Shown piece by piece: positions 1 to 64,000 of a stretch of 64,000 nt of DNA. This stretch comes from Cupriavidus sp. WGlv3 (GTDB lineage: Bacteria > Pseudomonadota > Gammaproteobacteria > Burkholderiales > Burkholderiaceae). Each line of letters begins with the position of its first letter. Within the stretch, counting starts at the first letter, position 1. The notes under the pieces are model-generated. The model saw nothing but the letters and a program-made list of their open reading frames with translations, was not told where the DNA came from and made no database searches. The position numbers were made by a program, and so were the translations under genes. The stretch spans positions 124,001-188,000 of the forward strand of contig NZ_JALHRX010000006.1 in assembly GCF_023952475.1 (NCBI RefSeq), read 5' to 3'.

Positions 1-99
1 GCTGCCGCGTTCGAGTTCGCGCCGGGCTCGGACAAGATCATCTGCGAGCGACCGTACTCGGCACCCGACGCCAAGCTGAGGGCACTTGGGCTGCTCTGA
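1..99 (+). CDS. C-terminal end of an unidentified protein (5' truncated by window)
   Basis: An open frame enters from the left edge and reads 32 codons to a TGA at 97-99, ending in KLRALGLL. Codon use is GC3-rich like the neighbouring genes, so this is probably the tail of a real gene. Too little is visible to name the family. The 232 bases between it and the next gene show no clear promoter or further gene. Confidence 0.5.
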   Translation, partial: AAAFEFAPGSDKIICERPYSAPDAKLRALGLL

Positions 100-331
100 G
101 CTCACCGGGCTTGCGGAAGGCGTGTCGTTGAAACCGTGGCGATGCTGAGCGGGGCGCCGCTTCAACCTTTCAGCGCGTCTCGACACCGGTTTCCGGTATC
201 AACACCGCGGCTGCGCGGCACACTGGCCGCGCGGCAATTCAAGTCCGCGCACCAACAGCCGATATCCGCCTGGAGCCGGCAGCTTCCGAGATCGAATTCC
301 CCGCCGCCGGCAAACCAGGAGAAGTACCACC

Positions 332-814
332 GTGACGATGATCGAACCGATCGCAGCCAAGCCAGCGGCTGCCGTGTCGACGGATGCGCCCGCGGCAGCT
401 GCCGCGTCCACCAGCGCAAGCGCCAGTGACGCGCCGGGGATCCGCACCCGGCCGGCGGCCAGTACCGAGATCCATATCTCGGCCCCCGGCCATGCGCTCG
501 CTGGCAACCAGGCCGCTTCCGTGCGCGACAACAGCGATGTCGACGACAGCGGCCTGCCCGATCAGGCCAAGGATGCGATCAAGCGCCTGCGCGAACTGCG
601 CGCGCAGCTGGCGCGCAAGCTGCAGGAGCTGGAGGCGGCGAAGAACGCCACCACCGGCACGCCGGACCAGAAGCGCATCCGCATCGCGGTGCTGCAGCAG
701 GAAATCGCCAGCCTGGGCGCCGCCATCACCACCACGACGGCGACACTGAACCAGGCCATTCGCGAGCTCTCGGCAGAACAGCAGATGCTGGCCGGCAGCC
801 TGGCGATGCGTTAG
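332..814 (+). CDS. hypothetical coiled-coil protein
   Basis: A 160-residue protein with no signal peptide or membrane segment. The first 75 residues are Ala/Ser/Pro-rich and probably disordered. Residues about 78-155 are heptad-like and rich in Leu, Arg, Glu, Gln and Ala, with a short TGTPD break, as in an antiparallel helical hairpin. The GTG at 332 is chosen because AGGAG lies at 317-321; an ATG at 338 is an alternative. The gene stands alone, convergent with the lipoprotein gene at 849. I do not recognise the family. A scaffold or small binding role would fit the shape but is not shown. Confidence 0.6.
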   Translation: MTMIEPIAAKPAAAVSTDAPAAAAASTSASASDAPGIRTRPAASTEIHISAPGHALAGNQAASVRDNSDVDDSGLPDQAKDAIKRLRELRAQLARKLQELEAAKNATTGTPDQKRIRIAVLQQEIASLGAAITTTTATLNQAIRELSAEQQMLAGSLAMR

Positions 815-827
815 CACGCCAGGCTGC
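795..827. terminator. perfect 11-bp hairpin over the stop codon between convergent genes
   Basis: GCAGCCTGGCG (795-805) and CGCCAGGCTGC (817-827) are exact inverted repeats with an 11-base loop. The TAG of the upstream gene (812-814) lies in the loop. There is no following T-run, so it is either a weak bidirectional terminator or an RNA-stabilising hairpin between convergent genes. Confidence 0.4.
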
Positions 828-848
828 ATCGCCCAGTCGCGGCATCGC

Positions 849-1508
849 TTAGTCGCGATACGCCCACAGGTCCACCACGCAGCCACCGTCGTCCGCGATC
901 AGTCGGAACGAGGCCGGCTGGTAGTCGGTATCGATGGCGAGCACACCGCTGGCGCTGGCGCTGGCGGGCAGCGTGCCGCAGGCCGACGTCGACAGCTTCA
1001 GGCCCAGCGTATTGGGCATGGCCTGCGCGGCCAGCGTTCCCGATAGCTGGCACGCCGAAGCGCCGGGTGCGATCTTGCCTTCTGCGGTGACGGTGAAGCT
1101 GGCACTGGCGCCGCCAGGCAGCACCGTGGTGTAAGTGCCGGCCAAGCTGGCAAGGTCGACGCTCGCGGCGGGCACCGCAGCCTGGCTCAGCAGCTTGACG
1201 CTGGCGGACGCGTCCGCGCCCGGTGCGGCGACCCAGCTGCCGCCCTGGTCGCGACGGTAAATAGCGGTGGCCTTGTCTTCTGCATCGGCCAGGGCGAGGT
1301 AGCGGCTGCCGTCCGTGCCGGCGTAGTACTTGCCGACGGTGGGGTTGTCGGCATCGCCCACGCTGACGACGTAGGCGCCAGGCTCCAGGTCGGTGACCGA
1401 CAGGGTCGCGGTGGCGGGCGGTGCGCCGTGGTCGGGCGCGTCGTTGCCGCCGCAAGCGGCCAGCCCCAGCACGGCTGCCAGGGGAAACAGGGAAATGAGG
1501 CGTTTCAT
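849..1508 (-). CDS. putative lipoprotein
   Basis: A 219-residue protein beginning MKRLISLFPLAAVLGLAAC, a lipoprotein signal peptide with lipobox LAAC, then a Gly/Asn/Asp-rich linker. The mature part is beta-rich and has four later cysteines or fewer, with repeated phrases such as GKYYAGTDG and GTYTTVLPGG that suggest a small beta-barrel or beta-sandwich. An in-frame ATG at 1523 would add five residues before the signal and is less likely. It lies 11 bases downstream of the SurE-like gene on the same strand, so the two are probably cotranscribed. Function unknown. Confidence 0.65.
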   Translation of the reverse strand: MKRLISLFPLAAVLGLAACGGNDAPDHGAPPATATLSVTDLEPGAYVVSVGDADNPTVGKYYAGTDGSRYLALADAEDKATAIYRRDQGGSWVAAPGADASASVKLLSQAAVPAASVDLASLAGTYTTVLPGGASASFTVTAEGKIAPGASACQLSGTLAAQAMPNTLGLKLSTSACGTLPASASASGVLAIDTDYQPASFRLIADDGGCVVDLWAYRD

Positions 1509-1519
1509 CGGAACCTGCC

Positions 1520-2473
1520 TCACTGGCCGAAAAGTTCACCCAGCCGCAGACGCAGCCATTGCTGGCCGGCGGGACGCTGGTCGAAGCCGATCTGCATGGC
1601 GGTGACGGCCGTCCTGGTCTTGTAGACCACGGACTCGTCCTCGGCCTGCGCGGCGCTCGGCGTGCCGCTGCCGGCGCCGATGCCGAGCCCGTACGGCGCC
1701 GTGCCGCTGAACTTCAGCGCATAGGCGTCGAAGCTGCCATGCCGCGAGAACGCGAACGCCGTGGCAGCGGTCGGCGCGTTCGGGAAGTTGACGTTCAGCG
1801 CCAGCCCTGCCGGCAGCAGCGGGCCGCCGTTGGCCTTGGCCTGCAGCGTGCCGAGCAGCTTGATGGTCAGCTGCGCCACCACGCCGGACACCGGGCTCGC
1901 CAGGCCGGCATTGTCGACCGAGTCCGTGCCCGCGCTCAGCGCGATGGACGGAATGCCGCGCGCCGCGCCGAATTGCGCATTGCTGACGGTGCCCGAGCTG
2001 TTGACGATGCGGCCGACGTTCTGGCCTTCGTTGGGACCGGACAGCACCAGGTCCGGGGCCTTGCCCCAGCGTGCCGGCGCCAGCACGTCCAGGCCGTACA
2101 TGGTCGCCATCACCGGCGTGCCGTGGGCGTAGTGGTAGTCGCCATTGGTGTAGCCCGCCTTGGTGAAGGGGCCGACCGCCGGCTCGCCGGTCTTGGCCGC
2201 GCCGTTGTGGCAACCGCCTTCGGCCTCGACCTGAGTCTTGTCGTTGTCCGGCACGATGACCGTGGTGCTGTACATCACGATGCCGGCGCCGCGGCCGCTC
2301 TGGCCGGTGCAGGGTACGCTGACGATGACGTTGTGGCCGGCACCCTTGAGCGCGTCGTACAGCGCCTTCAGGTTGCTGGTCAGGCCGTCGTCGTTGGTCA
2401 GCAGGATGTTCAGGGCGAAGGCAGGACTCGCCGTGGCGGCCAGCAAGGCCGCGGCGATCAGGCGGGATTTCAT
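1520..2473 (-). CDS. surE: SurE-family 5'/3'-nucleotidase, exported form
   Basis: A 317-residue protein of the SurE metal-dependent phosphatase family, which removes phosphate from nucleoside monophosphates and other small phosphate esters. The family signature ILLTNDDG (residues 23-30) supplies the metal-binding Asp pair, and SGPNEGQN (145-152) is the second metal/phosphate loop. Cytosolic SurE has about 250 residues and no signal; this one starts with a typical signal peptide (residues 1-20, cleavage after SPAFA), so it should act in the periplasm or outside. The ATG at 2473 is chosen because it starts the signal peptide; the frame stays open upstream to 2566. Probably cotranscribed with the lipoprotein gene that follows. 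Confidence 0.8.
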   Translation of the reverse strand: MKSRLIAAALLAATASPAFALNILLTNDDGLTSNLKALYDALKGAGHNVIVSVPCTGQSGRGAGIVMYSTTVIVPDNDKTQVEAEGGCHNGAAKTGEPAVGPFTKAGYTNGDYHYAHGTPVMATMYGLDVLAPARWGKAPDLVLSGPNEGQNVGRIVNSSGTVSNAQFGAARGIPSIALSAGTDSVDNAGLASPVSGVVAQLTIKLLGTLQAKANGGPLLPAGLALNVNFPNAPTAATAFAFSRHGSFDAYALKFSGTAPYGLGIGAGSGTPSAAQAEDESVVYKTRTAVTAMQIGFDQRPAGQQWLRLRLGELFGQ

Positions 2474-2912
2474 GTCGGTGGCAGGTCTGGGTGGTTCAGG
2501 AATGCGGGCGTGGCCCGCGCGGCAGGAAGTTACTGCGGGCAGCCCGGTGAGGCTGGCGGGGCGCACACGCCGGCAGCGCCGATGTAGGTGGCGCGGGCCG
2601 GGCGCAGCGCCCTGGGTCGTCCGTGGTGGACGGACGCTACCTTAACCGCGGTTCATGACAGTTGCGTGAACAACGAAGGGCGCGATGCGCGCTGCCGGGG
2701 TGCCTTGCGAACGACTGGCCGGATATCGCGGCGCGGTGACGCAGCTGGGAACCGAATCACCACCAGCAACCGCAGCCGGACCAGCGGGTGGAACTTGAGC
2801 AGACAGGCCCAGGCTGGCCTAGCCCGCGCCAGCTGGGCGCGCGACAGGGCGATTGCTGTGCGCGCTCGCCGATAGCGTAGAACGTAGATGGTTCTGCGCT
2901 GAAGGTGCCAGG
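2474..2912. other. gene-free intergenic region with one hairpin
   Basis: I find no convincing gene here. A short plus-strand frame at 2588-2875 has Arg-rich, shadow-like composition. A 6-bp hairpin, CGTCCG (2618-2623) with CGGACG (2631-2636), has no T-run on either side. The region should hold the promoter of the SurE-like gene, but no clear -35/-10 pair is visible. Confidence 0.4.
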
Positions 2913-3737
2913 CTACGAGCCCACCTTGAGCTGGCCGCCGCGGCCCAACCCGCCCTTCACTTCCTGAGCCTTGTAGTTGCGCAGCGAGACCACCATGTTG
3001 TTGTAAGCGTCCATGAATGCCGCCACGGTGGCCTTGCCTTCAGGCGTGCGGGAGAAACCGGAGAGTCCGCCGGCCGCACCACCGCCCAGGGCGCTGAAGG
3101 CGGCACCGACGTTGGTTGCCGTGGAGTTTCCTTCCGAGATGGACAGCTGCACGCCGGACCGGATGTCGAACATGGTCAGGGTCACGACCGATGCCTTGCT
3201 TTGCATGGCGCCGCCGACGAGTGCGCCGACCGCGCCGAACAGACCGCCTACACCGGCGGCCATCTGACCCGTGGAGTCGTTATCGATGACGATGGAAGGC
3301 TCCATGTAGTAATCGGCCGCGACGCGCTGCCCCTTCTGCTGGCGCGAACCGGCCCGAAACTCGCCGGAATTGCGCTGCTTGTCGGTAATGTTCGAAAGCT
3401 TGCTTTCGGTGCGGTTATTGCCGATCGAGGTGATCACGAAACAGTTCGACTGCTGCACCGCCAGGCGGATCAGTGGCTCGATGGTAGTGACTTTGGTGGC
3501 TGCGCCGAAGCTCGCATACCATTCCTTGCCCCGGCCATCATCGACGGCCAGCGTGCCGAGCGGCTTGTCGCAGCGCTCCAGCGCCGAATTGGCATTCACG
3601 CTGGTTGCCCCGCCCGCTGCGCCGGTGGCGGCCGTGGGTGCCGTGCCAGTGCTGATGATGCCGCCACCGGCGGCACAGCCAGCCAGGATCAGGGATGTGG
3701 CCAGGCCGGCCACGCGCAGAGAAGTCTTGTTCGGCAT
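2913..3737 (-). CDS. CsgG-like outer-membrane lipoprotein
   Basis: A 274-residue lipoprotein. The start at 3737 gives the signal peptide MPNKTSLRVAGLATSLILAG followed directly by the lipidation Cys (LAGC). The body resembles CsgG/curli-assembly-type proteins: a region on Ser/Cys-rich small-protein stability, then LIRLAVQQSNCFVI, a long Gly/Ala-rich stretch AAGVGGLFGAVGALVGGA that could insert in the membrane, and VVTLTMFDIRSGVQLSISEG. No csgA/B or other curli genes are nearby, so it is better read as a general CsgG-family lipoprotein of stress or envelope role. It lies 53 bases downstream of the Sel1 lipoprotein gene on the same strand and is probably in its operon. Confidence 0.6.
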   Translation of the reverse strand: MPNKTSLRVAGLATSLILAGCAAGGGIISTGTAPTAATGAAGGATSVNANSALERCDKPLGTLAVDDGRGKEWYASFGAATKVTTIEPLIRLAVQQSNCFVITSIGNNRTESKLSNITDKQRNSGEFRAGSRQQKGQRVAADYYMEPSIVIDNDSTGQMAAGVGGLFGAVGALVGGAMQSKASVVTLTMFDIRSGVQLSISEGNSTATNVGAAFSALGGGAAGGLSGFSRTPEGKATVAAFMDAYNNMVVSLRNYKAQEVKGGLGRGGQLKVGS

Positions 3738-3790
3738 GAAAACGCGTTCCTGTTGACGGAAGTAATACGAAAAATCGGGGATGGCAGGGC

Positions 3791-4387
3791 CTAGCGGGGG
3801 TGCCAGCCGGCGCGGTCCCATACCCAGTAGTACGGATAGCTGCTGTACCAGGCCAGCCAGGATTTGCGGTAGGCTTCGCGCACCAGGTACAGGCTCTGTT
3901 CGTCCTTCTTGGCTGCTTGCGCTTGCGGCAGCAGGTCTCGTGCCTCCTTGCTGCCTTGCGCTGCTGCGCGCGTCAGCCACGCCTCGGCTTCAGCAGGGTC
4001 CGAGCCCATTTCCTCAAAGCCCATCAGGTAGATTCGCCCAAGCGCCAACTGGGCCTGCGTATGGCCGTTGTCGCCGGCCCGGCGCAACCATTGGAGGGCC
4101 TGATAGCTATTGCGCTCCACGCCATCGCCACGCACCAGGCGCAAGCCAAGGTCGTAGGCCGCGTTCGGATCGCGCTCAGCCACCGCTGCCAGAGCCTGCA
4201 TACGGTGGTCGACATCCGCTGGTGTAGCTTGCCCTGTCGCGACACGGCGATCCTGGTCGGTACAGGTGTTGCCGTTGCACAGGCGTACCGTCGGTGACCG
4301 GGGTGACAACTGGTCTGCTGGCGTTTGCGCGGCACATGCTGCAAGGCCAGCAGCCATCAAAATCATCAGAAACGTAACACTTCTCAT
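3791..4387 (-). CDS. Sel1-repeat lipoprotein
   Basis: A 198-residue protein starting MRSVTFLMILMAAGLAACAA, a lipoprotein signal with lipobox LAAC. After a linker with a probable disulfide (LCNGNTCT) come Sel1/TPR-like repeats: NAAYDLGLRLVRGDGVERNSY, QALQWLRRAGDNGHTQAQLALGRIYLMG and AEAWLTRAAAQGSKEA, each with the alternating Ala/Leu/Gly spacing of the family. Such proteins act as periplasmic scaffolds. The C-terminal 40 residues are aromatic-rich (SYPYYWVWDRAGW). The start at 4387 is preferred over 4408 because it begins the signal. It is the first gene of a likely pair with the CsgG-like lipoprotein. Confidence 0.65.
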   Translation of the reverse strand: MRSVTFLMILMAAGLAACAAQTPADQLSPRSPTVRLCNGNTCTDQDRRVATGQATPADVDHRMQALAAVAERDPNAAYDLGLRLVRGDGVERNSYQALQWLRRAGDNGHTQAQLALGRIYLMGFEEMGSDPAEAEAWLTRAAAQGSKEARDLLPQAQAAKKDEQSLYLVREAYRKSWLAWYSSYPYYWVWDRAGWHPR

Positions 4388-4559
4388 AAACGGAATGCCC
4401 TGATACATCTACACTCTCTGCAACCTACAGCTTCTTTGTAACAAAGTGTACGTAGTCTAGCCCCGCCACACTAATGCCGCACCCCTTGAAAATAGCCTTG
4501 CCCGACGAAGGAAGGAAAACAACCCACGGCCTCGCCGCGGCAACGAGGCAAGCCGGTTT

Positions 4560-4684
4560 TCAATGAAAATCCCGCCTCCCCACCAGCAGCCGCCCCAGCA
4601 TCGGGCTCAGGTCCACCAGTTTCCTGGCCACCAGGTGGCACACGTCGCCCTGGCGCTGCCAGGTGCCGACCACGCCCAGCAGCG
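4560..4684 (-). pseudogene. dnaE2: remnant duplicate of the dnaE2 3' end
   Basis: These 125 bp match 10826-10950, the end of the intact dnaE2 gene, at 121 positions and in the same orientation. Translated on the minus strand they give the last 40 residues of DnaE2 (LLGVVGTWQRQGDV onward) with Arg-to-Cys, Lys-Glu to Arg-Lys and Ser-to-Arg changes, and the same stop codon. Similarity stops abruptly at the stop codon (4560) and after 4684, so this is a broken copy, not a functional gene. Confidence 0.9.
4560..4684 (+). repeat. direct repeat, left copy (125 bp)
   Basis: Left member of a direct repeat pair with 10826-10950, spacing 6,266 bp, 121 of 125 bases identical. The two copies enclose the quinone oxidoreductase-like gene, the DUF302 remnant and the low-GC aroP/deaminase/AraC block. 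Confidence 0.9.
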
Positions 4685-4687
4685 CCG

Positions 4688-5015
4688 GCAAGCGCCTCTC
4701 GGATCGTTTGCTCTGTCATCGCCGAACCTCCATTGGCAGTTGCCGATCGCGTCATTGGGGTATCTCCATCGACTCCTTTCGGCTAGCAACTGCACACACA
4801 TTCGCAGGGTGATCTTGGGCAGCGTCTGTGTTCCCCGGACATCAATGCGGCCAGTGGATACGCTGCGATGCATGATGGCCTGTCGACCGACGCATGACCT
4901 GAATTTCCGGCCAGTACGGGATTCGCAGGAACTTGCTACATTGCTGACTGCTGGCGAAAACAGCCCCAGGCAGCTGCCCGGCTCACCGCAAACCGACAGA
5001 CCAAGGAGACATCGA
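4688..5015. other. junction and upstream region of the oxidoreductase gene
   Basis: On the minus strand this stretch holds GGAGGT (complement of 4726-4731) and an ATG at 4717-4719 whose frame runs only about 11 codons before entering the dnaE2 remnant in another frame. It looks like the start of a gene whose body was lost. The rest is upstream DNA of the oxidoreductase at 5016, with no other gene seen. Confidence 0.45.
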
Positions 5016-6152
5016 ATGCACACCGCACTTCAACTTCGTTCGCAAATCAAGAGCAGCGGTGAACTCGAGCTATCGCTAGACAGCATCGACACGCCGCATC
5101 CTGGCCCGGATGAAGTGCTCATCCGCATTGAAGCCTCTCCTCTCAACCCGTCCGATCTCGGCCTGCTGTTCGGTGCGGCCGACATGAGCACGGCCAAGGC
5201 CAGCGGCACGGCCGAGCGCCCCATAGTCACGGCGCGCGTTCCGGAAGGCGCGATGCGCAGCATGGCGGGCCGCCTGGATGTGTCCATGCCGGTTGGCAAT
5301 GAGGGCGCGGGCGTGGTCGTCGATGCAGGCTCGTCCCCTGCGGCGCAAGCCTTGATGGGAAAGACCGTCGCGGCCATCGGCGGCGCGATGTACTCGCAGT
5401 ACCGCTGCATGTCCGCGGACCAGTGCCTGGTCTTGCCCGAAGGCGCCACGCCTGCTGACGGCGCGTCGTCATTCGTCAACCCGCTCACCGCACTGGGCAT
5501 GGTCGAGACCATGCGGCTCGAAGGACATAGCGCCCTGGTGCACACCGCCGCGGCCTCCAACCTGGGCCAGATGCTCAATCAGATCTGTCTCAAGGATGGC
5601 ATCAAGCTGGTGAACATCGTGCGCAAGCAGGAGCAGGCGGACCTGCTCAAGGCACAAGGTGCGGTCCACGTCTGCAACTCCGCGTCGCCCACGTTCATGC
5701 AGGAGCTCACCGAGGCACTCGTCGCCACCGGCGCAACGATCGCGTTCGACGCCACGGGCGGCGGCAAGCTCGCCGGCCAGATCCTCACCTGCATGGAAGC
5801 GGCCTTGAGCAAGACGGCCCGCGAATACAGCCGCTATGGCTCGACCACCCACAAGCAGGTCTACCTCTACGGCGGCCTGGACACAAGCCCGACCGAGTTC
5901 AACCGCAACTTCGGCATGGCGTGGGGCATGGGCGGCTGGCTGCTGTTCCCGTTCCTGCAGAAGATCGGGCGCGAGCGGGCCAACGCGCTGAAGCAACGCG
6001 TGGTGGCGGAGCTGAAGACCACCTTTGCCAGCCACTACTCGAAAGAGATCTCGCTGGCCGAGGTGCTGGACCTGGACGTGATCGCCGTCTACAACAAGCG
6101 CGCGACGGGGGAGAAGTACCTGATCAACCCGAACAAGGGCCTGGCCAGATAA
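5016..6152 (+). CDS. zinc-independent medium-chain dehydrogenase (quinone oxidoreductase-like)
   Basis: A 378-residue MDR-superfamily protein. The N-terminal GroES-like domain contains PGPDEVLIRIEASPLNPSD and PVGNEGAGVVVDAG. The nucleotide-binding domain has lost the usual AxxGGVG loop: the corresponding stretch is ALVHTAAASNLGQML, so cofactor binding may differ in detail. There are no clustered Cys residues of a structural zinc site. The C-terminal half contains GGLDTSPTEFNRNFGM and KTTFASHYSKEISL, as in alcohol dehydrogenase-like proteins of proteobacteria. AAGGAG at 5003-5008 fixes the start. Substrate unknown. It stands alone between the dnaE2 remnant and the DUF302 remnant. Confidence 0.75.
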   Translation: MHTALQLRSQIKSSGELELSLDSIDTPHPGPDEVLIRIEASPLNPSDLGLLFGAADMSTAKASGTAERPIVTARVPEGAMRSMAGRLDVSMPVGNEGAGVVVDAGSSPAAQALMGKTVAAIGGAMYSQYRCMSADQCLVLPEGATPADGASSFVNPLTALGMVETMRLEGHSALVHTAAASNLGQMLNQICLKDGIKLVNIVRKQEQADLLKAQGAVHVCNSASPTFMQELTEALVATGATIAFDATGGGKLAGQILTCMEAALSKTAREYSRYGSTTHKQVYLYGGLDTSPTEFNRNFGMAWGMGGWLLFPFLQKIGRERANALKQRVVAELKTTFASHYSKEISLAEVLDLDVIAVYNKRATGEKYLINPNKGLAR

Positions 6153-6239
6153 ATCACCGGGGGCGCCTTGCGCGCCCACGTGTCAAGAACCAGCCGCTGC
6201 GCCACAGCCAGCGGCGCGTGGCGGCCGGCAATAAGTGAG

Positions 6240-6402
6240 CGCTTTCCAGTTCCGCGGCGGTGTGGAAGCTCGCCCGGGTGCTGCCCTGGCAGTCGTCGCG
6301 CACGAGCACGCGCAGGGGCAAGTCCAGCGCAACGCTGGGTGCCGCGAGCATCAACGGCGTTCCCTGCTTGGCGTTGCCATGGATCAGAACCCGCGTCGGC
6401 GG
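6240..6402 (-). pseudogene. truncated DUF302-domain gene
   Basis: The minus strand encodes PPTRVLIHGNAKQGTPLMLA followed by a DLPLRVLVRDD block, a clear match to the C-terminal half of the DUF302 fold (TKLLIFGNPKAGTPLM type). The frame is open from 6492 to 6154, but the residues before Pro31 do not resemble the family, and no N-terminal half is found in other frames upstream. I read this as a remnant joined to unrelated sequence. It abuts the low-GC island, consistent with a rearrangement here. Confidence 0.65.
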
Positions 6403-6592
6403 CATCTGACTGCTGCCAGCGATGCTGCGGCCGTCTGTGATCGACCCTTCTCGGTCATCCGCAGAGCTTACTCCCAATGGCTGCTGCCTCATGGAGCGGA
6501 CATTAGGCGCACTGGCGATGATAAGTCACCGCTCGAAGCACATCGATCCTTCTGGCGGTTGCGGGTCGGGCGCCATGTAACATATTTTTGAT

Positions 6593-6636
6593 GAACGACG
6601 GTGGTAAAACCCTTCATGGTTTCACCCCCGTCGTTC
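6593..6636. repeat. long imperfect inverted repeat at the island edge
   Basis: Arms of 19 bases at 6593-6611 and 6618-6636 pair at 17 positions around the 6-base loop CTTCAT. Read downstream of the permease gene (minus strand) it is followed by A-rich, not T-rich, sequence, so it is not a standard intrinsic terminator. It sits where base composition changes from GC-rich to lower GC. Confidence 0.6.
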
Positions 6637-6711
6637 GCTCACCCATCCGACACGGGCAATCTTACTTTGGGCGCCCTGCAGGATAGTGTGATCCCGTGAG
6701 GAGCCGGATTG

Positions 6712-8100
6712 CTAGCGGCGTGCGGCTACTTGGTCGAGCAGAGCGAAGTTTGACCGACGTTGCTTAAACCAATAGCCGACTCCAAGCGCAGCGATCCATA
6801 CAGGGATGAGGTAGACAGACAAGCGGAGAGACGGCGTGAGGTACATAACCAGTAGAATGCACGCCATGAAAGCCAAGCAAACATAGTTGGTGAGCGGATG
6901 GAGGGGACTCTTGAATTGGGTAGTTTCTCCTGCCTCTCGTTTGGCTTTACGGAACTTCAGGTGAATCAAGCTGATCATTGCCCAGTTGATTACGATGGCC
7001 GACACGACCAATCCCATCAGAAGCTCAAAGGCTTTGCCTGGCATGAAATAGTTGATGACTACGCAGAACGCGGTTGCTATCGCTGACACGCCGATTGCGA
7101 CAACCGGAATGCCGCGACGGCTAACCTGAAGTAGCGCACGCGGTGCATTGCCTTGTTGTGCGAGGCCAAACAGCATACGGCTATTGCAGTACACGCCGCT
7201 GTTATAGACTGATAGAGCGGCTGTAAGCACAACAACATTCAGCACATGCGCAATGATGTTGCTGTTTAGCGCATGGAAGATCAGTACGAAAGGACTGCCA
7301 CCGGTCACCACCTTTTCCCAAGGGTAAAGGGAAAGCAACACTGCAAGTGCGCCAACGTAGAAGATCAAGATTCGATAGATGACCTGATTAGTCGCCTTCG
7401 GAATGCTTTTCTTTGGATTGTCAGCCTCTGCTGCGGTGATTCCGATGAGTTCGAGACCGCCATACGAAAACATGATGACAGCCATGGACATCACCAGGCC
7501 TGACACACCATTCGGGAAGAAGCCGCCGTGTTGCCAAAGGTTGGAAATGGTGGCATCAGGGCCCGCGTGACCGGTAAAAAGTAGCCAGGAACCAAAGCCG
7601 ATCATGCCAAGAATGGCGGCGACCTTGATAATAGAAAACCAGAATTCCGTCTCGCCGTACGACTTGACACTCGTCAGGTTGATGAGGTTAATCATCACAT
7701 AGAAGACAAGCGCGGACGCCCATGTCGGAACTTCTGGCCACCAGTATTGAACATAGATTCCTACCGCAGATAGCTCTGCCATGTTCACGAGGATGTACAT
7801 CACCCAGTAGTTCCAACCGGCGACAAAGCCGGTGAACTGTCCACAGTACTTGTCAGCAAAGTAGCTAAATGAGCCAGCGACCGGCTCTTCCACAACCATT
7901 TCGCCGAGTTGTCGCATGATGAAAAATGCAATGACACCCGCAACAGCATAGCCCAGCAATATGGAGGGGCCTGCCATCTTGATAGTTTGGGCGATTCCAA
8001 GAAAGAGCCCAGTTCCGATTGCACCCCCAAGCGCGATGAGTTGTATATGGCGGTTTTTTAGTCCGCGCATCAGGCAATCGTTTTCGTGCTTCGATGTCAT
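6712..8100 (-). CDS. aroP: AroP-like aromatic amino acid permease (APC superfamily)
   Basis: A 462-residue inner-membrane transporter of the amino acid transporter family, with about 12 hydrophobic segments. The start is the family signature NRHIQLIALGGAIGTGLFLG, followed by RQLGEMVVEEPVAGSFSYFA, ITAAEADNPKKSIPKATNQ and NSRMLFGLAQQGNAPRAL, all very close to AroP/PheP, which import Phe, Tyr and Trp with protons. GGAGA a few bases before the ATG at 8098-8100 supports the start. Base composition is clearly lower in GC than in flanking genes, which suggests transfer. Its neighbours on the island are a PLP-dependent deaminase/desulfhydrase and an AraC regulator, so the true substrate may be a related or D-amino acid. 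Confidence 0.85.
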   Translation of the reverse strand: MTSKHENDCLMRGLKNRHIQLIALGGAIGTGLFLGIAQTIKMAGPSILLGYAVAGVIAFFIMRQLGEMVVEEPVAGSFSYFADKYCGQFTGFVAGWNYWVMYILVNMAELSAVGIYVQYWWPEVPTWASALVFYVMINLINLTSVKSYGETEFWFSIIKVAAILGMIGFGSWLLFTGHAGPDATISNLWQHGGFFPNGVSGLVMSMAVIMFSYGGLELIGITAAEADNPKKSIPKATNQVIYRILIFYVGALAVLLSLYPWEKVVTGGSPFVLIFHALNSNIIAHVLNVVVLTAALSVYNSGVYCNSRMLFGLAQQGNAPRALLQVSRRGIPVVAIGVSAIATAFCVVINYFMPGKAFELLMGLVVSAIVINWAMISLIHLKFRKAKREAGETTQFKSPLHPLTNYVCLAFMACILLVMYLTPSLRLSVYLIPVWIAALGVGYWFKQRRSNFALLDQVAARR

Positions 8101-8481
8101 GTGTTGTCTCCAATCATACCAATGATTCCCGGAATATGAGCCAATGGGTCTTCGGCCATTTTCCGGACGGCTTTATGTCGTTTTTGGTAGCAGCCATGCG
8201 GTGCTAAAAAAGTGTTGGATTTCTCTTAATTCTGAAACCATCAACGTATGAGTCGACCTCGCGCATCGCGAGGTCACTCCAGACAGACTCGGGGCCTCTC
8301 TTCACACGGAAATCAAGCTGGTAGCAGAAAAAAATGCCGCGAGTGGGGATTGCCTTCCGTGCAATCTCTAGCGGGTAACCAATGCTTTGACAATGTTCAG
8401 CAATTAGAACGAGAGCACGCGCCTGTTACGCCCCCGAGTCGTTATCGTTTTCGGACGTTGAATAACGTTCCACGCTAGCCT
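8101..8481. other. intergenic region of the low-GC island
   Basis: No gene is recognised. It contains a perfect palindromic hairpin GACCTCGCG (8255-8263) / CGCGAGGTC (8267-8275) with a 3-base loop, about 200 bases past the end of the deaminase gene and 155 bases before the permease start. It has no T-run, and could be an operator for the linked AraC regulator or a transcript-end structure. Confidence 0.4.
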
Positions 8482-9513
8482 TTAAAGTGGCACAGCTGAA
8501 AGTCGCTTGATTTCGCTCCAAACTTTCCGAGAGTAGTGAGGATCGAATAACGCCTGATATCCGCCCGTGTGCCAGAAGACGACAGGACCTTTCAGTTCCT
8601 TTTTCGCGGCCAGATCGATAAGCGCCGCCACAGCCTTTGCGCTGTAGACTGGATCTACGAGTATGCCTTCCGTCGTGGCGAGCAGATCGATCGCCTCCAT
8701 TACTCCTGGCGCGGGCAGGCCATAGCCGTCTCCAAGGTAGTCTTCGGTGAGGTTGATGTCGCTGCGGGTTAGTTCGACTTCCGCCCCGATTAGTCGTGCG
8801 CCGCCTTGGGCATAGGCTAGGTATTGACCTGGAACATCCTCGTAAACGTCTGCGGCGACGACGATTCCCCTTACCGCGCTTTTAGAACCGTGAAGCACGT
8901 TTCCGAGCACCAGACCGGAGTGTGTTCCGCCTGAGGAACTGGCATGTACGATGGTGCCGATTTCACGACCGTGCTCAGCCATTTGCGCGCGAAGCTCGGA
9001 GTACGCGATCGCAAATCCCAAAGAGCTTCGCTCCGAGGCACAGCCGATTGGCAGTCGATAGACGCTTTCCCCACTATTTTCGAGTTCGGTGGCCACCGCC
9101 AGAGCATGCTGAGCGAGTTCTGGCCAGGTCACGTCGCCTACGAATCGTAGATCTGCGCCGAAAAGACCATCCAAAAGCAGATTGCCCACGGGTTCACGCG
9201 GTTCGTTGTGGCACAGTACGAGCGTGCAACGAAGACCGGTAGCCGCCGCAGCTGCAGCTACCGCACGAGTTGCATTGGAAAGACGCGATCCTTCCGCAAC
9301 CAAGTGTTTAGCACCCTGAGCGATAGCATGAGCAAGCTCAACTTCAAGCTTGCGTACCTTGTTTCCCGCAAGCCCCACCGTGCCGATGTCATCGCGCTTG
9401 CACCATACCTCGACGCCAAGCTTCGCACTAAAACGCTCCAAGTATTGCACGGGAGATGTAAAGCCTCGGAGGTTAAGCTTTGGAAGTTTGGCGAGCGTAT
9501 CTAGGGCGTTCAT
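8482..9513 (-). CDS. PLP-dependent ACC deaminase / D-cysteine desulfhydrase family enzyme
   Basis: A 343-residue fold-type II PLP enzyme. The PLP lysine is in GLAGNKVRKLE (Lys52). The family's SNHxR segment reads SRLSNATRAVAAAAAATG here, so the usual His is absent, and a later SSGGTHSGL loop binds phosphate or substrate. Members either open 1-aminocyclopropane-1-carboxylate to 2-oxobutyrate and ammonia or cleave D-cysteine to pyruvate, H2S and ammonia; residues alone do not decide. The ATG at 9513 is chosen because GAGGAG lies just upstream; the frame continues to 9681. It is divergent from an AraC gene and followed by an AroP-like permease, pointing to uptake and degradation of an unusual amino acid. 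Confidence 0.8.
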   Translation of the reverse strand: MNALDTLAKLPKLNLRGFTSPVQYLERFSAKLGVEVWCKRDDIGTVGLAGNKVRKLEVELAHAIAQGAKHLVAEGSRLSNATRAVAAAAAATGLRCTLVLCHNEPREPVGNLLLDGLFGADLRFVGDVTWPELAQHALAVATELENSGESVYRLPIGCASERSSLGFAIAYSELRAQMAEHGREIGTIVHASSSGGTHSGLVLGNVLHGSKSAVRGIVVAADVYEDVPGQYLAYAQGGARLIGAEVELTRSDINLTEDYLGDGYGLPAPGVMEAIDLLATTEGILVDPVYSAKAVAALIDLAAKKELKGPVVFWHTGGYQALFDPHYSRKVWSEIKRLSAVPL

Positions 9514-9641
9514 TGTGCTCCTCAAGTGATCTCTATCTAACATGTGACTGGGGGGCCGGAAAACAATGCAGGCACACGGCCCGTTTCGTCGGCCAGGACC
9601 GCCCCCCATGGCAGCATTGTGGTGGTGGCCGTCTGCATGGA

Positions 9642-9647
9642 TATAAT
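9642..9647 (+). promoter_or_regulatory. candidate -10 box for the AraC gene
   Basis: A perfect TATAAT at 9642-9647 lies 35 bases before the AraC start codon in the divergent intergenic region. The best -35 candidate is TTGTGG around 9617-9622, spaced 19, which is weak. This is in keeping with an activator-dependent or autoregulated promoter. Confidence 0.4.
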
Positions 9648-9682
9648 GAAATTCCGCCAACCCATACGACGTTTCCGACAAG

Positions 9683-10480
9683 ATGCCTGGCGCTGAAATT
9701 TCCTATCCGCTCGGAAGGTCCTTGCCGCATGAGCTAGTGTTCCGAACGATGCAACTCAAAGAGGTGACGTCGTATCCAAATGAGAGCCACGACTGGGGCG
9801 AATTCGTGTTCTCTTTCAGCGGTGTGATTGAGCTAACTGTGGGAGTACGCACGTACTTGACGCCGCCGCACTATGGGCTATGGCTACCCCCGCGGACCGA
9901 GCACGGGGCTAGTACACGGTCAGAGGCTTGCTATTGCGTCTTGGATATCGCTTCAAACCTATGCGATAGATTGCCTACACAGGTGTGTACTTTGGCGACT
10001 GGCCCCATAATCAAGGCGATTCTGGCCGACTTGATGGCGAGGCGAGTTGACTATCCTCGCGATGACGACGATGAGCGGCTTATGCGAGTGTTAGTTGACC
10101 AGATGAGCCGTGCGCCTCGTCAAGATACATACTTGCCCAACTCGGAAGACCGAGCGCTGGCTCAAATACTTGAGGCCTTGCGCCAGCAACCAAGCGACAA
10201 TCGTCCACTCGAGGCGTGGGCAAAAGCTGTACACAGTACGGAGCGCACCTTGTCGCGGCGCTGCCAGCGCGATCTTGGCATGTCGTTCCTGGAATGGCGG
10301 CAGCGATTGCGACTCGTGCGGGCGCTCTCCATGCTGGAGGAAGGGTTGGCCGTGCAGACGGTGGCACTCGAGTTGGGCTACAGCACTTCATCCGCTTTTA
10401 TCGCGATGTTCCATCGATTGATGGGCGCAACGCCCGACGAGTTTCGTAAGCGTATCGTGCAGGGAGACGGTGACCCATAA
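9683..10480 (+). CDS. AraC-family transcriptional regulator
   Basis: A 265-residue regulator with an N-terminal cupin-like sensing region (TPPHYGLWLPPRTEHGAST) and a C-terminal double helix-turn-helix of AraC type: EAWAKAVHSTERTLSRRCQR, MSFLEWRQRLRLVRALSMLE, and the second HTH VQTVALELGYSTSSAFIAMF ending LMGATPDEFRKR. It is divergent from the PLP-dependent deaminase gene with 169 bases between them, so it most likely controls the deaminase and the permease in response to their substrate. Lower GC than the surrounding chromosome, like its partners. Confidence 0.85.
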   Translation: MPGAEISYPLGRSLPHELVFRTMQLKEVTSYPNESHDWGEFVFSFSGVIELTVGVRTYLTPPHYGLWLPPRTEHGASTRSEACYCVLDIASNLCDRLPTQVCTLATGPIIKAILADLMARRVDYPRDDDDERLMRVLVDQMSRAPRQDTYLPNSEDRALAQILEALRQQPSDNRPLEAWAKAVHSTERTLSRRCQRDLGMSFLEWRQRLRLVRALSMLEEGLAVQTVALELGYSTSSAFIAMFHRLMGATPDEFRKRIVQGDGDP

Positions 10481-10763
10481 AAGGGAAGTGCCAATGTCGA
10501 CGAGCTTCTCTTCGGACACTATGGCGTGCATTGCCTTGCATCGTCGGCAAGAGCAAGTCGTAAGCGAGTGTCGTGCGACCGAAGTCAAGGGCACTACAGT
10601 CATTCACCGGGCGGGATTCGAATGGCAGAGGCTGGCCGATCGGCCTCCACGCCATGCTTTTGCCGCTCAAGCAACAGCTGGACGAGAGCGCAGATCGCCT
10701 GCAGGCACTGGTCTGACCAGGGAGAGCCTGCTTACCCGCCCGACGGATGAGCAGCGCTGAAAA
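10481..10763. other. intergenic stretch, possible gene debris
   Basis: No intact gene is seen. A frame ending at the TGA near 10718 reads IGLHAMLLPLKQQLDESADR and could be the tail of a lost helical protein, but nothing upstream in that frame supports it. It is the right flank of the low-GC block before the dnaE2 terminator. Confidence 0.35.
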
Positions 10764-10800
10764 GCAAACGGCGCGAGCCAACTAGTCTCGCGCCGTTTGC
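10764..10800 (-). terminator. rho-independent terminator of the imuA-imuB-dnaE2 operon
   Basis: A perfect 14-bp stem, GCAAACGGCGCGAG (10764-10777) with its complement at 10787-10800, and a 9-base loop. On the minus strand it is followed by TTTTC. It lies 25 bases past the dnaE2 stop. Confidence 0.85.
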
Positions 10801-10825
10801 ATCTCCCTCATTGGCGCCGTGCGTC

Positions 10826-10950
10826 TCAATGAAAATCCCGGCTCCCCACCAGCAGCCGCCCCAGCATCGGGCTCAGGTCCACCAGTTCCTTGGCCACCAG
10901 GTGGCGCACGTCGCCCTGGCGCTGCCAGGTGCCGACCACGCCCAGCAGCG
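10826..10950 (+). repeat. direct repeat, right copy (125 bp, dnaE2 3' end)
   Basis: The intact dnaE2 copy of the 125-bp direct repeat; see the left copy at 4560-4684. Similarity begins exactly at the dnaE2 stop codon. Confidence 0.9.
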
Positions 10951-13900
10951 TGGCGCCCAACACCTCCTTGCGCTGGCGCTCGACCAGGTCGGGCCACAGG
11001 ATCAGGTTGATGCTGCCGGTCTCGTCCTCGATGGTGGCGAAGATGGTGCCGCTGGCGGTGGACGGGCGCTGGCGCACGGTGACGATGCCGCAGGCGCGCA
11101 CGCGCCGGCCGTTGGCGCAGCGTTCGAGCTGGCTGGCGGTGATAAAGCGCATCGCCGCCAGCTTGTGCCGCAGCAGCGCCAGCGGATGCGACTTTAGCGA
11201 CAACCCCAGGCTGGCATAGTCCGCGGTCACGTCTTCGCCGAGGCGCGGCGCGGGCAGCGCCAGCGCGGCTTCGGCGGGCGGCGCCTGGTACAGCAGGTCG
11301 CGGTGCGCGGCATGCGCGGCCGCGGCGCGCGCCTGCCAGCGGGCCTGGCGGCGATTGCCGGCGAGCGGCGCCAGCGCGTCGGCGGCGGCCAGCACGTCGA
11401 TGTCGTGGCGGTCCAGGCTGGCGCGCAGCGCCAGGTCTTCGACACTGTCGAAGGCACGCTGCGCGCGCGCGGCCTCGATGCGCAGCGCGGCGGCCTCGCG
11501 CATGCCCTTGACCCGGCCCAGGCCCAGGCGCACGCGCGGATGCGGCGGCCGCTCCTGCCGAGTGCTGACCGCACTGGCCGCATCGGACTCCGGCACCGGC
11601 TCCAGCGTGCTGTCCCAACGGCTGATGGTGACATCCACCGGCAGCACCTCCACATCATGGCGGCGCGCATCCTGCACCAGCTGCGAGGGCGAATAGAAGC
11701 CCATCGGCTGGCTGTTCAACAGCGCGCACAGGAAGGCCGCCGGATGGTGGCACTTGAGCCACGAACTCACGTACACCAGCTTGGCGAAGCTGGCGGCATG
11801 GCTTTCGGGGAAGCCGTACTCGCCAAACCCCTCGATCTGCTTGCAGATCGCCAGCGCGAAGGATTCCGGATAGCCCTTGCCGGTCAGCGCGCGCACCAGC
11901 GCGTCCTGGTGCTTGCGCAGATCGCCGCGCCGCCGCCACGCGGCCATCGAGCGGCGCAGCTGGTCGGCCTGCCCGGGCGAGAAACCCGCCGCGTCGATGG
12001 CCAGCTGCATCACCTGCTCCTGGAAGATCGGCACGCCCAGCGTTCGGCCCAGCACTTTCTCGATCACCTGGTTGAAGTAGACCGGCGGCTTCTGCGTGCG
12101 GCGAAAGGCCTCGCGCCGCTTCAGGTACGGATGGACCATGCCGCCCTGGATCGGGCCCGGCCGCACGATCGCCACTTCCACCACCAGGTCGTAGTACTCG
12201 CGCGGCTGCAGCCGCGGCAGCATCGATTGCTGCGCGCGCGACTCGATCTGGAACACGCCGATGGTGTCGGCCTTGCAGATCATGTCGTAGGTCGGCTTGT
12301 CCTCCTTCGGAATGTCCTCCATGCGCGCCGGCAGCCCCGCGCGCGCCGGATCGCGGCTGGGGTTGGGAATCATCTCCAGCGCGCGCCGGATCGCCGACAG
12401 CATGCCCAGCGCCAGCACGTCGACCTTGAGCAGGCCCAGCGACTCCAGGTCGTCCTTGTCCCACTGGATCACGCTGCGGTCGGCCATGGCCGCGTTCTCG
12501 ATCGGCACCAGCCGCGACAGCTTGTGCCGCGCGATCACGAAGCCGCCGACGTGCTGCGACAGGTGGCGCGGAAAGCCGCGCAGCTGCGCGGTCAGGCTGG
12601 CCCACTGCTGCACCGCCGGGGACTCGGGATCGAGCCCGTAGCGGGCGATCTTGTCGACAAAGCCCGGGCCGCCGTCCCACCATGCCTGGCCCTTGACCAC
12701 CTGCTCGACCACGCTGGCGTCGATGCCGAGCGCGCGGCCCACGTCGCGCAGAGCGCTGCGCGAACGGTACGTGATCAGCGACGCCGCCAGCGCGGCGCGA
12801 TGGCGGCCGTATTTGTCGTAGATGTACTGGATCACCTCTTCGCGCCGCTGGTGCTCGAAATCCACGTCGATATCGGGCGGCTCATCGCGCTCGCGCGACA
12901 GGAAGCGGCCGAACAGCAGGTTGGCCTGCTCGGGGCTGACCTCGGTCACATACAGGCAGAAGCACACCAGCGAATTGGCGGCGGAGCCGCGCCCCTGGCA
13001 CAGGATGCCGCGCGAGCGCGCAAAGCGCACGATGTCGTGCACTGTGAGGAAGAACGGCTCGTAGTGCTTTGCCTCGATCAGCGCCAGCTCTTCGTCCAGC
13101 TGCTTGTCCCACTCCGGCCTGAGGCCGTTGGGAAAGCGCTCGCGCTTGCCCCGCTCGACTTCCTTGCGCAGGTAGGAGATCGGTGTTTCGTTGGGCGGCA
13201 CCAGTTCCTCGGGGTACTCGTAGCGCAGCGTGGCCAGCGAGAAATCGCAGGTCTCGGCAATCTTCAGCGTCTGCGCCAGCGCCTCGCGCGGGTACAGGCG
13301 CGACAGCACCTGGCGCATGCGCAGGTGCTGCTCGGCATTGGGCGCCAGCGCCATGCCGCATTCGGCCAGCGGCTGGCCCAGCCGGATCGCGGTCAGCACG
13401 TCGGACAGCGGCTTGCGCGAACGCACATGCATGGTGACCGCGCCGGCCGCGGCCAGCGGCACGCCGCTCTGCGCCGATACCGCTTCCAGGCGCGCGCGGT
13501 GCAAGGCATCGGCATGGCCCTGCAACTGTTCCAGCGCGATCCAGGCACGCTCGCCGAACACTGCGCGGCACCACTCGGCCTGCTCCAGCAGCCGTTCAGG
13601 CTCGGCGCAATAGTCGGGCAGCAGCAGCGCCACGCAGCCGGGCATGCCGCGCAGGTGGGCGACGTCACCGGCCGGCGCGGCGAGGTCTTCGGGATGCAGC
13701 CGGTAGCTGCCCTTCTGCGCGCGCCGGCGGCCCAGCGTGATCAGCTCGCTCAGGTTGCCGAAACCCTCGCGGTGCTGCGCGATCAGCACCAGCCGCAGCG
13801 GCGCCTGTTCCGGTCCATCGGCCGGGATCAGGCTGAAGCGGCTGCCGATCAGCAGCGAGAACGCATCGGCGGCACGGGCCAGCGCCTGCAGTCGTTGGTG

Positions 13901-14287
13901 GCGGCTGGCGTGGAAGCCGGGATCGTCGTCGCCGCTGCCGAAGGCATCGCCGTCGTCGAGCAGCGGTTCATCGATGCCGTCATCGACACCATCGTCGGCA
14001 TCCTCAGCGATCCGTGCCGCGCTGCGCGCCACCGCGTCGTGCAGGCGCTTGCGCAGGGTCTCGATGGCATCGTGCGCGCGCGCGGTGCCGGCCACCGAGC
14101 ATTCATCGGTCAGCGCCAGCCCGCGGTAGCCCAGGCCGAAGGCGCGCTCGATCAGTTCGCCCGGGTGCGAGGCGCCGGTCAGGAAGGTGAAGTTGGAGAT
14201 GCAGTGCAGTTCCACGTAATCCGGCAATGCCGGCAGCAAGCGTGGCAACGACGCTGGCAACGATGGGAGCAAGGGCGGCGCGCTCAT
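10826..14287 (-). CDS. dnaE2: error-prone DNA polymerase DnaE2 (ImuC)
   Basis: A 1153-residue C-family DNA polymerase, the catalytic subunit of the ImuABC damage-tolerance mutasome, which copies past lesions with low fidelity. Visible parts: a PHP domain at the N terminus (YVELHCISNFTFLTGASHP), a palm with the catalytic acids in PPDIDVDFEH, a finger region (PRHLSQHVGGFVIARHKLSR), helix-hairpin-helix and an OB-fold at the C terminus (VRACGIVTVRQRPSTASGT). The ATG at 14285-14287 overlaps the imuB stop (ATGA), so translation is probably coupled. The operon has a LexA box 5' of imuA and a strong terminator after dnaE2. A 125-bp copy of its 3' end lies at 4560. Confidence 0.95.
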   Translation of the reverse strand: MSAPPLLPSLPASLPRLLPALPDYVELHCISNFTFLTGASHPGELIERAFGLGYRGLALTDECSVAGTARAHDAIETLRKRLHDAVARSAARIAEDADDGVDDGIDEPLLDDGDAFGSGDDDPGFHASRHQRLQALARAADAFSLLIGSRFSLIPADGPEQAPLRLVLIAQHREGFGNLSELITLGRRRAQKGSYRLHPEDLAAPAGDVAHLRGMPGCVALLLPDYCAEPERLLEQAEWCRAVFGERAWIALEQLQGHADALHRARLEAVSAQSGVPLAAAGAVTMHVRSRKPLSDVLTAIRLGQPLAECGMALAPNAEQHLRMRQVLSRLYPREALAQTLKIAETCDFSLATLRYEYPEELVPPNETPISYLRKEVERGKRERFPNGLRPEWDKQLDEELALIEAKHYEPFFLTVHDIVRFARSRGILCQGRGSAANSLVCFCLYVTEVSPEQANLLFGRFLSRERDEPPDIDVDFEHQRREEVIQYIYDKYGRHRAALAASLITYRSRSALRDVGRALGIDASVVEQVVKGQAWWDGGPGFVDKIARYGLDPESPAVQQWASLTAQLRGFPRHLSQHVGGFVIARHKLSRLVPIENAAMADRSVIQWDKDDLESLGLLKVDVLALGMLSAIRRALEMIPNPSRDPARAGLPARMEDIPKEDKPTYDMICKADTIGVFQIESRAQQSMLPRLQPREYYDLVVEVAIVRPGPIQGGMVHPYLKRREAFRRTQKPPVYFNQVIEKVLGRTLGVPIFQEQVMQLAIDAAGFSPGQADQLRRSMAAWRRRGDLRKHQDALVRALTGKGYPESFALAICKQIEGFGEYGFPESHAASFAKLVYVSSWLKCHHPAAFLCALLNSQPMGFYSPSQLVQDARRHDVEVLPVDVTISRWDSTLEPVPESDAASAVSTRQERPPHPRVRLGLGRVKGMREAAALRIEAARAQRAFDSVEDLALRASLDRHDIDVLAAADALAPLAGNRRQARWQARAAAAHAAHRDLLYQAPPAEAALALPAPRLGEDVTADYASLGLSLKSHPLALLRHKLAAMRFITASQLERCANGRRVRACGIVTVRQRPSTASGTIFATIEDETGSINLILWPDLVERQRKEVLGATLLGVVGTWQRQGDVRHLVAKELVDLSPMLGRLLVGSRDFH

Positions 14288-15849
14288 GCGAACAACCCAT
14301 GCAGGAACCAGCGGTATTCGCCGCCATCGTCGTGCGCGGCATGGCCCGGACGCTCGCGGAAGATCCAGCAGCGCAGGCCGTCGGCGCGCTCGGCGATAAA
14401 GTAGTCGCGCGTGGCCAGGGCCCCGTCCCACCACCCGGCCTCGATGCGCTCGGGCCGGCTCAGCAGCGCCAGCGGGCCGCCGTGGCAGGGCCGGTGGCGC
14501 TGCACCGGCAGCGGCAGCGGTTGCGGCAGCAGCCACAGCGGGCGCTCCGGCGGCGGCGCCGGCAGGCCGGCGGGCTTGCCGGCGGGCTCGTCGACCGGAC
14601 ACCAGCGGTTGGCGCGCTCGGGCCGGTGGTCGGCCAGCGGCCGCGGCTGCAGCACGTTGTCGCGGCCCAGCCGCGCCATCAGCGTATCGAGCAGGCGGCC
14701 CAGGTCTTCCGGCGTGCCGCCGGGCTCGGGGAACAGCGCCTCGCTTTGCGGCACGCACGCGGCCATGGCTTCCACGCGCAGCGCCAGGCCGGTCACCGGG
14801 GCATGGAAGCTGAGCTGGTCGAGCTTTTCGCGCAGCAGCCGCGACAGGTGCGCGGGATCGCGGCTGGGCTGGGCCAGGCCCAGTGGCACCGGGGTGCCTT
14901 CGGTCGCCGCGCCGCGCCGGTAGCGCTCATGCTCCAGCACCAGCACGCAGCGCGTGACGCCGGCCTGCTGCACCGCCAGCCAGCCCGCCAGCGCCAGCAG
15001 CAGCCGCTGCGCGCCGGTCAGCACGGCTTCAGCGGATTCGATCCGGCCCGGCAGGTCCATGCGCTGCGCAAACGCGGGCGGCGCCACAAACCAGACAAAG
15101 CGCGCCGGCGCCTCGCCATAGGCCTGGTCCAGCCGCGCCAGCAGCGCCGGGCCCAGCCGGCGCGTCAGGCCCGCGCGCGGCAGGCGCCGCACCTCCCCCA
15201 GCGTGCGGCAGCCGATGCCGTCCAGCCAGGCCGGATCGGCCAGCGTGTGCAGCGCCTCCACCGGCAGGCGATCGAGCAGCCGGTGCAGGCGCGCCATGCC
15301 CACCGCCCGGCGGCCGGGCCGCATCACGCCGCGCCGCGTGCGCCGCAGCGGCTGGCGCGCCAGCCACGCGGCGCCGTGCGCGGTCGGGCCGCATCCCACC
15401 TGGGCCACGGTGCCCAGCTGGCGCACGCAGGCCCGCACCGCGCGGCACAGCGCGCGATGGCCGCCGAACAGCCGCAGGCTGGCGCTGACATCGAGCATCA
15501 GCGTGGCCGACTCCGGCTCCTCGTCGACGCTCACGCCGGGCGTGAAACGCAGCAGCGCCAGCGCCACCGCTTCCATCAGCGCGGCTTCGGCGGCCGGGTC
15601 GCGCTCCAGCTGCACGATATCGGCCGACAGGGCCTGCACGCCGCCGCGGCGCATGCCATAGCGCACGCCCAGCTGCATCGCCGGGCCGTTGGCCAGCACC
15701 ACCTGCTCGCGCGCCATCACCGCCACCGGCAGCGCATGGTGCAGGGTGGCGGCGGCAGGCGGGCTCGCGGCGGGCGCCAGTTCAGGCCAGTTGGGCTGCA
15801 GGGCGTCCAGGGGCAGGCGCGGCAGGTGCACCGCGATCCAGTACGGCAT
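14284..15849 (-). CDS. imuB: ImuB, catalytically inactive Y-family polymerase-like protein
   Basis: A 521-residue Y-family relative that links the mutasome to the sliding clamp and DnaE2. The N terminus MPYWIAVHLPRLPLDALQPN replaces the metal-binding DxDxFFA of active polymerases, and the second acidic motif (SIDE) reads ATLMLDVSASLRLFGG, so catalytic acids are missing as expected for ImuB. The helix-hairpin-helix part is DPAWLDGIGCRTLGEVRRLP. The start at 15849 is set by homology of the N terminus; it overlaps the 3' end of imuA by 68 bases. The C terminus, ending WFLHGLFA, is the conserved ImuB tail. Confidence 0.92.
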   Translation of the reverse strand: MPYWIAVHLPRLPLDALQPNWPELAPAASPPAAATLHHALPVAVMAREQVVLANGPAMQLGVRYGMRRGGVQALSADIVQLERDPAAEAALMEAVALALLRFTPGVSVDEEPESATLMLDVSASLRLFGGHRALCRAVRACVRQLGTVAQVGCGPTAHGAAWLARQPLRRTRRGVMRPGRRAVGMARLHRLLDRLPVEALHTLADPAWLDGIGCRTLGEVRRLPRAGLTRRLGPALLARLDQAYGEAPARFVWFVAPPAFAQRMDLPGRIESAEAVLTGAQRLLLALAGWLAVQQAGVTRCVLVLEHERYRRGAATEGTPVPLGLAQPSRDPAHLSRLLREKLDQLSFHAPVTGLALRVEAMAACVPQSEALFPEPGGTPEDLGRLLDTLMARLGRDNVLQPRPLADHRPERANRWCPVDEPAGKPAGLPAPPPERPLWLLPQPLPLPVQRHRPCHGGPLALLSRPERIEAGWWDGALATRDYFIAERADGLRCWIFRERPGHAAHDDGGEYRWFLHGLFA

Positions 15850-16690
15850 CGGAAGAAAGCTGAGAAGACTGCGCCAGCGGTTCAGGCTCGGCAGGTGCGC
15901 CTGCCGGGACCGGCCAGGCGGCCGCGCGGGTGGCCGCCGCCATGCCGTCCAGGCGCAGCAGCAGCGGCGTGTCCCGCACCGGCCCGCGGCGCTTGTGGAA
16001 GGTGATCGACAGCACGTTGCCCGGCAGCGGCGCCAGCAGCAGCCGCAGCACCGCGGGCGACGACTCGCGCAGCGCCGCGGCCGGGCGCAATGCCCAGGCC
16101 ACCGCGTCGCCGGCCTGTGCCAGCACCTGCAGCCGCCGCAGCGCCTCGGGACGCGCCGCCGGCAGCCACACCAGCACGCCGCCAAAGGCCTGGCTGCGCA
16201 GCACCTGCTCGGCGGCCCACAGCATGTCGGCCTGCTGCGCGGCCCGGGCCGCTTCGGCCGGAGCACGCACCCAGTAGCACTGCCGCGCCGGCAGCCCGGC
16301 CGCGGCCAGCGCCATCGCATTGGGCAGGTAAGGCGGCGCCACCAGCGCAATGCGCCGCCCTGCCCCGGCCAGCGTGCGCAGGGCCGGCAGCAGCAGGCGC
16401 ATTTCCCCCGCGCCGCCCTGCGTGGTCAGCAGTTCGGTCAGGCCGCCGGCCGGCCAGCCGCCGCCGGGCAGTTCCGCCGACAACGCGTCATACCCGGTCG
16501 GGCACACCGCGGCACCGCCGGCGCGGCCCAGCTGGCCGGCCCGCCACAACCCGGGATAGCGCTGCTCGAGCGCCGACAGCGCCTGCTGGCGCTCGGCCGC
16601 GGCCGGCCGGACCGGCCCTGAGGCCGCCGGCGCAGGGAAAAGCAGACCCTCCGCCGCCCTTGGCGGGGCTGTGTGCAATGGCGCAGTCAT
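15782..16690 (-). CDS. imuA: ImuA, RecA-like SOS mutagenesis protein
   Basis: A 302-residue ImuA (SulA/RecA-like) protein, first gene of the SOS operon. The conserved core is visible: LWRAGQLGRAGGAAVCPTGYDALSAELPGGGWPAGGLTEL, then RRIALVAPPYLPNAMAL and the QCYWVRA...WAAEQVLRS block. There is no Walker A motif of RecA type. The C-terminal 60 residues are Pro/Ala-rich and low complexity, overlapping the start of imuB. The start codon lies 53 bases from a perfect LexA box. ImuA helps assemble the ImuB-DnaE2 complex. Confidence 0.9.
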   Translation of the reverse strand: MTAPLHTAPPRAAEGLLFPAPAASGPVRPAAAERQQALSALEQRYPGLWRAGQLGRAGGAAVCPTGYDALSAELPGGGWPAGGLTELLTTQGGAGEMRLLLPALRTLAGAGRRIALVAPPYLPNAMALAAAGLPARQCYWVRAPAEAARAAQQADMLWAAEQVLRSQAFGGVLVWLPAARPEALRRLQVLAQAGDAVAWALRPAAALRESSPAVLRLLLAPLPGNVLSITFHKRRGPVRDTPLLLRLDGMAAATRAAAWPVPAGAPAEPEPLAQSSQLSSDAVLDRGAPAAPAPGRPAAQLA

Positions 16691-16743
16691 GTGACGTTAA
16701 AGTCGCTCGCTGGCAGGGTGAGCATTTAGGATATTTACGATAA

Positions 16744-16759
16744 CTGTATATTTATACAG
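16744..16759. promoter_or_regulatory. LexA (SOS) box upstream of imuA
   Basis: CTGTATATTTATACAG is a perfect match to the proteobacterial LexA consensus CTGT-N8-ACAG with an AT-rich centre. It lies 54 bases upstream of the imuA start, the place expected for an SOS-controlled promoter. Confidence 0.93.
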
Positions 16760-16880
16760 TATCGGTGACAAGGCAAGGGGTAACGGAATGGGGTGGAGGC
16801 AGAGGCACTGCGGCGCGTCTCGACGACGCGCGGGCATTCTCTCCCTTGCATGCCTTTGGCCACGGAAGCTGTCATGCACT

Positions 16881-16898
16881 ATCATTCCATAGAATGAT
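16881..16898. promoter_or_regulatory. palindromic operator 1 of hipBA
   Basis: ATCATTCCATAGAATGAT: 7-base half-sites ATCATTC/GAATGAT around a 4-base centre. The same half-sites recur at 16954. It is placed upstream of the HipB-like gene, whose product is the likely ligand. Confidence 0.75.
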
Positions 16899-16953
16899 TT
16901 TTTGCGAAAAAAGCTTCTATCGAATGACAAGCATGAGGGCAGCGAAGGCAGCT

Positions 16954-16971
16954 ATCATTCTAAAGAATGAT
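16954..16971. promoter_or_regulatory. palindromic operator 2 of hipBA
   Basis: ATCATTCTAAAGAATGAT, identical half-sites to operator 1, 73 bases (about seven helical turns) further on and 20 bases before the hipB ATG. The spacing would let two HipB dimers sit on one DNA face. Confidence 0.75.
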
Positions 16972-16991
16972 TTTTCTCATTGACTAATTCC

Positions 16992-17279
16992 ATGTCATTA
17001 ATCTCCCAATGTCGCCAGTTGCGGGAAGCCAGGGGCAAGAGCCTTGGCGAACTCGGCCGGATCCTCGGCATGGCAGCGCAAAACCTGTCGGCCATCCTGC
17101 TCGGCAAGAAGGACAGCCGCGCTTCCACGCTGGAAGCGCTGGCCGCCGCGCTGGATGCGCAATGGGTCCTGGTGCCCAACGAGCGCCTCGCCGAAGTCCG
17201 CCAGGTGCTGGAAGGCAAGGGCAGCGGCCCCGACCGCGGCGCCCGCGCCGCGCTCGACATCTTCCTGGACAAGGAATGA
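16992..17279 (+). CDS. hipB: HipB-like XRE-family antitoxin
   Basis: A 95-residue helix-turn-helix protein: SLISQCRQLREARGKSLGEL, then LGRILGMAAQNLSAILLGKK, a Cro/C1-type DNA-binding domain, and a C-terminal acidic tail. Such antitoxins bind and silence HipA kinases and repress their own promoter, here probably through the two palindromes just upstream. The ATG at 16992 is chosen; a TTG at 16980 would add four residues. The stop overlaps the hipA ATG (ATGA), giving coupled translation, the standard arrangement of hipBA. Confidence 0.85.
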   Translation: MSLISQCRQLREARGKSLGELGRILGMAAQNLSAILLGKKDSRASTLEALAAALDAQWVLVPNERLAEVRQVLEGKGSGPDRGARAALDIFLDKE

Positions 17280-18595
17280 GCTACGCCCTGCATCCCCGCT
17301 TCCTGGAAGTCCGGCTATATGACCGGCTCTGCGGCTACCTGTGCGAGGCGGGCGGCAATGTCCGCTTCGTGCCCGCCGATGAATTCCGCGGCGACACCGA
17401 CCGCCCCACGCTGAGCCTGTCGATCACGGTGCCGACCGAAGCCGGCCGCCGCGCCACCGCCGAGGTACTGGACAACCCCTTCCATCCCGCGGTCTACAAC
17501 ACCGGCCATGAGTTGCCGCCTTACTTTGCCGGGCTGCTGCCCGAAGGCGAACTGCGCAAGCGGCTGGAAGCCACCCGCAGCCACCCCGAAGACAAGGACG
17601 ACTTCGGCATCCTGGCCTCGGCCGGCAACGACCTGCCCGGAGCCGTGGTGGTGCGGCCGGCGGACATCGGCGCCCTGCCCGCCTATGCCCGCGCCTATGG
17701 CGTGACCGGCGGCGCCGACAACCTGGAGATCGCCGTGGTCGAGGGCGCCACGCAAGGGGCCGCGTCGGTGTCCGGGGTGCAGAACAAGCTGGCGCTGTCG
17801 ACGGTGCAGGACGGCAAGCGCTACATGCTGCCGAGCCACGGCAAGCTGTCCGACATCATCGCCAAGCTGCCGGCCAGGAACGACGACGCGCAGGTGTTCA
17901 ACGAATCGGTCTCGATGCAGCTCGCGGCAGCCGCCGGCGTGCATGTGGCGGCCACGCGCGTGCTGCCCATGTCGACCATCGCGGTGGAGGGGCTGGCCGA
18001 GGCCCTGGGCGAAGACTTGCATTACCTGGCAGTCGACCGTTTCGACCGCACCCCGGCCGGGCGCGTGCATGCCGAGGACGGCTGCCAGATGCTGGGCCGG
18101 ATGCCGGCCCGCAAGTACGCCAGCATCGACGGCTACGTGCAGCTGGTGGCCACGCTGTACCGCCTGAGCCCGAGCGGAGTCGAGCATGTGCGGCAGTTCT
18201 TCCTGCGCCAGGCGGTCAATACGCTGATCGGCAACAGCGACGCGCACCTGAAGAACTTCTCGGTGATCTATCCCAACGGCGTGCTGCCGGTGCTGTCGCC
18301 GGCGTACGACATCGTCTGCGTGGCCGCGCTGCCCGGCTTTGCCTCGTACGGCCAGAACGTCGCCATCGACCGGCTGCAGCGCGAGGAAACCCTGGCCATG
18401 TACGAGGCGATCGCCGAGAAAGCCGGCGTGCCGCGACGCATCGCCACCGCCGCGGTCAGGGAAGCGGTGGCGCTGGCGCATGCCCGCTGGCCGCGCCTGC
18501 TGGACGAGCTCGACGCACCGCCTGCGATCCGCGAGGTCGTCACCGGGCGGCTGGCGACGCTGCCGCTGGCGCGCGCGGGGCGCTCGGGCCGATGA
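17276..18595 (+). CDS. hipA: HipA-like serine/threonine kinase toxin
   Basis: A 439-residue HipA-family kinase, which in E. coli phosphorylates glutamyl-tRNA synthetase and causes growth arrest and persistence. Key parts: HELPPYFAGLLPEGELRKRL (residues 78-97) of the N-terminal domain; the P-loop/autophosphorylation segment SVSGVQNKLAL (164-174); FNESVSMQLA (208-217); the catalytic loop GNSDAHLKNFS (319-329) with Asp322 and Asn327; and SPAYDIV (341-347) with the metal-binding Asp345. All catalytic residues are kept, so it should be active. Starts within the hipB stop codon. Target unknown. Confidence 0.9.
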   Translation: MSYALHPRFLEVRLYDRLCGYLCEAGGNVRFVPADEFRGDTDRPTLSLSITVPTEAGRRATAEVLDNPFHPAVYNTGHELPPYFAGLLPEGELRKRLEATRSHPEDKDDFGILASAGNDLPGAVVVRPADIGALPAYARAYGVTGGADNLEIAVVEGATQGAASVSGVQNKLALSTVQDGKRYMLPSHGKLSDIIAKLPARNDDAQVFNESVSMQLAAAAGVHVAATRVLPMSTIAVEGLAEALGEDLHYLAVDRFDRTPAGRVHAEDGCQMLGRMPARKYASIDGYVQLVATLYRLSPSGVEHVRQFFLRQAVNTLIGNSDAHLKNFSVIYPNGVLPVLSPAYDIVCVAALPGFASYGQNVAIDRLQREETLAMYEAIAEKAGVPRRIATAAVREAVALAHARWPRLLDELDAPPAIREVVTGRLATLPLARAGRSGR

Positions 18596-18670
18596 GTGCC
18601 CGCGCCGCGTAGCGGCACCGAAAGCATCGCCATCGCGGATAATGCGCCATCCACCCATTCACCACGTCCC

Positions 18671-19579
18671 ATGTCCGCCAGCAGCCCCAGCACCCGACGC
18701 ATCGACTGGACCACCCTGTTCCTGCTGACCTTTCCGCCGCTGAGCTGGGCCGGCAATGCCATCGTGGGCCGGCTTGCCGCCGGCACGGTGCCGCCGGTCA
18801 CGCTGAACTGGGTGCGCTGGGTGCTGGCCGGCATGCTGCTGGCACCGTTTGCCTGGCGCGGCGTGGTCGAGCACCGCGCGGTGCTGCGCCGGCACGCGGG
18901 CGTGATCACCGCCATGGGCATCCTGTCGATCGCCAGCTATAACGCGCTGCAGTACCTGGCGCTGACCACCTCGACGCCGATCAACGTGACCCTGATCGGC
19001 GCCTCCACGCCGCTGTTTCTGATCGTGATCGGCGCGCTGTGCTTCGGCGAGCGGGTCCGGCCCTGGCATGTCGCCGGCGCGCTGCTGTGCATGGTCGGCG
19101 TGACCTTCGTGCTGGTGCGCGGCGAACTGGCGCGGCTGGCGCAGCTGGACCTGGTGCCGGGCGACCTGTTCATGCTGGCGGCCACCATCGCCTGGAGCGC
19201 CTACACCTGGCTGCTGCGCAAGCAGCGCCCCGCGCTGCCGCTGCCGGTACTGCTGTTCGCGCAGATCGTCACCGGCGTGCTGGCCAGCGCGCCGGTGACG
19301 GCATGGGAACTGCTGACGCTGGAGCAGCCGCTGCAATGGAACGGCAAGGTCGCGGGCATCCTGCTCTATGTCGCGACCATCCCGTCGCTGCTGGCCTACT
19401 TTGCCTGGGACCGCGCCATCGCGCGCGCGGGCGCGCAGCTGCCGGTGTTCTTCATCACGCTGACGCCGGTCTTCGCCGCGCTGCTGTCGACGGTGCTGCT
19501 GGGCGACTGGCCGCGCTGGTACCACGGCGTCGGGCTGGCCGCGATCGCGGCCGGGATCTGGCTGGCGCAGCGGCGCTGA
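18671..19579 (+). CDS. EamA/DMT-superfamily transporter
   Basis: A 302-residue integral membrane protein with ten hydrophobic segments in two homologous EamA halves. Recognisable parts are FPPLSWAGNAIVGRL at the N terminus, ALTTSTPINVTLIGASTPLF ending the first half, and PVFFITLTPVFAALLSTVLLG near the C terminus. DMT proteins of this class export metabolites or amino acids across the inner membrane; the substrate cannot be told. It follows hipA by 75 bases but has no functional link with it and ends 28 bases from the convergent aldehyde oxidase operon. Confidence 0.8.
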   Translation: MSASSPSTRRIDWTTLFLLTFPPLSWAGNAIVGRLAAGTVPPVTLNWVRWVLAGMLLAPFAWRGVVEHRAVLRRHAGVITAMGILSIASYNALQYLALTTSTPINVTLIGASTPLFLIVIGALCFGERVRPWHVAGALLCMVGVTFVLVRGELARLAQLDLVPGDLFMLAATIAWSAYTWLLRKQRPALPLPVLLFAQIVTGVLASAPVTAWELLTLEQPLQWNGKVAGILLYVATIPSLLAYFAWDRAIARAGAQLPVFFITLTPVFAALLSTVLLGDWPRWYHGVGLAAIAAGIWLAQRR

Positions 19580-19607
19580 CGCGACGGGCTCCGCTCAGCG
19601 CGCCCCC

Positions 19608-21887
19608 TCAGCGCGCCATGACCTTGTCCGGCGTCATCGGCGTGCTGCGCAGCCGCCTGCCGGTGGCGTGATAGATCGCATTGCTGATCGCGGCGGCAAC
19701 GCCCACCAGCCCGATTTCGCCCACGCCCTTGGCGCCCAGGCTGCTGACCACGCGGTCGTCCTCGTCGACGAAGATCACGTCGAGGTCCTGGATATCGGCA
19801 TGCGAGGCGATGTGGTACTCGGCGATATTGCGGTTCATGAAGCGGCCGAGCGCATGGTCGCTGTGCGTTTCCTCGTGCAGCGCCTGGCCGATGCCCCACA
19901 CCATGCCGCCCAGGATCTGGCTGCGCGCGGTCCTGGGGTTGATGATGCGGCCCGCCGCCACCGCGCTGACCACGCGCGTCACACGCACGGTGCCCAGCGC
20001 CTCGTCGACGCGCACCTCGCAGAACACGGCGGAGTGCGCGGCGCGCGTGTACTGCTTCTGTTTGAAGATATTGGGCAATTGCAGGAACGATGCCTCGATC
20101 TGCTGGCGCCGGGTCGCTGCCAGGATGCCGGTCAGCGGCAACGACACGCCGGGGCTGGCGCGCAGGCTGACCCGGCCGTGCTCGAACACCAGGTCCTCGT
20201 AGCGCGCCCGCTCGAAGCCGGCACCCTGCATGCGCCGCGCCATGTGCCACAGCATCCGGCGCAGCTTGTCGCACACGCCGTCGACCGCACTGCCGACCGT
20301 GGCCACATGCGCCGAGCCGCCCTCGACGGGCGCCACCGGCAGCTCCGAATCGCCCAGCACGAACGTCACCTGCTCCAGCGGCAGGCCCAGCGACGCGGCG
20401 GCGATCTGGCTCATCACCGTCAGCGTGCCGGTGCCGATGTCGGTGGCGGCGCTGGCCACCTCGAGCCGGCCATCGGCGCGGAACACCGCGCGGGCACGGC
20501 TGAACATCTGCAGCGCATCCCAGGTGCCGCTGGCCATGCCCCAGCCGATCAGCTCGTGGCCATCGCGCATCGCACGCGGCTGCGGCGGCCGCCCGGCCCA
20601 GCCGAACCGTTGCGCGGCCTGCGTGTAGCATTCCCGCAGCGCCTTGCTCGAGAACGGCAGGCCGCTGGCACCGTCGCGCTCGGCGTAGTTTTTCAGTCGC
20701 AGCGCCAGCGGGTCCATCCCCACCGCATAGGACAACTCATCCATCGCCACCTCGATCGCATGCACGCCGTGCGCGGCGCCCGGCGCGCGCATGTCGGCCG
20801 GCGTGGGCTGGTCCAGGTCGACCAGTTGATAGTCCTGCCGGCTGTTCTCGGACGCATAGAGCTGCGTGGACCAGTTGACCACCACTTCGACGTAGTGCTC
20901 CATGCGCGAGGTCTCGGCCACCGCTTCATGGATCAGGCTCACCAGCCTGCCATCGGCGTCGGCGCCCAGCCGCACCCGCTGCCAGGTCTCGGGCCGGTGG
21001 CAGAAGGTGAACATCTGCGGCCGCGTCAGCACCACGCGCACCGAGCGTTCCAGCGCCAGCGCCGCCATCACCGCCAGGATCAGCTGGTACTGCGGACGCA
21101 GCCCCGAGCCGAAGGCGCCGCCTACGTATTCATTGCGCACCGTGACCTTGCGCTTGGGCAGCCCGAACACCCGCGACACCATCCAGCGCGAGTTCTGCGA
21201 GCCCTGGGTCTTGTCGTAGATGGTCAGGTGGCCGTCGCCGCCGCGGATCACCGTGGTGGCGTGCATCTCCATCGGGTTGTGGTGTTCCACGCCGCTGTAG
21301 AACTCGGCGTCGACCTGAAAAGCCGCGCGCGCGAAAGCGGCGTCGGCGTCGCCGCGCGCCTTGGGCGGGCTGGAATAGCCCGCCTTCAAGCGCATCGGCT
21401 TGCCGGCGCGGCCGAGGTGGTCCAGCAGGCTGGTCTCGTGCTGCCACGCCTGGTAGCGCACGCGCACCAGCGTGGCGGCATGGCGCGCCGCCTCGAAGGT
21501 CTCGGCCACCACCAGCGCGACCGGCTGGCCGCTGTACCAGATGCGCGCGTCGTGCAGCGGCTTGAACGGCGAACCGGCGGGCGCGACCATGTCCTTGTAG
21601 AACAGGTCGAGCGAACGCATGCGCGGGCGGCGCTCATGGGTCAGCACGTCAAGCACGCCCGGCACCGCCAGCGCCGCGCTGCAATCGATCGACACGATGC
21701 GTCCGCGCGCAATGGTGCTGTTCACCACCACACCATGCGCAAGGTCGAAGGCCGGATGCTCGGCGGCATAGCGCGCCGTGCCGGTGACCTTGGCCACGCC
21801 ATCGAGGCGCGGGACCGGCGTACCGATGCCGACCGGCCCCGTGCCGGGCCGTGCGCGCGGCGTACATTGCGGGATCGGATCGTTCAT
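19608..21887 (-). CDS. paoC: molybdenum-binding large subunit of a PaoC-like aldehyde oxidase
   Basis: A 759-residue molybdopterin subunit of the xanthine oxidase family. It opens with VPRLDGVAKVTGTARYAAEH as in PaoC/YagR, has the VGGAFGSGL loop that contacts the cofactor, and near the C terminus GAKGVGEIG with the catalytic Glu724. The family oxidises aldehydes or N-heterocycles with water as the oxygen source. The ATG at 21885-21887 overlaps the stop of the FAD subunit (ATGA). It is the last gene of a three-gene operon in the order FeS, FAD, Mo. The XdhC-like chaperone PaoD, usually linked in E. coli, is not in this window. Confidence 0.85.
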   Translation of the reverse strand: MNDPIPQCTPRARPGTGPVGIGTPVPRLDGVAKVTGTARYAAEHPAFDLAHGVVVNSTIARGRIVSIDCSAALAVPGVLDVLTHERRPRMRSLDLFYKDMVAPAGSPFKPLHDARIWYSGQPVALVVAETFEAARHAATLVRVRYQAWQHETSLLDHLGRAGKPMRLKAGYSSPPKARGDADAAFARAAFQVDAEFYSGVEHHNPMEMHATTVIRGGDGHLTIYDKTQGSQNSRWMVSRVFGLPKRKVTVRNEYVGGAFGSGLRPQYQLILAVMAALALERSVRVVLTRPQMFTFCHRPETWQRVRLGADADGRLVSLIHEAVAETSRMEHYVEVVVNWSTQLYASENSRQDYQLVDLDQPTPADMRAPGAAHGVHAIEVAMDELSYAVGMDPLALRLKNYAERDGASGLPFSSKALRECYTQAAQRFGWAGRPPQPRAMRDGHELIGWGMASGTWDALQMFSRARAVFRADGRLEVASAATDIGTGTLTVMSQIAAASLGLPLEQVTFVLGDSELPVAPVEGGSAHVATVGSAVDGVCDKLRRMLWHMARRMQGAGFERARYEDLVFEHGRVSLRASPGVSLPLTGILAATRRQQIEASFLQLPNIFKQKQYTRAAHSAVFCEVRVDEALGTVRVTRVVSAVAAGRIINPRTARSQILGGMVWGIGQALHEETHSDHALGRFMNRNIAEYHIASHADIQDLDVIFVDEDDRVVSSLGAKGVGEIGLVGVAAAISNAIYHATGRRLRSTPMTPDKVMAR

Positions 21888-22984
21888 GGCTGCTCCTCCT
21901 CGCTGAAGGCGTCTTCGCCGGTATTGCTCAGCACGCCGGCGACCGCCATTTCCAGCGCGCGCACGATCGCGCGCTCGGCCAGCGCAATCTTGAAGCTGTT
22001 GCCGGGCAGGCTCTCGGGCACGGCCGGGCCGCCCCAGGCGCGCGCATCGCGCAGCAGGAAGCGGGCCACGGAGGCAAAGTGCTCGGCGGTGGCGGGCCGG
22101 CCCTGCAGGCGCGCCTCTGCCTCGGGATCACGCCACGGCTTGTGGGCCACGCCGCCCAGTGCCAGCCGCGCGGCGCAAACGGTGCCATCGTCGGCAAGGT
22201 CCAGCGCGGCAGCCACCGACACCAGCGCGAACGCAAACGACGCGCGCTCGCGGAGCTTCAGGTAGCAGGCATGGCGCGCGAACTCGGCGGCGGGCGGCAG
22301 CACGATGTGGGTGATCAGTTCATCCGGGCGCAGCGTGGTGTCGATGTGCGGGCGGTCCTCGGGCAGCCGATGGAATTCATGGAACGGAATCTCGCGGCGG
22401 CCGCTGGCCGATGCCACGTGCACCACCGCGCCCAGCGCCGCCAGTGCCACGCACATGTCGGAGGGATGGGTGGCGACGCAATGCTCGCTCGCGCCCAGGA
22501 TGGCATGCTGGCGCGCCAGCCCGGTCGCCGCCGGGCAGCCGCTGCCGGGCTCGCGCTTGTTGCAGGGCACGCCCGGATCATAGAAGTAATAGCAGCGCGT
22601 GCGCTGCAGCAGGTTGCCGCCGTTGGTCGCCATATTGCGGATCTGCGCCGAGGCCCCGGCCAGGATCGCCGCGCGCAGCAGCGGATACTGCGCGCGCACC
22701 AGCGGGTGCTGCGCGGTATCGGCATTGCTGGCCAGCGCGCCGAGCCTGAGCCCGCCATCCGCCGTGGCCTCGATCATCCGCAGCGGCAGTTGCCTGACAT
22801 CGACCAGCGTGGCCGGATGCATCAGGCCGCCCTTCACCAGGTCGATCAGGTTGGTGCCGGAGGCGAGGAAGTGCGGCGCGTGGTCGTCGCCAAGGCTTGG
22901 CTCGCCGGCGTCCCGCTGCGCCGCGGCGATCGATTGCAGCGCCGCTTCCACCGTGGCCGCGCGCTCATAGCGGAACGGGTTCAT
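21884..22984 (-). CDS. paoB: FAD-binding subunit of a PaoB-like aldehyde oxidase
   Basis: A 366-residue FAD subunit. The FAD-binding motifs are ASGTNLIDLVKGG (41-53) and RNMATNGGNLLQRTRC (116-131). Between them and SEHCVATHPSDM is an insertion with Cys131, Cys141 and Cys150 (CNKREPGSGC), the hallmark of PaoB, where such cysteines hold an extra [4Fe-4S] cluster absent from ordinary xanthine dehydrogenases. The C-terminal CO-dehydrogenase flavoprotein domain has ALGGVAHKPWRD. The ATG at 22982-22984 overlaps the stop of the FeS subunit gene. Passes electrons between the FeS clusters and the final acceptor. Confidence 0.87.
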   Translation of the reverse strand: MNPFRYERAATVEAALQSIAAAQRDAGEPSLGDDHAPHFLASGTNLIDLVKGGLMHPATLVDVRQLPLRMIEATADGGLRLGALASNADTAQHPLVRAQYPLLRAAILAGASAQIRNMATNGGNLLQRTRCYYFYDPGVPCNKREPGSGCPAATGLARQHAILGASEHCVATHPSDMCVALAALGAVVHVASASGRREIPFHEFHRLPEDRPHIDTTLRPDELITHIVLPPAAEFARHACYLKLRERASFAFALVSVAAALDLADDGTVCAARLALGGVAHKPWRDPEAEARLQGRPATAEHFASVARFLLRDARAWGGPAVPESLPGNSFKIALAERAIVRALEMAVAGVLSNTGEDAFSEEEQP

Positions 22985-23523
22985 GATGGCTCCTGGTCGC
23001 GGTCGGTCAGCCCGGCGACTTCGGCGATCGCCTCGACGATCTGCGCATACGCGCCGCAGCGGCACAGGTTGCCGCTCATGCGCTCGCGGATCTCCTGCCG
23101 GCTTGCCGGCGGATGCTCGTTCAGCAGGCCCACCGCCGAGCACAGCTGTCCCGGCGTGCAATAGCCGCACTGGAACGCGTCGTGGTCGATAAAGGCCTGC
23201 TGCAGCGGATGCAGCGCGCCCGTGTCGCGCTCGGCCAGCCCCTCCACGGTGGTGATGTCGGCGCCGTCATAGGACACCGCCAGGCACAGGCACGACTTGA
23301 TGCGCCTGCCGCCGACCAGCACCGTGCAGGCGCCGCATTGGCCGTGGTCGCAGCCCTTCTTGGTGCCGGTGAGTTGCAGTTGCTCGCGCAGCAGGTCCAG
23401 CAGGATTACCCACGGGGCCAGCAGCAGTTCATGGGTGATGCCGTTGATGTGCAGCGTGGTGGGGATCTGTTGCAGTGCGCCGGCCTGGGATGCCGGGGGA
23501 GCAAGCGGGTCTTCCAGTGCCAT
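22981..23523 (-). CDS. paoA: [2Fe-2S] subunit of a PaoA-like aldehyde oxidase
   Basis: A 180-residue ferredoxin-type subunit with two [2Fe-2S] sites: CDHGQCGACTVLV plus Cys78 for the plant-ferredoxin cluster (Cys58, 63, 66, 78) and CGYCTPG...LCRCG (Cys119, 122, 154, 156) for the second. Unlike E. coli PaoA no twin-arginine signal is seen, so the complex is probably cytoplasmic. GGAG seven bases before the ATG at 23523 supports this start; an in-frame ATG at 23580 would add 19 residues. First gene of the pao-like operon. Confidence 0.87.
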   Translation of the reverse strand: MALEDPLAPPASQAGALQQIPTTLHINGITHELLLAPWVILLDLLREQLQLTGTKKGCDHGQCGACTVLVGGRRIKSCLCLAVSYDGADITTVEGLAERDTGALHPLQQAFIDHDAFQCGYCTPGQLCSAVGLLNEHPPASRQEIRERMSGNLCRCGAYAQIVEAIAEVAGLTDRDQEPS

Positions 23524-23681
23524 GGGCGCCTCCGCTGGGTCACGTTCGTGGGGGAATGGAACGAAGGCAGCAAGCGTCATGCCATCAGGCTTCGCCGGCT
23601 TCACCACGTTGCATCGGATGAGCGGCGTGTACCGCTGCGTCGGCCGGCTTTGCACATATTGCCGCCGGCGCCTTGCACGAA

Positions 23682-24713
23682 TTACGCAGTGTCGCCGGCT
23701 TCCCCTGTGGCCTTGCCCTGGCTGGCGCGCCTGAACCGCGTTGGCGCATGCCCGGTCCAGCGCTGGAAGGCACGGCGAAAGGCTTCCTCGCTGGCAAAGC
23801 CAAGCTGCTCGGCGATCCTGCCGACGCTCCAGGAGGTGGTGCGCAAGCATTGCTCGGCGTATTCCTGCAGGCTGTGCTCGCGCAATTGCCGGTAGCTGCT
23901 GCCGTCCGCCGCGAGCCGGCGGCGCAGCGTCGGTTCGCTGACATCGAAGCGCACTGCCAGCTCTGCCAGCGTCGGCAGCCGCGCGCCATGCACCAGCGCC
24001 GCGTGCAGCGTGCCGCGCACTTGCTGGCTCAGCGACACCACTTCGACCGGCGCCCCGACCATCCGGTAAGGCAGGTCCTTCAGGAAAGCCTGAAGCTCCG
24101 CGGCCTGGCGCACCACCGGCCGGTCGAGCAAGGCCTGGTCGAACTCGAAGCCGTAGGCCGGGTTGCCGGACGTCACCGGCGCATGGAACAGGCCGAGGAA
24201 CGGCAAGGCGTCCTCGCGCCGCGAGTGCGCCAGGCTGACACCGGTCGGGCGTATCGGCTGGCCCACCAGCCAGCCGAACAGCAGCAGGTAGAAAAACAGC
24301 CCGGTCAGGTCTACCAGGCAGGCGGCCGACGATTTCACCCGCCGCAGCGAATCCATCTGAAAGACCGCCTGGCCCGCGCGCTCGCCCAGGCTGAGCGCGC
24401 CGGCGCGCGGATACAGCATTGCGCAGAAATCGGCCGCGCAGTGGATCGCCTCGCGCAGTGTCTGGCAACTCAACACGCAGCGGCACAGCAAATCCACTTC
24501 CTGCTTGCACATGGGCGGGTGGCCGTCACCTTTGGCGACCAGCGCTTCCAGCCGCTCGATCGCGGCGCGATAGAGCGCGGTGAACTGTGCCGGCCGCGGC
24601 GGTTCGACGGCGGCAGCCGGGACCTCGACGCCCTGCCGCTTCAGCTCGTCCAGCAAGCGCTGCACCATGCCGTGCGGAACAGGGACGGGACTCCCCGGGA
24701 TGTGGGCGTTCAT
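23682..24713 (-). CDS. AraC-family regulator with arabinose-binding-type N-terminal domain
   Basis: A 343-residue regulator. The long N-terminal part (residues about 60-240) matches the Arabinose_bd class found in OruR/ArgR-type AraC proteins, with AIHCAADFCAMLYPRAGALS and NPAYGFEFDQALLDRPVVR. The C-terminal HTH has SEPTLRRRLAADGSSYRQLR and RIAEQLGFASEEAFRRAFQRWTGHAP. It lies 158 bases upstream of the pao-like operon on the same strand and is divergent from the Dabb/SDR/MDR cluster, so it could control either. The start is uncertain: no strong ribosome site precedes 24713, and the frame is open upstream. Confidence 0.8.
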   Translation of the reverse strand: MNAHIPGSPVPVPHGMVQRLLDELKRQGVEVPAAAVEPPRPAQFTALYRAAIERLEALVAKGDGHPPMCKQEVDLLCRCVLSCQTLREAIHCAADFCAMLYPRAGALSLGERAGQAVFQMDSLRRVKSSAACLVDLTGLFFYLLLFGWLVGQPIRPTGVSLAHSRREDALPFLGLFHAPVTSGNPAYGFEFDQALLDRPVVRQAAELQAFLKDLPYRMVGAPVEVVSLSQQVRGTLHAALVHGARLPTLAELAVRFDVSEPTLRRRLAADGSSYRQLREHSLQEYAEQCLRTTSWSVGRIAEQLGFASEEAFRRAFQRWTGHAPTRFRRASQGKATGEAGDTA

Positions 24714-24871
24714 GGGCGCTGGTCGTGATTGCTTCGGTAGCGGTGATTGATCGTCCGGGTAGGGGTGCGTGGCCAACGGGCCTTCCATAATCGTCCCGGC
24801 GGCCATGGAGGTTGCCATGCGCGCAACGCCATGCCTATACGGGACAACCCATGAGAGGACGCCACTCAGCC

Positions 24872-25216
24872 ATGATCCACCTACTCGATGAAATCGTGCT
24901 CGCGCCCGGCCAGCTGCCCGCGGTGCTTGACCTGCTGGAATCCCGCTACCTGCCAGGCAGCGCCGCCAGGGGCCTGACGCTGCTGCAGCGCTGGGTGTCG
25001 CCACCCGTGGCGCTGCAAGATGCGCCCAATACGTTGTGGCTGCTGTGGCAAGTGCCGGATGCGCCAGCCTATTACGCCATGCGCGCCGGCATTGACGGTC
25101 CCGCCCTCGCCTTCTGGTCGACGGTCGGCTCCCTGTGCCAATCCCGCCGCCGCCATGTAATGGCCGCCGCAACAAACGTGCTGCCGCAGCCGAAGGAGCA
25201 TTGCGATGCGCCTTGA
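24872..25216 (+). CDS. small alpha/beta-barrel (NIPSNAP/Dabb-like) protein
   Basis: A 114-residue protein, MIHLLDEIVLAPGQLPAVLD at the start, then TLWLLWQVPDAPAYYAMRAG, a dimeric ferredoxin-like alpha/beta-barrel pattern of the NIPSNAP/Dabb type. GAGGAC about 12 bases upstream supports 24872; an ATG at 24851 is an alternative. The 3' end overlaps the next gene by 11 bases. First gene of a four-gene run with a second Dabb-like protein, an SDR and a quinone oxidoreductase-like enzyme, so a role in binding or rearranging a hydrophobic intermediate is plausible. Confidence 0.6.
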   Translation: MIHLLDEIVLAPGQLPAVLDLLESRYLPGSAARGLTLLQRWVSPPVALQDAPNTLWLLWQVPDAPAYYAMRAGIDGPALAFWSTVGSLCQSRRRHVMAAATNVLPQPKEHCDAP

Positions 25217-25865
25217 GACTGCGCAACTGCGCTTGCACGCCGCCATTTGCGACGGGATGCCCGACCCCGAGCCAGCCCTGCTCGACCGCATTGAAAGGCT
25301 GCCCGGCCTGCACCGGGTGGCGCTCGGCCGCAACCTGACGGGAAGCTGGGGCGCCGGCGACTACACGCTCGATCTGCAATTCAAGACCGGCTCGTCCGGC
25401 GCACAGGCCGAAGCCGCCGGCCTCGCGGCGGCGCTGGACGGCATCGCAACGGCCGATCACGTCGCCTATCGCGCGATCGCGGGCGGCATGCGTGCGCCGC
25501 ACCTGCGTGACGGCATCTGGCGCACGCTGATGTTCCGGGTTCGCCCTGAAGCGCCGCCCTGGCAGGTACACGCGCTGGAGCACGATCTGCTGCGGATGCC
25601 GGCGTACATGCCCCACATCGGCAACTGGCGGCTGGCCCGCGTGTTGTCGCCCGGCACATGGACCCATGTCTGGCAGCAGGAATTCGCCGGCACGGACGAC
25701 CTGCTGGGCGAATACCTGATGCACCCGTTCCATTGGGGACGGGTAGACCGCTGGTTCGACCCGGAGTTTCCGGAATGGACGGTCGAGGCGATCTCCCATG
25801 CCTTCTGCCCGCTCGCGACCAGCCTGATTGTCAGCCACAACCATAAGGAGGAAACCGCATCATGA
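25206..25865 (+). CDS. double Dabb-domain (stress-response alpha/beta-barrel) protein
   Basis: A 219-residue protein that seems to hold two ferredoxin-like alpha/beta-barrel halves. The clearest is residues about 140-205: GTWTHVWQQEFAGTDDLLGE followed by YLMHPFHWGRVDRWFDPEF, matching the Dabb pattern in which a conserved HPxH segment precedes the last helix. An earlier half (RTLMFRVRPEAPPWQVHALE) is weaker. Overlaps both neighbours, so it is part of the SDR operon. Dabb proteins include cyclases and small hydrolase-like enzymes; activity here is unknown. Confidence 0.65.
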   Translation: MRLETAQLRLHAAICDGMPDPEPALLDRIERLPGLHRVALGRNLTGSWGAGDYTLDLQFKTGSSGAQAEAAGLAAALDGIATADHVAYRAIAGGMRAPHLRDGIWRTLMFRVRPEAPPWQVHALEHDLLRMPAYMPHIGNWRLARVLSPGTWTHVWQQEFAGTDDLLGEYLMHPFHWGRVDRWFDPEFPEWTVEAISHAFCPLATSLIVSHNHKEETAS

Positions 25866-26740
25866 CCGCACACGGAAAACTCGCAGGAAAGATCGCACTG
25901 GTGACCGGCGCCAGCCGCGGCATCGGCCGTGCCATCGCGCAGCGCTTCGCGGCGGAAGGCGCGCTGGTGGTGGCCAGCGCACGGCGCATCGGCAACTCCG
26001 GGGAAGATCCTGGTACGCTGGCCGAGACCGTGGCACTGATCAGGCGGCAAGGCGGCCGCGCCATGGCGCTGGCGGCGGATCTGGAGGATCCCGCGCAGCG
26101 CGACCGTCTGGTGTTGCAGGCTGCCGAGGCCGCGGGTGGGCTCGACATCCTCGTCAACAATGCCGGCCTGGCCGAATACAGCCCCATCGATGCAATGCCG
26201 CTGGACACCTTCGACCGGACCGTGGACCACTACCTGCGCATCCCGTTCGTGTTGAGCCGCGCCGCGATACCGCTGATGCGCGCACGCGGCGCGGGCTGGA
26301 TTCTGAACCTGGGCTCGGTCACGGCGCTGTCGCCGGCGCGTCCCTACCAGGACTTTGACCGCGCCGGCGGCGTCACCGCCTACGCGGCGGTCAAGGCGGC
26401 CATCAACCGGTTTACCGAAGGCCTGGCCGCGGAGCTGGAGGCCGATGGAATCGCCGTCAACTCCGTGGCGCCGAGCACCGCGATCCTCACGCCGGGCAGC
26501 GAGCGCTATATCCCGGACGGCTATCCCACCGAGCCCGTGGAATACCTGGTGGAAACCGCGCTGGCGCTATGCAGCGTGCCGGCACGACTGCACACCGGCC
26601 AGATCGCCCATAGCCTGCACTTTCCCCTTGCGCGTGGACTGGAGGTCCGCACGCTCGACGGCAAGGGCGTGCTGCCGCCGCCTGTCATCCCGGCCTGGGC
26701 CCATCCGGCGCTCGGCCAGCCCGAACTGGCGGCGAGGTAA
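25862..26740 (+). CDS. short-chain dehydrogenase/reductase
   Basis: A 292-residue classical SDR. The cofactor loop is VTGASRGIGRAIA, followed by the NNAG motif (ILVNNAGLA) and the catalytic Ser of LNLGSVTAL with YAAVKAAINR providing the Tyr-x3-Lys pair. After this comes a long substrate lid and C-terminal extension (VRTLDGKGVLPPPVIPAW) not seen in minimal SDRs. The ATG overlaps the stop of the Dabb protein gene (ATGA). Probably an NAD(P)-dependent step in the breakdown of an alicyclic or aromatic compound; the substrate cannot be read from sequence. Confidence 0.85.
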   Translation: MTAHGKLAGKIALVTGASRGIGRAIAQRFAAEGALVVASARRIGNSGEDPGTLAETVALIRRQGGRAMALAADLEDPAQRDRLVLQAAEAAGGLDILVNNAGLAEYSPIDAMPLDTFDRTVDHYLRIPFVLSRAAIPLMRARGAGWILNLGSVTALSPARPYQDFDRAGGVTAYAAVKAAINRFTEGLAAELEADGIAVNSVAPSTAILTPGSERYIPDGYPTEPVEYLVETALALCSVPARLHTGQIAHSLHFPLARGLEVRTLDGKGVLPPPVIPAWAHPALGQPELAAR

Positions 26741-26745
26741 GCCTC

Positions 26746-27744
26746 ATGGAACAGAACATGCGCGCGGTGCTGATCGACCGTCACGGCGGCCCCGAGGTCA
26801 TCCGGCTTGGCGAGGTCGCAAGGCCGGAGCCGGCGGCCGGCGAAGTGCTGATCCGCGTCGCCTGCGCCGGCGTGAATCCCGCCGACTGGAAATGCCGCGA
26901 GGGTTATCTGAGCGCCTTCATGCGGGCCGACTTTCCCTTCGTGCTTGGCTTCGATGCCAGCGGCGTGGTGGCTGCGGTCGGCGCCGGCGTCACGGGCTTC
27001 GTGCGCGGACAGCGGGTGTTTGCGCAAACCGGGGTCGGCGCCGGCCAATGGGGATCGTATGCGGAATACGTTGCCGTCGGCCAGGATTGCGTGGTGCCGA
27101 TTCCGGACAACGTCGGGTTCGACGAAGCCGCGGCGGTGCCGACCCCGGCGCTGGCGGCCTGGACCGGACTGTTCGATGACGGCGATCTCCGCCCTGGCCA
27201 GACCGTACTGGTGCACGGCGGCGCGGGCGCGGTCGGCACGTTCGCCGTGCAGCTGGCCAGGGCTGCCGGCGCCACCGTCGCCGCCACCTGCAGCGCGGCC
27301 CGCCGCGACGCACTCATGGCGCTCGGCTGCGACCTGGCTATCGACTACCGCGCAGGCGATATTGGTGGCGCCGTGCGGGCCTGGGCGCCGGCCGGCGTCG
27401 ACCTGGTGCTCGACGCGGTGGGATGCGGCACCCTGCCGATGGGGCTGGACCTGCTCAGGCCCGGCGGCATCCTCGTCGCCATCCTGACGCTGGTCAGCGG
27501 CGACCACGGCCCCGATCCCGCCGAGGCGGCTCGGCGCGGCGTGCGCAGCGCCGTCGCGTTCAGCAAGATGCCAAGCGGCGTGCGGCTCGCGGAAATCGCC
27601 GCGCTGATGAACGACGGACGTTTGCGGCCACCTCGCATCGAATGCCTGCCGCTGGCGCAGGCCGGGGACGCGCTCGAGCTGGTGCGGTCGGGCCAGGCGG
27701 CGAGCAAACTGGTGCTGCGTGTCGCCGGGCCGTGGAACGCGTAA
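26746..27744 (+). CDS. NADPH:quinone oxidoreductase-like MDR protein
   Basis: A 332-residue zinc-free medium-chain reductase of the quinone oxidoreductase class. The GroES-like domain has VACAGVNPADWKCREG and LGFDASGVVAAVGAGV; the Rossmann domain has VLVHGGAGAVGTFAVQLARA, a perfect NADPH loop. The C-terminal half, with VDLVLDAVGCGTLPMGLDLL, is typical. It starts 5 bases after the SDR gene, so the four genes 24872-27744 form one unit. Likely reduces an enone or quinone intermediate. Confidence 0.85.
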   Translation: MEQNMRAVLIDRHGGPEVIRLGEVARPEPAAGEVLIRVACAGVNPADWKCREGYLSAFMRADFPFVLGFDASGVVAAVGAGVTGFVRGQRVFAQTGVGAGQWGSYAEYVAVGQDCVVPIPDNVGFDEAAAVPTPALAAWTGLFDDGDLRPGQTVLVHGGAGAVGTFAVQLARAAGATVAATCSAARRDALMALGCDLAIDYRAGDIGGAVRAWAPAGVDLVLDAVGCGTLPMGLDLLRPGGILVAILTLVSGDHGPDPAEAARRGVRSAVAFSKMPSGVRLAEIAALMNDGRLRPPRIECLPLAQAGDALELVRSGQAASKLVLRVAGPWNA

Positions 27745-27769
27745 AGGATCGAGCGGGCGCTCGCTGCCG

Positions 27770-28393
27770 CTATCCGGTCCGGGCGGGGCTTCGTGCCCGG
27801 ATTGCGTCCTCGAGCATGTCGAGCCGGTCCTGGCCCCAGAACAATTCGCCTTCGAACACATAGGTGGGCGATCCGAACACGCCGGCGTCGACGGCCTCAT
27901 CGGTGTAGCGCCGGTACCGCATTCCCGCTTCGCTGGCGCGCGCCAGCTCCATGACGCCGCTGCCGTCCAGGCCGAGGCGTTCGAGGATGGCTTGCAGCGT
28001 CGGCTCGGCCGAGATGTCCAGGTCCTCGCACCATTCGGCGCGGAGAATTGCCTTGTACAACGGAAGGACGGGCAAACCCAGCCCATCGGCAGCGATCACG
28101 ATACGAGAGCCGAGCTCCGCGTCCGGACACATGTACCTGGGCGTGGAGTTCACGTGGATCCCCAGCTTCCTGCACCATCGCTCCAGCTCGACGATCCGAT
28201 AGCGCTGCCGCTCCGCTGAACGCTGCCCCAGCAGCACCCCTCCCGTCCGTGCATACACCTCCGGGAGATCGACGGGCTTGTGCCGGATTTCCACTCCCGT
28301 GCGGCGTGCCAGCGCATCGAGCCTGTCGGCGCCCCGGTACGCCCAGTCGGAATTGAGCCAGAAGTAGTAGTCGATATGCGCACCGGCGTTCAT
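27770..28393 (-). CDS. 2-hydroxychromene-2-carboxylate isomerase / DsbA-like family protein
   Basis: A 207-residue thioredoxin-fold protein of the GST-kappa/HCCA isomerase family. DYYFWLNSDWAYRGADRL carries Ser at the position of the catalytic SPY/SPW motif, and GVFGSPTYVFEGELFWGQDR is the family's C-terminal signature. There is no CxxC, so it is not an oxidoreductase of DsbA type. HCCA isomerases act in naphthalene breakdown. Its start overlaps the stop of the MHS transporter gene upstream (ATGA), so it belongs with transporter and class II aldolase. Convergent with the MDR gene. Confidence 0.8.
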   Translation of the reverse strand: MNAGAHIDYYFWLNSDWAYRGADRLDALARRTGVEIRHKPVDLPEVYARTGGVLLGQRSAERQRYRIVELERWCRKLGIHVNSTPRYMCPDAELGSRIVIAADGLGLPVLPLYKAILRAEWCEDLDISAEPTLQAILERLGLDGSGVMELARASEAGMRYRRYTDEAVDAGVFGSPTYVFEGELFWGQDRLDMLEDAIRARSPARTG

Positions 28394-29712
28394 ACCCGCT
28401 CTCCCTTTGCCAGCGGGACCGCGTGCCTGGCCCCGTTCACATCGCGCATCAGTGCCGTACTGACAAAGGCGATCACGCTGAGCGCGCCCAGGTACCAGAC
28501 GATGTACGAGGGGTCGCCGCCGCCATGATTCAACAGCGACGTGGCCACGATGGGCGCCAGGCCCCCGCCGATCGCACCGGACACCTGCACCGCGATCGAG
28601 ATGCCGCTATAGCGGACCTCGGGCGGAAACTGGGCGGAGAACAGGCTGCCTTCCGGTCCGTACAGGCAGGCGTAGACGAGGCCGATCGCGACGGCCATGG
28701 CAATCGTGACATTGCCTGCATCGAGCGTTTGCAGCAGCGCGAAGTACTGCGGCGCAAAGACCAGGATCCCCACGGTACCGGCCATGAATACCCACTTGAA
28801 GCTGAAGCGGTCACCCAGAATGCCGAACAGCGGCATGGTGAACATCGCCACCGCAGCGCCCCACACCGTGGCATCGAGCATCACGGTCTTGGCAATGCCG
28901 AGCGTGCCCGTGGCGTAGGCCAGGGCAAAGGTCACCACGGTGTAGAACCACGTGACTTCCGCCAGGCGGCCACCGACCACGGTCATGACCTGGCGCGGAT
29001 AGCGGCGCAGCACCACCAGGGCCGGCATCTCGACCTTCTCGCCCGACTTTTTCATCTGCTCGAAGTCCGGGGATTCGCTCACCTTCGCACGGATGAACCA
29101 GCCTACCGCCAGCAGCACCACGCTCGCCAGGAACGGCACGCGCCATCCCCACGTCAGCATGTCCTGCTCCGGCAGCGTCGCGACCATGCCCATCGCCAGC
29201 GAGGACAGGATCAGGCCCGGTGCCACCCCTGCCTGCGGCAGGCTGCCAAAGAAGCCCTTCTTGCCTTCGGGTGCGTGCTCGACCGCCATCAGCACCGCAC
29301 CGCCCCACTCGCCCCCGACGGCGACGCCTTGCAGGAAACGCAGCAGCACCAGCGCGACCGCGGCCCAGTAACCGATGCTGTCATAGGACGGGATCAGGCC
29401 GATGAGGATGGTCGGGATACCCATCATGAACAGCGTGATCAGCAGCATGGACTTGCGTCCGACCCGGTCGCCGAAGTGGCCAAAGACGATGCCACCCAGC
29501 GGGCGCGCGAAGAAGCCGACCGAGTAGGTGGCAAACGCCGCCAGGGTCCCGGTCAGGGGATCGAAAGAAGGAAAGAAAATCTTGTTGAAGATCAGGGCCG
29601 CGGCGGTGCCGTAGAGGAAGAAGTCATACCATTCGATGGTCGTGCCCATCATGCTGGCCAGGCCGGCCGTGATGTAGTGGCGGCGCGAGCGCATGCCTTG
29701 TTGCGTGGTCAT
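28390..29712 (-). CDS. MHS-family (metabolite:H+ symporter) MFS transporter
   Basis: A 440-residue MFS protein with 12 membrane segments. GTTIEWYDFFLYGTAAALIF is the MHS family N-terminal signature, FGHFGDRVGRKSMLLITLF is the loop 2-3 motif and LLRFLQGVAVGGEWGGAVLM follows in segment 4. The relatives ShiA, KgtP and ProP import small organic acids or osmolytes with protons. AAGGAGAC before the ATG at 29710-29712 fixes the start. It lies between the class II aldolase gene (41 bases upstream) and the HCCA-isomerase-like gene, probably as one operon, and likely imports the acid these enzymes degrade. Confidence 0.87.
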   Translation of the reverse strand: MTTQQGMRSRRHYITAGLASMMGTTIEWYDFFLYGTAAALIFNKIFFPSFDPLTGTLAAFATYSVGFFARPLGGIVFGHFGDRVGRKSMLLITLFMMGIPTILIGLIPSYDSIGYWAAVALVLLRFLQGVAVGGEWGGAVLMAVEHAPEGKKGFFGSLPQAGVAPGLILSSLAMGMVATLPEQDMLTWGWRVPFLASVVLLAVGWFIRAKVSESPDFEQMKKSGEKVEMPALVVLRRYPRQVMTVVGGRLAEVTWFYTVVTFALAYATGTLGIAKTVMLDATVWGAAVAMFTMPLFGILGDRFSFKWVFMAGTVGILVFAPQYFALLQTLDAGNVTIAMAVAIGLVYACLYGPEGSLFSAQFPPEVRYSGISIAVQVSGAIGGGLAPIVATSLLNHGGGDPSYIVWYLGALSVIAFVSTALMRDVNGARHAVPLAKGERV

Positions 29713-29753
29713 CGTCTTGTCTCCTTGTCTGTCTGATGCGTGCTGCCTGTGCG

Positions 29754-30533
29754 TCACGGCTTGACGTACGGCGCGATGCCGTGCGTCTGGCGCGCCCAGT
29801 ACGCGAACGTGGAGTTGACGATGGACGGCTTCAGCAGGTAGTCGTGAGCCTCGCTGGCCAGCTCGTCATCGACCGGCGTGAGCGGGCCGAATGCCTGCGC
29901 GCGGATCTGCATGCGGGCAGCGCGCTCGAGATAGACGGACAGGTAGGTCGCCTCTTCACAGGTCTTGCCTGCGGTCAGATAGCCATGGTGCGCGAGGATG
30001 ATCGCGCGCTTGTCACCGAGCGCTTCCGAGATGATCACGCCCTCCTGGTCTGCAATCGGAACTCCCGGCCAGTCGCCGAGGAACGCGCAGTCGTTATGCA
30101 GGGGGGTCATGTCCATCTGCGCGATGACCAGAGGCTGGCGCGCGGCAGCGAGCGCGCTGGCCCACGGCGAATGGGTATGGATGATGGCGTTGACGTCCGG
30201 CCGGGCGTCGTAGACCCACAGGTGGAAACGCGTCGCCGGGTTGGCCATGCCGCCGCCGGTCAGCGTGTTGAGATCGCGATCGACCTCGATAAAGTCCGCC
30301 GGCGTCGCTTCGTCGAACCCGAGCCCGAAACGCAGCGTCCAGTAAGCGCCCGGCCGTTCGGAACGGACACTGATCTGGCCCGCCAGGCCGGCCTCCTGCT
30401 CCGTCATGGCCAGGATGCGGCAGGCATAGGCCATGGTTTCCTGCGTGCTTCGCGACTGCATCGGCAGATGCTTCGCCATGTCGCTGGACGCGCGCTGATC
30501 GAAATACGACTTGTCTCTGAGGGGGGCGTTCAT
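29754..30533 (-). CDS. class II aldolase/adducin-family protein
   Basis: A 259-residue protein of the class II aldolase/adducin fold. Zinc ligands are in IIHTHSPWASALAA (His-x-His) and AIILAHHGYLTAG; the N-terminal TRFHLWVYDARPDVNAIIHT strand leads into the site. Family members are fuculose/ribulose phosphate aldolases, epimerases and also decarboxylases of aromatic hydroxy acids (for example 3,4-dihydroxyphthalate decarboxylase). The absence of sugar genes and the presence of an HCCA-isomerase-like gene favour an aromatic or organic acid substrate (inference). First gene of the operon with the MHS transporter. Confidence 0.8.
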   Translation of the reverse strand: MNAPLRDKSYFDQRASSDMAKHLPMQSRSTQETMAYACRILAMTEQEAGLAGQISVRSERPGAYWTLRFGLGFDEATPADFIEVDRDLNTLTGGGMANPATRFHLWVYDARPDVNAIIHTHSPWASALAAARQPLVIAQMDMTPLHNDCAFLGDWPGVPIADQEGVIISEALGDKRAIILAHHGYLTAGKTCEEATYLSVYLERAARMQIRAQAFGPLTPVDDELASEAHDYLLKPSIVNSTFAYWARQTHGIAPYVKP

Positions 30534-30648
30534 ACTGGTTTTCTCCGGGTTTTCCCTGCGACAAGAGGTCGAAAGGATCGGGAACCAGTATCGGATCGGG
30601 GGCGCCGGCGAGCTACGGAGCCGGCCTCATAGCAGCTATGTCATGGCT

Positions 30649-31569
30649 TCACGTGTCCAGCGCCCTGGCAACCTGGAGCGCGCAGGAAAGCAGCGCGGCG
30701 GCCAGCGGCAAGGGCTGGCGCTCGGGATGCGCCACCGCCACCATGCGCCGTTTCAACAGCGGCGTATGGATCTTCACCTTGCGCAGGCCATACTCGGCCA
30801 GCAGCTTGTCTGGCAGCCGGCTCGGCAGGATGCAGGACCCTACCCCGGCGGAAACCAGCTTGAGCATGGCGTCCACCGTTTCCGCCTCCGCGACATAAGC
30901 GCCCTTCAGGCCGGCGCTATCGAGCATCCTTCGCAGCGCATAGCCATGCGGGAAGGCAACCAGGCGCAGGTCGCGGCCGCCCAGGTCGACGCCGGGATCG
31001 TCCGCAGCCGGGGCCGTGCTGCCCCGTTCCACCAGGCACATCGTATCGTCGAAGAGCGGATAAACCGCCAGCGAGGCCGTGTCCACCGCGGTATCGTAGG
31101 CCACGCCCAGATCCGCCTTGCCGCTTTCCACCAGCGCCACCACCTCCGGCGAGCTGCGTCCCATCATCGACAGGTTGACCCCGGGATGCGCACTGACGAA
31201 ACTCGCCACCACATCGCCGATGAAGTAATAGCTGACGGTGTGGACCAGGGCCAGCCTGACCGTCCCTTCGGTACTGCCATGCGCGTCGCGGATCATGTCC
31301 ACGGCGTGATCGATGGCGCGATAGGGCCCTTCGATCGCTTCCTGCAGCTTTTGCCCGGCTTCGGTCAGGGCAACGCCGCGCCCCGTTCGCGTAAACAACG
31401 CCTTGCCAAGATGGGCCTCGAGCGCGGCCAGTTGCTTGCTGACGCCGGACTGCGTCTGGTTCAGGTCATCCGCGGCCTTCGACAATGACTTCAGCGAGGC
31501 GATACGCAAAAAGCTGCGCAGCAGGCGGTCTGGCGTTTCCATGTCGGGGGCAGGTAGTTTTGCTGCCAT
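30649..31569 (-). CDS. LysR-family transcriptional regulator
   Basis: A 306-residue LysR regulator: the winged HTH SFLRIASLKSLSKAADDLNQTQSGVSKQLAALEAHLGKALFTR is at residues about 18-60, followed by a substrate-binding domain. It sits 115 bases upstream of the aldolase-transporter-isomerase genes on the same strand, not divergent, and probably controls them. Start uncertain between 31569 and 31542, neither with a strong ribosome site. Confidence 0.87.
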   Translation of the reverse strand: MAAKLPAPDMETPDRLLRSFLRIASLKSLSKAADDLNQTQSGVSKQLAALEAHLGKALFTRTGRGVALTEAGQKLQEAIEGPYRAIDHAVDMIRDAHGSTEGTVRLALVHTVSYYFIGDVVASFVSAHPGVNLSMMGRSSPEVVALVESGKADLGVAYDTAVDTASLAVYPLFDDTMCLVERGSTAPAADDPGVDLGGRDLRLVAFPHGYALRRMLDSAGLKGAYVAEAETVDAMLKLVSAGVGSCILPSRLPDKLLAEYGLRKVKIHTPLLKRRMVAVAHPERQPLPLAAALLSCALQVARALDT

Positions 31570-31612
31570 TCTGCATGGGGCGTGGCTCTGGCCGCAACCG
31601 ACACGGTGAGGA

Positions 31613-32257
31613 TCAGTCCAGTCCCTGCGTGACGAACAGGTAGAACTGTTTCGCCATGGCCTGTTCCAGCCTGCGATCCGTCAGCGCGTAGCTGCCGGTC
31701 CGGTTGATCAGCGTGAATACGAGCGTGCCGATCATAGACTGATAGGCAAAGCGGATGACACTTTCCAGCTCCGGTGACGGGCCGCACGGGTGCATCTTCG
31801 CCAGACGGGGTACCAATTGCTCGACATACTCGAGGTTGACCGCCCGGATCGGGTCATGCGTGGAGGCCCGCTCCACCAGCGAGGCGCGCAGCACGCCTTC
31901 ATTACGGCACACCCACAGCCTCAGGTTGCGCGCCAGCACTTCGGTGACTTCCCGCAGCGTCCAGGGCCTGGCATCGAGTTCAGCCATGCGGGCGGCGGTC
32001 GCTTCCCGCAGCTTGGCGATCAGCAATGTCTGCAGTGCCTTGAAATAGGCTTCCTTGCCGTCGAAGCGTTTGTAGAAGGCACCGGTGGTGACGTTGGCAC
32101 TGGCGCAGATCTCCTGGATCGAGACCTCGTCGAGGAAGCGACGGCGCAGTAGCCGGCGGCCCGCCTCGAGCAGTTGCTGCGTGGTGCGCATGCCGCGCGT
32201 GTTACGGGGCACGGAATATCCGCTGTGGCCGGCAAGGGCGGTAAGGCTTTCACTCAT
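31613..32257 (-). CDS. TetR-family transcriptional repressor
   Basis: A 214-residue TetR-type regulator with HTH residues RTTQQLLEAGRRLLRRRFLD and VSIQEICASANVTTGAFYKRFDGKEAYFKA, then a helical ligand domain ending QFYLFVTQGLD. It is divergent from the three-oxygenase operon, and a near-ideal 22-bp palindrome lies just past the -10 box of that operon's promoter. It is the obvious candidate repressor, released by the pathway substrate or an intermediate. Confidence 0.9.
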   Translation of the reverse strand: MSESLTALAGHSGYSVPRNTRGMRTTQQLLEAGRRLLRRRFLDEVSIQEICASANVTTGAFYKRFDGKEAYFKALQTLLIAKLREATAARMAELDARPWTLREVTEVLARNLRLWVCRNEGVLRASLVERASTHDPIRAVNLEYVEQLVPRLAKMHPCGPSPELESVIRFAYQSMIGTLVFTLINRTGSYALTDRRLEQAMAKQFYLFVTQGLD

Positions 32258-32287
32258 GAGGGCGGGCTCAGGGTCAGGGCAAGGCGC

Positions 32288-32316
32288 TTGACAATTCTAA
32301 CAGGCCTCCGTAATCT
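32288..32316 (+). promoter_or_regulatory. sigma-70-type promoter of the three-oxygenase operon
   Basis: TTGACA at 32288-32293, a 17-base spacer and TAATCT at 32311-32316, directed at the genes on the plus strand. The TetR-type operator begins 2 bases after the -10 box. Confidence 0.7.
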
Positions 32317-32318
32317 GA

Positions 32319-32340
32319 AAAGGTAATGGTAATTACCTTT
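32319..32340. promoter_or_regulatory. TetR-type operator
   Basis: A perfect inverted repeat of 9-base half-sites AAAGGTAAT and ATTACCTTT around the 4-base centre GGTA. It covers the likely transcription start of the oxygenase operon, so a bound TetR dimer would block it; it lies 61 bases from the tetR start codon and could serve autoregulation too. Confidence 0.78.
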
Positions 32341-32365
32341 ACCGAACAAGAACAAGGAGACAAGC

Positions 32366-32561
32366 ATGACCCTATCCCCCGCGCCGTCCCAAACCGCGCT
32401 TCCCCACGTCGATGCCGCGGAGCGCCAGGTCCGCATCGAATACGTCAACCAGACGCGCGTTGCACCAGGCCGCGCACGCCCTGTTTGGACACTACGGCGC
32501 CCTGGCCTGGCCGGCACTGCTGCGCAAGCTTGACCTGGGACCCCCTGGCTACGCCGAATAG
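32366..32561 (+). pseudogene. small frameshifted remnant at the head of the oxygenase operon
   Basis: AAGGAGACAAGC precedes an ATG at 32366. The frame reads MTLSPAPSQTALPHVDAAER and on to EYVNQTR, then continues as Arg/Pro-rich sequence to a TGA at 32531. In the +1 frame from about 32459 a protein-like sequence, LHQAAHALFGHYGALAWPAL, runs to a TAG at 32559-32561. The two pieces look like the start and end of a gene joined by a deletion or shift. The original function is not recognised. It has the same style of ribosome site as the genes downstream. Confidence 0.5.
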
Positions 32562-32633
32562 ACGCGGTAGCCACACCACGGCCCGCTAGCGCTGCCGACA
32601 GCGCAAGACCACAACTCTACTGGTGGAGACAAC

Positions 32634-33623
32634 ATGCATTTCGATCGTCGCACGGCGCTGCAGCGCCTCGGCGCGGGAGCGCTTGCGCTCGCGACCGCGC
32701 CCCTTGCGCGCCATGCGCTGGCGCAATCCGGCTATCCCAGCCGCCCGGTGCGCCTGGTCGTGCCGAATCCCCCCGGCGGCGTGCTCGATGTGCTGGCACG
32801 CGCGGTGGCCGACCCGCTTGGCAAGCAATGGCAGCGTCCGGTGGTGGTGGAAAACCGCCCCGGGGCGAGCGGCCTGATCGGCGCCGATGTCGTTGCCAAG
32901 GCATCGCCCGATGGCCATACGCTGCTGATGACGGTTACCGCCGTGGTACAGACGCCCTACATGTATGCCAAGCCTCCGTTCGACCCGCTGCGGGACCTGG
33001 CCGCGGTGACCCAGCTGTGCTCGACCCATATGGTGCTGGCTGCTTCGGCGGCGGGGCCCCGATCCGTTGCCGAGCTAATACGCCAGGCCAGGGAAAAGCC
33101 GGGCAAGCTCACGTATGGCACCTATGGCAAGGGCACCGGCTCGCATCTCTACATGGAGGTCTTCGGCAGCGCCAGCGGCGCCGAGCTTACCCATGTTCCC
33201 TACAAGGGCGAAGCGCAGATCATCAACGACATGCTGGGTGGACAGATCGCACTCGGTACGCTGTCGCCGATGACCGTGCGCCAGCACCTGAAGGGCGGCA
33301 AGATCATCCCGCTCGCCGTCGCGGGAAGCAGCCGTGCCCCGCAACTGCCTGATGTTCCCACCTTCCAGGAACTCGGCTACCAGGGCCTCTCCGGCCCGGC
33401 CTGGTTCGGGCTCTTCACCACCGGCGACACCCCGGCGGCTATCGTCGAGAAGATCTCCGCCGATGTCGGCGCCATCGTCAACGCACCGGCCCTGACGCAG
33501 CGCATGGCCGATCTGGGCCTGATTGCCAGGACCTCGCAGCCCGCCGCCTTCGCTGCGCTGGCACGCAACGACCAGGCGATCTGGTCAGCGGTGATCCGCA
33601 AGTACGACATCCGACTTGATTGA
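32634..33623 (+). CDS. Bug-type (TctC-like) periplasmic solute receptor
   Basis: A 329-residue tripartite tricarboxylate receptor. MHFDRRTALQRLGAGALALA is a twin-arginine-like signal, cleaved after RHALA. The mature protein has the family blocks YPSRPVRLVVPNPPGGVLDVLAR, VVVENRPGASGLIGADVVAK, HVPYKGEAQIINDMLGGQIA and LAVAGSSRAPQLPDVPTFQELGY. Bug receptors bind carboxylated and amphipathic small molecules. No TctA/TctB membrane genes are near, as is common for orphan Bugs in Cupriavidus and Bordetella. First intact gene of the three-oxygenase operon, so it probably binds the pathway's substrate. Confidence 0.9.
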   Translation: MHFDRRTALQRLGAGALALATAPLARHALAQSGYPSRPVRLVVPNPPGGVLDVLARAVADPLGKQWQRPVVVENRPGASGLIGADVVAKASPDGHTLLMTVTAVVQTPYMYAKPPFDPLRDLAAVTQLCSTHMVLAASAAGPRSVAELIRQAREKPGKLTYGTYGKGTGSHLYMEVFGSASGAELTHVPYKGEAQIINDMLGGQIALGTLSPMTVRQHLKGGKIIPLAVAGSSRAPQLPDVPTFQELGYQGLSGPAWFGLFTTGDTPAAIVEKISADVGAIVNAPALTQRMADLGLIARTSQPAAFAALARNDQAIWSAVIRKYDIRLD

Positions 33624-33736
33624 GCGCAGGCCCGGCCGGCTGCAGCGCATACGCGCCGGCCCTGCCCCCGTTGAATGCCCTCGATACCACCGCCGGTATT
33701 GAATCCCGTCCGTTCCCTAAAACAAAGGAGACAGCC

Positions 33737-34819
33737 ATGAATACCTCCACCGAAGCCCTTCCGCGTCAGCCTAGCTATGCTACGCCCACGCCTCACCCCA
33801 GCCTGGGCGACGACGTCGTCCTGCAATTGCACCCGAAGGGCATCCCGATGTTCGTGATGCCCGCTTCGGAGCGCTTCAAGACCGATTTCCAGGCCTTCCG
33901 GCAGTGGTTCGTCGAACACGAGGACACGCTCGACGAACTGCTGCGGACCTATGGCGCACTGCGCTTCCGCGGCTTTCCCATCCGCGAGACCGAGCAGTTC
34001 GCTGCCATGACCGCGCACTACCCGCCGGCGCAAATGGGCTATACCGGCGGCGGCACGCCCCGTGCAGCAGTGGCGGGCAAGGTGTTCGAATCGACCCGCG
34101 TCGACGAGCGCTACTCGATCCGCCTGCACCAGGAAATGAGCTACCTGCCCCATTTCCCGTACAAGCTGGCCTTCTACAGCAAGGTGCCCGCCACCACCGG
34201 CGGCGCGACTTCGATCTGCGACATCCGCAAGGTCGAGGCGCTGGCGCCGCAAGCCTTGCTGGATGACGTCGAACGCAGAGGCGTGATGTACCGACGGAAC
34301 TTCCGTGACGGCAGCGCTTCGACCGAAGGCTGGCATCCGGTGCTCGTGGATGTGCATCGCTCGTGGCAAGACGCATTCGGCTCCGCCGACAAGGCCGAGG
34401 TGCAGTCACAGGTCGAGGCAATGGGGCTGCAAGGTGAATGGCTGCCGGACGGGAGCCTGCAGACCACCTACGTCAACACAGGCTTCGTCGTGCATCCGGT
34501 GACACGCGAGCGGCACTGGTTCAATCAGATCAATCAGTACATGCCGACCGACGCCGACGCGATCTGGCCGGCCCTTTGCCAGCAGTACGGCGACGGCAGT
34601 CCCAAGTACAGCGAGGTACGCTACGGTGATGGTGAGCCGATTCCGCTGGCCTTGCTGCACGAACTGCGCCGTGCAAACTTCCTGGTCACCGTCGACGAGC
34701 CCTGGCTCGAGAACGAAGTGATGATCCTCGACAACATCATTTGCTGCCACGGCCGCCAGCCCTACACCGGCAAGCGCGAAACCCTGGTGCAACTATTCGG
34801 GAGCGGAAGCCATGACTGA
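33737..34819 (+). CDS. Fe(II)/2-oxoglutarate-dependent oxygenase, TauD/TfdA family
   Basis: A 360-residue oxygenase of the TauD/TfdA superfamily. Iron ligands are read as His131 and Glu133 in RLHQEMSYLPHFP and His338 in NIICCHGRQPYTGKR; Arg347 should bind 2-oxoglutarate. The HxE form, not HxD, is seen in the clavaminate synthase-like branch. A P-rich strand YSKVPATTGGATSICDIRK follows the first ligands as expected. AAGGAGA precedes the ATG. The 3' end overlaps the HD-domain gene by 8 bases, so the two are likely translated together. The pairing of a 2-oxoglutarate hydroxylase with an HD diiron oxygenase is that of PhnY-PhnZ and TmpA-TmpB, which cleave organophosphonates. The actual substrate is unknown. 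Confidence 0.85.
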   Translation: MNTSTEALPRQPSYATPTPHPSLGDDVVLQLHPKGIPMFVMPASERFKTDFQAFRQWFVEHEDTLDELLRTYGALRFRGFPIRETEQFAAMTAHYPPAQMGYTGGGTPRAAVAGKVFESTRVDERYSIRLHQEMSYLPHFPYKLAFYSKVPATTGGATSICDIRKVEALAPQALLDDVERRGVMYRRNFRDGSASTEGWHPVLVDVHRSWQDAFGSADKAEVQSQVEAMGLQGEWLPDGSLQTTYVNTGFVVHPVTRERHWFNQINQYMPTDADAIWPALCQQYGDGSPKYSEVRYGDGEPIPLALLHELRRANFLVTVDEPWLENEVMILDNIICCHGRQPYTGKRETLVQLFGSGSHD

Positions 34820-35402
34820 GCACGCCACCTTTGCTCACATCGGCGAGAGCACGCGCGAGGACTGGGCCATCATCACGGGCGAGTTCCGCCCCTACGCCGC
34901 CAAGCTGGCCGAGCGGGTCATCGAACATCTCAAGGTGCTCGACGGCGATTGCGGCGGCTTCCCGGTCGACCGCCTGACCCACTGCCTGCAGACCGCCACG
35001 CTGGCGCACCGCGACGGCCGCGACGAGGAGTATGTGGTTTGCGCGCTGCTGCACGACATCGGCGACACGCTCGGCAGCTACAACCATCCCGACATCGCCG
35101 CCGCGATGCTCAAGCCCTTCGTCAGCCCCGAGAACCACTGGATGGTGCTGCACCACGGCATCTTCCAGGGCTACCACTTCTTCCACAACCTGGGGCTCGA
35201 CCCCAACCTGCGCGACCAGTACCGCGACCAGCCCGAGCTGTTCGAGCGTACCGCGGAGTTCTGCGCCAGATACGATGCGCCGGCCTTCCGCAAGGACTAC
35301 GACACCTTGCCGCTGTCGTTCTTCGAACCCATGCTGCGTCGCGTGTTCTCCCAGCCCCGCCATTCGATGTACGTGAAAAAGGATGCGCAGGCCACGGCAT
35401 GA
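34812..35402 (+). CDS. HD-domain mixed-valent diiron oxygenase-like protein (PhnZ/TmpB type)
   Basis: A 196-residue HD-domain protein. Metal-ligand pattern: His57 (THCLQTATLAHR), His81-Asp82 (ALLHDIGDT), His92 (SYNHPD), His109 to His115 (ENHWMVLHHGIF) and an Asp in RYDAPAFRKDYDTL. This order and the size fit PhnZ and TmpB, which use a mixed-valent diiron centre to oxidise an alpha-hydroxy phosphonate and split the C-P bond; MIOX is a relative. It lacks nucleotide phosphohydrolase features. It overlaps the oxygenase gene before it and the DUF2236 gene after it. The hydroxylated product of the upstream enzyme is the natural candidate substrate. Confidence 0.8.
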   Translation: MTEHATFAHIGESTREDWAIITGEFRPYAAKLAERVIEHLKVLDGDCGGFPVDRLTHCLQTATLAHRDGRDEEYVVCALLHDIGDTLGSYNHPDIAAAMLKPFVSPENHWMVLHHGIFQGYHFFHNLGLDPNLRDQYRDQPELFERTAEFCARYDAPAFRKDYDTLPLSFFEPMLRRVFSQPRHSMYVKKDAQATA

Positions 35403-36652
35403 CCGCCAGCGCGCGGCCGCTCCCGCGCCGCGCGCGTCAGCACCAGACAGATGCTATGACGACCAATAACTTCATCGACACAGAAGCCCTGAGCCGTTCC
35501 GTGCCCGACCCGGCACGCGTGGCCATGCTTACCGAAGCCGTCCGGCAAGGTGATCCGCTTGCCGAGGCCGTGATTGCCGAACTCGATGCGCTAGGCGCGG
35601 CCGCGCGCGACAAGCTGGCCCACGCCCTGCGCCATGGACTGGATGCGGTCGATGCGCCGCCACCAGCCATCGCGGCCTTCGTGCGCGCGCTGGAGCAGGT
35701 GCCGCCCGGTATCGACACCGCGCTGGTGGCAGCCGGCGACCGGGCTTCGATCTCGATTCCGCCGTTCTGGCACTCGATTGCGCTGGCGCTTGCCTCGCTG
35801 CTGCCGAACCACACCAACATCCGGGTGGCGAAGGTGCTGGCCAACACCGGCAACCTGGCCTATGCCGCCGGCCGTCGCCTGGCGGAAACCGCGACGTGGC
35901 GCATCCACGCAACCTCTCCCGGCGGGCTCGCGCGCGGCCAGGCGGGCTACATCGGCACCATACAGGTCCGCTTGCTGCATGCGCGCGTGCGTACCGCGTT
36001 GCTGCGCCGCGGCTGGGATGTGCGGGCCGACGGCGTGCCGATCAATCGCGCCGACACGCTCAATACCTGGCTCGACTTCACCGTGGTGCCCTTCAGCGCG
36101 CTGCAGCGCCTGGGCATAGACCTGAGCGCGGATGAGGAAGCCGCGCTGTACCGCTACTGGGGATACGTCGGTCACCTGCTAGGCATCGATCCGGACTGGT
36201 GCGCGCAGATCACCAGCCACAAGCAGGGCGCTGCCTGGCGCGAAGCCTCGCTGGCAACCCAGCAGATCGGCCTGGACGACAACGTTCGCGCGATCCAGGG
36301 CGCCCTGGTGGACACCGTCGCCGAACGGCTGGCCGCGCTGATGCCCAACGGCCCCGCTTCGGTCGCCCGCGAGCTGGTGTTTGCGCTGGCACGGCGAGTC
36401 CTTGGCGATGCTGCGTGCGATGCCATGGAATGCGAGCCCTCCACGCTTGGCGGCGTGGTCGACATGTTCGTTGCGCAGAACGCCGCGTCGCGGCGCGAGT
36501 ACCGCGAATCCCAGCAAACGTGGGGCCGCTATCTCGAGCGAAACAGCGAGCAGTATCTGCAGATGGCCGCGCACCTGCAGGGACCGACGACTTACCAGAA
36601 GTCGCTTGCCGATCCACCGGCAGCGGGTACGACGCCTGTCACGGCGGCCTAG
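35399..36652 (+). CDS. DUF2236 / MpaB-Lcp-type oxygenase-family protein
   Basis: A 417-residue protein of the DUF2236 family, which contains latex-clearing protein Lcp (a haem b oxygenase) and MpaB. The conserved block is GGLARGQAGYIGTIQVRLLHARVRTALLRRGWDV, with His194 in the position of the axial haem ligand, then ADTLNTWLDFTVVPFSALQRLG. The helical C-terminal domain has PNGPASVARELVFALARRVLG. The ATG at 35399 overlaps the HD gene stop (ATGA); an ATG at 35456 is another option. It would be the third unrelated oxygen-using enzyme of the operon. Confidence 0.78.
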   Translation: MTASARPLPRRARQHQTDAMTTNNFIDTEALSRSVPDPARVAMLTEAVRQGDPLAEAVIAELDALGAAARDKLAHALRHGLDAVDAPPPAIAAFVRALEQVPPGIDTALVAAGDRASISIPPFWHSIALALASLLPNHTNIRVAKVLANTGNLAYAAGRRLAETATWRIHATSPGGLARGQAGYIGTIQVRLLHARVRTALLRRGWDVRADGVPINRADTLNTWLDFTVVPFSALQRLGIDLSADEEAALYRYWGYVGHLLGIDPDWCAQITSHKQGAAWREASLATQQIGLDDNVRAIQGALVDTVAERLAALMPNGPASVARELVFALARRVLGDAACDAMECEPSTLGGVVDMFVAQNAASRREYRESQQTWGRYLERNSEQYLQMAAHLQGPTTYQKSLADPPAAGTTPVTAA

Positions 36653-36744
36653 GATGGCAGGGGGCCATCGGCCGGCACTGCAGTTCGAGCCGCCGTCGAT
36701 CTGGCATGCTTGACAGGGGTACAGGGCTGCTCCCGCAGCGGTCA

Positions 36745-37224
36745 CTAACGCTGACTTACCGTGACCGGCACGATCTTTTCCAGCCGGTCCAGCAATAGCT
36801 CCTTTTGCTGCTCGGGCAGTCTGACCAGGCTGGGATACATGTTGATCAATGCCATCCGTTGCGCGGGTGACCGGGTACGCAGCAGCATGAGCAAGCCTGC
36901 CTTCTCACGGTCCGACAGCGATGACAGGTGCGGTAGCGCGCCAAGTTGCGCAAGCTCTGGGGAGTCTGCAGCAGGCACGGCAGTTTCGTCAGGCACAGCC
37001 GAAGGTGCCGGGATTTCCCGCGCAGGCGGCGTGCCTTGCGCAGCGAACGGACTCTGTCCTGATGACGCTTGCTGCGGAGCGGTCATGGATACCGGAGCCG
37101 GATCTCCTCCTCCGCATCCGGCGAGCAGCAGGCTGAACCCCAGCATCCACGGGACCTGCCGGTAGTGGTGCGGCGCAGGTGAGACGGCCCGCACGCAGTC
37201 ATTGAGGTGAAGGTCTTGTCGCAT
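36745..37224 (-). CDS. putative lipoprotein
   Basis: A 159-residue protein with an N-terminal region ending VPWMLGFSLLLAGCGGG, a lipobox LAGC. A Pro/Ala/Ser-rich linker follows, then a helical C-terminal domain, SDREKAGLLMLLRTRSPAQR to EKIVPVTVSQR, whose DREKAG...QR pattern resembles small periplasmic DUF3106-like or Spy-like proteins with repeated helical hairpins. Start uncertain: an ATG at 37146 would leave a very short signal. Convergent with the oxygenase operon. Function unknown. Confidence 0.6.
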   Translation of the reverse strand: MRQDLHLNDCVRAVSPAPHHYRQVPWMLGFSLLLAGCGGGDPAPVSMTAPQQASSGQSPFAAQGTPPAREIPAPSAVPDETAVPAADSPELAQLGALPHLSSLSDREKAGLLMLLRTRSPAQRMALINMYPSLVRLPEQQKELLLDRLEKIVPVTVSQR

Positions 37225-37405
37225 GGCGAATCATCCAATGATTCAGGAAAAGGCAGGCGTGGTACCGCACGCAATGACGGTACCCGCCGTAGCCGATTGC
37301 CGCGTGCCCGCAGTGCTGGCACGCCTTCCCAATGGCTCAGGACGCTCTCGCCGGTGTCGGATGTTCCGGTATCAGTCGAATGTGCCGAAGCCTGTGCCAG
37401 GCCGA

Positions 37406-37912
37406 TCAGGGACCAACGATGCTGATATAAGGCTGGGTGAAGCCGGCGAAGGTGACCGTATATACGAAGCTCGTAAGGGTCGGGGTCCCCAGCAGCAGCT
37501 TGGTCCAGTTGCCGTTGGGGCAGACAGCCGCGTTCTGTAGTTCCGTGGCGGTCGGCGCCGACGTGCTGAGCGGCGGCACGACCAGTTGCCCGTTCCGGGA
37601 TGGCCGCAGGGTTCCCGAGGAAGTCGCCTCCGTGGTCTGGGTCTTCACCTCGACGATCTGGCCGCCACGGTTCTGGCACTGCACCGTGCCGGAGTAAGTC
37701 GCCGACAGAATCGCTGTCGCATTGGTATTGCCCACGCCTCCGATGGTGGTCCCGGTACAGCTCACATCGAGGGATGAATCCACCGCGCATACGGGCTCGG
37801 CAGAGCCGTTGGCATAGTGGGCCCCGTTTGGCCCATTGGCGGCGATGGTGTCGGCCCAGGCTGCGGGGGCGGCCAGCAACGCAGCCAATGAAACCAGGGC
37901 TAGATTCTTCAT
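37406..37912 (-). CDS. secreted hypothetical protein
   Basis: A 168-residue protein with a clear Sec signal peptide (MKNLALVSLAALLAAPAAWA, cleaved after residue 20). The mature part is Thr/Ser/Gly/Asn-rich and beta-prone and has four Cys (CAVDSSLDVSC, VQCQ, AAVCPNGNW), which probably form two disulfides. I do not recognise the family; a small extracellular or surface protein is likely. It lies upstream of, and in the same direction as, the lipoprotein gene at 36745. Confidence 0.6.
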   Translation of the reverse strand: MKNLALVSLAALLAAPAAWADTIAANGPNGAHYANGSAEPVCAVDSSLDVSCTGTTIGGVGNTNATAILSATYSGTVQCQNRGGQIVEVKTQTTEATSSGTLRPSRNGQLVVPPLSTSAPTATELQNAAVCPNGNWTKLLLGTPTLTSFVYTVTFAGFTQPYISIVGP

Positions 37913-38517
37913 GTTCGTCTCCAGAGAATCTATTGCCCCCGGATGAGAAATAACGGCTTGCTGTTTACGTTGTTGTTCTTTAATCGATCAAGTAGATGCA
38001 GGGTTTTCCGGTTCCGCTCCAGTTCTGTAATTGCGTACTACCAAATAAAGTGGCCAAAAATATTCGTGCGCCCGATAACGAGGGGGTTTCGTCCCTGGCG
38101 ACGTCGAAAATTATAGTTAAAGCGGGGCCTCGAACCGGGGATTTTTTCTTCTCGCTTTGTGTAATTTCGCACCCTATCCTTGCGGGCCGCGCTGCCCCAC
38201 CACCTATGCTTGATGTTTATGGCCGCGCTGGTCTCAAGCGCCGGCGAACCATTGCCCGGCGGGCCTGGAATCCACGGGGCAAGCGCAAGTCCGTGATCAC
38301 CGCGCGCCGCTCCTTGCGTGCCTGAGTTTGCGCAGCCTGGCTGCCGTACAGACCCAACTGCATCTTCCACCGACCTGGTCATCCATTGTGGTGGGCGAAC
38401 TCTTTCGCACCTCCAAAGGCAAAATGGCAAGACCCCGCCACACGCCATACCCAAAATGGATGATGGAACTTCGACGTTGCCAATCTAACCTTCCGGTGTA
38501 AATCGACGGAGGGAACA
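37913..38517. other. gene-free AT-richer region
   Basis: About 600 bases of lower-GC DNA. Frames here are short and antisense to one another with Arg-rich composition. A tRNA-T-arm-like word (GGTTCGAGGC on the minus strand around 38126-38142) has no matching tRNA body. It should hold the promoter of the secreted protein gene and that of the small lipoprotein at 38518. Confidence 0.4.
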
Positions 38518-38691
38518 ATGATTACTTTTGACCGCACCGAGAAGGGCATCCGAAGCTCTCGTCTGATGGCCATCGCCATGGTATTTGCGCTGGGCCTGAG
38601 CGGATGCGGTGGTTACGGTGATGCCAAACCGACTGCTGTTCCGGAGGATTCCATTAACTATTCATTTAATCAGAAAGGAGGTACTGGCTGA
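38518..38691 (+). CDS. small lipoprotein (57 residues)
   Basis: A short gene with a good ribosome site (GGAGGGA at 38507-38513). It encodes MITFDRTEKGIRSSRLMAIA, a hydrophobic stretch, then LSGCGG, a lipobox, and a 30-residue mature tail ending NQKGGTG. The signal, the lipobox and the site together argue that it is real. Function unknown; the tail is too small to be an enzyme. Confidence 0.6.
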   Translation: MITFDRTEKGIRSSRLMAIAMVFALGLSGCGGYGDAKPTAVPEDSINYSFNQKGGTG

Positions 38692-38896
38692 ATCGAAGGA
38701 GCCGCGCCCACGCGTGGCGTGGCGTAACCCGTAAGAGCCGCTGGTGGGTACGTCTCGCCCGAGACAGTGCTGAGCCTGCAGCGGCGCCAAGCGTGTTGTC
38801 GCATGACTCAGGCCGGGTACCGGCAACTGGCGGTATTCCGGCGTGGGTGTCGGTATGGAACCAGGGCGCCATCGACACGCTTGGACTTACCATTGA
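38692..38896. other. intergenic region before regulator debris
   Basis: No gene is supported. The sequence leads into the LuxR-type HTH remnant and may contain earlier degraded parts of it. Confidence 0.35.
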
Positions 38897-39010
38897 CGAC
38901 TGGATCCACAGGTAAGCATCGCGACGATCCGCACCCAGATCAAGTCGATCTACGCCAAGACCAATATGCAGCGGCACGGCGATCTCGTGCGGCTGGTCCT
39001 GTCACTTTGA
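38897..39010 (+). pseudogene. C-terminal LuxR-type HTH remnant
   Basis: After an in-frame TGA (38894-38896) the frame reads QVSIATIRTQIKSIYAKTNM and then RHGDLVRLVLSL to a TGA at 39008-39010. This is the recognition helix and last helix of a LuxR/FixJ-type DNA-binding domain (TVRTHLKxIFAKT...LVRLL). The sensory domain and the first HTH helix are missing, so this is debris of a lost regulator. Confidence 0.7.
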
Positions 39011-39161
39011 CGCCAGGCGCATGGGCACCGTTCTCTGTGCTCGCAGCCCGGAAAGCGCAGCGGCATGGCAACCCGCCCGCGGCTCGATGCTGCGCGGCGC
39101 GCCGTGCGTTGGGCACGGCGCGCCAGGTCTCGCGCGGGCTGCGTCCCCGGTCTGCATTCCC

Positions 39162-42100
39162 TCAGGCCGCATCCCGCCGCGCCGCCCCCCGATACTGCGC
39201 CAGCAGCGTCTCGCGCCGCACCGCCGCCGCGGCCATGCTGGCCTCCTTCACGTGACCGTAGCCACGGATATCGTCCGGCAGCGCGGCCAGGGCCAGCGCG
39301 GTGTCGAGGTTGTCCGCGCTCAGTGACCCCGCGAACTCTTCGACCATGGCCAGGTAGTCGCTGACCAGCGCACGCTCGGCGCGGCGCTCGGCGGTCTTGC
39401 CGAAAACATCCAGCGCAGTGCCGCGCAGACCCTTCAGGCGCGCCAGCAGGCGGAATGCCGTCATGGTGCGGGGACCGAAGCGACGCTTGAGCAGATGGCC
39501 CTTGGCGTCAGTCTTGGCCAGCAGCGGCGGTGCCAGCCAGAAATTGAGCTGGTAGTCGCGGCCGGGCTCGCCTTCGAACTGCGCGCGCAGCTTGTCGAGG
39601 AAGGCCGGGTCGGTGTAGAGGCGCGCCACCTCGTACTCGTCCTTGTACGCCATCAGCTTGGCCAGGTTGCGGGCCACGGCCTCGGTCAGCGGCAGTTTGC
39701 GGTCGATGCCGAGTTGCTGCTCCGCGGCGCGGATGCGGCCAACGGCGTCGCGATAGCGCGCGGCATAGGCGGCGTTCTGGTAATCGGTCAGCATCGCCTC
39801 GCGCTTGCGGATCAGCGCGTCGAGCGTCTGCGGCATCGCCATGACCTGCGCGCTGGCGGCGGCCGGCGCAGCCGGCAGCAGCGCCCTGACCGCGCCCTCG
39901 CCGTGGTGGGCGAGGTAACGGCCCCATTCGAAAGCGAGGCGGTTCTTGTCCACCGACACGCCATTGAGTTCGATCGCGCGCACCAGGCTGGCGTGCTGCA
40001 ACGGGATCCAGCCCTTCTGCCAGGCATAGCCCAGCAGCAGCGGGTTGGAATAGATGGCGTCGGCCAGCAGGGTCACCGCCCAGGCGCTGGCGTCGAAGAA
40101 GGCGCAAGCCTCGCCCACGCTGGCGCGCAGGTCCTGCTCGGCGCTGGCGCCGGGGAACTTCCACTTCGGGTTCTTGATGAACTCCGCGGTGGGGGTGTTG
40201 GCGCTGTTGACCACGGCGGCGGTCAGGCCGTGCCGGACCTTGGACAGCACTTCGGCCGAGGCCGAAACGATGGCGTCGCCGCCGATCACCAGGCGCGCCT
40301 CGCCGGTGGCGATGCGGGTCGCATGCAGGTGCTCCGGAGCGGATGCGATCTGCACGTGGCTGATCACCGCCCCGCCCTTCTGCGCCAGGCCGGCCATGTC
40401 GAGCACGGTCACGCCCTTGCGCTCCAGGTGCGACGCCATGCCCAGCAGCCCGCCGATGGTGACCACGCCCGTGCCGCCCACGCCGGTGACCAGCACGCCG
40501 TAAGGCCGCTCCAGGGCGGGCAGCCGCGGCTGCGGCAGCGCCGCGAAGTCGGCGCCGCTGCCCTTGCCGGCCGCCGCCGCGGGCTTGCGCACCTGCGCGC
40601 CCTCGGCCGTGACGAAACTCGGGCAGAAGCCGTTGACACAGGAGAAGTCCTTGTTGCACGACGACTGGTTGATCCTGCGCTTGGTGCCGAGCTCGGTCTC
40701 GAGCGGCTCCACCGACAGGCAGTTGGACTTGGCCGAGCAATCGCCGCAGCCTTCGCACACCGCGTCGTTGATAAAGGCGCGCTTGGCCGGATCCGGATAG
40801 GTGCCGCGCTTGCGGCGGCGGCGCTTCTCGGTGGCGCAGGTCTGGTCGTAGATCAGGATGGTGACGCCTTCGGTGTCGCGCAGCTCCAGCTGCACGGCAT
40901 CGAGCTGGTCGCGATGGAGCACCGCCACGCCGGACGGCAGCATCGCACCATCCCCGTACTTGGCGGGCTCGTCGGTGACCACCACCAGCTTCTTCGCACC
41001 CTCGGCCAAGACCTGGTGCGCGATCTGCGGCACCGTCAGCACGCCGTCGATGGGCTGACCGCCGGTCATCGCCACCGCGTCGTTGAACAGGATCTTGTAG
41101 GTGATGTTGGCCCGGGCCGCAATCGACGCGCGGATCGCCAGCAGCCCCGAATGGAAGTACGTGCCGTCGCCCAGGTTGGCGAACACGTGCTTGTCGTCGG
41201 TGAAGTGCATCTGCCCGGTCCACGCCACGCCCTCGCCCCCCATCTGGCTGAAGGTCTCGGTATTGCGGTCCATCCACAAGGTCATGTAGTGGCAGCCGAT
41301 GCCGGCCAGTGCGCGCGAGCCCTCCGGCACGCGCGTCGAGGTATTGTGCGGGCAGCCCGAGCAGAACCACGGCTTGCGCTCCACCGCGATGCGCGGCTGC
41401 GCCGCTTCGCGCTCCTTGGCCTCGATCAGCGCCACGCGCGCGGCGATGCGCGCGCGCACCTCGGCCGGCAGGTCGAAGCGTTCCAGCCGGCGCGCGATGG
41501 CCTTGGCGATCAGCGCCGGCGACAGCTCGTAGTGCGCCGGCAGCAGCCAGTCGCCGCGCGGCACCGACCACTCGCCGCCGTCGTTGCCGCGCTGGTCGAA
41601 CTTGCCGAAGACCTTGGGGCGCACATCCTCGCGCCAGTTGTACAGCTCTTCCTTCAGCGCGTATTCGAGGATCTGGCGCTTCTCTTCGACCACCAGGATC
41701 TCTTCCAGGCCGGTGGCGAATTCGCGCGCGCCGTGCGCCTCCAGCGGCCACACGCAGCCGACCTTGTAGACGCGGATGCCGATGCGGGCGCAGGTGTCGT
41801 CATCCAGGCCCAGGTCCACCAGCGCCTGGCGCACGTCCAGGTACGCCTTGCCGGCGGTCATGATGCCGAAGCGCGCGTTGGGCGAATCCAGCACCACGCG
41901 GTTCAGGCGGTTGGCGCGCACGTAGGCCAGCGCCGCATACCACTTGTGATCGAGCAGCCGCGCTTCCTGTTCCAGCGGGGAATCGGGCCAGCGGATATTG
42001 AGGCCGCCCGCCGGCATGGCAAAGTCCTGCGGCAGCGCGACCTGCACGCGGTTTGGGTCGATCTCGACCGAGGCGGTCGACTCGACCACGTCGGTGACGC

Positions 42101-42731
42101 ACTTCATCGCCACCCACAGCCCCGAATAGCGGCTCATGGCCCAGCCATGCAGGCCGTAGTCCAGGTATTCCTGCACGTTGGCGGGGTACAGCACCGGGAT
42201 GCCGGCCGCCTGCAGCACGTGCTCGGACTGGTGCGCCACGGTGGAGGACTTGGCGGCATGGTCGTCGCCGGCCAGCAGCAGCACGCCGCCATGGCGCGAC
42301 GAGCCGGCGGAGTTGGCGTGCTTGAGCACGTCGATGGAGCGGTCCACGCCCGGCCCCTTGCCATACCACATCGAGAACACCCCATCGCGCCTGGCGCCGG
42401 GGAACAGGTTGACCTGCTGGCTGCCCCATACCGCGGTGGCGGCCAGGTCTTCGTTGACGCCCGGCTGGAACACCACGTCGCTGGCCGCCAGATGCTGCTT
42501 GGCCTTCCACAGCGCCTGGTCGACGCCGCCCAGCGGCGAGCCGCGGTAGCCCGAGATAAAGCCGGCGGTATTGAGCCCGGCGGCGCGGTCGCGCGCTTTC
42601 TGCAGCATCGGCAGGCGCACCAGCGCCTGCACGCCGCTCAGGTAGACACGGCCCTGGTCCAGAGTGTACTTGTCGTCGAGGCTGGCGCTGGCCAGGGCTT
42701 CGAGCAAGGCGGGATTGAGCGGGGCATTCAC
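39162..42731 (-). CDS. indolepyruvate ferredoxin oxidoreductase, fused subunits
   Basis: A 1189-residue 2-oxoacid oxidoreductase that decarboxylates aryl pyruvates to aryl-acetyl-CoA, with TPP and FeS clusters. Order: an N-terminal pyrimidine-type domain (AGFISGYRGSPLGGVDQALW), a TPP-binding domain (GIGCHYMTLWMDRN, NLGDGTYFHSGLLAIR), a cysteine-rich FeS segment (VCEGCGDCSAKSNC, NKDFSCVNGFCPSF) and a C-terminal gamma-type domain (GVLVTGVGGTGVVTIGGLLG). The GTG at 42729-42731 is the start because GGAGA lies 8 bases upstream and it gives the family's N terminus MNAPLNP. Divergent from a LysR gene, its likely regulator. Probable role: aromatic amino acid catabolism. Confidence 0.92.
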   Translation of the reverse strand: MNAPLNPALLEALASASLDDKYTLDQGRVYLSGVQALVRLPMLQKARDRAAGLNTAGFISGYRGSPLGGVDQALWKAKQHLAASDVVFQPGVNEDLAATAVWGSQQVNLFPGARRDGVFSMWYGKGPGVDRSIDVLKHANSAGSSRHGGVLLLAGDDHAAKSSTVAHQSEHVLQAAGIPVLYPANVQEYLDYGLHGWAMSRYSGLWVAMKCVTDVVESTASVEIDPNRVQVALPQDFAMPAGGLNIRWPDSPLEQEARLLDHKWYAALAYVRANRLNRVVLDSPNARFGIMTAGKAYLDVRQALVDLGLDDDTCARIGIRVYKVGCVWPLEAHGAREFATGLEEILVVEEKRQILEYALKEELYNWREDVRPKVFGKFDQRGNDGGEWSVPRGDWLLPAHYELSPALIAKAIARRLERFDLPAEVRARIAARVALIEAKEREAAQPRIAVERKPWFCSGCPHNTSTRVPEGSRALAGIGCHYMTLWMDRNTETFSQMGGEGVAWTGQMHFTDDKHVFANLGDGTYFHSGLLAIRASIAARANITYKILFNDAVAMTGGQPIDGVLTVPQIAHQVLAEGAKKLVVVTDEPAKYGDGAMLPSGVAVLHRDQLDAVQLELRDTEGVTILIYDQTCATEKRRRRKRGTYPDPAKRAFINDAVCEGCGDCSAKSNCLSVEPLETELGTKRRINQSSCNKDFSCVNGFCPSFVTAEGAQVRKPAAAAGKGSGADFAALPQPRLPALERPYGVLVTGVGGTGVVTIGGLLGMASHLERKGVTVLDMAGLAQKGGAVISHVQIASAPEHLHATRIATGEARLVIGGDAIVSASAEVLSKVRHGLTAAVVNSANTPTAEFIKNPKWKFPGASAEQDLRASVGEACAFFDASAWAVTLLADAIYSNPLLLGYAWQKGWIPLQHASLVRAIELNGVSVDKNRLAFEWGRYLAHHGEGAVRALLPAAPAAASAQVMAMPQTLDALIRKREAMLTDYQNAAYAARYRDAVGRIRAAEQQLGIDRKLPLTEAVARNLAKLMAYKDEYEVARLYTDPAFLDKLRAQFEGEPGRDYQLNFWLAPPLLAKTDAKGHLLKRRFGPRTMTAFRLLARLKGLRGTALDVFGKTAERRAERALVSDYLAMVEEFAGSLSADNLDTALALAALPDDIRGYGHVKEASMAAAAVRRETLLAQYRGAARRDAA

Positions 42732-42860
42732 GATGTGGGTCTCCGGGCTTCGTTCTGGTTGCTTTATTGCTGTCCGAAGGAGTGTAGAAATCGGCGCGGT
42801 CATCGTAAAATCATGAATTCCAACACCTGATATCTGCAAAACGGATACCTCGGAGACATC

Positions 42861-43796
42861 ATGTTCAAGGCGCGCGAAGGTTCGGAAAGACTGGCCAAGG
42901 AAGTCACGCTGCGGCAGTTCCGCTATTTCGTCGCGGCGGCGGAAACCGGGCAGTTCTCGATGGCGGCGACCGCCGAGCACGTGTCGCAGTCGGCCGTGAC
43001 CAATGCCGTGCTGGCGCTGGAGCAGCGCCTGGGCGTGCGCCTGTTCGAGCGCCGGCCGCATGGCGTGACGCTGACCGCCGAAGGCCACCTGTTCTTCCAG
43101 CATGCGCGCCAGATCCTGGATTCGGTCGAAGACGCGCTGCGCGAGCCACGCTTCCAGGTGCACGGGCTGCAGGGCAGCGTGCGGCTGGCGGCGTCCTACA
43201 CCGTGCTGGGATATTTTTTGCCGGGATTGCTGGCGCGCTTCCGCACCAACTATCCGGATATCGAACTGGATCTGCTCGACATGGACCGCCCCGACATCGA
43301 GCGCGCCGTGCTGGCGGGCGAAATCGAGTTCGGCATCGCGCTGCTGTCCAACCTGGAGAAGCCGCAGCGCTTCCAGCGCCATACGCTGATGCGGTCGCGG
43401 CGCCAGCTATGGACCTCGGCCAGCCATCCGCTGCTGGAGGTGGAGCGGCCTTCGCTGCGCGATATCGCGGCGTATCCGTACCTGCTCATCACCGTCGACG
43501 AGGCCGAGGACTCAACGCTGCGCTACTGGCGCAGCCACCGCCTCGCGCCCAATATCGCCTTCCGCACCGGTTCGATGGAAGCCCTGCGCGGGCTGGTGGC
43601 GCATGGCTTCGGCGTCACCGTGCTGTCCGACATGGTGTATCGGCCCTGGTCGCTGGAAGGCAAGCAGATCGAGGCCCGGCCGATTGCCAATGCGGTGCCC
43701 GACATGGAGGTCGGCATGCTGTGGCAGCCCGGCCGCAAGCTGGGCAAGCCCGCCGATGCGCTGCGCGAATTCCTGATCCACGCTTGCGGCAGCTGA
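42861..43796 (+). CDS. LysR-family regulator
   Basis: A 311-residue LysR protein. HTH at residues about 15-75: TLRQFRYFVAAAETGQFSMA, then ATAEHVSQSAVTNAVLALEQ and RLFERRPHGV. The effector domain has VRLAASYTVLGYFLPGLLAR. Divergent from the indolepyruvate oxidoreductase gene, 129 bases apart, so it probably regulates that gene. A run of codons before the HTH (MFKAREGSERLAKE) makes the start somewhat uncertain. Confidence 0.88.
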   Translation: MFKAREGSERLAKEVTLRQFRYFVAAAETGQFSMAATAEHVSQSAVTNAVLALEQRLGVRLFERRPHGVTLTAEGHLFFQHARQILDSVEDALREPRFQVHGLQGSVRLAASYTVLGYFLPGLLARFRTNYPDIELDLLDMDRPDIERAVLAGEIEFGIALLSNLEKPQRFQRHTLMRSRRQLWTSASHPLLEVERPSLRDIAAYPYLLITVDEAEDSTLRYWRSHRLAPNIAFRTGSMEALRGLVAHGFGVTVLSDMVYRPWSLEGKQIEARPIANAVPDMEVGMLWQPGRKLGKPADALREFLIHACGS

Positions 43797-43841
43797 AGCG
43801 CGCAAGCGTGTGGCGGGCCGGCTTGCCCCGGCTCGGAGCCT

Positions 43842-44828
43842 TTAGTTCAGCGTGGCGCCTGCCTGCTTGACGATGCGCGCATGCTTGTCCAGCTCGTTCC
43901 TGAAGAACGGCACCGCCGCGTCGGCGCCGGTGCCCGTCACCACCAGCCCTTGCGCCGACAGTTGCTCCTGCACTTCGCGTTCGCGCAGCGTGGCCTGGAT
44001 CTTCGCCTGGAGGTCCTGCACACCAGGCTTCGGCATGCCCGCGGGGCCGACGATCGCCAGCCACGCATCGAAGCTGTAGCGCGGCACACCCGATTCCGCC
44101 AGCGTTGGCACCTCGGGCAGCGCCGGCACCCGCTGCGCGGTGGACACGGCGATCGCCCGCAGCTTGCCCGCCTTGATCAGCGGCAGCACCGCCTGCACGG
44201 TGAGGAAGCCCATCTGCACCTGGCCGCCGACGAGGTCGGTGGTGTAGTTGCCGGCCCCTTTGTACGGCACGTGGCGGATATCCACCCTGGCCTCGCTGGC
44301 CAGCAGCTGGCCGGCCAGGTGCAGCACCGTGCCGTTGCCGGACGAGCCGTAGTTCAGTTCGCCCGGCTTCGACTTCAGCAGCGCGAGCAGTTCCCGGGTG
44401 TTGTGCGCGCTCACCGCCGGATTGACCACCAGCACCAGCGGCAGCGTGCCGATCACGGTGATCGGCGTGATGTCCTGCAGCGCGTCATACGGCAGGCTCT
44501 TGTAGATAAACGGGTTGATGACGTGGTTCGACGAGATCAGGCCCAGCGTCGAGCCGTCTTTCGGCGCGCGCACGATCTGCTGGGTGCCGGGCACGCCGCC
44601 GGCCCCGGCAATGTTTTCCACCACCACCGACTGGCCCAGCTGCTTGCCCAGCGGCTGGCTCAGCGCGCGGGCCACGGCATCGGCCTGCGAGCCGGGCTGG
44701 GTCGGCACGATCAGCCTGAGCGGCTTGCCATCCTGCGCATGGGCTGGAACTGCCTGGCCGCCAAGCATTGCCAGCGTGGTCAGGGCCGCAAGCGCCTTGC
44801 ACGCCTGTCGAAACAGCGAGATCTGCAT
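43842..44828 (-). CDS. Bug-type periplasmic solute receptor
   Basis: A 328-residue TctC-like receptor. Signal peptide to VPAHA, then DGKPLRLIVPTQPGSQADAV, VVVENIAGAGGVPGTQQIVR, HVPYKGAGNYTTDLVGGQVQ and AVSTAQRVPALPEVPTLAES. Together with the LysR gene just upstream and the aconitase-like gene beyond, it suggests uptake and metabolism of a tricarboxylate or a similar branched acid. No membrane partners are present in the window. Confidence 0.9.
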   Translation of the reverse strand: MQISLFRQACKALAALTTLAMLGGQAVPAHAQDGKPLRLIVPTQPGSQADAVARALSQPLGKQLGQSVVVENIAGAGGVPGTQQIVRAPKDGSTLGLISSNHVINPFIYKSLPYDALQDITPITVIGTLPLVLVVNPAVSAHNTRELLALLKSKPGELNYGSSGNGTVLHLAGQLLASEARVDIRHVPYKGAGNYTTDLVGGQVQMGFLTVQAVLPLIKAGKLRAIAVSTAQRVPALPEVPTLAESGVPRYSFDAWLAIVGPAGMPKPGVQDLQAKIQATLREREVQEQLSAQGLVVTGTGADAAVPFFRNELDKHARIVKQAGATLN

Positions 44829-44944
44829 GGTTTGTCTCCGTGGGTCGAATCGACCGTGAATCGCACCGTGGACGGTGGCTTTGGCACGGAGTGTAGGGTT
44901 GCGACGCGGCGGTGGCCGAGTGCTAATCCGCTGGACCGGGTATC

Positions 44945-45856
44945 TCAGCCCGGCATAGCGTCAGTTCCAGCCTTTGGCTGCAGCGCCTCGATCATCGCGG
45001 CAATCGCCCGCAGCCGCGGCTGCTTGTATGGCGCATAGATGCGCAGCTGGCGCTGGCGCCACGGTTCATCCAGCGGCACGCGCACAAAGCGCCGCGTTCC
45101 GGCATAGGCCGCGCCGGCACTGGCCGGCAGCACGGCAATGCCCAGCCCCGCCTCCACCATGCGGCAGGCCGCTTCGAAACTGGAGACCGCCACCCCCTGG
45201 TTAAACGGCAGGCGCAGGTTGGCCGCCTGCTCGCGCAGGTCCTGGTCGAGCGCGCCGCCCGGCTGCACCACCACCAGCGGATGCTCCAGCACCTCGGCAT
45301 AGCGCATGCGCTTGCGCCGGGCCAGCGCATGCGACGACGGCACCACCACATTGAGCGGATCGCTGCCAAAGGCCCATGATTCCAGCCCGCCCGGCGTCTT
45401 GGCCGCGACGCCGATGCCGATGTCGGCGCGGTCATCCAGGCAGGCACGTAGCGTTTCCGCGGTGGAGCGCTCGTACAGCGCGATCTCGACCAGCGGATGC
45501 GCCGCCTTGAACGCATGCAGGCGCTCCGGCAGGAACCCGATGATTGCCGAGGGGCTGGCCGACACCCGCACCACGCCGGCGACCCGGTCGCCCAGGTCCT
45601 GCACCTCGCGCGCAAAGCTGGCGATGTCCTGGTTCAGCTTGCGCCCCAGTTCCAGCGCGCGGGCGCCGGCATCGGTCAGCACCACGCCGGCGGGCGAGCG
45701 CACGAACAGCACCACCCCCAGGCTGCGCTCCAGTTCCGCGATGCGCCGGCTCAGCGCCGACTGGGCGATATGCTCGGTTTCGGCCGCGCGCTTGATCGAG
45801 CCCTCGCGGGCCGCGGCCAGGAACAGCTGGATGTTGACGGGATCGATGCGGTGCAT
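44945..45856 (-). CDS. LysR-family regulator
   Basis: A 303-residue LysR protein, start MHRIDPVNIQLFLAAAREGS, HTH KRAAETEHIAQSALSRRIAELERSLGVVLFVR. It is divergent from the aconitase-like gene and directly upstream of the Bug receptor on the same strand (116 bases), so it can control both. A 17-base imperfect palindrome at 45943-45959 is a possible binding site. Confidence 0.9.
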   Translation of the reverse strand: MHRIDPVNIQLFLAAAREGSIKRAAETEHIAQSALSRRIAELERSLGVVLFVRSPAGVVLTDAGARALELGRKLNQDIASFAREVQDLGDRVAGVVRVSASPSAIIGFLPERLHAFKAAHPLVEIALYERSTAETLRACLDDRADIGIGVAAKTPGGLESWAFGSDPLNVVVPSSHALARRKRMRYAEVLEHPLVVVQPGGALDQDLREQAANLRLPFNQGVAVSSFEAACRMVEAGLGIAVLPASAGAAYAGTRRFVRVPLDEPWRQRQLRIYAPYKQPRLRAIAAMIEALQPKAGTDAMPG

Positions 45857-45942
45857 GGGTCAGTGCGCCCGGGTGGGCAGGCCGGAATGTCGCCCGATAC
45901 TAACCTTGCGGCGCACACTGAGCATGATCCCCGCGCATGACT

Positions 45943-45959
45943 ATCGGGTTTACCCTGAT
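45943..45959. promoter_or_regulatory. candidate LysR operator
   Basis: ATCGGGTTTACCCTGAT is an imperfect palindrome (ATC...GAT ends, GGGT/ACCC core) in the divergent LysR/aconitase-like intergenic region, of the T-N11-A type that LysR proteins use. Confidence 0.4.
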
Positions 45960-46053
45960 ATGTTTGACGCAGATAGCCGCGATGCCGCATCAGCGCTTCG
46001 TTCGCGCGCGCCAGGGCCGGTAGAGTTGCGCCGAAATGCCTTCGGAGACCTGC

Positions 46054-48030
46054 ATGAGCGCCATCGGGGCCACGGCCCGCATCCTGTTCCTTGCCGACTC
46101 GGCGTCGGCCATGACGGCACAGCTGCAGGGGCAGCCGATGACGCTGGCCACCGCCGGCGCGTTGCGCGACGACGTTTCGACGGACGAGATCACGCCGGTG
46201 CCGATCCTGACGCACTATGACGACGCGCTCGGCCGCTTTCCCTATACCGGCTACAAGGTCGACGGCGCCTGCCCGGTCCCGGCCGGCGCGATCCGCGATG
46301 GCGGCTTCACCGTGACCGTCGCCGGCAACCGCTACGGCAAGGGCTCGTCGCGCGAGCATAGTCCGGCGGCGGAGAAGCTGGCCGGCATCCGCCTCGTCAT
46401 CGCCCGCAGCTTCGAGCGCATCTACCGCCAGAATGCCGACAACATCGGCCTGTTCACCTCGACCGACTTCAGTCTGCTCACCCGGCTGGAGCAAGGCGAA
46501 CCCATCGACGCGGACACGCTGGTGGCCGGGCGCGACGCCCTCGCCGCGGCCATCCTGCGGCATGGCGGCCTGCTCAGGTTCGGCCAGGCGTACCTGAGCG
46601 ACGTGGAACCCGCGCCCTCCGGCCACCCCGGCGGCCCGCAGACCCTGTTCCAGAAAATCGTGCAACGCCATCTGCTCACAACGCCGGTGACGCCGGAGCG
46701 CCCGGTCGCGGGCGACGGCATTTTCGTGCGGGCCGACTGGCGCTTTATCCACGAGTACTACACCGGCATGTGCGCGCACATGCTGCACGCGGCGTTCGGC
46801 AAGCCGCTGCAGCTCAGGGATGCCGACCGCATCGTGGTGTTCGAAGACCACACCTCCTATGTCGGCGAAAGCCCGGCCCATGTGCGCGGCGGGCTGGTCG
46901 ACAACGTCGCCCGCATGTGCGCGGCGCAACGTGACTTCGTGCGCGACTACCAGCTCCGGTGCCATCGCACGCTGACCGAGGACGAGTCCCGCGGCGCCGC
47001 GGTCGCGCGTGCGGCCGGCATCTCGCACGCCATGATGGCCGAGCGCTATGCCCTGCCCGGGCAAGTCGTGGTCGGCACCGATTCCCACACCCCGCACAGC
47101 GGCGCGCTGGGCTGCGTGGCATTCGGCGTCGGCACCACCGACATGGCCAATGCCTTCGTCACCGGCGCGGTGCGCATGACCCTGCCGCAATGCCTGCTGG
47201 TGCACCTGCACGGCGTGCTGGCGCCGGGCGTCACCGCCAAGGACGTGGTGCTGCACCTGCTGGCCCGGACCGACATCAAGGCCGGCGCCGGCGTCGGCAA
47301 GGTGTTCGAGTTCACCGGCCCGGTGGTCGGCGCGATGTCGATCGACGAGCGCGCCACGCTGACCAATATGTGCGCCGAGCTGGGCGGCTTCACCGGCATC
47401 GTCGCCCCCGACGCCGAGACCGTGCGCTTCCTGAAGGAACGGCGCGGCATCGATTTCGAGATCGAGCCCTGGATGCGCAGCGACGACGGCGCCGCGTTCG
47501 CCGCCACCCTCGACCTCGACTGCGGCACGCTCGAACCCATGGTGGCCCGCCCCGGCGATCCGGGCAACGGCATGCCGCTCGCCGCGCTGACGCAGCGGGT
47601 GCCCGTGGACATTGCCTACGGTGGCTCCTGCACGGCCGGCAAGCGCGAGGACTTCGACTGGTATCACCAGGTCCTGCACTGGGCCGTGCAGCGCGGCCTG
47701 CGCCTTGCGCCGCAGGTCACGCTCTACCTGCAATTCGGCACCACCGACGTGCGCGACTATTGCATCCGCCAGGGCTACATGGAGACGTTCCACGCCATCG
47801 GCGCGCGCATCCTGCAGCCGTCGTGCGGCGCCTGCGCCAACTGCGGCCCGGGGTCGTCGGAGCGGCCGGAGCAGGTGACGGTCAGCTCGATCAACCGCAA
47901 CTTCCCCGGGCGCTCCGGTCCAGGGCAGGTCTGGCTGGCCAGCCCGCCAACGGTGGCGGCCAGTGCGATATGCGGGGAACTGGTGTCGTTCGAGGAGTTG
48001 CGGCGGCGCTATGCCAACGGTACGGCGTAG
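46054..48030 (+). CDS. aconitase-superfamily hydratase, swivel domain first
   Basis: A 658-residue (de)hydratase with a [4Fe-4S] cluster. The swivel (LeuD-like) domain is N-terminal: DEITPVPILTHYDDALGRFP and VAGNRYGKGSSREHSPAAEKL, with the substrate-binding SSREH. The LeuC-like catalytic part follows, with GDGIFVRADWRFIHEYYTGM, VVGTDSHTPHSGALGCVAFG, and cluster cysteines in YGGSCTAGKRED and QPSCGACANCGPG. This order is that of AcnB without its N-terminal HEAT domain, or of a fused LeuD-LeuC. GGAG at 46044 supports the ATG at 46054. Divergent LysR and nearby Bug suggest a dedicated pathway for a citrate- or malate-like acid; the substrate is not determined. Confidence 0.8.
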   Translation: MSAIGATARILFLADSASAMTAQLQGQPMTLATAGALRDDVSTDEITPVPILTHYDDALGRFPYTGYKVDGACPVPAGAIRDGGFTVTVAGNRYGKGSSREHSPAAEKLAGIRLVIARSFERIYRQNADNIGLFTSTDFSLLTRLEQGEPIDADTLVAGRDALAAAILRHGGLLRFGQAYLSDVEPAPSGHPGGPQTLFQKIVQRHLLTTPVTPERPVAGDGIFVRADWRFIHEYYTGMCAHMLHAAFGKPLQLRDADRIVVFEDHTSYVGESPAHVRGGLVDNVARMCAAQRDFVRDYQLRCHRTLTEDESRGAAVARAAGISHAMMAERYALPGQVVVGTDSHTPHSGALGCVAFGVGTTDMANAFVTGAVRMTLPQCLLVHLHGVLAPGVTAKDVVLHLLARTDIKAGAGVGKVFEFTGPVVGAMSIDERATLTNMCAELGGFTGIVAPDAETVRFLKERRGIDFEIEPWMRSDDGAAFAATLDLDCGTLEPMVARPGDPGNGMPLAALTQRVPVDIAYGGSCTAGKREDFDWYHQVLHWAVQRGLRLAPQVTLYLQFGTTDVRDYCIRQGYMETFHAIGARILQPSCGACANCGPGSSERPEQVTVSSINRNFPGRSGPGQVWLASPPTVAASAICGELVSFEELRRRYANGTA

Positions 48031-48063
48031 GCAGCCTGCTGCCGGGCCGCACCGCAGCCGGCA

Positions 48064-49176
48064 TCAGCCGCCCGGACCCGCCTTCGCATAGTCCATGCCG
48101 AAGTCCGCCAGGCAGTGCAGGTTTTGCGCCCGGATTGCATCCGTCATAAAGTCGACGAACACGCGGATGCGCGACGGCAGGTGTTGCCGGCTCAGGAAGC
48201 AGAGGTAGTGGCCGCGATCGTCCGGCGCATGCCGGCCCAGCGCGGTGACCAGCGCGCCACGGGCGATCAGCTCGCACACCTGGTAGCCCGCCATCTGTGC
48301 CAGGCCCATGCCGTCCAGCACTGCCGCCAGCACCAGGTCGGGGTCGTTGAAGGTCAGCCTTGCGGTGGGCAGGACCTTGCGCAGGTGCCCGTCGACCTTG
48401 AACTCCCATTCCAGCACGCGCGCGCCACCGACACGGGTATGGATGCATTCATGCCGGGCGAGATCGTCCAGCGTCAGCGGCAGGCCGTGCCGCGCGGCAT
48501 ACGCCGGCGACGCGCACACCGCCATCTGCATCGGGATCAGTTGCCTGGCGATGATGCTGGAGTCCTCGATACGCCCGTTGCGGAACGCCACGTCGATCTT
48601 CTCCGCCGCAAAATCCAGCGGGCGGTCGTCCAGCAGCAGGTCGAGCGAGATCTCCGGATAGGCTGCCGAGAACCGCGTCAGCAGCGGCGCCACCACCTTG
48701 CGCCCGAAGCCGGTGGCCGCGCTGATGCGCAGCAAGCCGCTCGGCGGGCCCTGGCGCAGCGCCAGCATGTCGTTCATGGCTTCGACGATCTGCGCCACGC
48801 CCTGGTGGCAGTTCTCGAAGAAGCGCTCGCCCTCGCGCGTCAGCCTGGTGGAACGCGTGGTGCGCAGGAACAGCCGCGTGCTGAGCTGCGCTTCCAGCTT
48901 CTGCACATTGCGGCTGACCGCGGAGCGGCCGATGCCCAGCCGCTCGCCCGCCCTGGAGAAGCTGCCTTCGGTGGCGACCGCCATGAAGGCGATGATGCCG
49001 GCGTAGCTGGCCGCGAAACTGGCGGACAGGCCGTCCGCGCGCTCGGGCGCGCGGTCGGTCGCACCCTCGCGCCGGCCGTGCTGCAGCGCCCGTTGCAACA
49101 GGCCGGATGTGTCCATGTCCGGGCCGGCGCGCCTGGCGGGGGACGCCGGACGGAGATCGGGAACGACGATGTCCAT
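48064..49176 (-). CDS. LysR-family regulator with a long N-terminal extension
   Basis: A 370-residue LysR protein. The HTH FMAVATEGSFSRAGERLGIG to VSRNVQKLEAQLSTRLFLRT starts near residue 60, later than the usual residue 5-10. The first 58 residues are polar and disorder-like, so the true start may be an ATG at 49116 or later. The effector domain includes VAFRNGRIEDSSIIARQLIP and HECIHTRVGGARVLEWEFK, typical of the DsdC/CrgA-like group. Tail-to-tail with the aconitase-like gene, divergent from the GlxA-like gene; either may be its target. Confidence 0.82.
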   Translation of the reverse strand: MDIVVPDLRPASPARRAGPDMDTSGLLQRALQHGRREGATDRAPERADGLSASFAASYAGIIAFMAVATEGSFSRAGERLGIGRSAVSRNVQKLEAQLSTRLFLRTTRSTRLTREGERFFENCHQGVAQIVEAMNDMLALRQGPPSGLLRISAATGFGRKVVAPLLTRFSAAYPEISLDLLLDDRPLDFAAEKIDVAFRNGRIEDSSIIARQLIPMQMAVCASPAYAARHGLPLTLDDLARHECIHTRVGGARVLEWEFKVDGHLRKVLPTARLTFNDPDLVLAAVLDGMGLAQMAGYQVCELIARGALVTALGRHAPDDRGHYLCFLSRQHLPSRIRVFVDFMTDAIRAQNLHCLADFGMDYAKAGPGG

Positions 49177-49460
49177 GTCAATGCCTTTCGGCGCAATGCC
49201 AGGGTTCAGGTCCACGCTGGGCGGTGCGTGACCATGCCGGGATCTTAATGACCCGCCGCGGGCCGGGTAAATGCCAGATGCCCCTCGATTTCTGCCAGCC
49301 GGCTGCCGCGATACGCAACAATGCAGACATGGCGATGCGCCAGACCCTGGCCGCAGCCGCTTCGTGCCGCAGGCGCCGCACGACGCGCGACAGCCGCCGT
49401 CGCGCCTTGCCGCGGATCGCGCGCCTGGCATAACATCGACCGACTTTCGCGATCCTTGCC

Positions 49461-50489
49461 ATGGCCCCTTCCGCATCCGCGCCCGCCGCACACGACTCTG
49501 CCCCGCCGTTCGACCACCATCCGCGCGGCCTGCTGTTCGTCGCCTTTCCCGGCATGAGCGTGCTGGACCTCACCGGGCCGCAAACCGCGTTCTGGGCGGC
49601 GTCGCGCTACGCGCGCGAACGGGGCCTGGCCGGCTACCAGATTTACCTGGCCAGCGAGCATGGCGGCCTGACCGCCTCGGCAGAAGGCACGTCCGTGGAT
49701 ACTTTGCCGCTTGCGGCCATCGACCTGCGGCGTATCGACACCATTGTCCTGCCCGGCGCACCCGGGATGCTCACCCTGCTGGACAGCGCCACCTCCCTGG
49801 TCGCCTGGTTGAAGCAAGCCGCCGCCCAGGTGCCCCGCGTCGCCTCGGTCTGCAGCGGCGCCTTCCTGCTGGCGCAGGCGGGCCTGCTCGACGCCAAGCG
49901 CGCAGCCACGCACTGGGCCATGCATGCGGCGTTCCGCGCGCGCTTTCCCGCGGTCACGCTGGACCCGGACGCCATCTTCGTGCGCCAGGACCGGATCTGG
50001 ACCTCGGCCGGCGTGACCACCGGCATCGACATGGCGCTGGCGCTGGTCGAAGACGACTACGGCCACGATATCTCGCTGAGCGCGGCGCGGGAACTGGCGG
50101 TCTTCATCAAGCGCCCCGGCGGCCAGCCCCAGCTCAGTGAAATGCTGCTGACGCAGAGCCGGCAGGTGCCGTTGTTCGAGGCCCTCCATCTCTGGATCGT
50201 CGAAAACCTGTCGCGGGAAACGCTCTCGGTCGAGCAGCTAGCCGAGCAGGCCGGCATGAGCCCGCGCAACTTTGCACGGGTGTACAAGCAGCAGACCGGC
50301 CGCACGCCCGCCAAGGGGGTGGAGCATTTCCGGCTGGAAGCCGCGCGGCGGCTGCTGCAGGACCCCCACCGTCCGGTCGACCAGATCGCCAGGCAGTGCG
50401 GCTTTGGCAGCGAGGAACGGATGCGGCTGACGTTCCAGCGCCACCTTGGCCTCTCGCCGAGCGCGTACCGCGCCGGGGTTACCGGCTGA
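49461..50489 (+). CDS. GlxA-type AraC regulator with DJ-1/PfpI domain
   Basis: A 342-residue regulator. The N-terminal two-thirds is a DJ-1/PfpI-like domain: GLLFVAFPGMSVLDLTGPQT and SVCSGAFLLAQAGLLDAKRA, where Cys lies in the nucleophile-elbow position, and ATHW follows. The C-terminal AraC HTH is VEQLAEQAGMSPRNFARVYK and IARQCGFGSEERMRLTFQRHLGLSP. GlxA-type proteins sense small metabolites and control nitrogen- or betaine-related catabolism. It precedes the NmrA-like reductase gene by about 140 bases and may control it. Confidence 0.88.
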   Translation: MAPSASAPAAHDSAPPFDHHPRGLLFVAFPGMSVLDLTGPQTAFWAASRYARERGLAGYQIYLASEHGGLTASAEGTSVDTLPLAAIDLRRIDTIVLPGAPGMLTLLDSATSLVAWLKQAAAQVPRVASVCSGAFLLAQAGLLDAKRAATHWAMHAAFRARFPAVTLDPDAIFVRQDRIWTSAGVTTGIDMALALVEDDYGHDISLSAARELAVFIKRPGGQPQLSEMLLTQSRQVPLFEALHLWIVENLSRETLSVEQLAEQAGMSPRNFARVYKQQTGRTPAKGVEHFRLEAARRLLQDPHRPVDQIARQCGFGSEERMRLTFQRHLGLSPSAYRAGVTG

Positions 50490-50632
50490 AAACCTCCTTG
50501 CCGCAGCCTGGCGATTGGTGCGGGACGGGAAACAGCGTGCATCCGCCCGCGGCGCTACCGCGTCGATCCTCGCTCACCTAGCATGGGACATGGGTCGACG
50601 GCCCATCCCTTCCAACCGAACCGAGGTGCGTG

Positions 50633-51391
50633 ATGAAGATCGTTGTGATTGGCGGTACCGGACTGATCGGCAGCAAGGTCGTGGCCCGGCTTGCCGCGCA
50701 GGGCCATGAAGTGGTGGCGGCATCGCCCCAGACGGGCGTGAATGCGCTGACCGGCGAAGGCCTCGGGCAGGCGCTTGCCGGCGCAAAGGTGGTCGTGGAC
50801 GTGGCCAATTCTCCGTCGTTCGCCGACGATGCCGTGCTGCATTTCTTCGAGACCTCGGGCCGCAACCTGGCGGCGGCGGAGAAAGCCGCAGGGGTCAGGC
50901 ACCATGTGGCGCTGTCGGTGGTCGGCACCGACAAGCTCGCCCAAAGCGGCTACTTCCGCGGCAAGATCGCGCAGGAAGCGCTGATCCGCAACGCCGGCAT
51001 CCCCTACACCATTGTCCGTTCCACGCAGTTCCTCGAATTCCTCGGCGGCATCGCCGAAGCGGGCGCCGACGGCGACGCGATCCGCCTGTCGTCCGCGTCG
51101 ATCCAGCCGATCGCTTCCGACGACGTGGCCGAGGCCGTGGCCGACCAGGCGCTTGCCGATCCCGCCAACGGCATCGTCGATATCGCCGGGCCGCAGCGCT
51201 TTGCGCTGAGCGAGCTGGTGCAACGGTATCTCGAAGCCACCGATGATCCGCGCAAGGTGGTCGTCGACGCCCAGGCCCGCTATTTCGGCGCCGAGCTGGA
51301 CGATGGCACGCTGGTTCCGGAGGGGCCCGCGCGGCTGGGCAAGACCAGCTTCGAGGCATGGCTGCGAAAGCGCCAGCAAACGCGCGCCTGA
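50633..51391 (+). CDS. NmrA-like NAD(P)-binding protein
   Basis: A 252-residue atypical SDR: N-terminal MKIVVIGGTGLIGSKVVARL is the dinucleotide-binding loop, and there is no YxxxK pair in the usual place. VRHHVALSVVGTDKLAQSGY and TIVRSTQFLEFLGGIAE are the NmrA/HSCARG-type features; these proteins sense the NADPH state or reduce small substrates. The ATG at 50633 is preferred; a GTG at 50630 is just before. Followed after 15 bases by the Ohr/OsmC gene, so they may share a transcript linked to redox stress. Confidence 0.8.
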   Translation: MKIVVIGGTGLIGSKVVARLAAQGHEVVAASPQTGVNALTGEGLGQALAGAKVVVDVANSPSFADDAVLHFFETSGRNLAAAEKAAGVRHHVALSVVGTDKLAQSGYFRGKIAQEALIRNAGIPYTIVRSTQFLEFLGGIAEAGADGDAIRLSSASIQPIASDDVAEAVADQALADPANGIVDIAGPQRFALSELVQRYLEATDDPRKVVVDAQARYFGAELDDGTLVPEGPARLGKTSFEAWLRKRQQTRA

Positions 51392-51406
51392 TCCCAGGGC
51401 CGGCCC

Positions 51407-51907
51407 ATGGCGAACCGGAAGCTGCAAGCCCCGCCGTTGAGCCTGCTCGACAAATATCGCGGGCCCGGCTTCGATCCGATCTACACCACCACCGTCACCG
51501 TCACGGGTGGCGAAACCGGACACGGGCGCGCCTCAGGCGTGGCTCGCTCCGATGACGGCAACCTCGTCATCGACCTGCGGCTGCCGGCCGCGCTGGGAGG
51601 GCCGGGCAACGGTACCAACCCCGAACAGCTGTTCGCCGCGGGCTATGCCGCGTGCTTCCACGGCGCCCTGCACCTGCTGGCCAGACGCGCCGGCCTGCAC
51701 ATCGACAACATCGCCGTGGAAGTCGAAGTCGCCTTCGGCCGCGACCCGGTGGACGGCGCCTATGCGCTGTCCGCGGATGTCCGCGTCAGGATGCCGGGCG
51801 TGGCCCGGGCGCTGGCCGAAGAACTGGTGCGCAATACCGAGCGCTTCTGCCCCTATGTGAAGATGGCCCGGCAAGGCATTGCCAGCGTCGTGGCGGTGGC
51901 GGACTGA
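51407..51907 (+). CDS. Ohr/OsmC-family peroxide reductase
   Basis: A 166-residue OsmC-fold protein with the two redox-active cysteines: Cys83 in GYAACFHGALHLLARR and Cys148 in ERFCPYVKMARQG. The Ohr subgroup hallmark YTTTVTVTGG and NPEQLFAAGYAACF is clear. Such proteins detoxify organic hydroperoxides using lipoyl thiols. The N terminus LSLLDKYRGPGFDPIYTTTV is longer than in Ohr of E. coli relatives. Same direction as the NmrA-like gene. Confidence 0.88.
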   Translation: MANRKLQAPPLSLLDKYRGPGFDPIYTTTVTVTGGETGHGRASGVARSDDGNLVIDLRLPAALGGPGNGTNPEQLFAAGYAACFHGALHLLARRAGLHIDNIAVEVEVAFGRDPVDGAYALSADVRVRMPGVARALAEELVRNTERFCPYVKMARQGIASVVAVAD

Positions 51908-51951
51908 CGCAGCTGGTCCGATACCTGCCGCCACGACGCGCCGGCAGTACC

Positions 51952-53325
51952 TTAGTCGGCAATGGCTTCCAGCGCCCTGCCGCGGGTTTCGATGCCGAAC
52001 CGGAGCACGATTGCCGCCGCGGCAAGGAAACACAGCGCGCCCAGACAGAACACGCCAGCTTGCCCCGCGACGGGCAGCACCAGACCCACCAGCGTCGGCC
52101 CCAGCAGCGAGCCGATGCGCCCCACCGTCGAAGCCATGCCACAGCCAGAAGCGCGAGCGCGCGTGGGATAGAGCTCCGGCGTGTAGGTATAGAGAACCGC
52201 CCACATGCCGAACATGAAGAACTGCATCATGCCGCCGGAGAGGAATAGCGCCAGCGGCTCCGACGCCGAGCCAGCGACCCGACCATAGATAAAGACCATG
52301 CACGCCCCACCGACCAGCGTCGCCACGCAGGCAGGCTTGCGTCCCCAGCGCTCCACCACCCACGCCGCCCAAAGGAAGCCCGGAATCCCGCCGATCGAGA
52401 TGTACACCGTGTACAACACGGACTTGGTCACATCCAGCCCGGATTGCTGCAGCAGCGCGCCGATCCATGTATTGAGGCCATAGAACCCCAGCAGGGCAAA
52501 GAACCACAGCCCCCAGACAGTCAGGGTCCGGCTGCGGTACGCGCGCGACCACAGCACGCGCAATCCCGTCGCCTCCGGCTCCGCCGCCGCAGCCGCCGGA
52601 GTGACTTCCGGCAATGCATCAAGCTTCATCCGCCGCATCACCGACTGCTCGATACGGTCGACGATCGCTGCGGCTTCCGCATGGCGCCCCTGCGATTCCA
52701 GCCAGCGCGGAGACTCGGGCACGAAGCGCCGAACCACGATCAGGAAGAGCGCCGGCACCGCACCAAGCAGGAACATCGTGCGCCAGGTATAGGCGCTCAG
52801 CACGTAGTACGACATCAGGCCAGCGCAGATGAACGCGATCGGCCAGTTGCCGTCCATCAATGCCAGGTACTTGCCGCGCTGCCGCGCCGGAATGAACTCC
52901 GACATCAGCGTCTGTGCCAGCGGCAGTTCCATGCCCATGCCGATTCCGAGCAGGAGCCGGTATGCGCCTAGTTCCATGGGGTTGCTCGCGGTCGAACAGA
53001 GATAGCTGCCCACGCCCCAGATGATCATGCTGACCTGGAACACGGGCTTGCGTCCGAACCTGTCGGCAAGCATTCCCGAGCTGAGCGCGCCGACGGCCAT
53101 GCCGACAAAGCTGGCGCTTCCCAGCATGCCCGCTTGCGCAGCGGTCAAGCCAAACTCCGTGCGTATCGAACCCAGCAAATACGTCATCATGGCCAGGTCG
53201 AGATTGTCAAAGAAGAAGGCCAGCGCAATGATTGCAAACAGAAGGCGGTGATACCCGCATACGGGCAGCCGTTCCAGGCGGTCGCCGGTGCGCACGCGCA
53301 TCAGCTCGAGAGGGGTGTGCTTCAT
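51952..53325 (-). CDS. MFS transporter (sugar/acid porter type)
   Basis: A 457-residue MFS protein with 12 membrane segments. FFFDNLDLAMMTYLLGSIRT at the N terminus places it with aromatic-acid/organic-acid transporters; GMLADRFGRKPVFQVSMIIW and ESPRWLESQGRHAEAAAIVD are loop motifs of the family, and TPELYPTRARASGCGMASTV is in the second half. It is placed 225 bases after the PNPOx-like gene of the RidA-PurA operon, with an intrinsic terminator between them, so it has its own transcript but probably the same pathway. Confidence 0.85.
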   Translation of the reverse strand: MKHTPLELMRVRTGDRLERLPVCGYHRLLFAIIALAFFFDNLDLAMMTYLLGSIRTEFGLTAAQAGMLGSASFVGMAVGALSSGMLADRFGRKPVFQVSMIIWGVGSYLCSTASNPMELGAYRLLLGIGMGMELPLAQTLMSEFIPARQRGKYLALMDGNWPIAFICAGLMSYYVLSAYTWRTMFLLGAVPALFLIVVRRFVPESPRWLESQGRHAEAAAIVDRIEQSVMRRMKLDALPEVTPAAAAAEPEATGLRVLWSRAYRSRTLTVWGLWFFALLGFYGLNTWIGALLQQSGLDVTKSVLYTVYISIGGIPGFLWAAWVVERWGRKPACVATLVGGACMVFIYGRVAGSASEPLALFLSGGMMQFFMFGMWAVLYTYTPELYPTRARASGCGMASTVGRIGSLLGPTLVGLVLPVAGQAGVFCLGALCFLAAAAIVLRFGIETRGRALEAIAD

Positions 53326-53346
53326 CTTGTCTCCAGTCGTTCTAGT

Positions 53347-53368
53347 GCCAGTGCTCTATGGCACTGGC
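53347..53368. repeat. inverted repeat upstream of the MFS gene
   Basis: GCCAGTGC (53347-53354) and GCACTGGC (53361-53368) form a perfect 8-bp hairpin with a 6-base loop, 21 bases before the MFS start codon. It may be an operator or a 5' leader structure. Confidence 0.45.
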
Positions 53369-53501
53369 GGCAAGCGATAACGCGTGGCTGCGCCATCGTT
53401 CGCTACTGTCGCTCGCGGGCGAGTGCGCGACGCGCGCCGGAACGCCAAGGTCTGTCTCGCAGGCGCCAAGGCATTGGAGGCGCTCCGAAGCCACCGGACA
53501 T

Positions 53502-53528
53502 AAAAAAAGAGGCGCCGAAGCACCTCTT
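53502..53528 (-). terminator. rho-independent terminator of the ridA-purA2-PNPOx operon
   Basis: On the minus strand GAGGTGC, the tetraloop TTCG and GCGCCTC, then a run of seven T's. It begins 22 bases after the PNPOx-like stop codon. A textbook UUCG-capped terminator. Confidence 0.9.
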
Positions 53529-53549
53529 CATGTCATGCGATGGCGAGCC

Positions 53550-54176
53550 CTACTTCCCCGCAAACCGATGGGGATCGAACGCTTCCGGCGGCAGACCGGA
53601 CAGCGTCGCACCGGACTGAAACGGATAGCGCAGGTACGGCGCGCGCGGCTGCCCTGGCGGCGAATACTGTCCGTCAGCGAGGATGCGCTTCTTCGCGCTC
53701 AACTCGCGGATCTCGCAGCGATAGGCCACGATCTGGCTGGCCGCGCCATCCTCGATCGGCGAGTAGTCCTTCTCGGGCCGGAACTTGTCCAGCGCCTGGT
53801 ACTGGTGCGCACGCACCTCATCGGTACTGTCACGCAGCCGGACTTCACAGCGCGCAATGACGCTGAAATACTCGAGGCTGGTGTTCTGGCCCTTTGGCGC
53901 CTTCAACAAGGCCACCGGCCGATCGATTTCGATCGTGACCAGCGGGTTCGCCCGGATCGCCGTGGCAAGCTTGCCGAACCTGGAACTGTGGATCAGGAAC
54001 GCGTCTCCGGTAAAGGTAAAGCTCTGCGCGGTGATGTAGGGGTAAGGCTCGTCATGCACCGCAACCCGGCAGATCAGCTCGTTCTTCAGGAAGGCTTCAA
54101 TGGCCGGCCAGTCGGTCCAGGCGAGGTCGGTCCGGCGCATCTCGCTGCGCAGGTAGGCAGGGGTCGTGCTAGTCAT
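53550..54176 (-). CDS. PNPOx-like FMN-binding protein
   Basis: A 208-residue split-beta-barrel flavoprotein related to pyridoxamine phosphate oxidase. Indicative parts: RVAVHDEPYPYITAQSFTFT, then ALLIHSSRFGKLATAIRANP, where the family's FMN-phosphate-binding strand lies, and LVTIEIDRPVALLKA. The C-terminal half has RFRPEKDYSPIEDG and ends EAFDPHRFAGK. The ATG overlaps the stop of the PurA-like gene (ATGA), so it is translated together with it. Function unknown; such proteins reduce small substrates or bind F420/FMN. Confidence 0.75.
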   Translation of the reverse strand: MTSTTPAYLRSEMRRTDLAWTDWPAIEAFLKNELICRVAVHDEPYPYITAQSFTFTGDAFLIHSSRFGKLATAIRANPLVTIEIDRPVALLKAPKGQNTSLEYFSVIARCEVRLRDSTDEVRAHQYQALDKFRPEKDYSPIEDGAASQIVAYRCEIRELSAKKRILADGQYSPPGQPRAPYLRYPFQSGATLSGLPPEAFDPHRFAGK

Positions 54177-55549
54177 GGTGTGGTCTGCTGGGTGGGTTCA
54201 AGAAGCCGCATCTGCGTGCGTTCCGGTCCTAGTCCGATGCCGCGCAAGGGTCGACCGATGGCCTGCGCCAGCCATTCGAGCAGCGCTTCAAGCTGCGGGG
54301 GCAGCGGCGAGGCGGGATTCGTCGGTATGGCGTCGTGCGCGAACGCCGGAAACTGCAACACGCGCTGGCTTGCGCTACCGGCCTCGCCAGCGACGACTGG
54401 AATGCAACGCTCGGGCGTATGGGAAAAGGCAGCCAGGCTGTCGCATTTGTTGAGATACACCTCGTCGACGCCGGCCTGCTGTATCGCGAGCCGCAGTTGC
54501 TCAACGTCAAGCAGGCCCACGCGCCGTGGCCGGCCGGTGCCGGTGCCGTACTCGTTCGCCAGCATCCGGATGGCCACGCCGGTCGAGAACGCATCCGCTT
54601 CGGCAAGCAACTTGAGCGGATCGTGGCTGGCCGCTTCGTCGGCGCGGCCGCGGCCCGCGTGTGCCGCCGCGGCGCAGTACGCCTCGGAACGCTGCCCGCC
54701 CAGTTCGTTCGGCAGCGGGCCGTTGCCGACCCGGGAGACGATGGCCTTGGCCACGCCGATGGTCTTGCGGTGATACCGGCACGGCAGATCTCCACCTACG
54801 TAGGCATAGGCGGGGAGCGTATGGCTGGACGTGACCCACGGCTGGATGCCATGCACCACATCCAGCATCACCGACTGCGCGCCCTCGAACAGTACCCTTG
54901 CACCGGCCTCGACCCGCCGCAACAGCGCGACAGCATCATTCGTCACGAACGGCCGAACCACCCTCCACGCGCGGCGCATGCCGTCCACCATCGCCGCTAT
55001 GGCCTCGTCATCGTCGTCGGCCTGCGATGCCAGCCGGGTCATCAGTTCGAACACGCGGTCCTCGTCACACCACAGGTCGCGCAACTGGAACGCAACGCGC
55101 TCGGCGCCCTGTATCCGGGCCGCCATATCGGCGTAGCACGGACCGATGCCGTTGCCGGTGGTGCCGATCCGTGCACCATCGCGGCGGTCCGCCAGCACAT
55201 GCCGCGGCTGAACCAGCGGACACCTGTCGCTGATTGTCAGCCGTCCCTCCAGGCTGATACCTTGGGCGGCCAGCATCGCAATCTCGGATGCCAGCTGCTG
55301 CAACCCGACCACGCAGCCCGAGCCGATGTAAAGCGCAACGCCCGGGTGCAGCACCCCAGAAGGCACTTGCCGCAGCCGCAGCGCACCGGCGGGCGTGGCG
55401 ATGGTATGTCCGGCGTTGGCCCCGCCATTGAAACGCGCAATCACGTCATACTCGGCAGCGAGGTGATCAACGATTCGGGCCTTGCCCTCGTCGCCATATT
55501 GCAGGCCCACCAGGACGTCGGCGTAGCCGGCCCTTGTCGCGGCGCCCAT
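54173..55549 (-). CDS. divergent adenylosuccinate synthetase paralogue
   Basis: A 458-residue protein of the PurA family, which uses GTP to join Asp to the C6 of IMP. Catalytic residues are kept: Asp20 and Lys23 in YGDEGKARIVD and His48 in NGGANAGHTI. The IMP-contact loop reads GTTGNGIGPCYADM, Asn in place of the usual Arg (GRGIGPAYED), and QPRHVLAD replaces MPYHxxLD. VLFEGAQSVMLDVVHGIQPW, RVGNGPLPNELGG, TGRPRRVGLLD and LGPERTQMRL are family blocks. It is not the housekeeping copy: it sits in an operon between RidA and a PNPOx-like gene with no purine genes. A new amide- or amine-ligation activity on another substrate is plausible. Confidence 0.85.
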   Translation of the reverse strand: MGAATRAGYADVLVGLQYGDEGKARIVDHLAAEYDVIARFNGGANAGHTIATPAGALRLRQVPSGVLHPGVALYIGSGCVVGLQQLASEIAMLAAQGISLEGRLTISDRCPLVQPRHVLADRRDGARIGTTGNGIGPCYADMAARIQGAERVAFQLRDLWCDEDRVFELMTRLASQADDDDEAIAAMVDGMRRAWRVVRPFVTNDAVALLRRVEAGARVLFEGAQSVMLDVVHGIQPWVTSSHTLPAYAYVGGDLPCRYHRKTIGVAKAIVSRVGNGPLPNELGGQRSEAYCAAAAHAGRGRADEAASHDPLKLLAEADAFSTGVAIRMLANEYGTGTGRPRRVGLLDVEQLRLAIQQAGVDEVYLNKCDSLAAFSHTPERCIPVVAGEAGSASQRVLQFPAFAHDAIPTNPASPLPPQLEALLEWLAQAIGRPLRGIGLGPERTQMRLLEPTQQTTP

Positions 55550-55552
55550 CGC

Positions 55553-56017
55553 CTAGGCGTCCAGCGCAAAGGTTGCCTCGATCTCGACCGGGGCACCGAA
55601 CGGAAGGCTCGCCACGCCGAGCGCAAGGCGGGCGTGGCGCCCGCGCTCGGCAAAGATCCGGTTGAGAAGCTCCGACGCGGCGTTGATCACCAGCGGCGCA
55701 TCGTTGAAACCCGGATCCGTTGCAACGTAGCCGCCTACCCGCACGATGCCCCGGATCCGTTCGAAATCGCCATCGGTTGCGGCGGCCACCCAGCCCAGCA
55801 GGTTGGCCAGGCAAAGCCGTGCCGCCGCCTGCGCCGCTTCGACGCTGACCGCGCCGGGAACCTTGCCGACAAACACGGGATTGCCGTCCTGCAGCGGCAG
55901 CTGTCCCGATATCGTCAGCAAGCCACGGTGCAGCGTGTACGGGACATAAAGCGCCTTGGGCATTTCGGCGGCAGGCAGGACGATGCCCGCTGCCTGGATA
56001 CGATCCATCACTGACAT
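55553..56017 (-). CDS. RidA-family protein
   Basis: A 154-residue YjgF/YER057c/UK114 protein. RidA proteins hydrolyse reactive enamines or imines, and some work as dedicated deaminases. Core: RGLLTISGQLPLQDGNPVFV, AAARLCLANLLGWVAAATDG and RHARLALGVASLPFGAPVEI, with Arg in the site of the catalytic residue. GAGGAG before the ATG at 56015-56017 supports this start. First gene of the operon, 3 bases before the PurA-like gene, so a role in releasing an amine from a pathway intermediate is likely. Confidence 0.88.
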   Translation of the reverse strand: MSVMDRIQAAGIVLPAAEMPKALYVPYTLHRGLLTISGQLPLQDGNPVFVGKVPGAVSVEAAQAAARLCLANLLGWVAAATDGDFERIRGIVRVGGYVATDPGFNDAPLVINAASELLNRIFAERGRHARLALGVASLPFGAPVEIEATFALDA

Positions 56018-56164
56018 ACTCACTCCTCGACTTGGACAAATGCCGACGGAGCAAGCACGGTGCTGGCCATCCGGCGGCACCTAGACTGTGCCGCAGGGCC
56101 CATGCCTCGATTCGCGCCTTGACGCCAGTTGATGTCGCGCAGATGCCAACCGGCAGCCTGACGC

Positions 56165-56950
56165 CTACTCGCCGGTCCGGTCGCGGAAATACTCGGTGGG
56201 GGTCATGCCAAGCGCTCGTCTGAACATGGCGCTGAATGCGCTTGGACTCTCGTATCCAAGCTGCAGTGCGATGTCCGTGACATGGCACCCCTCGGCAAGC
56301 AGGCGAACCGCGGCCATTAGCCGCGCCTGCTGCTTCCAGCGGCTGTATGTCATCCCCGTTTCTTCCGGAAACAGACGGATGATGGTCCGCTCGCTGGCGC
56401 CAACCGAGCGGCTCCACGTCTGGACCGAGGTCTCGTCCGAGGGATCGTCGAGAATCTTCGCGCAGATCTTGCCCAGGCGTGGGTCCCGGGGCATTGGCAG
56501 ATGCAGCGGGACCACCGAAAGCGGACGCAACTCCTGCAGCAGAAGCTGCACCACCAGGCCGTCGCGGCTGCCTTCGTCATAGGCCAGCGGCATGCGCACG
56601 GCGGCCGAGATCAGCTCGCGCAGCAGCGGCGGCACCGCGACCACGCAACAGCCGTGCAACTCGCCCGGTACGGCATCTTCGCGGACGTAGATGGTGCGCA
56701 TCTCGACATCGCCGCACGCCTGCATGGCGTGCTTGATGTTGCAAGGCACCCAGACGGCGCGCTGGGGCGGCACCACCCACGAACCGAAGTCGGTGGTGAC
56801 CAGGATAGCCCCCACGTAGGCATAGATCAGTTGCGCGCGCGGATGCGAATGCGGGGCGATATAAAACCCATCCTTCAGCTTGCGCGCCATGCCGCCGACC
56901 GGCTGCGCTATCGCCTGGTAGTCATCGCGGTTCTCGCTTTTTCCGAACAT
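56165..56950 (-). CDS. AraC-family regulator with cupin N-terminal domain
   Basis: A 261-residue regulator with a cupin sensing domain (GFYIAPHSHPRAQLIYAYVG and WVPCNIKHAM, with metal-binding-like His residues) and an AraC HTH domain (SVGASERTIIRLFPEETGMT, VTDIALQLGYESPSAFSAMF). The start at 56950 is set by the cupin N terminus; the frame runs to 57082. It lies between the RidA operon (downstream, same strand) and the divergent formamidase-like gene, and is the likely regulator of both. Confidence 0.87.
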   Translation of the reverse strand: MFGKSENRDDYQAIAQPVGGMARKLKDGFYIAPHSHPRAQLIYAYVGAILVTTDFGSWVVPPQRAVWVPCNIKHAMQACGDVEMRTIYVREDAVPGELHGCCVVAVPPLLRELISAAVRMPLAYDEGSRDGLVVQLLLQELRPLSVVPLHLPMPRDPRLGKICAKILDDPSDETSVQTWSRSVGASERTIIRLFPEETGMTYSRWKQQARLMAAVRLLAEGCHVTDIALQLGYESPSAFSAMFRRALGMTPTEYFRDRTGE

Positions 56951-57087
56951 GGCGTCTTTGCGATAGTGGTTGTCATCCAGCGGCGCGCGCCGCAAAACGC
57001 GGATACGTATCTTTGGCCGGACGCGACAAGCGTCGCAACGACCCAATGGTATCGAAGCATCGATCCCAACGTCTGGAGCCAAATTTA

Positions 57088-57945
57088 ATGTCAGTGTATC
57101 GAAACTTCAACCAGGAAGAACTGGACCAGCAGTACAACGTCAGGGCTGGAATCCCCGGGTTCCAGGACATCTTCAAGCGATGGGACGACACCAGCGCCAC
57201 GTTCCGTCGCAACCATCTGGTCAAGCCCGATCTTGCGTATGGTGCACACGCTTTGCAGGCGCTCGACTTCTTCCCGGCAGCCACCGCAAAGCGCCCGCTG
57301 CTGGTCTTCATTCATGGCGGTTATTGGCAATCGCTGGACAAGTCCGACTTCAGCTTCGTTGCCGCGCCCTACCTGCAGCGCGATATCAACGTCGCGGTGG
57401 TGAACTACCGCCTGGCACCGGATGTGGGCATGGCCGAAATTGTCCGCGACAATCAGGAGGCAGTGGCATGGCTCTACCGGCATGCCGACGAACTGGGATT
57501 CGATCCGGATCGCATCTTCTTGTCCGGCCACTCAGCCGGCGGCCATCTCACCGCCACGCTGGCGGCAACGGACTGGGCTGCCTTCGGCGTACCGGCGGAT
57601 ATCCTCAAGGGAGGTTGCGCGATCAGCGGCTTGTATGACCTGGAGCCGATCCGGCTGTGCTACCTCAACCAGGTGGTCGGTCTGACCGAGGCGGACGTTG
57701 CCCACTACAGCCCGATCCATCATGTCCCGAAAGCCAAACTGCCCATGATCCTGACCGTCGGCGGCGATGAATCGCCGGAGTACCACCGGCTGCAGCGCGA
57801 ATACCAGGCGCTGCTGGGCGAATGCGGCTTCGCCGTGCAGGTGGTGGTGCAGGAGCGCGGCCACCATTTCGATGCGGTCGACCTGCTGGGCGAAGCCGAA
57901 GGTCCACTGGCCGACGCGGTGTTGCGGATGATTGCGCGCGCCTGA
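57088..57945 (+). CDS. alpha/beta hydrolase of kynurenine-formamidase-like type
   Basis: A 285-residue alpha/beta hydrolase. HGGYW (76-80) is the oxyanion signature of arylformamidases and esterases of the HSL type; the nucleophile is Ser149 in SGHSAGGHLTA; the acid is probably in VGGDESPE and the His in ERGHHFDAVD. GGAG at 57074 supports the ATG at 57088. It is divergent from the AraC gene and so shares a regulator with the RidA-PurA operon. Amide or ester hydrolysis in that pathway is likely. No kynurenine pathway genes are present. Confidence 0.85.
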   Translation: MSVYRNFNQEELDQQYNVRAGIPGFQDIFKRWDDTSATFRRNHLVKPDLAYGAHALQALDFFPAATAKRPLLVFIHGGYWQSLDKSDFSFVAAPYLQRDINVAVVNYRLAPDVGMAEIVRDNQEAVAWLYRHADELGFDPDRIFLSGHSAGGHLTATLAATDWAAFGVPADILKGGCAISGLYDLEPIRLCYLNQVVGLTEADVAHYSPIHHVPKAKLPMILTVGGDESPEYHRLQREYQALLGECGFAVQVVVQERGHHFDAVDLLGEAEGPLADAVLRMIARA

Positions 57946-57994
57946 GGCATCGGCCGGAGATCGCGGCACAAGCCAGCAAACGCGCCATCAGCTT

Positions 57995-58735
57995 TCACGG
58001 CTGCGACAGCGCGAACTCGTAATCTGAAGTATCGAGCCTGGAGACGCGGTACTCGACGCGCTCGTTCTGGTAGGACGACGCCACCCGCAGGATCTTCAGC
58101 ATCGCGGTGCCGACGGGGATGCCCAGCAGTTCATGGTCTTCCGCGTCGGCCAGCGCGGCCCGCAGGCGCTCTTCGGTGCGGATGATGTTGATGCCGAAGA
58201 CGTCCTGGTAGAAGTTGTAGAGCGTGTTCGGCCGCTCGCGCAGCAGCTTCTCGGTGAGCGCCCGGAAGCGTTCCGCCGGGACGGTGATGGCGTCGATCAT
58301 GACCGCGCGCCCTTCCAGCGACAGCACGTTGGTGAAGCGGAACACGGCTTCGCCGAGCGGCAGGCCCAGCGCCGCGGCTTCTTCCTTGTCGGCCTTGGCG
58401 CGGCGGAACTTTGCCAGCTGTACCGTCGGAAACTCGCGGTACCCGTCCTGGCGCACGATGCGGAAGAAGCGGAAGAAGTGGTCTTCCTGCCGGTGCGTCG
58501 CGACGAAGGTTCCCCGCCCCTGGTGGCGGATCATGATGTTCTCGGCCACCAGTTCGTCGATGGCCTTGCGCAGCGTGCCGATGGAGACGCCGAAGCGCTC
58601 GATCAGCTTGCGCTCAGACGGAATCGCCTCGCCCGGCTTCCACTCGCCCTCGGCCAGGGCGGCCAGGATGGCGTGCTTGACGTCCTTGTAGAGCACGCCG
58701 CCGATGGCTGCGCCGGCTTCGAATCTGGAACCCAC
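57995..58735 (-). CDS. GntR-family regulator (HutC/UTRA type) of the sulfolactate genes
   Basis: A 246-residue GntR/HutC protein: the winged HTH PGEAIPSERKLIERFGVSIG and TLRKAIDELVAENIMIRHQG is N-terminal, and the UTRA effector domain follows (VLSLEGRAVMIDAITVPAER). The start is a GTG at 58733-58735 with AAGGA eight bases upstream. It is the last gene of the run suyA-suyB-slcC-comC-Bug on the minus strand and is the likely regulator of that operon. TCATATA-type sites lie in its own upstream region and before suyA. Confidence 0.88.
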   Translation of the reverse strand: MGSRFEAGAAIGGVLYKDVKHAILAALAEGEWKPGEAIPSERKLIERFGVSIGTLRKAIDELVAENIMIRHQGRGTFVATHRQEDHFFRFFRIVRQDGYREFPTVQLAKFRRAKADKEEAAALGLPLGEAVFRFTNVLSLEGRAVMIDAITVPAERFRALTEKLLRERPNTLYNFYQDVFGINIIRTEERLRAALADAEDHELLGIPVGTAMLKILRVASSYQNERVEYRVSRLDTSDYEFALSQP

Positions 58736-58789
58736 GTTAGTGTCCTTTGCAACGCCGCCTGCGGGGCGGCCGGCCGATCCATGACTGAC

Positions 58790-58801
58790 TCATATAGATA
58801 A
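58790..58801. promoter_or_regulatory. TCATATA-type candidate GntR site before the regulator gene
   Basis: TCATATAGATAA matches the palindrome TCATATATATGA found before suyA at 10 of 12 positions. It lies 55 bases before the GntR start codon. A shared site suggests autoregulation together with control of suyA. Confidence 0.45.
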
Positions 58802-58871
58802 GACGAATCATACTAAAGCCGGCCGCCAGGCCCGCACCCCGGCCTCCCGGGCGCGGCGGCGCGACGCGCCG

Positions 58872-59894
58872 CTATTCGACCCGGATGTGCTTCTCCTCGA
58901 TCAGCCGGGCCCAGCGCGTCACCTCGCCGCTGAAGTAGTCGGCAAACGCGGGCCCGCCGGCCGCGGGGCTGAAGCCCGCGCTGACGATGCGCCCGCGCAC
59001 CGACTCGGCCGCCAGCATGCGTGCGACCGAGGCGGCCACCTTGTCGACGATCGGCCGGGGCGTGCCCGCCGGCATCATCAGGCCGGTCCAGTTCTCGACG
59101 ATCAGCTCCGGATAGCCGGCCTCGGCCACGGTCGGCACGTCGGGCAGCAGCGGATGGCGCTCGCGCGTGGTCACGGCCAGTGCGCGCAGCTTGCCGCCTT
59201 TCACATAGGCGAGCGACTCGGGGAAGTTGGAGAAGACCACGTCGATCTGGCCGCCGATCAGGTCGGTCATCGACGGCGCGCCGCCCTTGTACGGCACATG
59301 GGTGAAGCTGGTGCGGGTCTGGCTTTCGAACAGCGCCAGCGTCAGGTGCGGCGGCGTGCCGTTGCCGCTGGAGCCGGCGTTCAGCTTGGACTGCTGCGCC
59401 GCCGCGGCGAGATCCCTCATCGACTTGATCGGCGAGCTGGCCGGCACCACCACCATCATCGGCGACGAGGCGATCCGCGCCACCGGCACCAGGTCTTTCT
59501 GCATGCTGAACGGCAGCTTGGGGAACAAGGTCACGTTGGACGCGTGCGTCAGCGTCACCGCCAGCCAGGTGTAGCCGTCGGGCGGTGCCTTGGCGACCTG
59601 CTCGGCGCCGATATTGGCATTGCCGCCCGGCCGGTTGTCCACCACGATGGGCTTCTTCCACTCTTCGGAGAGCTGGTGGCCGACCATGCGCGCCATGATG
59701 TCGGTGAGGCCGCCGGCCGCGAACGGGACCACGTACCGGATCGGCTTGCTCGGAAAGTCCGCGGCGGCGGCATCGCTGCCGCCCTGCGCCGCGGCAGGCC
59801 GTGGCGCCAGCGCAGCGAGGGCCGATACAACTGACAAGGCAAGCAGCACGCGGTTCAGGTGCCTGCGCGCGCCGCACATCAAGCGTCGATCCAT
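58872..59894 (-). CDS. Bug-type periplasmic receptor of the sulfolactate operon
   Basis: A 340-residue TctC-like receptor with an N-terminal signal (LLALSVVSALAALAPRPAAA), then DFPSKPIRYVVPFAAGGLTD, IVVDNRPGGNANIGAEQVAK and HVPYKGGAPSMTDLIGGQID. It is 57 bases after comC in the same direction. In this operon it probably binds sulfolactate; the TTT membrane subunits (called SlcF/SlcG elsewhere) are not in the window. Confidence 0.9.
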   Translation of the reverse strand: MDRRLMCGARRHLNRVLLALSVVSALAALAPRPAAAQGGSDAAAADFPSKPIRYVVPFAAGGLTDIMARMVGHQLSEEWKKPIVVDNRPGGNANIGAEQVAKAPPDGYTWLAVTLTHASNVTLFPKLPFSMQKDLVPVARIASSPMMVVVPASSPIKSMRDLAAAAQQSKLNAGSSGNGTPPHLTLALFESQTRTSFTHVPYKGGAPSMTDLIGGQIDVVFSNFPESLAYVKGGKLRALAVTTRERHPLLPDVPTVAEAGYPELIVENWTGLMMPAGTPRPIVDKVAASVARMLAAESVRGRIVSAGFSPAAGGPAFADYFSGEVTRWARLIEEKHIRVE

Positions 59895-59951
59895 GATTTG
59901 TCTCCGGTAGTTATGGCCGGCCCATCTAAGCGTGGGTCCGTTGTGAGGAAA

Positions 59952-60974
59952 TCAATGCGGGGCGCCAACCTCCTCGCCCGCCAGCAATTGCAGTTCACGC
60001 CACAGCGCGTCGGGCACGTCGACGCCGTGCGCTGCCGCCTGCGCCTGCGCGGTTACACGGCGGTCGCCCGGCACGCGTGTGCCTTCGTCGTCCAGCATCG
60101 CGGCCAGCAGCGCTTCCACGCGCGCGGCGTAGACCTGCGAGCCGGCGAAGGCGCCGGGGTCCAGCACGAAGAACAACTGGCCGATGCGCGGACGGTTGCC
60201 CGCGTCGCTGAAGAAGGAATCGGCCTCGGCGCCGAACTGCGCCCCGGCCAGCGACGTCACCAGCAGCTCCACCAGCAACGCCAGCATCGCGCCCTTGACT
60301 CCACCCGCCGGCAGCATCGAGCCGCGCAGCGCGGCCTGGGCGTCGGTGGTCGGCTGGCCGGCCTCATCCAGCGCCCATCCGACCGGTATCGGCTTGCCGT
60401 GCTTCGCCGCCACCATGATCTTGCCGCGCGCGACTTCCGACAGCGACAGGTCGATCACCACCGGCGCGTGGCCCTGCCGCGGGAATACCGCCGCAACCGG
60501 GTTGGTGCCGAACAGCGGTCGCTTGCCACCCCACGCCGGCATGGCCGCGGGCGAATTGCCCATGGCCATGCCGACCATGCCGGCGCGCGCCACGGCCTCC
60601 AGTGGCAGCGCGGCGGCGCCGAAGTGATGGCTGTTGGTGACCGCGGCCACGCCGACGCCGGATGCGCGCGCGCGTGCCACGGCTTCGGCGATGGCCAGGT
60701 CGCACGCCGCGAAGGCAAAGCCGCAGCGCGCGTCGACCAGCACCGCGCTGGCGCGCGTGCCCTGTACCGTCGGCTCGGCGTTGCCGTCGACCCGGTCATG
60801 GCGCAGGTGCGCCACGTACATCGGCACGCGCGAGACCCCGTGCGACGGCAGCCCCGCTGCATCAGCCCGCACCAGCGCCGCTGCCGTCGCCTGCGCCTGC
60901 AGGGCGCTGGCCCCTGCCCGGCGCAGGCCCGCGGCAGCCACGCGCTCCAGTTCCTGCAACGCAATCCGGCTCAT
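59952..60974 (-). CDS. comC: (R)-sulfolactate dehydrogenase, Ldh/malate dehydrogenase family
   Basis: A 340-residue protein of the type-2 malate/L-lactate dehydrogenase family (NAD(P)-dependent, unlike classical LDH). Markers: ADAAGLPSHGVSRVPMYVAH with the catalytic His, AVTNSHHFGAAALPLEAVAR and MGNSPAAMPAWGGKRPLFGTNPVAAVFP. In sulfolactate-degrading bacteria ComC reversibly oxidises (R)-sulfolactate to sulfopyruvate and, with SlcC, turns the (S) form into the (R) form. The ATG overlaps the slcC stop (ATGA). Confidence 0.85.
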   Translation of the reverse strand: MSRIALQELERVAAAGLRRAGASALQAQATAAALVRADAAGLPSHGVSRVPMYVAHLRHDRVDGNAEPTVQGTRASAVLVDARCGFAFAACDLAIAEAVARARASGVGVAAVTNSHHFGAAALPLEAVARAGMVGMAMGNSPAAMPAWGGKRPLFGTNPVAAVFPRQGHAPVVIDLSLSEVARGKIMVAAKHGKPIPVGWALDEAGQPTTDAQAALRGSMLPAGGVKGAMLALLVELLVTSLAGAQFGAEADSFFSDAGNRPRIGQLFFVLDPGAFAGSQVYAARVEALLAAMLDDEGTRVPGDRRVTAQAQAAAHGVDVPDALWRELQLLAGEEVGAPH

Positions 60975-61906
60975 GGCATCTGCTCCAGCGATTGCCGCAC
61001 CTCGCGGGCGATCATCATCGATACGCGCGCATTGGCTTCGCGCGTCACGCCACCGACGTGCGGTGTCAGGATCAGGTTGGGCACGCCCCGCAGCGCGCTG
61101 CCCGCGGGCAGCGGCTCGCTGTCGAACACGTCCAGCGCGGCGCCGGCGAGGTGGCCGGCCCGCAGCGCATCGGCAAGCGCCGCCTCGTCCACCACGCCAC
61201 CGCGCGCGGTATTGACCAGCACCGCGCCGGACTTCATCGCCGCCAGGCGGCCGACATCGATCAGGTTGCGCGTGGCCGCCACCAGCGGCACATGCAGGCT
61301 GACCGCGTCCGCCTGCGCCAGCAGCGCGTCGAGCGGCACGCAGGCCACCCCGGTGGCGGACCAGACCGGATCATCGGCCGGCAACATCGGATCGCTGGCA
61401 ATGACCTCCATGCCGAAGGCGCGCGCCAGCGCAGCGGTCTGCCGGCCGATGTCGCCAAAGCCGATCAGGCCCAGCGTCTTGCCCAGCGCCTCCCGGCCCT
61501 CCGACAGCCTGGCCCGCGGCCACTGGCCGTCCGCCACCTCGGCACTGGACAGGTAGGCGCCGCGCAGCAGCACGGCGGCCGTGGTCACCACGTACTCCGC
61601 CACCGAACGCGCATTGGCCCCGGCCGCGGGTATCACGCGAATACCGCGTTCGCGGCAGGCGGCGACGTCGATATTGTCCAGCCCCACGCCGAGCCGCCCC
61701 ACCACCCGCAAGGCCGGCGCGCTGGCGAGCAGCGCTGCGTCCACCTGGGTCCGGTTGCGCACCACCAGCGCGTGCGCCCCGTCAAGGACCTCGAGCAACT
61801 CGCCGCGGCGATCGACCCAGCCCGGCTCGTAGCGCAGGTCGAAGCCGGCGCTCAGCGCCTGCACCGCGGCCGGATCCATGAACTCGCTGATGCAGATGCG
61901 CTTCAT
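60971..61906 (-). CDS. slcC: (S)-sulfolactate dehydrogenase
   Basis: A 311-residue D-2-hydroxyacid dehydrogenase-fold enzyme. Start [18 protein letters not shown]; cofactor loop LGLIGFGDIGRQTAALARAF; catalytic Arg in NTARGGVVDE and His in ILTPHVGGVTREA. Closest in form to SlcC, which oxidises (S)-sulfolactate to sulfopyruvate. The suyB stop overlaps the start; ATG codons at 61909 and 61906 are both possible (ATGATGA). The 3' end overlaps comC. In an operon with SuyAB and ComC this fits a racemising pair that feeds (R)-sulfolactate to SuyAB. Confidence 0.88.
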   Translation of the reverse strand: MKRICISEFMDPAAVQALSAGFDLRYEPGWVDRRGELLEVLDGAHALVVRNRTQVDAALLASAPALRVVGRLGVGLDNIDVAACRERGIRVIPAAGANARSVAEYVVTTAAVLLRGAYLSSAEVADGQWPRARLSEGREALGKTLGLIGFGDIGRQTAALARAFGMEVIASDPMLPADDPVWSATGVACVPLDALLAQADAVSLHVPLVAATRNLIDVGRLAAMKSGAVLVNTARGGVVDEAALADALRAGHLAGAALDVFDSEPLPAGSALRGVPNLILTPHVGGVTREANARVSMMIAREVRQSLEQMP

Positions 61907-63081
61907 CATGCCGACTCGTGGATGCGGGTCAGCACGAACTCGCGATGGCCGAGCGCCTCGGCCGCGGTCCAGCGGCCGTTGATGGTGGCCAGCATGCATT
62001 CCAGCAGCTTGTCGCCGGTCTGGTCCAGCGTCTGCTCGCGCTGCAGCAGGCCCGAGCAATCGACGTCCATGTGCTCGCTCATCAGGCGCACGGTGCGCGG
62101 GTTGGCGCACAGCTTGATCACCGGCACGATCGGGTTGCCGATCACGTTGCCCTGCCCGGTCGGGAAGAAATGGACCACGTAGCCGGCGGCCGCGCACAGC
62201 GTGACCATCTCGGCCGCGGCGGAAGACGAGTCCATGAACCACAGCCCCGGATGCGTCGGCGCCTCGGCCTTGTCGAGCACGCCGTCGACGGTGCACTTCT
62301 TGCCGATTTTCTGGATATTGCCCAGCGCCTTCTCTTCGATGGTAGTCAGGCCGCCGGCGATATTGCCCTTGGTCGGCTGCGACTCGGACAGGTCGGAGGT
62401 CTTCCAGCGGTCGATCATGCCCTGGTAGCGCTCGAACATCGCCATGAACTGGTGGCGCACGTCGTCGTTGGCGCAGCGCGCCGCGACGATATGCTCGCCG
62501 CCGGTCAGCTCGGAAGTCTCGCCGAACACCAGCGTGGTGCCCAGCGGATGCAGCTTGTCGAAGGCGTTGCCGACGGTCGGGTTGGCGCCGCAGCCCGAGG
62601 TGGTGTCCGATTCGCCGCACTTGGTCGACACCCACAGCTCGTTGATCGGACACTCCACGCGGTGCAGCGCGGTGGCGTATTGCACGAACTCGCGCGCGGC
62701 CCTGGAGGCGCGCATGATGGTGTCGTGGTCGCCGTGGCCCTCGATGCCGAAGCCGACCACCGGCTTGCCGGTCTGGGCGATGCCATCGACCACTTTCTTG
62801 GTCCAGCCCTCCTCGATACCGATCACCACCACCGCGGCGACGTTCGGGTTGCTGCCCGCGCCGATCAGCGTGCGGAAATGCAGGTCCAGGTCCGGCCCGA
62901 ACTGCAGGCGGCCGTACGGATGGGGAATCGCCATGGTGCCCTTGATCGCGGCGGCGACGGCCTCGGCGGCGGCGTTGGACAGGTCGTCCAGCGGCAGGAT
63001 GATGACGTGGTTGCGCACGCCGACGCGGCCATTGTCGCGGCGGTAGCCCCAGAAGGTGGTGTTTTGGTCGATCACGGACAT
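61906..63081 (-). CDS. suyB: (R)-sulfolactate sulfo-lyase, large subunit
   Basis: A 391-residue UxaA-family (altronate dehydratase-like) C-terminal subunit. [20 protein letters not shown] is the family's start, then [40 protein letters not shown] and [20 protein letters not shown]. With SuyA it removes sulfite from (R)-sulfolactate to give pyruvate, using iron. The ATG at 63081 has AAGGA eight bases upstream. Overlaps slcC by a few bases. SuyA and SuyB as separate genes and next to slcC-comC distinguish it from altronate or galactarate dehydratase. Confidence 0.92.
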
Positions 63082-63162
63082 GACGTGGATCCTTGGATGC
63101 GCGATGGAAGCGGAATTGAAGCGGAATGAAGGCGAATGGAACACAGGCGCGGCGCGCCCGGC

Positions 63163-63444
63163 TTACCAGCGCTTGGTCTTGATGTTGTGGACGTGGGCGT
63201 GCTGGCCGGCCTTGATCGGCGCCACCACCTTGCCGATGTCGATGCCGTACTTGTAGACCGTCTCGTTCACATCCATGTCGCGCAGCGCCACCTTGTGACC
63301 GATGGGAATCGGCTGCAGCGCGGTCACGGTCACGATCTTGTCTTCGTCCATGATCCAGGCATTGAGCTGGGTGCCGGGCTGGATCCCTTCCACCACGGCC
63401 ACCGCGACGGTGTCCTTGGCGTCATGAAGCACTACGTGAATCAT
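63163..63444 (-). CDS. suyA: (R)-sulfolactate sulfo-lyase, small subunit
   Basis: A 93-residue SAF-domain protein, first gene of the sulfolactate operon. MIHVVLHDAKDTVAVAVVEG, then VTALQPIPIGHKVALRDMDV and VVAPIKAGQHAHVHNIKTKR, the UxaA N-terminal type. The ribosome site GAGGAG is close to the ATG at 63442-63444. Works with SuyB; 81 bases separate the two. Confidence 0.92.
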   Translation of the reverse strand: MIHVVLHDAKDTVAVAVVEGIQPGTQLNAWIMDEDKIVTVTALQPIPIGHKVALRDMDVNETVYKYGIDIGKVVAPIKAGQHAHVHNIKTKRW

Positions 63445-63480
63445 CGTTGTCTCCTCTCTCTGTGGGTCGGGCGTGAAATC

Positions 63481-63509
63481 ATGGTAGGCGCTGGATTCAT
63501 CCATGTCAA
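63481..63509 (-). promoter_or_regulatory. promoter of the suyA operon
   Basis: Read on the minus strand: TTGACA (complement of 63504-63509), a 17-base spacer, and TACCAT (complement of 63481-63486), 36 bases before the suyA start codon. Confidence 0.65.
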
Positions 63510-63514
63510 CCAAC

Positions 63515-63526
63515 TCATATATATGA
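63515..63526. promoter_or_regulatory. palindromic candidate operator of the suy operon
   Basis: TCATATATATGA is a perfect 12-bp palindrome 5 bases upstream of the suyA -35 box. A related site lies before the GntR gene at 58790, which suggests the GntR protein binds both. Confidence 0.55.
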
Positions 63527-63575
63527 ATTTGGATTGACGTCTTGGTCCGCGTGCCGGGCGCGCCCCGCGGCGCAG

Positions 63576-64000
63576 TCAGACGGTTTCGGGAATCAGCACC
63601 ACTTTGCCGGCCGCAACGCGGCCGGCAGCCAGGTCGGCAAAGGCCGCCGGACCCTCGCTCAGCGCGCGCGTCTCGACCCACTCCAGCGTGCCGAAACTGC
63701 CGCGCTCCAGCGCCGCCACGGTGGCACGCAGGTCGGCCATGGTGTAGGTATAGGTGCCCAGCAAAGTCAGTTCGGCCAGGGTCAGCTTGCGCATGTCGAT
63801 CTCGCTGGCCCAGTCCTGCAGGCCGATATGCATGACCACGCCGCCGGGCCGCGCGGCGGCGATGGCGAGCTTGCGCGTCGCGCCCGCGCCCACCGCGTCG
63901 ATCACCACGTCGAAGGCCGATTCCGGCAGCGGGCCGGCCAAAGGGTCGACCGCATCGCAAGCGAGATGCCGCGTCACCGAGGCCCGGCGTAGCGCATTGG
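63576..64000 (-). CDS. alcohol dehydrogenase, C-terminal part (5' end outside window)
   Basis: An open frame from the right edge (SVTRHLACDAVDPLAG...) to the TGA at 63576-63578, 141 codons. It contains AFDVVIDAVGAGATRKLAIA, HIGLQDWASEIDMRKLTLAE and the tail AGKVVLIPETV, typical of the Rossmann part and end of a zinc-type MDR alcohol dehydrogenase. It is upstream of suyA on the same strand but ends 131 bases before it, past the suyA promoter, so it is a separate unit. Confidence 0.8.
   Translation of the reverse strand, partial: NALRRASVTRHLACDAVDPLAGPLPESAFDVVIDAVGAGATRKLAIAAARPGGVVMHIGLQDWASEIDMRKLTLAELTLLGTYTYTMADLRATVAALERGSFGTLEWVETRALSEGPAAFADLAAGRVAAGKVVLIPETV

Follow-up and report, generated by a model that had tools for sequence, protein, structure and literature searches.

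A second, divergent PurA-family protein in a conserved Burkholderiales operon: a possible spare adenylosuccinate synthetase

Results

Organization of the locus

The window analysed is a stretch of 64,000 nucleotides from Cupriavidus sp. WGlv3 (contig NZ_JALHRX010000006.1, positions 124,001 to 188,000). The following features lie at the locus:

51952..53325, minus strand: MFS transporter (open reading frame; Pfam MFS_1/Sugar_tr)
53506..53529, minus strand: terminator-like hairpin between the PNPOx and MFS genes (10 pairs, T run)
53550..54176, minus strand: PNPOx-like protein (open reading frame; Pfam PF12900, Pyridox_ox_2)
54173..55549, minus strand: PurA2, PurA-family protein of 458 aa carrying Asn at position 131 in E. 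coli numbering (open reading frame; Pfam)
55553..56017, minus strand: Rid-family protein (Pfam PF14588; ATG behind a GAGGAG-type site)
56165..56995, minus strand: AraC-family regulator with an AraC_binding/cupin-type N-terminal part (open reading frame; Pfam HTH_18)
56996..57087, no strand: divergent intergenic region between the AraC and hydrolase genes, presumed regulatory (sequence)
57088..57945, plus strand: divergent alpha/beta hydrolase containing the motifs HGGYW and GHSAGGHL (open reading frame; Pfam BD-FAE/Abhydrolase_3)

The hydrolase start at 57088 was chosen by the analyst, and the site scan returned no promoter-like site in the intergenic region 56996..57087. The initial annotation had placed an AraC regulator, a divergent HGGYW hydrolase and an MFS transporter around purA2, and open reading frames and Pfam matches support each of them. 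It had also proposed cotranscription of the RidA, PurA and PNPOx genes. The RidA stop is located 3 nt ahead of purA2 and the latter overlaps the PNPOx gene in the sequence ATGA, so that a single transcript of the three genes is likely. The scan found 5 terminator-like sites in the region, against a mean of 3.7 in shuffled sequences. The PNPOx-MFS gap was tested in 28 loci: a stable fold followed by a T run was seen in 11 of the 14 Cupriavidus loci and in the Herminiimonas locus, and the remaining 13 lacked it. The MFS gene may therefore form a separate transcription unit in Cupriavidus.

PurA2 is a full-length PurA-family protein

PF00709 matches residues 12-447 of PurA2 with 313.7 bits and covers profile positions 1-415 of 416, that is, the full-length domain. 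A separate canonical PurA is encoded in the same genome (G000:C109:311755-313032; 593.5 bits versus 312.2 for PurA2) and shares 31% identity with PurA2. The earlier description of a second, divergent PurA thus stands, and the possibility that PurA2 is the only PurA of the genome is ruled out. The residues D20, K23 and H48 and the IMP-contact loop TTGNGIGP were read as previously described. In E. coli numbering PurA2 keeps D13, K16, N38, H41, T129, R143, Q224, T239, R303, R305, K331 and D333, which we take to be catalytic, IMP-, Asp- and GTP-site positions. Position 131 is Asn in PurA2, while the canonical rows have Arg in 15 of 16 and Lys in Herminiimonas. The protein scores under all five listed cut-offs of the NCBIfam PurA equivalogs (the two highest being 283.4 for a cut-off of 402 and 255.1 for one of 395.55). 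An assignment as PurZ is ruled out (101.5 bits, NCBIfam cut-off 300).

All six operon genes are under purifying selection, with a dN/dS of 0.14-0.21 for purA2. In 14 of 15 genome pairs PurA2 shows the lowest conservation among the six proteins, and in the remaining pair it shares the last place. This could reflect relaxed constraint or a new specificity.

A deep subfamily shared with CPR bacteria and archaea

The survey of PurA2 relatives comprised 74 loci, with L033-L041 and L067 set aside as copies of L013-L017, L021, L022 and L024-L026; residue counts leave aside L022 and the partial L087, L099 and L105. The R131N change marks the subfamily (72 of 75 members), whose consensus carries W11Y, G17A, L54Q, V72C, R131N, G253D and T271S. 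In a tree of 78 of 99 rows (21 near-copies left out), PurA2 falls into one clade with PurA of CPR bacteria, Woesearchaeota and Nanoarchaeota (type C), with support of 100/100 and common substitutions. The lineage of the window (type A) and a sister lineage (type B) share Y235Q, A245P and the loss of E. coli positions 355-359, which are not CPR/archaeal consensus, and their stem branch is long (1.93 changes per column). An origin of types A and B inside the CPR/archaeal group is not retained, as a tree uniting the CPR/archaeal rows was not rejected (p-AU 0.196).

In the genome-level search, run without L081, 15 of the 17 CPR or archaeal genomes yielded a type C member and no other PurA homologue. 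Most of these genomes are draft or metagenome assemblies, so a second PurA may have been overlooked. The other 14 genomes searched all have a canonical PurA too. PurB above its curated cut-off was found in 13 of the 17 (12 of those 15 with a single PurA homologue), and a PurB gene adjoins the R131N-type purA in four loci. The presence of R131N in these sole homologues, mostly accompanied by PurB, weakens the idea that this change signals a loss of adenylosuccinate chemistry. Together with the retained site residues, these counts leave unsupported the statement of the initial annotation that the locus does not serve purine synthesis.

Conservation of the operon and loss of purA2

The arrangement of the six genes (RidA, purA2, PNPOx, AraC, hydrolase and MFS), for which a search for conserved neighbourhoods had been suggested, was found in five named Burkholderiales genera. 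Its order recurs across genera; the genes outside the six differ, and none of them recurs usefully as a clue to the operon substrate. Contexts were taken from a home-made codon-score gene caller, and tblastn served to check those type A contexts that entered the counts, except for L022, L044, L046, L048, L049 and L051; L046, L048, L049 and L051 correspond in position to L171, L176, L177 and L172, and L044 to L168, and were re-checked under those handles. Across 399 evenly drawn Burkholderiales genomes, the PurA2 and PNPOx queries matched only the window's own genome in a scan that scored a small number of initial candidates in each genome (no more than 4 in the rows listed) and could miss weak relatives.

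All 21 operons found through PNPOx hold the other five genes, purA2 being absent from 4 of them; PNPOx was missing in none of the 24 type A purA2 loci where it would be visible. Significant purA remnants are left in two of the purA2-less operons, L169 (E 3.7e-12) and L174 (E 7.7e-21), and that of L178 is not significant (best E 0.72). A plasmid copy elsewhere (L186) has an internally deleted purA2. The other genes can evidently persist without purA2, which looks like an optional passenger of the operon. This repeated loss speaks against a pathway enzyme, and leaves the earlier suggestion of a GTP-driven ligation of another pathway substrate unsupported.

Partner genes

The Rid protein belongs to the Rid superfamily (PF14588, 54.5 bits, cut-off 35; PF01042, 40.9 bits, cut-off 27.3). 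Its score of 21.6 against TIGR00004 (Rid family detoxifying hydrolase) is under the cut-off of 106.25, and it is thus RidA-like and not RidA proper. The motifs HAR, presumably containing the catalytic Arg, and LP..A.VE.EA are invariant in 28 relatives. The best NCBIfam match of the MFS protein is the aromatic acid/H+ symport family (287.4 bits, under the cut-off of 418.55); its top matches are mostly uptake families, all below cut-off. The functions given for the PNPOx and MFS proteins are family-level guesses.

The best solved chains for the hydrolase are lipase 1 (9n8r, 170 bits), 2pbl (91 bits) and kynurenine formamidase (4e11, 69 bits). Its relatives at E<=1e-60 occur in 18 of the 399 genomes, its own included, with 40-48% identity; in the six such loci that were fetched, a single 25% MFS match was the only trace of the other operon genes. 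The six genes of the window operon include neither a phosphoribosyltransferase nor a lyase. No description of this gene set was found by keyword in open-licence PMC full texts, among the matches listed, in line with the earlier remark that it has no described pathway.

The sister lineage

In Pandoraea and Kitasatospora the type B purA stands beside PALP, ornithine-cyclodeaminase-type, AurF and transcarbamylase genes. This gene content suggests a cluster of the diaminopropionate/AurF/transcarbamylase type, probably biosynthetic, with a diaminopropionate-derived, N-oxidised amino acid as product. Type B PurA2 is present wherever AurF is (28/28 Pandoraea genomes). It occurs in 28 of 32 Pandoraea genomes, including all 7 with type A, and a link between both types within Pandoraea is accordingly uninformative. 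All four purA2-less genomes hold another extra PurA; the argument for a spare PurA drawn from them is weak, since those 28 of 32 Pandoraea carry the sister lineage anyway.

Discussion

We tentatively regard PurA2 as a spare adenylosuccinate synthetase, perhaps tolerant to inhibition, encoded in an operon that would take up and break down a compound poisoning the housekeeping PurA. We prefer this reading, while giving it somewhat less than an even chance. We infer its three elements: the adenylosuccinate-forming activity of PurA2, its lower inhibitor sensitivity, and the identity of the operon substrate with that inhibitor. In this scenario PurA2, riding in a five-gene uptake/breakdown operon, would use IMP, Asp and GTP to keep AMP synthesis going while the inhibitor is handled. 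One chemistry that would suit every gene, offered as a guess, starts from a hadacidin-like N-acyl-N-hydroxy amino acid: it would enter through the MFS carrier, the HGGYW hydrolase would cleave off its acyl (formyl) group, the flavin-type PNPOx-like protein would convert the N-hydroxy amino acid to an imine or oxime, and RidA would hydrolyse the imine to oxo acid and ammonia. Hadacidin competes with Asp, with Ki values of 0.19-10.5 uM given in the part of PMC6136348 consulted. The closer similarity of the hydrolase to lipase 1 and 2pbl than to formamidase counts against the preferred reading.

The kept site residues, the subfamily-wide R131N, the tolerated loss of purA2 and the context of the type B cluster favour a spare PurA. 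Against it, the CPR/archaeal enzymes share R131N without an inhibitor context, type B PurA2 is never missing beside AurF, like a pathway enzyme, and the formycin A system, as far as described in the text available from PMC8724604, sets the precedent of a second PurA that works within a pathway. That precedent, together with the changes shared by types A and B, makes an altered specificity of the lineage conceivable. PurA2 would then be a pathway enzyme that has come to use a different amino donor or nucleotide acceptor for a GTP-driven joining, which is unlikely but carries appreciable weight: the A/B-specific changes, the long stem branch, the low conservation among the six proteins, the strict retention beside AurF and the second PurA set acting in formycin A biosynthesis (PMC8724604, same text) agree with it, but purA2 is absent from or decayed in several type A operons, the phosphate- and Asp-site residues are kept, and the six genes lack a phosphoribosyltransferase or lyase.

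The intact site residues, the tolerated loss and the canonical copy elsewhere would equally suit a plain regulated extra adenylosuccinate synthetase, giving more AMP (or GTP use) upon induction with no inhibitor involved. We hold this to be rather unlikely, as it accounts neither for the presence in several genera of a divergent enzyme instead of a canonical duplicate, nor for the position of the sister lineage in what is probably a biosynthetic cluster. That same cluster is what would support an operon making a small nitrogenous antimetabolite, with export by the MFS protein and self-resistance by PurA2; this is improbable, given that the best transporter matches are mostly uptake families, all below cut-off, and that no obvious bond-forming enzyme is present but PurA2, itself optional. 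A bolder form of the spare-PurA reading, distinctly unlikely as a whole, would have the operon degrade antimetabolites of the hadacidin class (N-acyl-N-hydroxy amino acids) as a catabolic island equipped with a tolerant CPR/archaeal-type PurA, the sister lineage protecting Pandoraea and Kitasatospora producers of diaminopropionate-derived N-hydroxyurea or diazeniumdiolate.

The analysis distinguishes a deeply branching PurA subfamily. In many CPR/archaeal draft genomes its members were the sole PurA homologues found; in other bacteria they are accessory and stand in two distinct gene clusters. If PurA2 is indeed inhibitor-tolerant, purA2 would be a marker gene for inhibitors of AMP synthesis, and the operon a bacterial breakdown route for such an inhibitor, none being described among the open-licence PMC keyword matches listed. 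Should the hadacidin-island reading hold, R131N-type PurA would serve as a genome-mining flag for compounds hitting AMP synthesis.

Comparison with known systems

The type B cluster shares PALP, ornithine-cyclodeaminase-type, AurF and transcarbamylase genes with the L-alanosine/diaminopropionate pathways, as far as the portions consulted of PMC11705231 and PMC4581275 describe them, whereas the window operon has none of those genes. The second PurA of formycin A biosynthesis is likewise a duplicate with a specialised role; by the description in the consulted part of PMC8724604, it acts alongside homologues of PurB, PurC and PurH within a nucleoside cluster, and the window operon has none of these homologues.

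PurA2 resembles PurA (EC 6.3.4.4) in its full-length PF00709 domain, P-loop, catalytic Asp/His and named IMP-, Asp- and GTP-site residues, and differs from it in the low identity to its own canonical PurA, the scores under the equivalog cut-offs and the distinct subfamily consensus. Type C PurA forms one fully supported clade with PurA2 but is mostly the sole PurA homologue found in its genomes, PurA2 being a second copy here. PurZ of the phage 2-aminoadenine pathway belongs to the same superfamily, and PurA2 reaches only 101.5 of the 300 bits of its cut-off. The second isoleucyl-tRNA synthetase that acts against mupirocin is a spare insensitive-target resistance gene. For PurA2 the inhibitor and the insensitivity are what we infer, and the gene content is compatible with inhibitor handling; like such genes, however, it duplicates an essential enzyme in divergent form and lies beside specialised genes in a genome that keeps the housekeeping copy.

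The operon and the two PurA proteins of the genome

The initial annotation had described a divergent PurA (PurA2, with the loop TTGNGIGP) within a set of six genes, and this observation was confirmed, as all six were found in place, each with Pfam support, and the PurA-like protein spans the entire PF00709 domain. A canonical PurA sharing 31% identity with PurA2 (tblastn) is encoded separately, on a different contig of the genome.

Features of the window
51952-57945: six-gene operon (hydrolase, AraC, RidA, PurA2, PNPOx-like, MFS)
54173-55549, minus strand: purA2
58872-63447: adjoining genes for a Bug-type protein, a sulfolactate-dehydrogenase-like, a phosphoglycerate-dehydrogenase-like and two galactarate-dehydratase-like proteins

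The spacing of the RidA, purA2 and PNPOx-like genes is suited to translational coupling. In the window a terminator-like hairpin is placed upstream of the MFS gene; among 28 loci tested, Herminiimonas and 11 of the 14 from Cupriavidus have a comparable T run after a stable fold before MFS, and the 13 others have none. The adjoining genes all score under the curated equivalog cut-offs, the protein that we label Bug-type having no NCBIfam match, and the group, with two galactarate-dehydratase-like genes presumably of the UxaA/SuyAB type, is reminiscent of sulfolactate use.

Settings of the PurA2 subfamily

A scan for relatives that took one genome from each species found 74 loci, sorted by our own gene calls into three main settings. 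Type A, in the order hydrolase (divergent), AraC, RidA, PurA2, PNPOx and MFS, occurs in Cupriavidus, Paraburkholderia, Herminiimonas, Pandoraea and Caballeronia, and a plasmid of C. zhejiangensis carries it too; in L173 three extra genes separate PNPOx from MFS. Pseudomonas typographi carries the same six genes, with the hydrolase not divergent, a stop in AraC and a split MFS match. A second Rid gene lies near the operon in L167 and L185, a second hydrolase gene in L015 and L016, and an NADP malic enzyme gene on the Caballeronia plasmid.

Type B, found at 19 loci in Pandoraea and in Kitasatospora phosalacinea, places PurA2 beside PALP, ornithine-cyclodeaminase-type, AurF, transcarbamylase, second PALP and DAO genes, followed in Pandoraea only by a flavin-reductase-type gene; identities come from Pfam on one Pandoraea locus and from clustering for the remainder. 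We take the PALP and ornithine-cyclodeaminase-type genes to be SbnA-/SbnB-like and the second PALP to be threonine-synthase-like. The cluster is probably biosynthetic and, if PurA2 with a neighbouring AurF is taken as its sign, occurs in 28 of 32 Pandoraea genomes; a keyword search of open-licence PMC papers returned no description of it among the matches listed. Type C comprises CPR bacteria and Woesearchaeota/Nanoarchaeota, with purB adjoining in four loci. Nine loci (eight type C loci of CPR bacteria and L077, from an unclassed bacterium) have a malic enzyme gene immediately downstream of PurA or within the next three genes, as if aspartate-derived fumarate were led on to pyruvate.

Loci by setting
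Type B cluster: L047, L052-L060, L062, L063, L065, L068, L069, L096, L101-L103, L106
Malic enzyme near PurA: L071, L072, L074, L076, L077, L079, L080, L084, L092 (Pfam on L072 only)

A few relatives (Acrocarpospora, Catellatospora, Desulfuromonadaceae and others) have other surroundings. In the tree they form with types A, B and C one clade with support 100/100 and a long stem, within which types A and B, the actinobacterial rows and L066 group together (100/99).

Selection and spread

The dN/dS of purA2 (window against L019, L020, L021 and L025) is 0.14-0.21, near the values of RidA (0.12-0.24) and the hydrolase (0.11-0.19), while AraC, PNPOx and MFS lie below it. When six genomes are compared in 15 pairs, PurA2 identity is 49-60%; it ranks last among the operon's six proteins in 14 of the pairs and ties for last in the remaining one. 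Canonical PurA reaches 61-90% over these pairs, a loose comparison since it is possible that the operon moved from genome to genome. At 63% identity or above, PurA2 occurs in 14 of the 59 other genomes of Cupriavidus kin, and among 399 evenly drawn Burkholderiales genomes in the window's own genome only. The six genes seem to travel as one unit, since the flanking genes vary among genera.

Loss of purA2 and other extra copies

The PNPOx protein as query against 249 Burkholderiaceae-family genomes gave 21 loci in 20 genomes; tblastn of all six proteins (12 loci, 8 with PurA2, plus the window and 8 Cupriavidus loci) placed the other five genes in 21/21 and PurA2 in 17/21. Within this sample PurA2 is the operon gene that gets lost.

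Operons without PurA2
L167 (Cupriavidus)
L169 (genome G683)
L174 and L178 (Pandoraea)

The ends of purA are recognisable in the gaps of L169 (E 3.7e-12) and L174 (E 7.7e-21), both values being for a database size set by us; L178 shows a suggestive, non-significant purA start only, and the 24-base gap of L167 gave no purA match. The purA2 match on plasmid pNK81, from Caballeronia sp. NK8, is missing residues 206-342. In the reverse search PNPOx accompanies PurA2 in 24/24 type A loci, counting those where it is visible (contig end in L022; other genes split in L026 and L066).

All four genomes hold some other extra PurA: type D in G028 and G683, type B in G538, and types A and B in G692. Type D (L027-L032 in Cupriavidus kin; L187 in G683) is a canonical-like paralogue with R131 kept and TTLRGIGP in place of TTGRGIGP, divergent in six Cupriavidus loci from a gene clustering with LysR regulators. 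The copy in G683 shares 69-71% identity with two from Cupriavidus. Of the 59 genomes of Cupriavidus kin, 6 have type D, G028 included, and none of the six has a type A PurA2. In Pandoraea the extra copies are uninformative, because 28/32 genomes have PurA2 next to AurF; the other four lack both, and in G658 the PurA2 match begins only at residue 84.

Site residues and position 131

In 75 family rows, numbered as E. coli PurA (NC_000913), the positions that we take to be catalytic or ligand-binding are preserved, with single exceptions at Q224 (L097) and K331 (L066). Position 131, presumably on the aspartate side of the site, is Asn in 72 rows, Gln in L075 and L078 and Lys in L077; in the canonical rows it is Arg (15/16) or, in Herminiimonas, Lys. 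Asn131 appears compatible with ordinary adenylosuccinate synthesis, since a family member is the sole PF00709 protein found in 15 of 17 genomes reached via type C loci (10 CPR, 7 archaeal; mostly metagenome drafts in which genes may be missed) and PurB exceeds its cut-off in 13 of the 17. The remaining 14 genomes searched for PF00709 each have a canonical PurA in addition. Y235Q, A245P and the absence of positions 355-359 are common to types A and B and lie outside the type C consensus, so that a change in specificity or sensitivity is conceivable. Two Woesearchaeota matches to PF00709 (L122, L123) have SCGMGVG and SCGLGIG instead of the usual TTGRGIGP loop, and a frame search of two actinobacterial matches (L124, L125) found no open frame with GDEGK.

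Proposed role

The initial annotation had proposed GTP-driven ligation or activation of another substrate; such a pathway role is weakened by the repeated loss of purA2 in type A. PurA2 looks like a protection of the housekeeping AMP-synthesis step, because the AMP-synthesis residues are kept, the operon is regulated, an essential enzyme is duplicated and the gene can be lost without the others. The best reading, at somewhat less than even odds, is a spare, possibly tolerant adenylosuccinate synthetase, the activity, tolerance and substrate of which are inferred. The HGGYW hydrolase, the PNPOx-type protein, the Rid-superfamily protein and the carrier could then degrade an inhibitor of the housekeeping step resembling hadacidin (N-formyl-N-hydroxyglycine). 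The solved relatives of the hydrolase include, behind two esterase/lipase chains, a kynurenine formamidase, and the carrier is nearest to aromatic acid/H+ symporters. According to PMC6136348, natural inhibitors of adenylosuccinate synthetase include hadacidin, which competes with aspartate, and hydantocidin phosphate.

For type B, an N-hydroxyurea or a related aspartate mimic could result from diaminopropionate synthesis, AurF-type N-oxidation and the transcarbamylase. Passages in the literature describe an AurF relative in the fragin diazeniumdiolate cluster (PMC5878181), diaminopropionate as proposed precursor of L-alanosine (PMC11705231) and known transcarbamylases acting on diaminopropionate (PMC4581275). 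The strict pairing of PurA2 with AurF in Pandoraea fits self-resistance and also a pathway enzyme, such as the second PurA of formycin A biosynthesis (PMC8724604).
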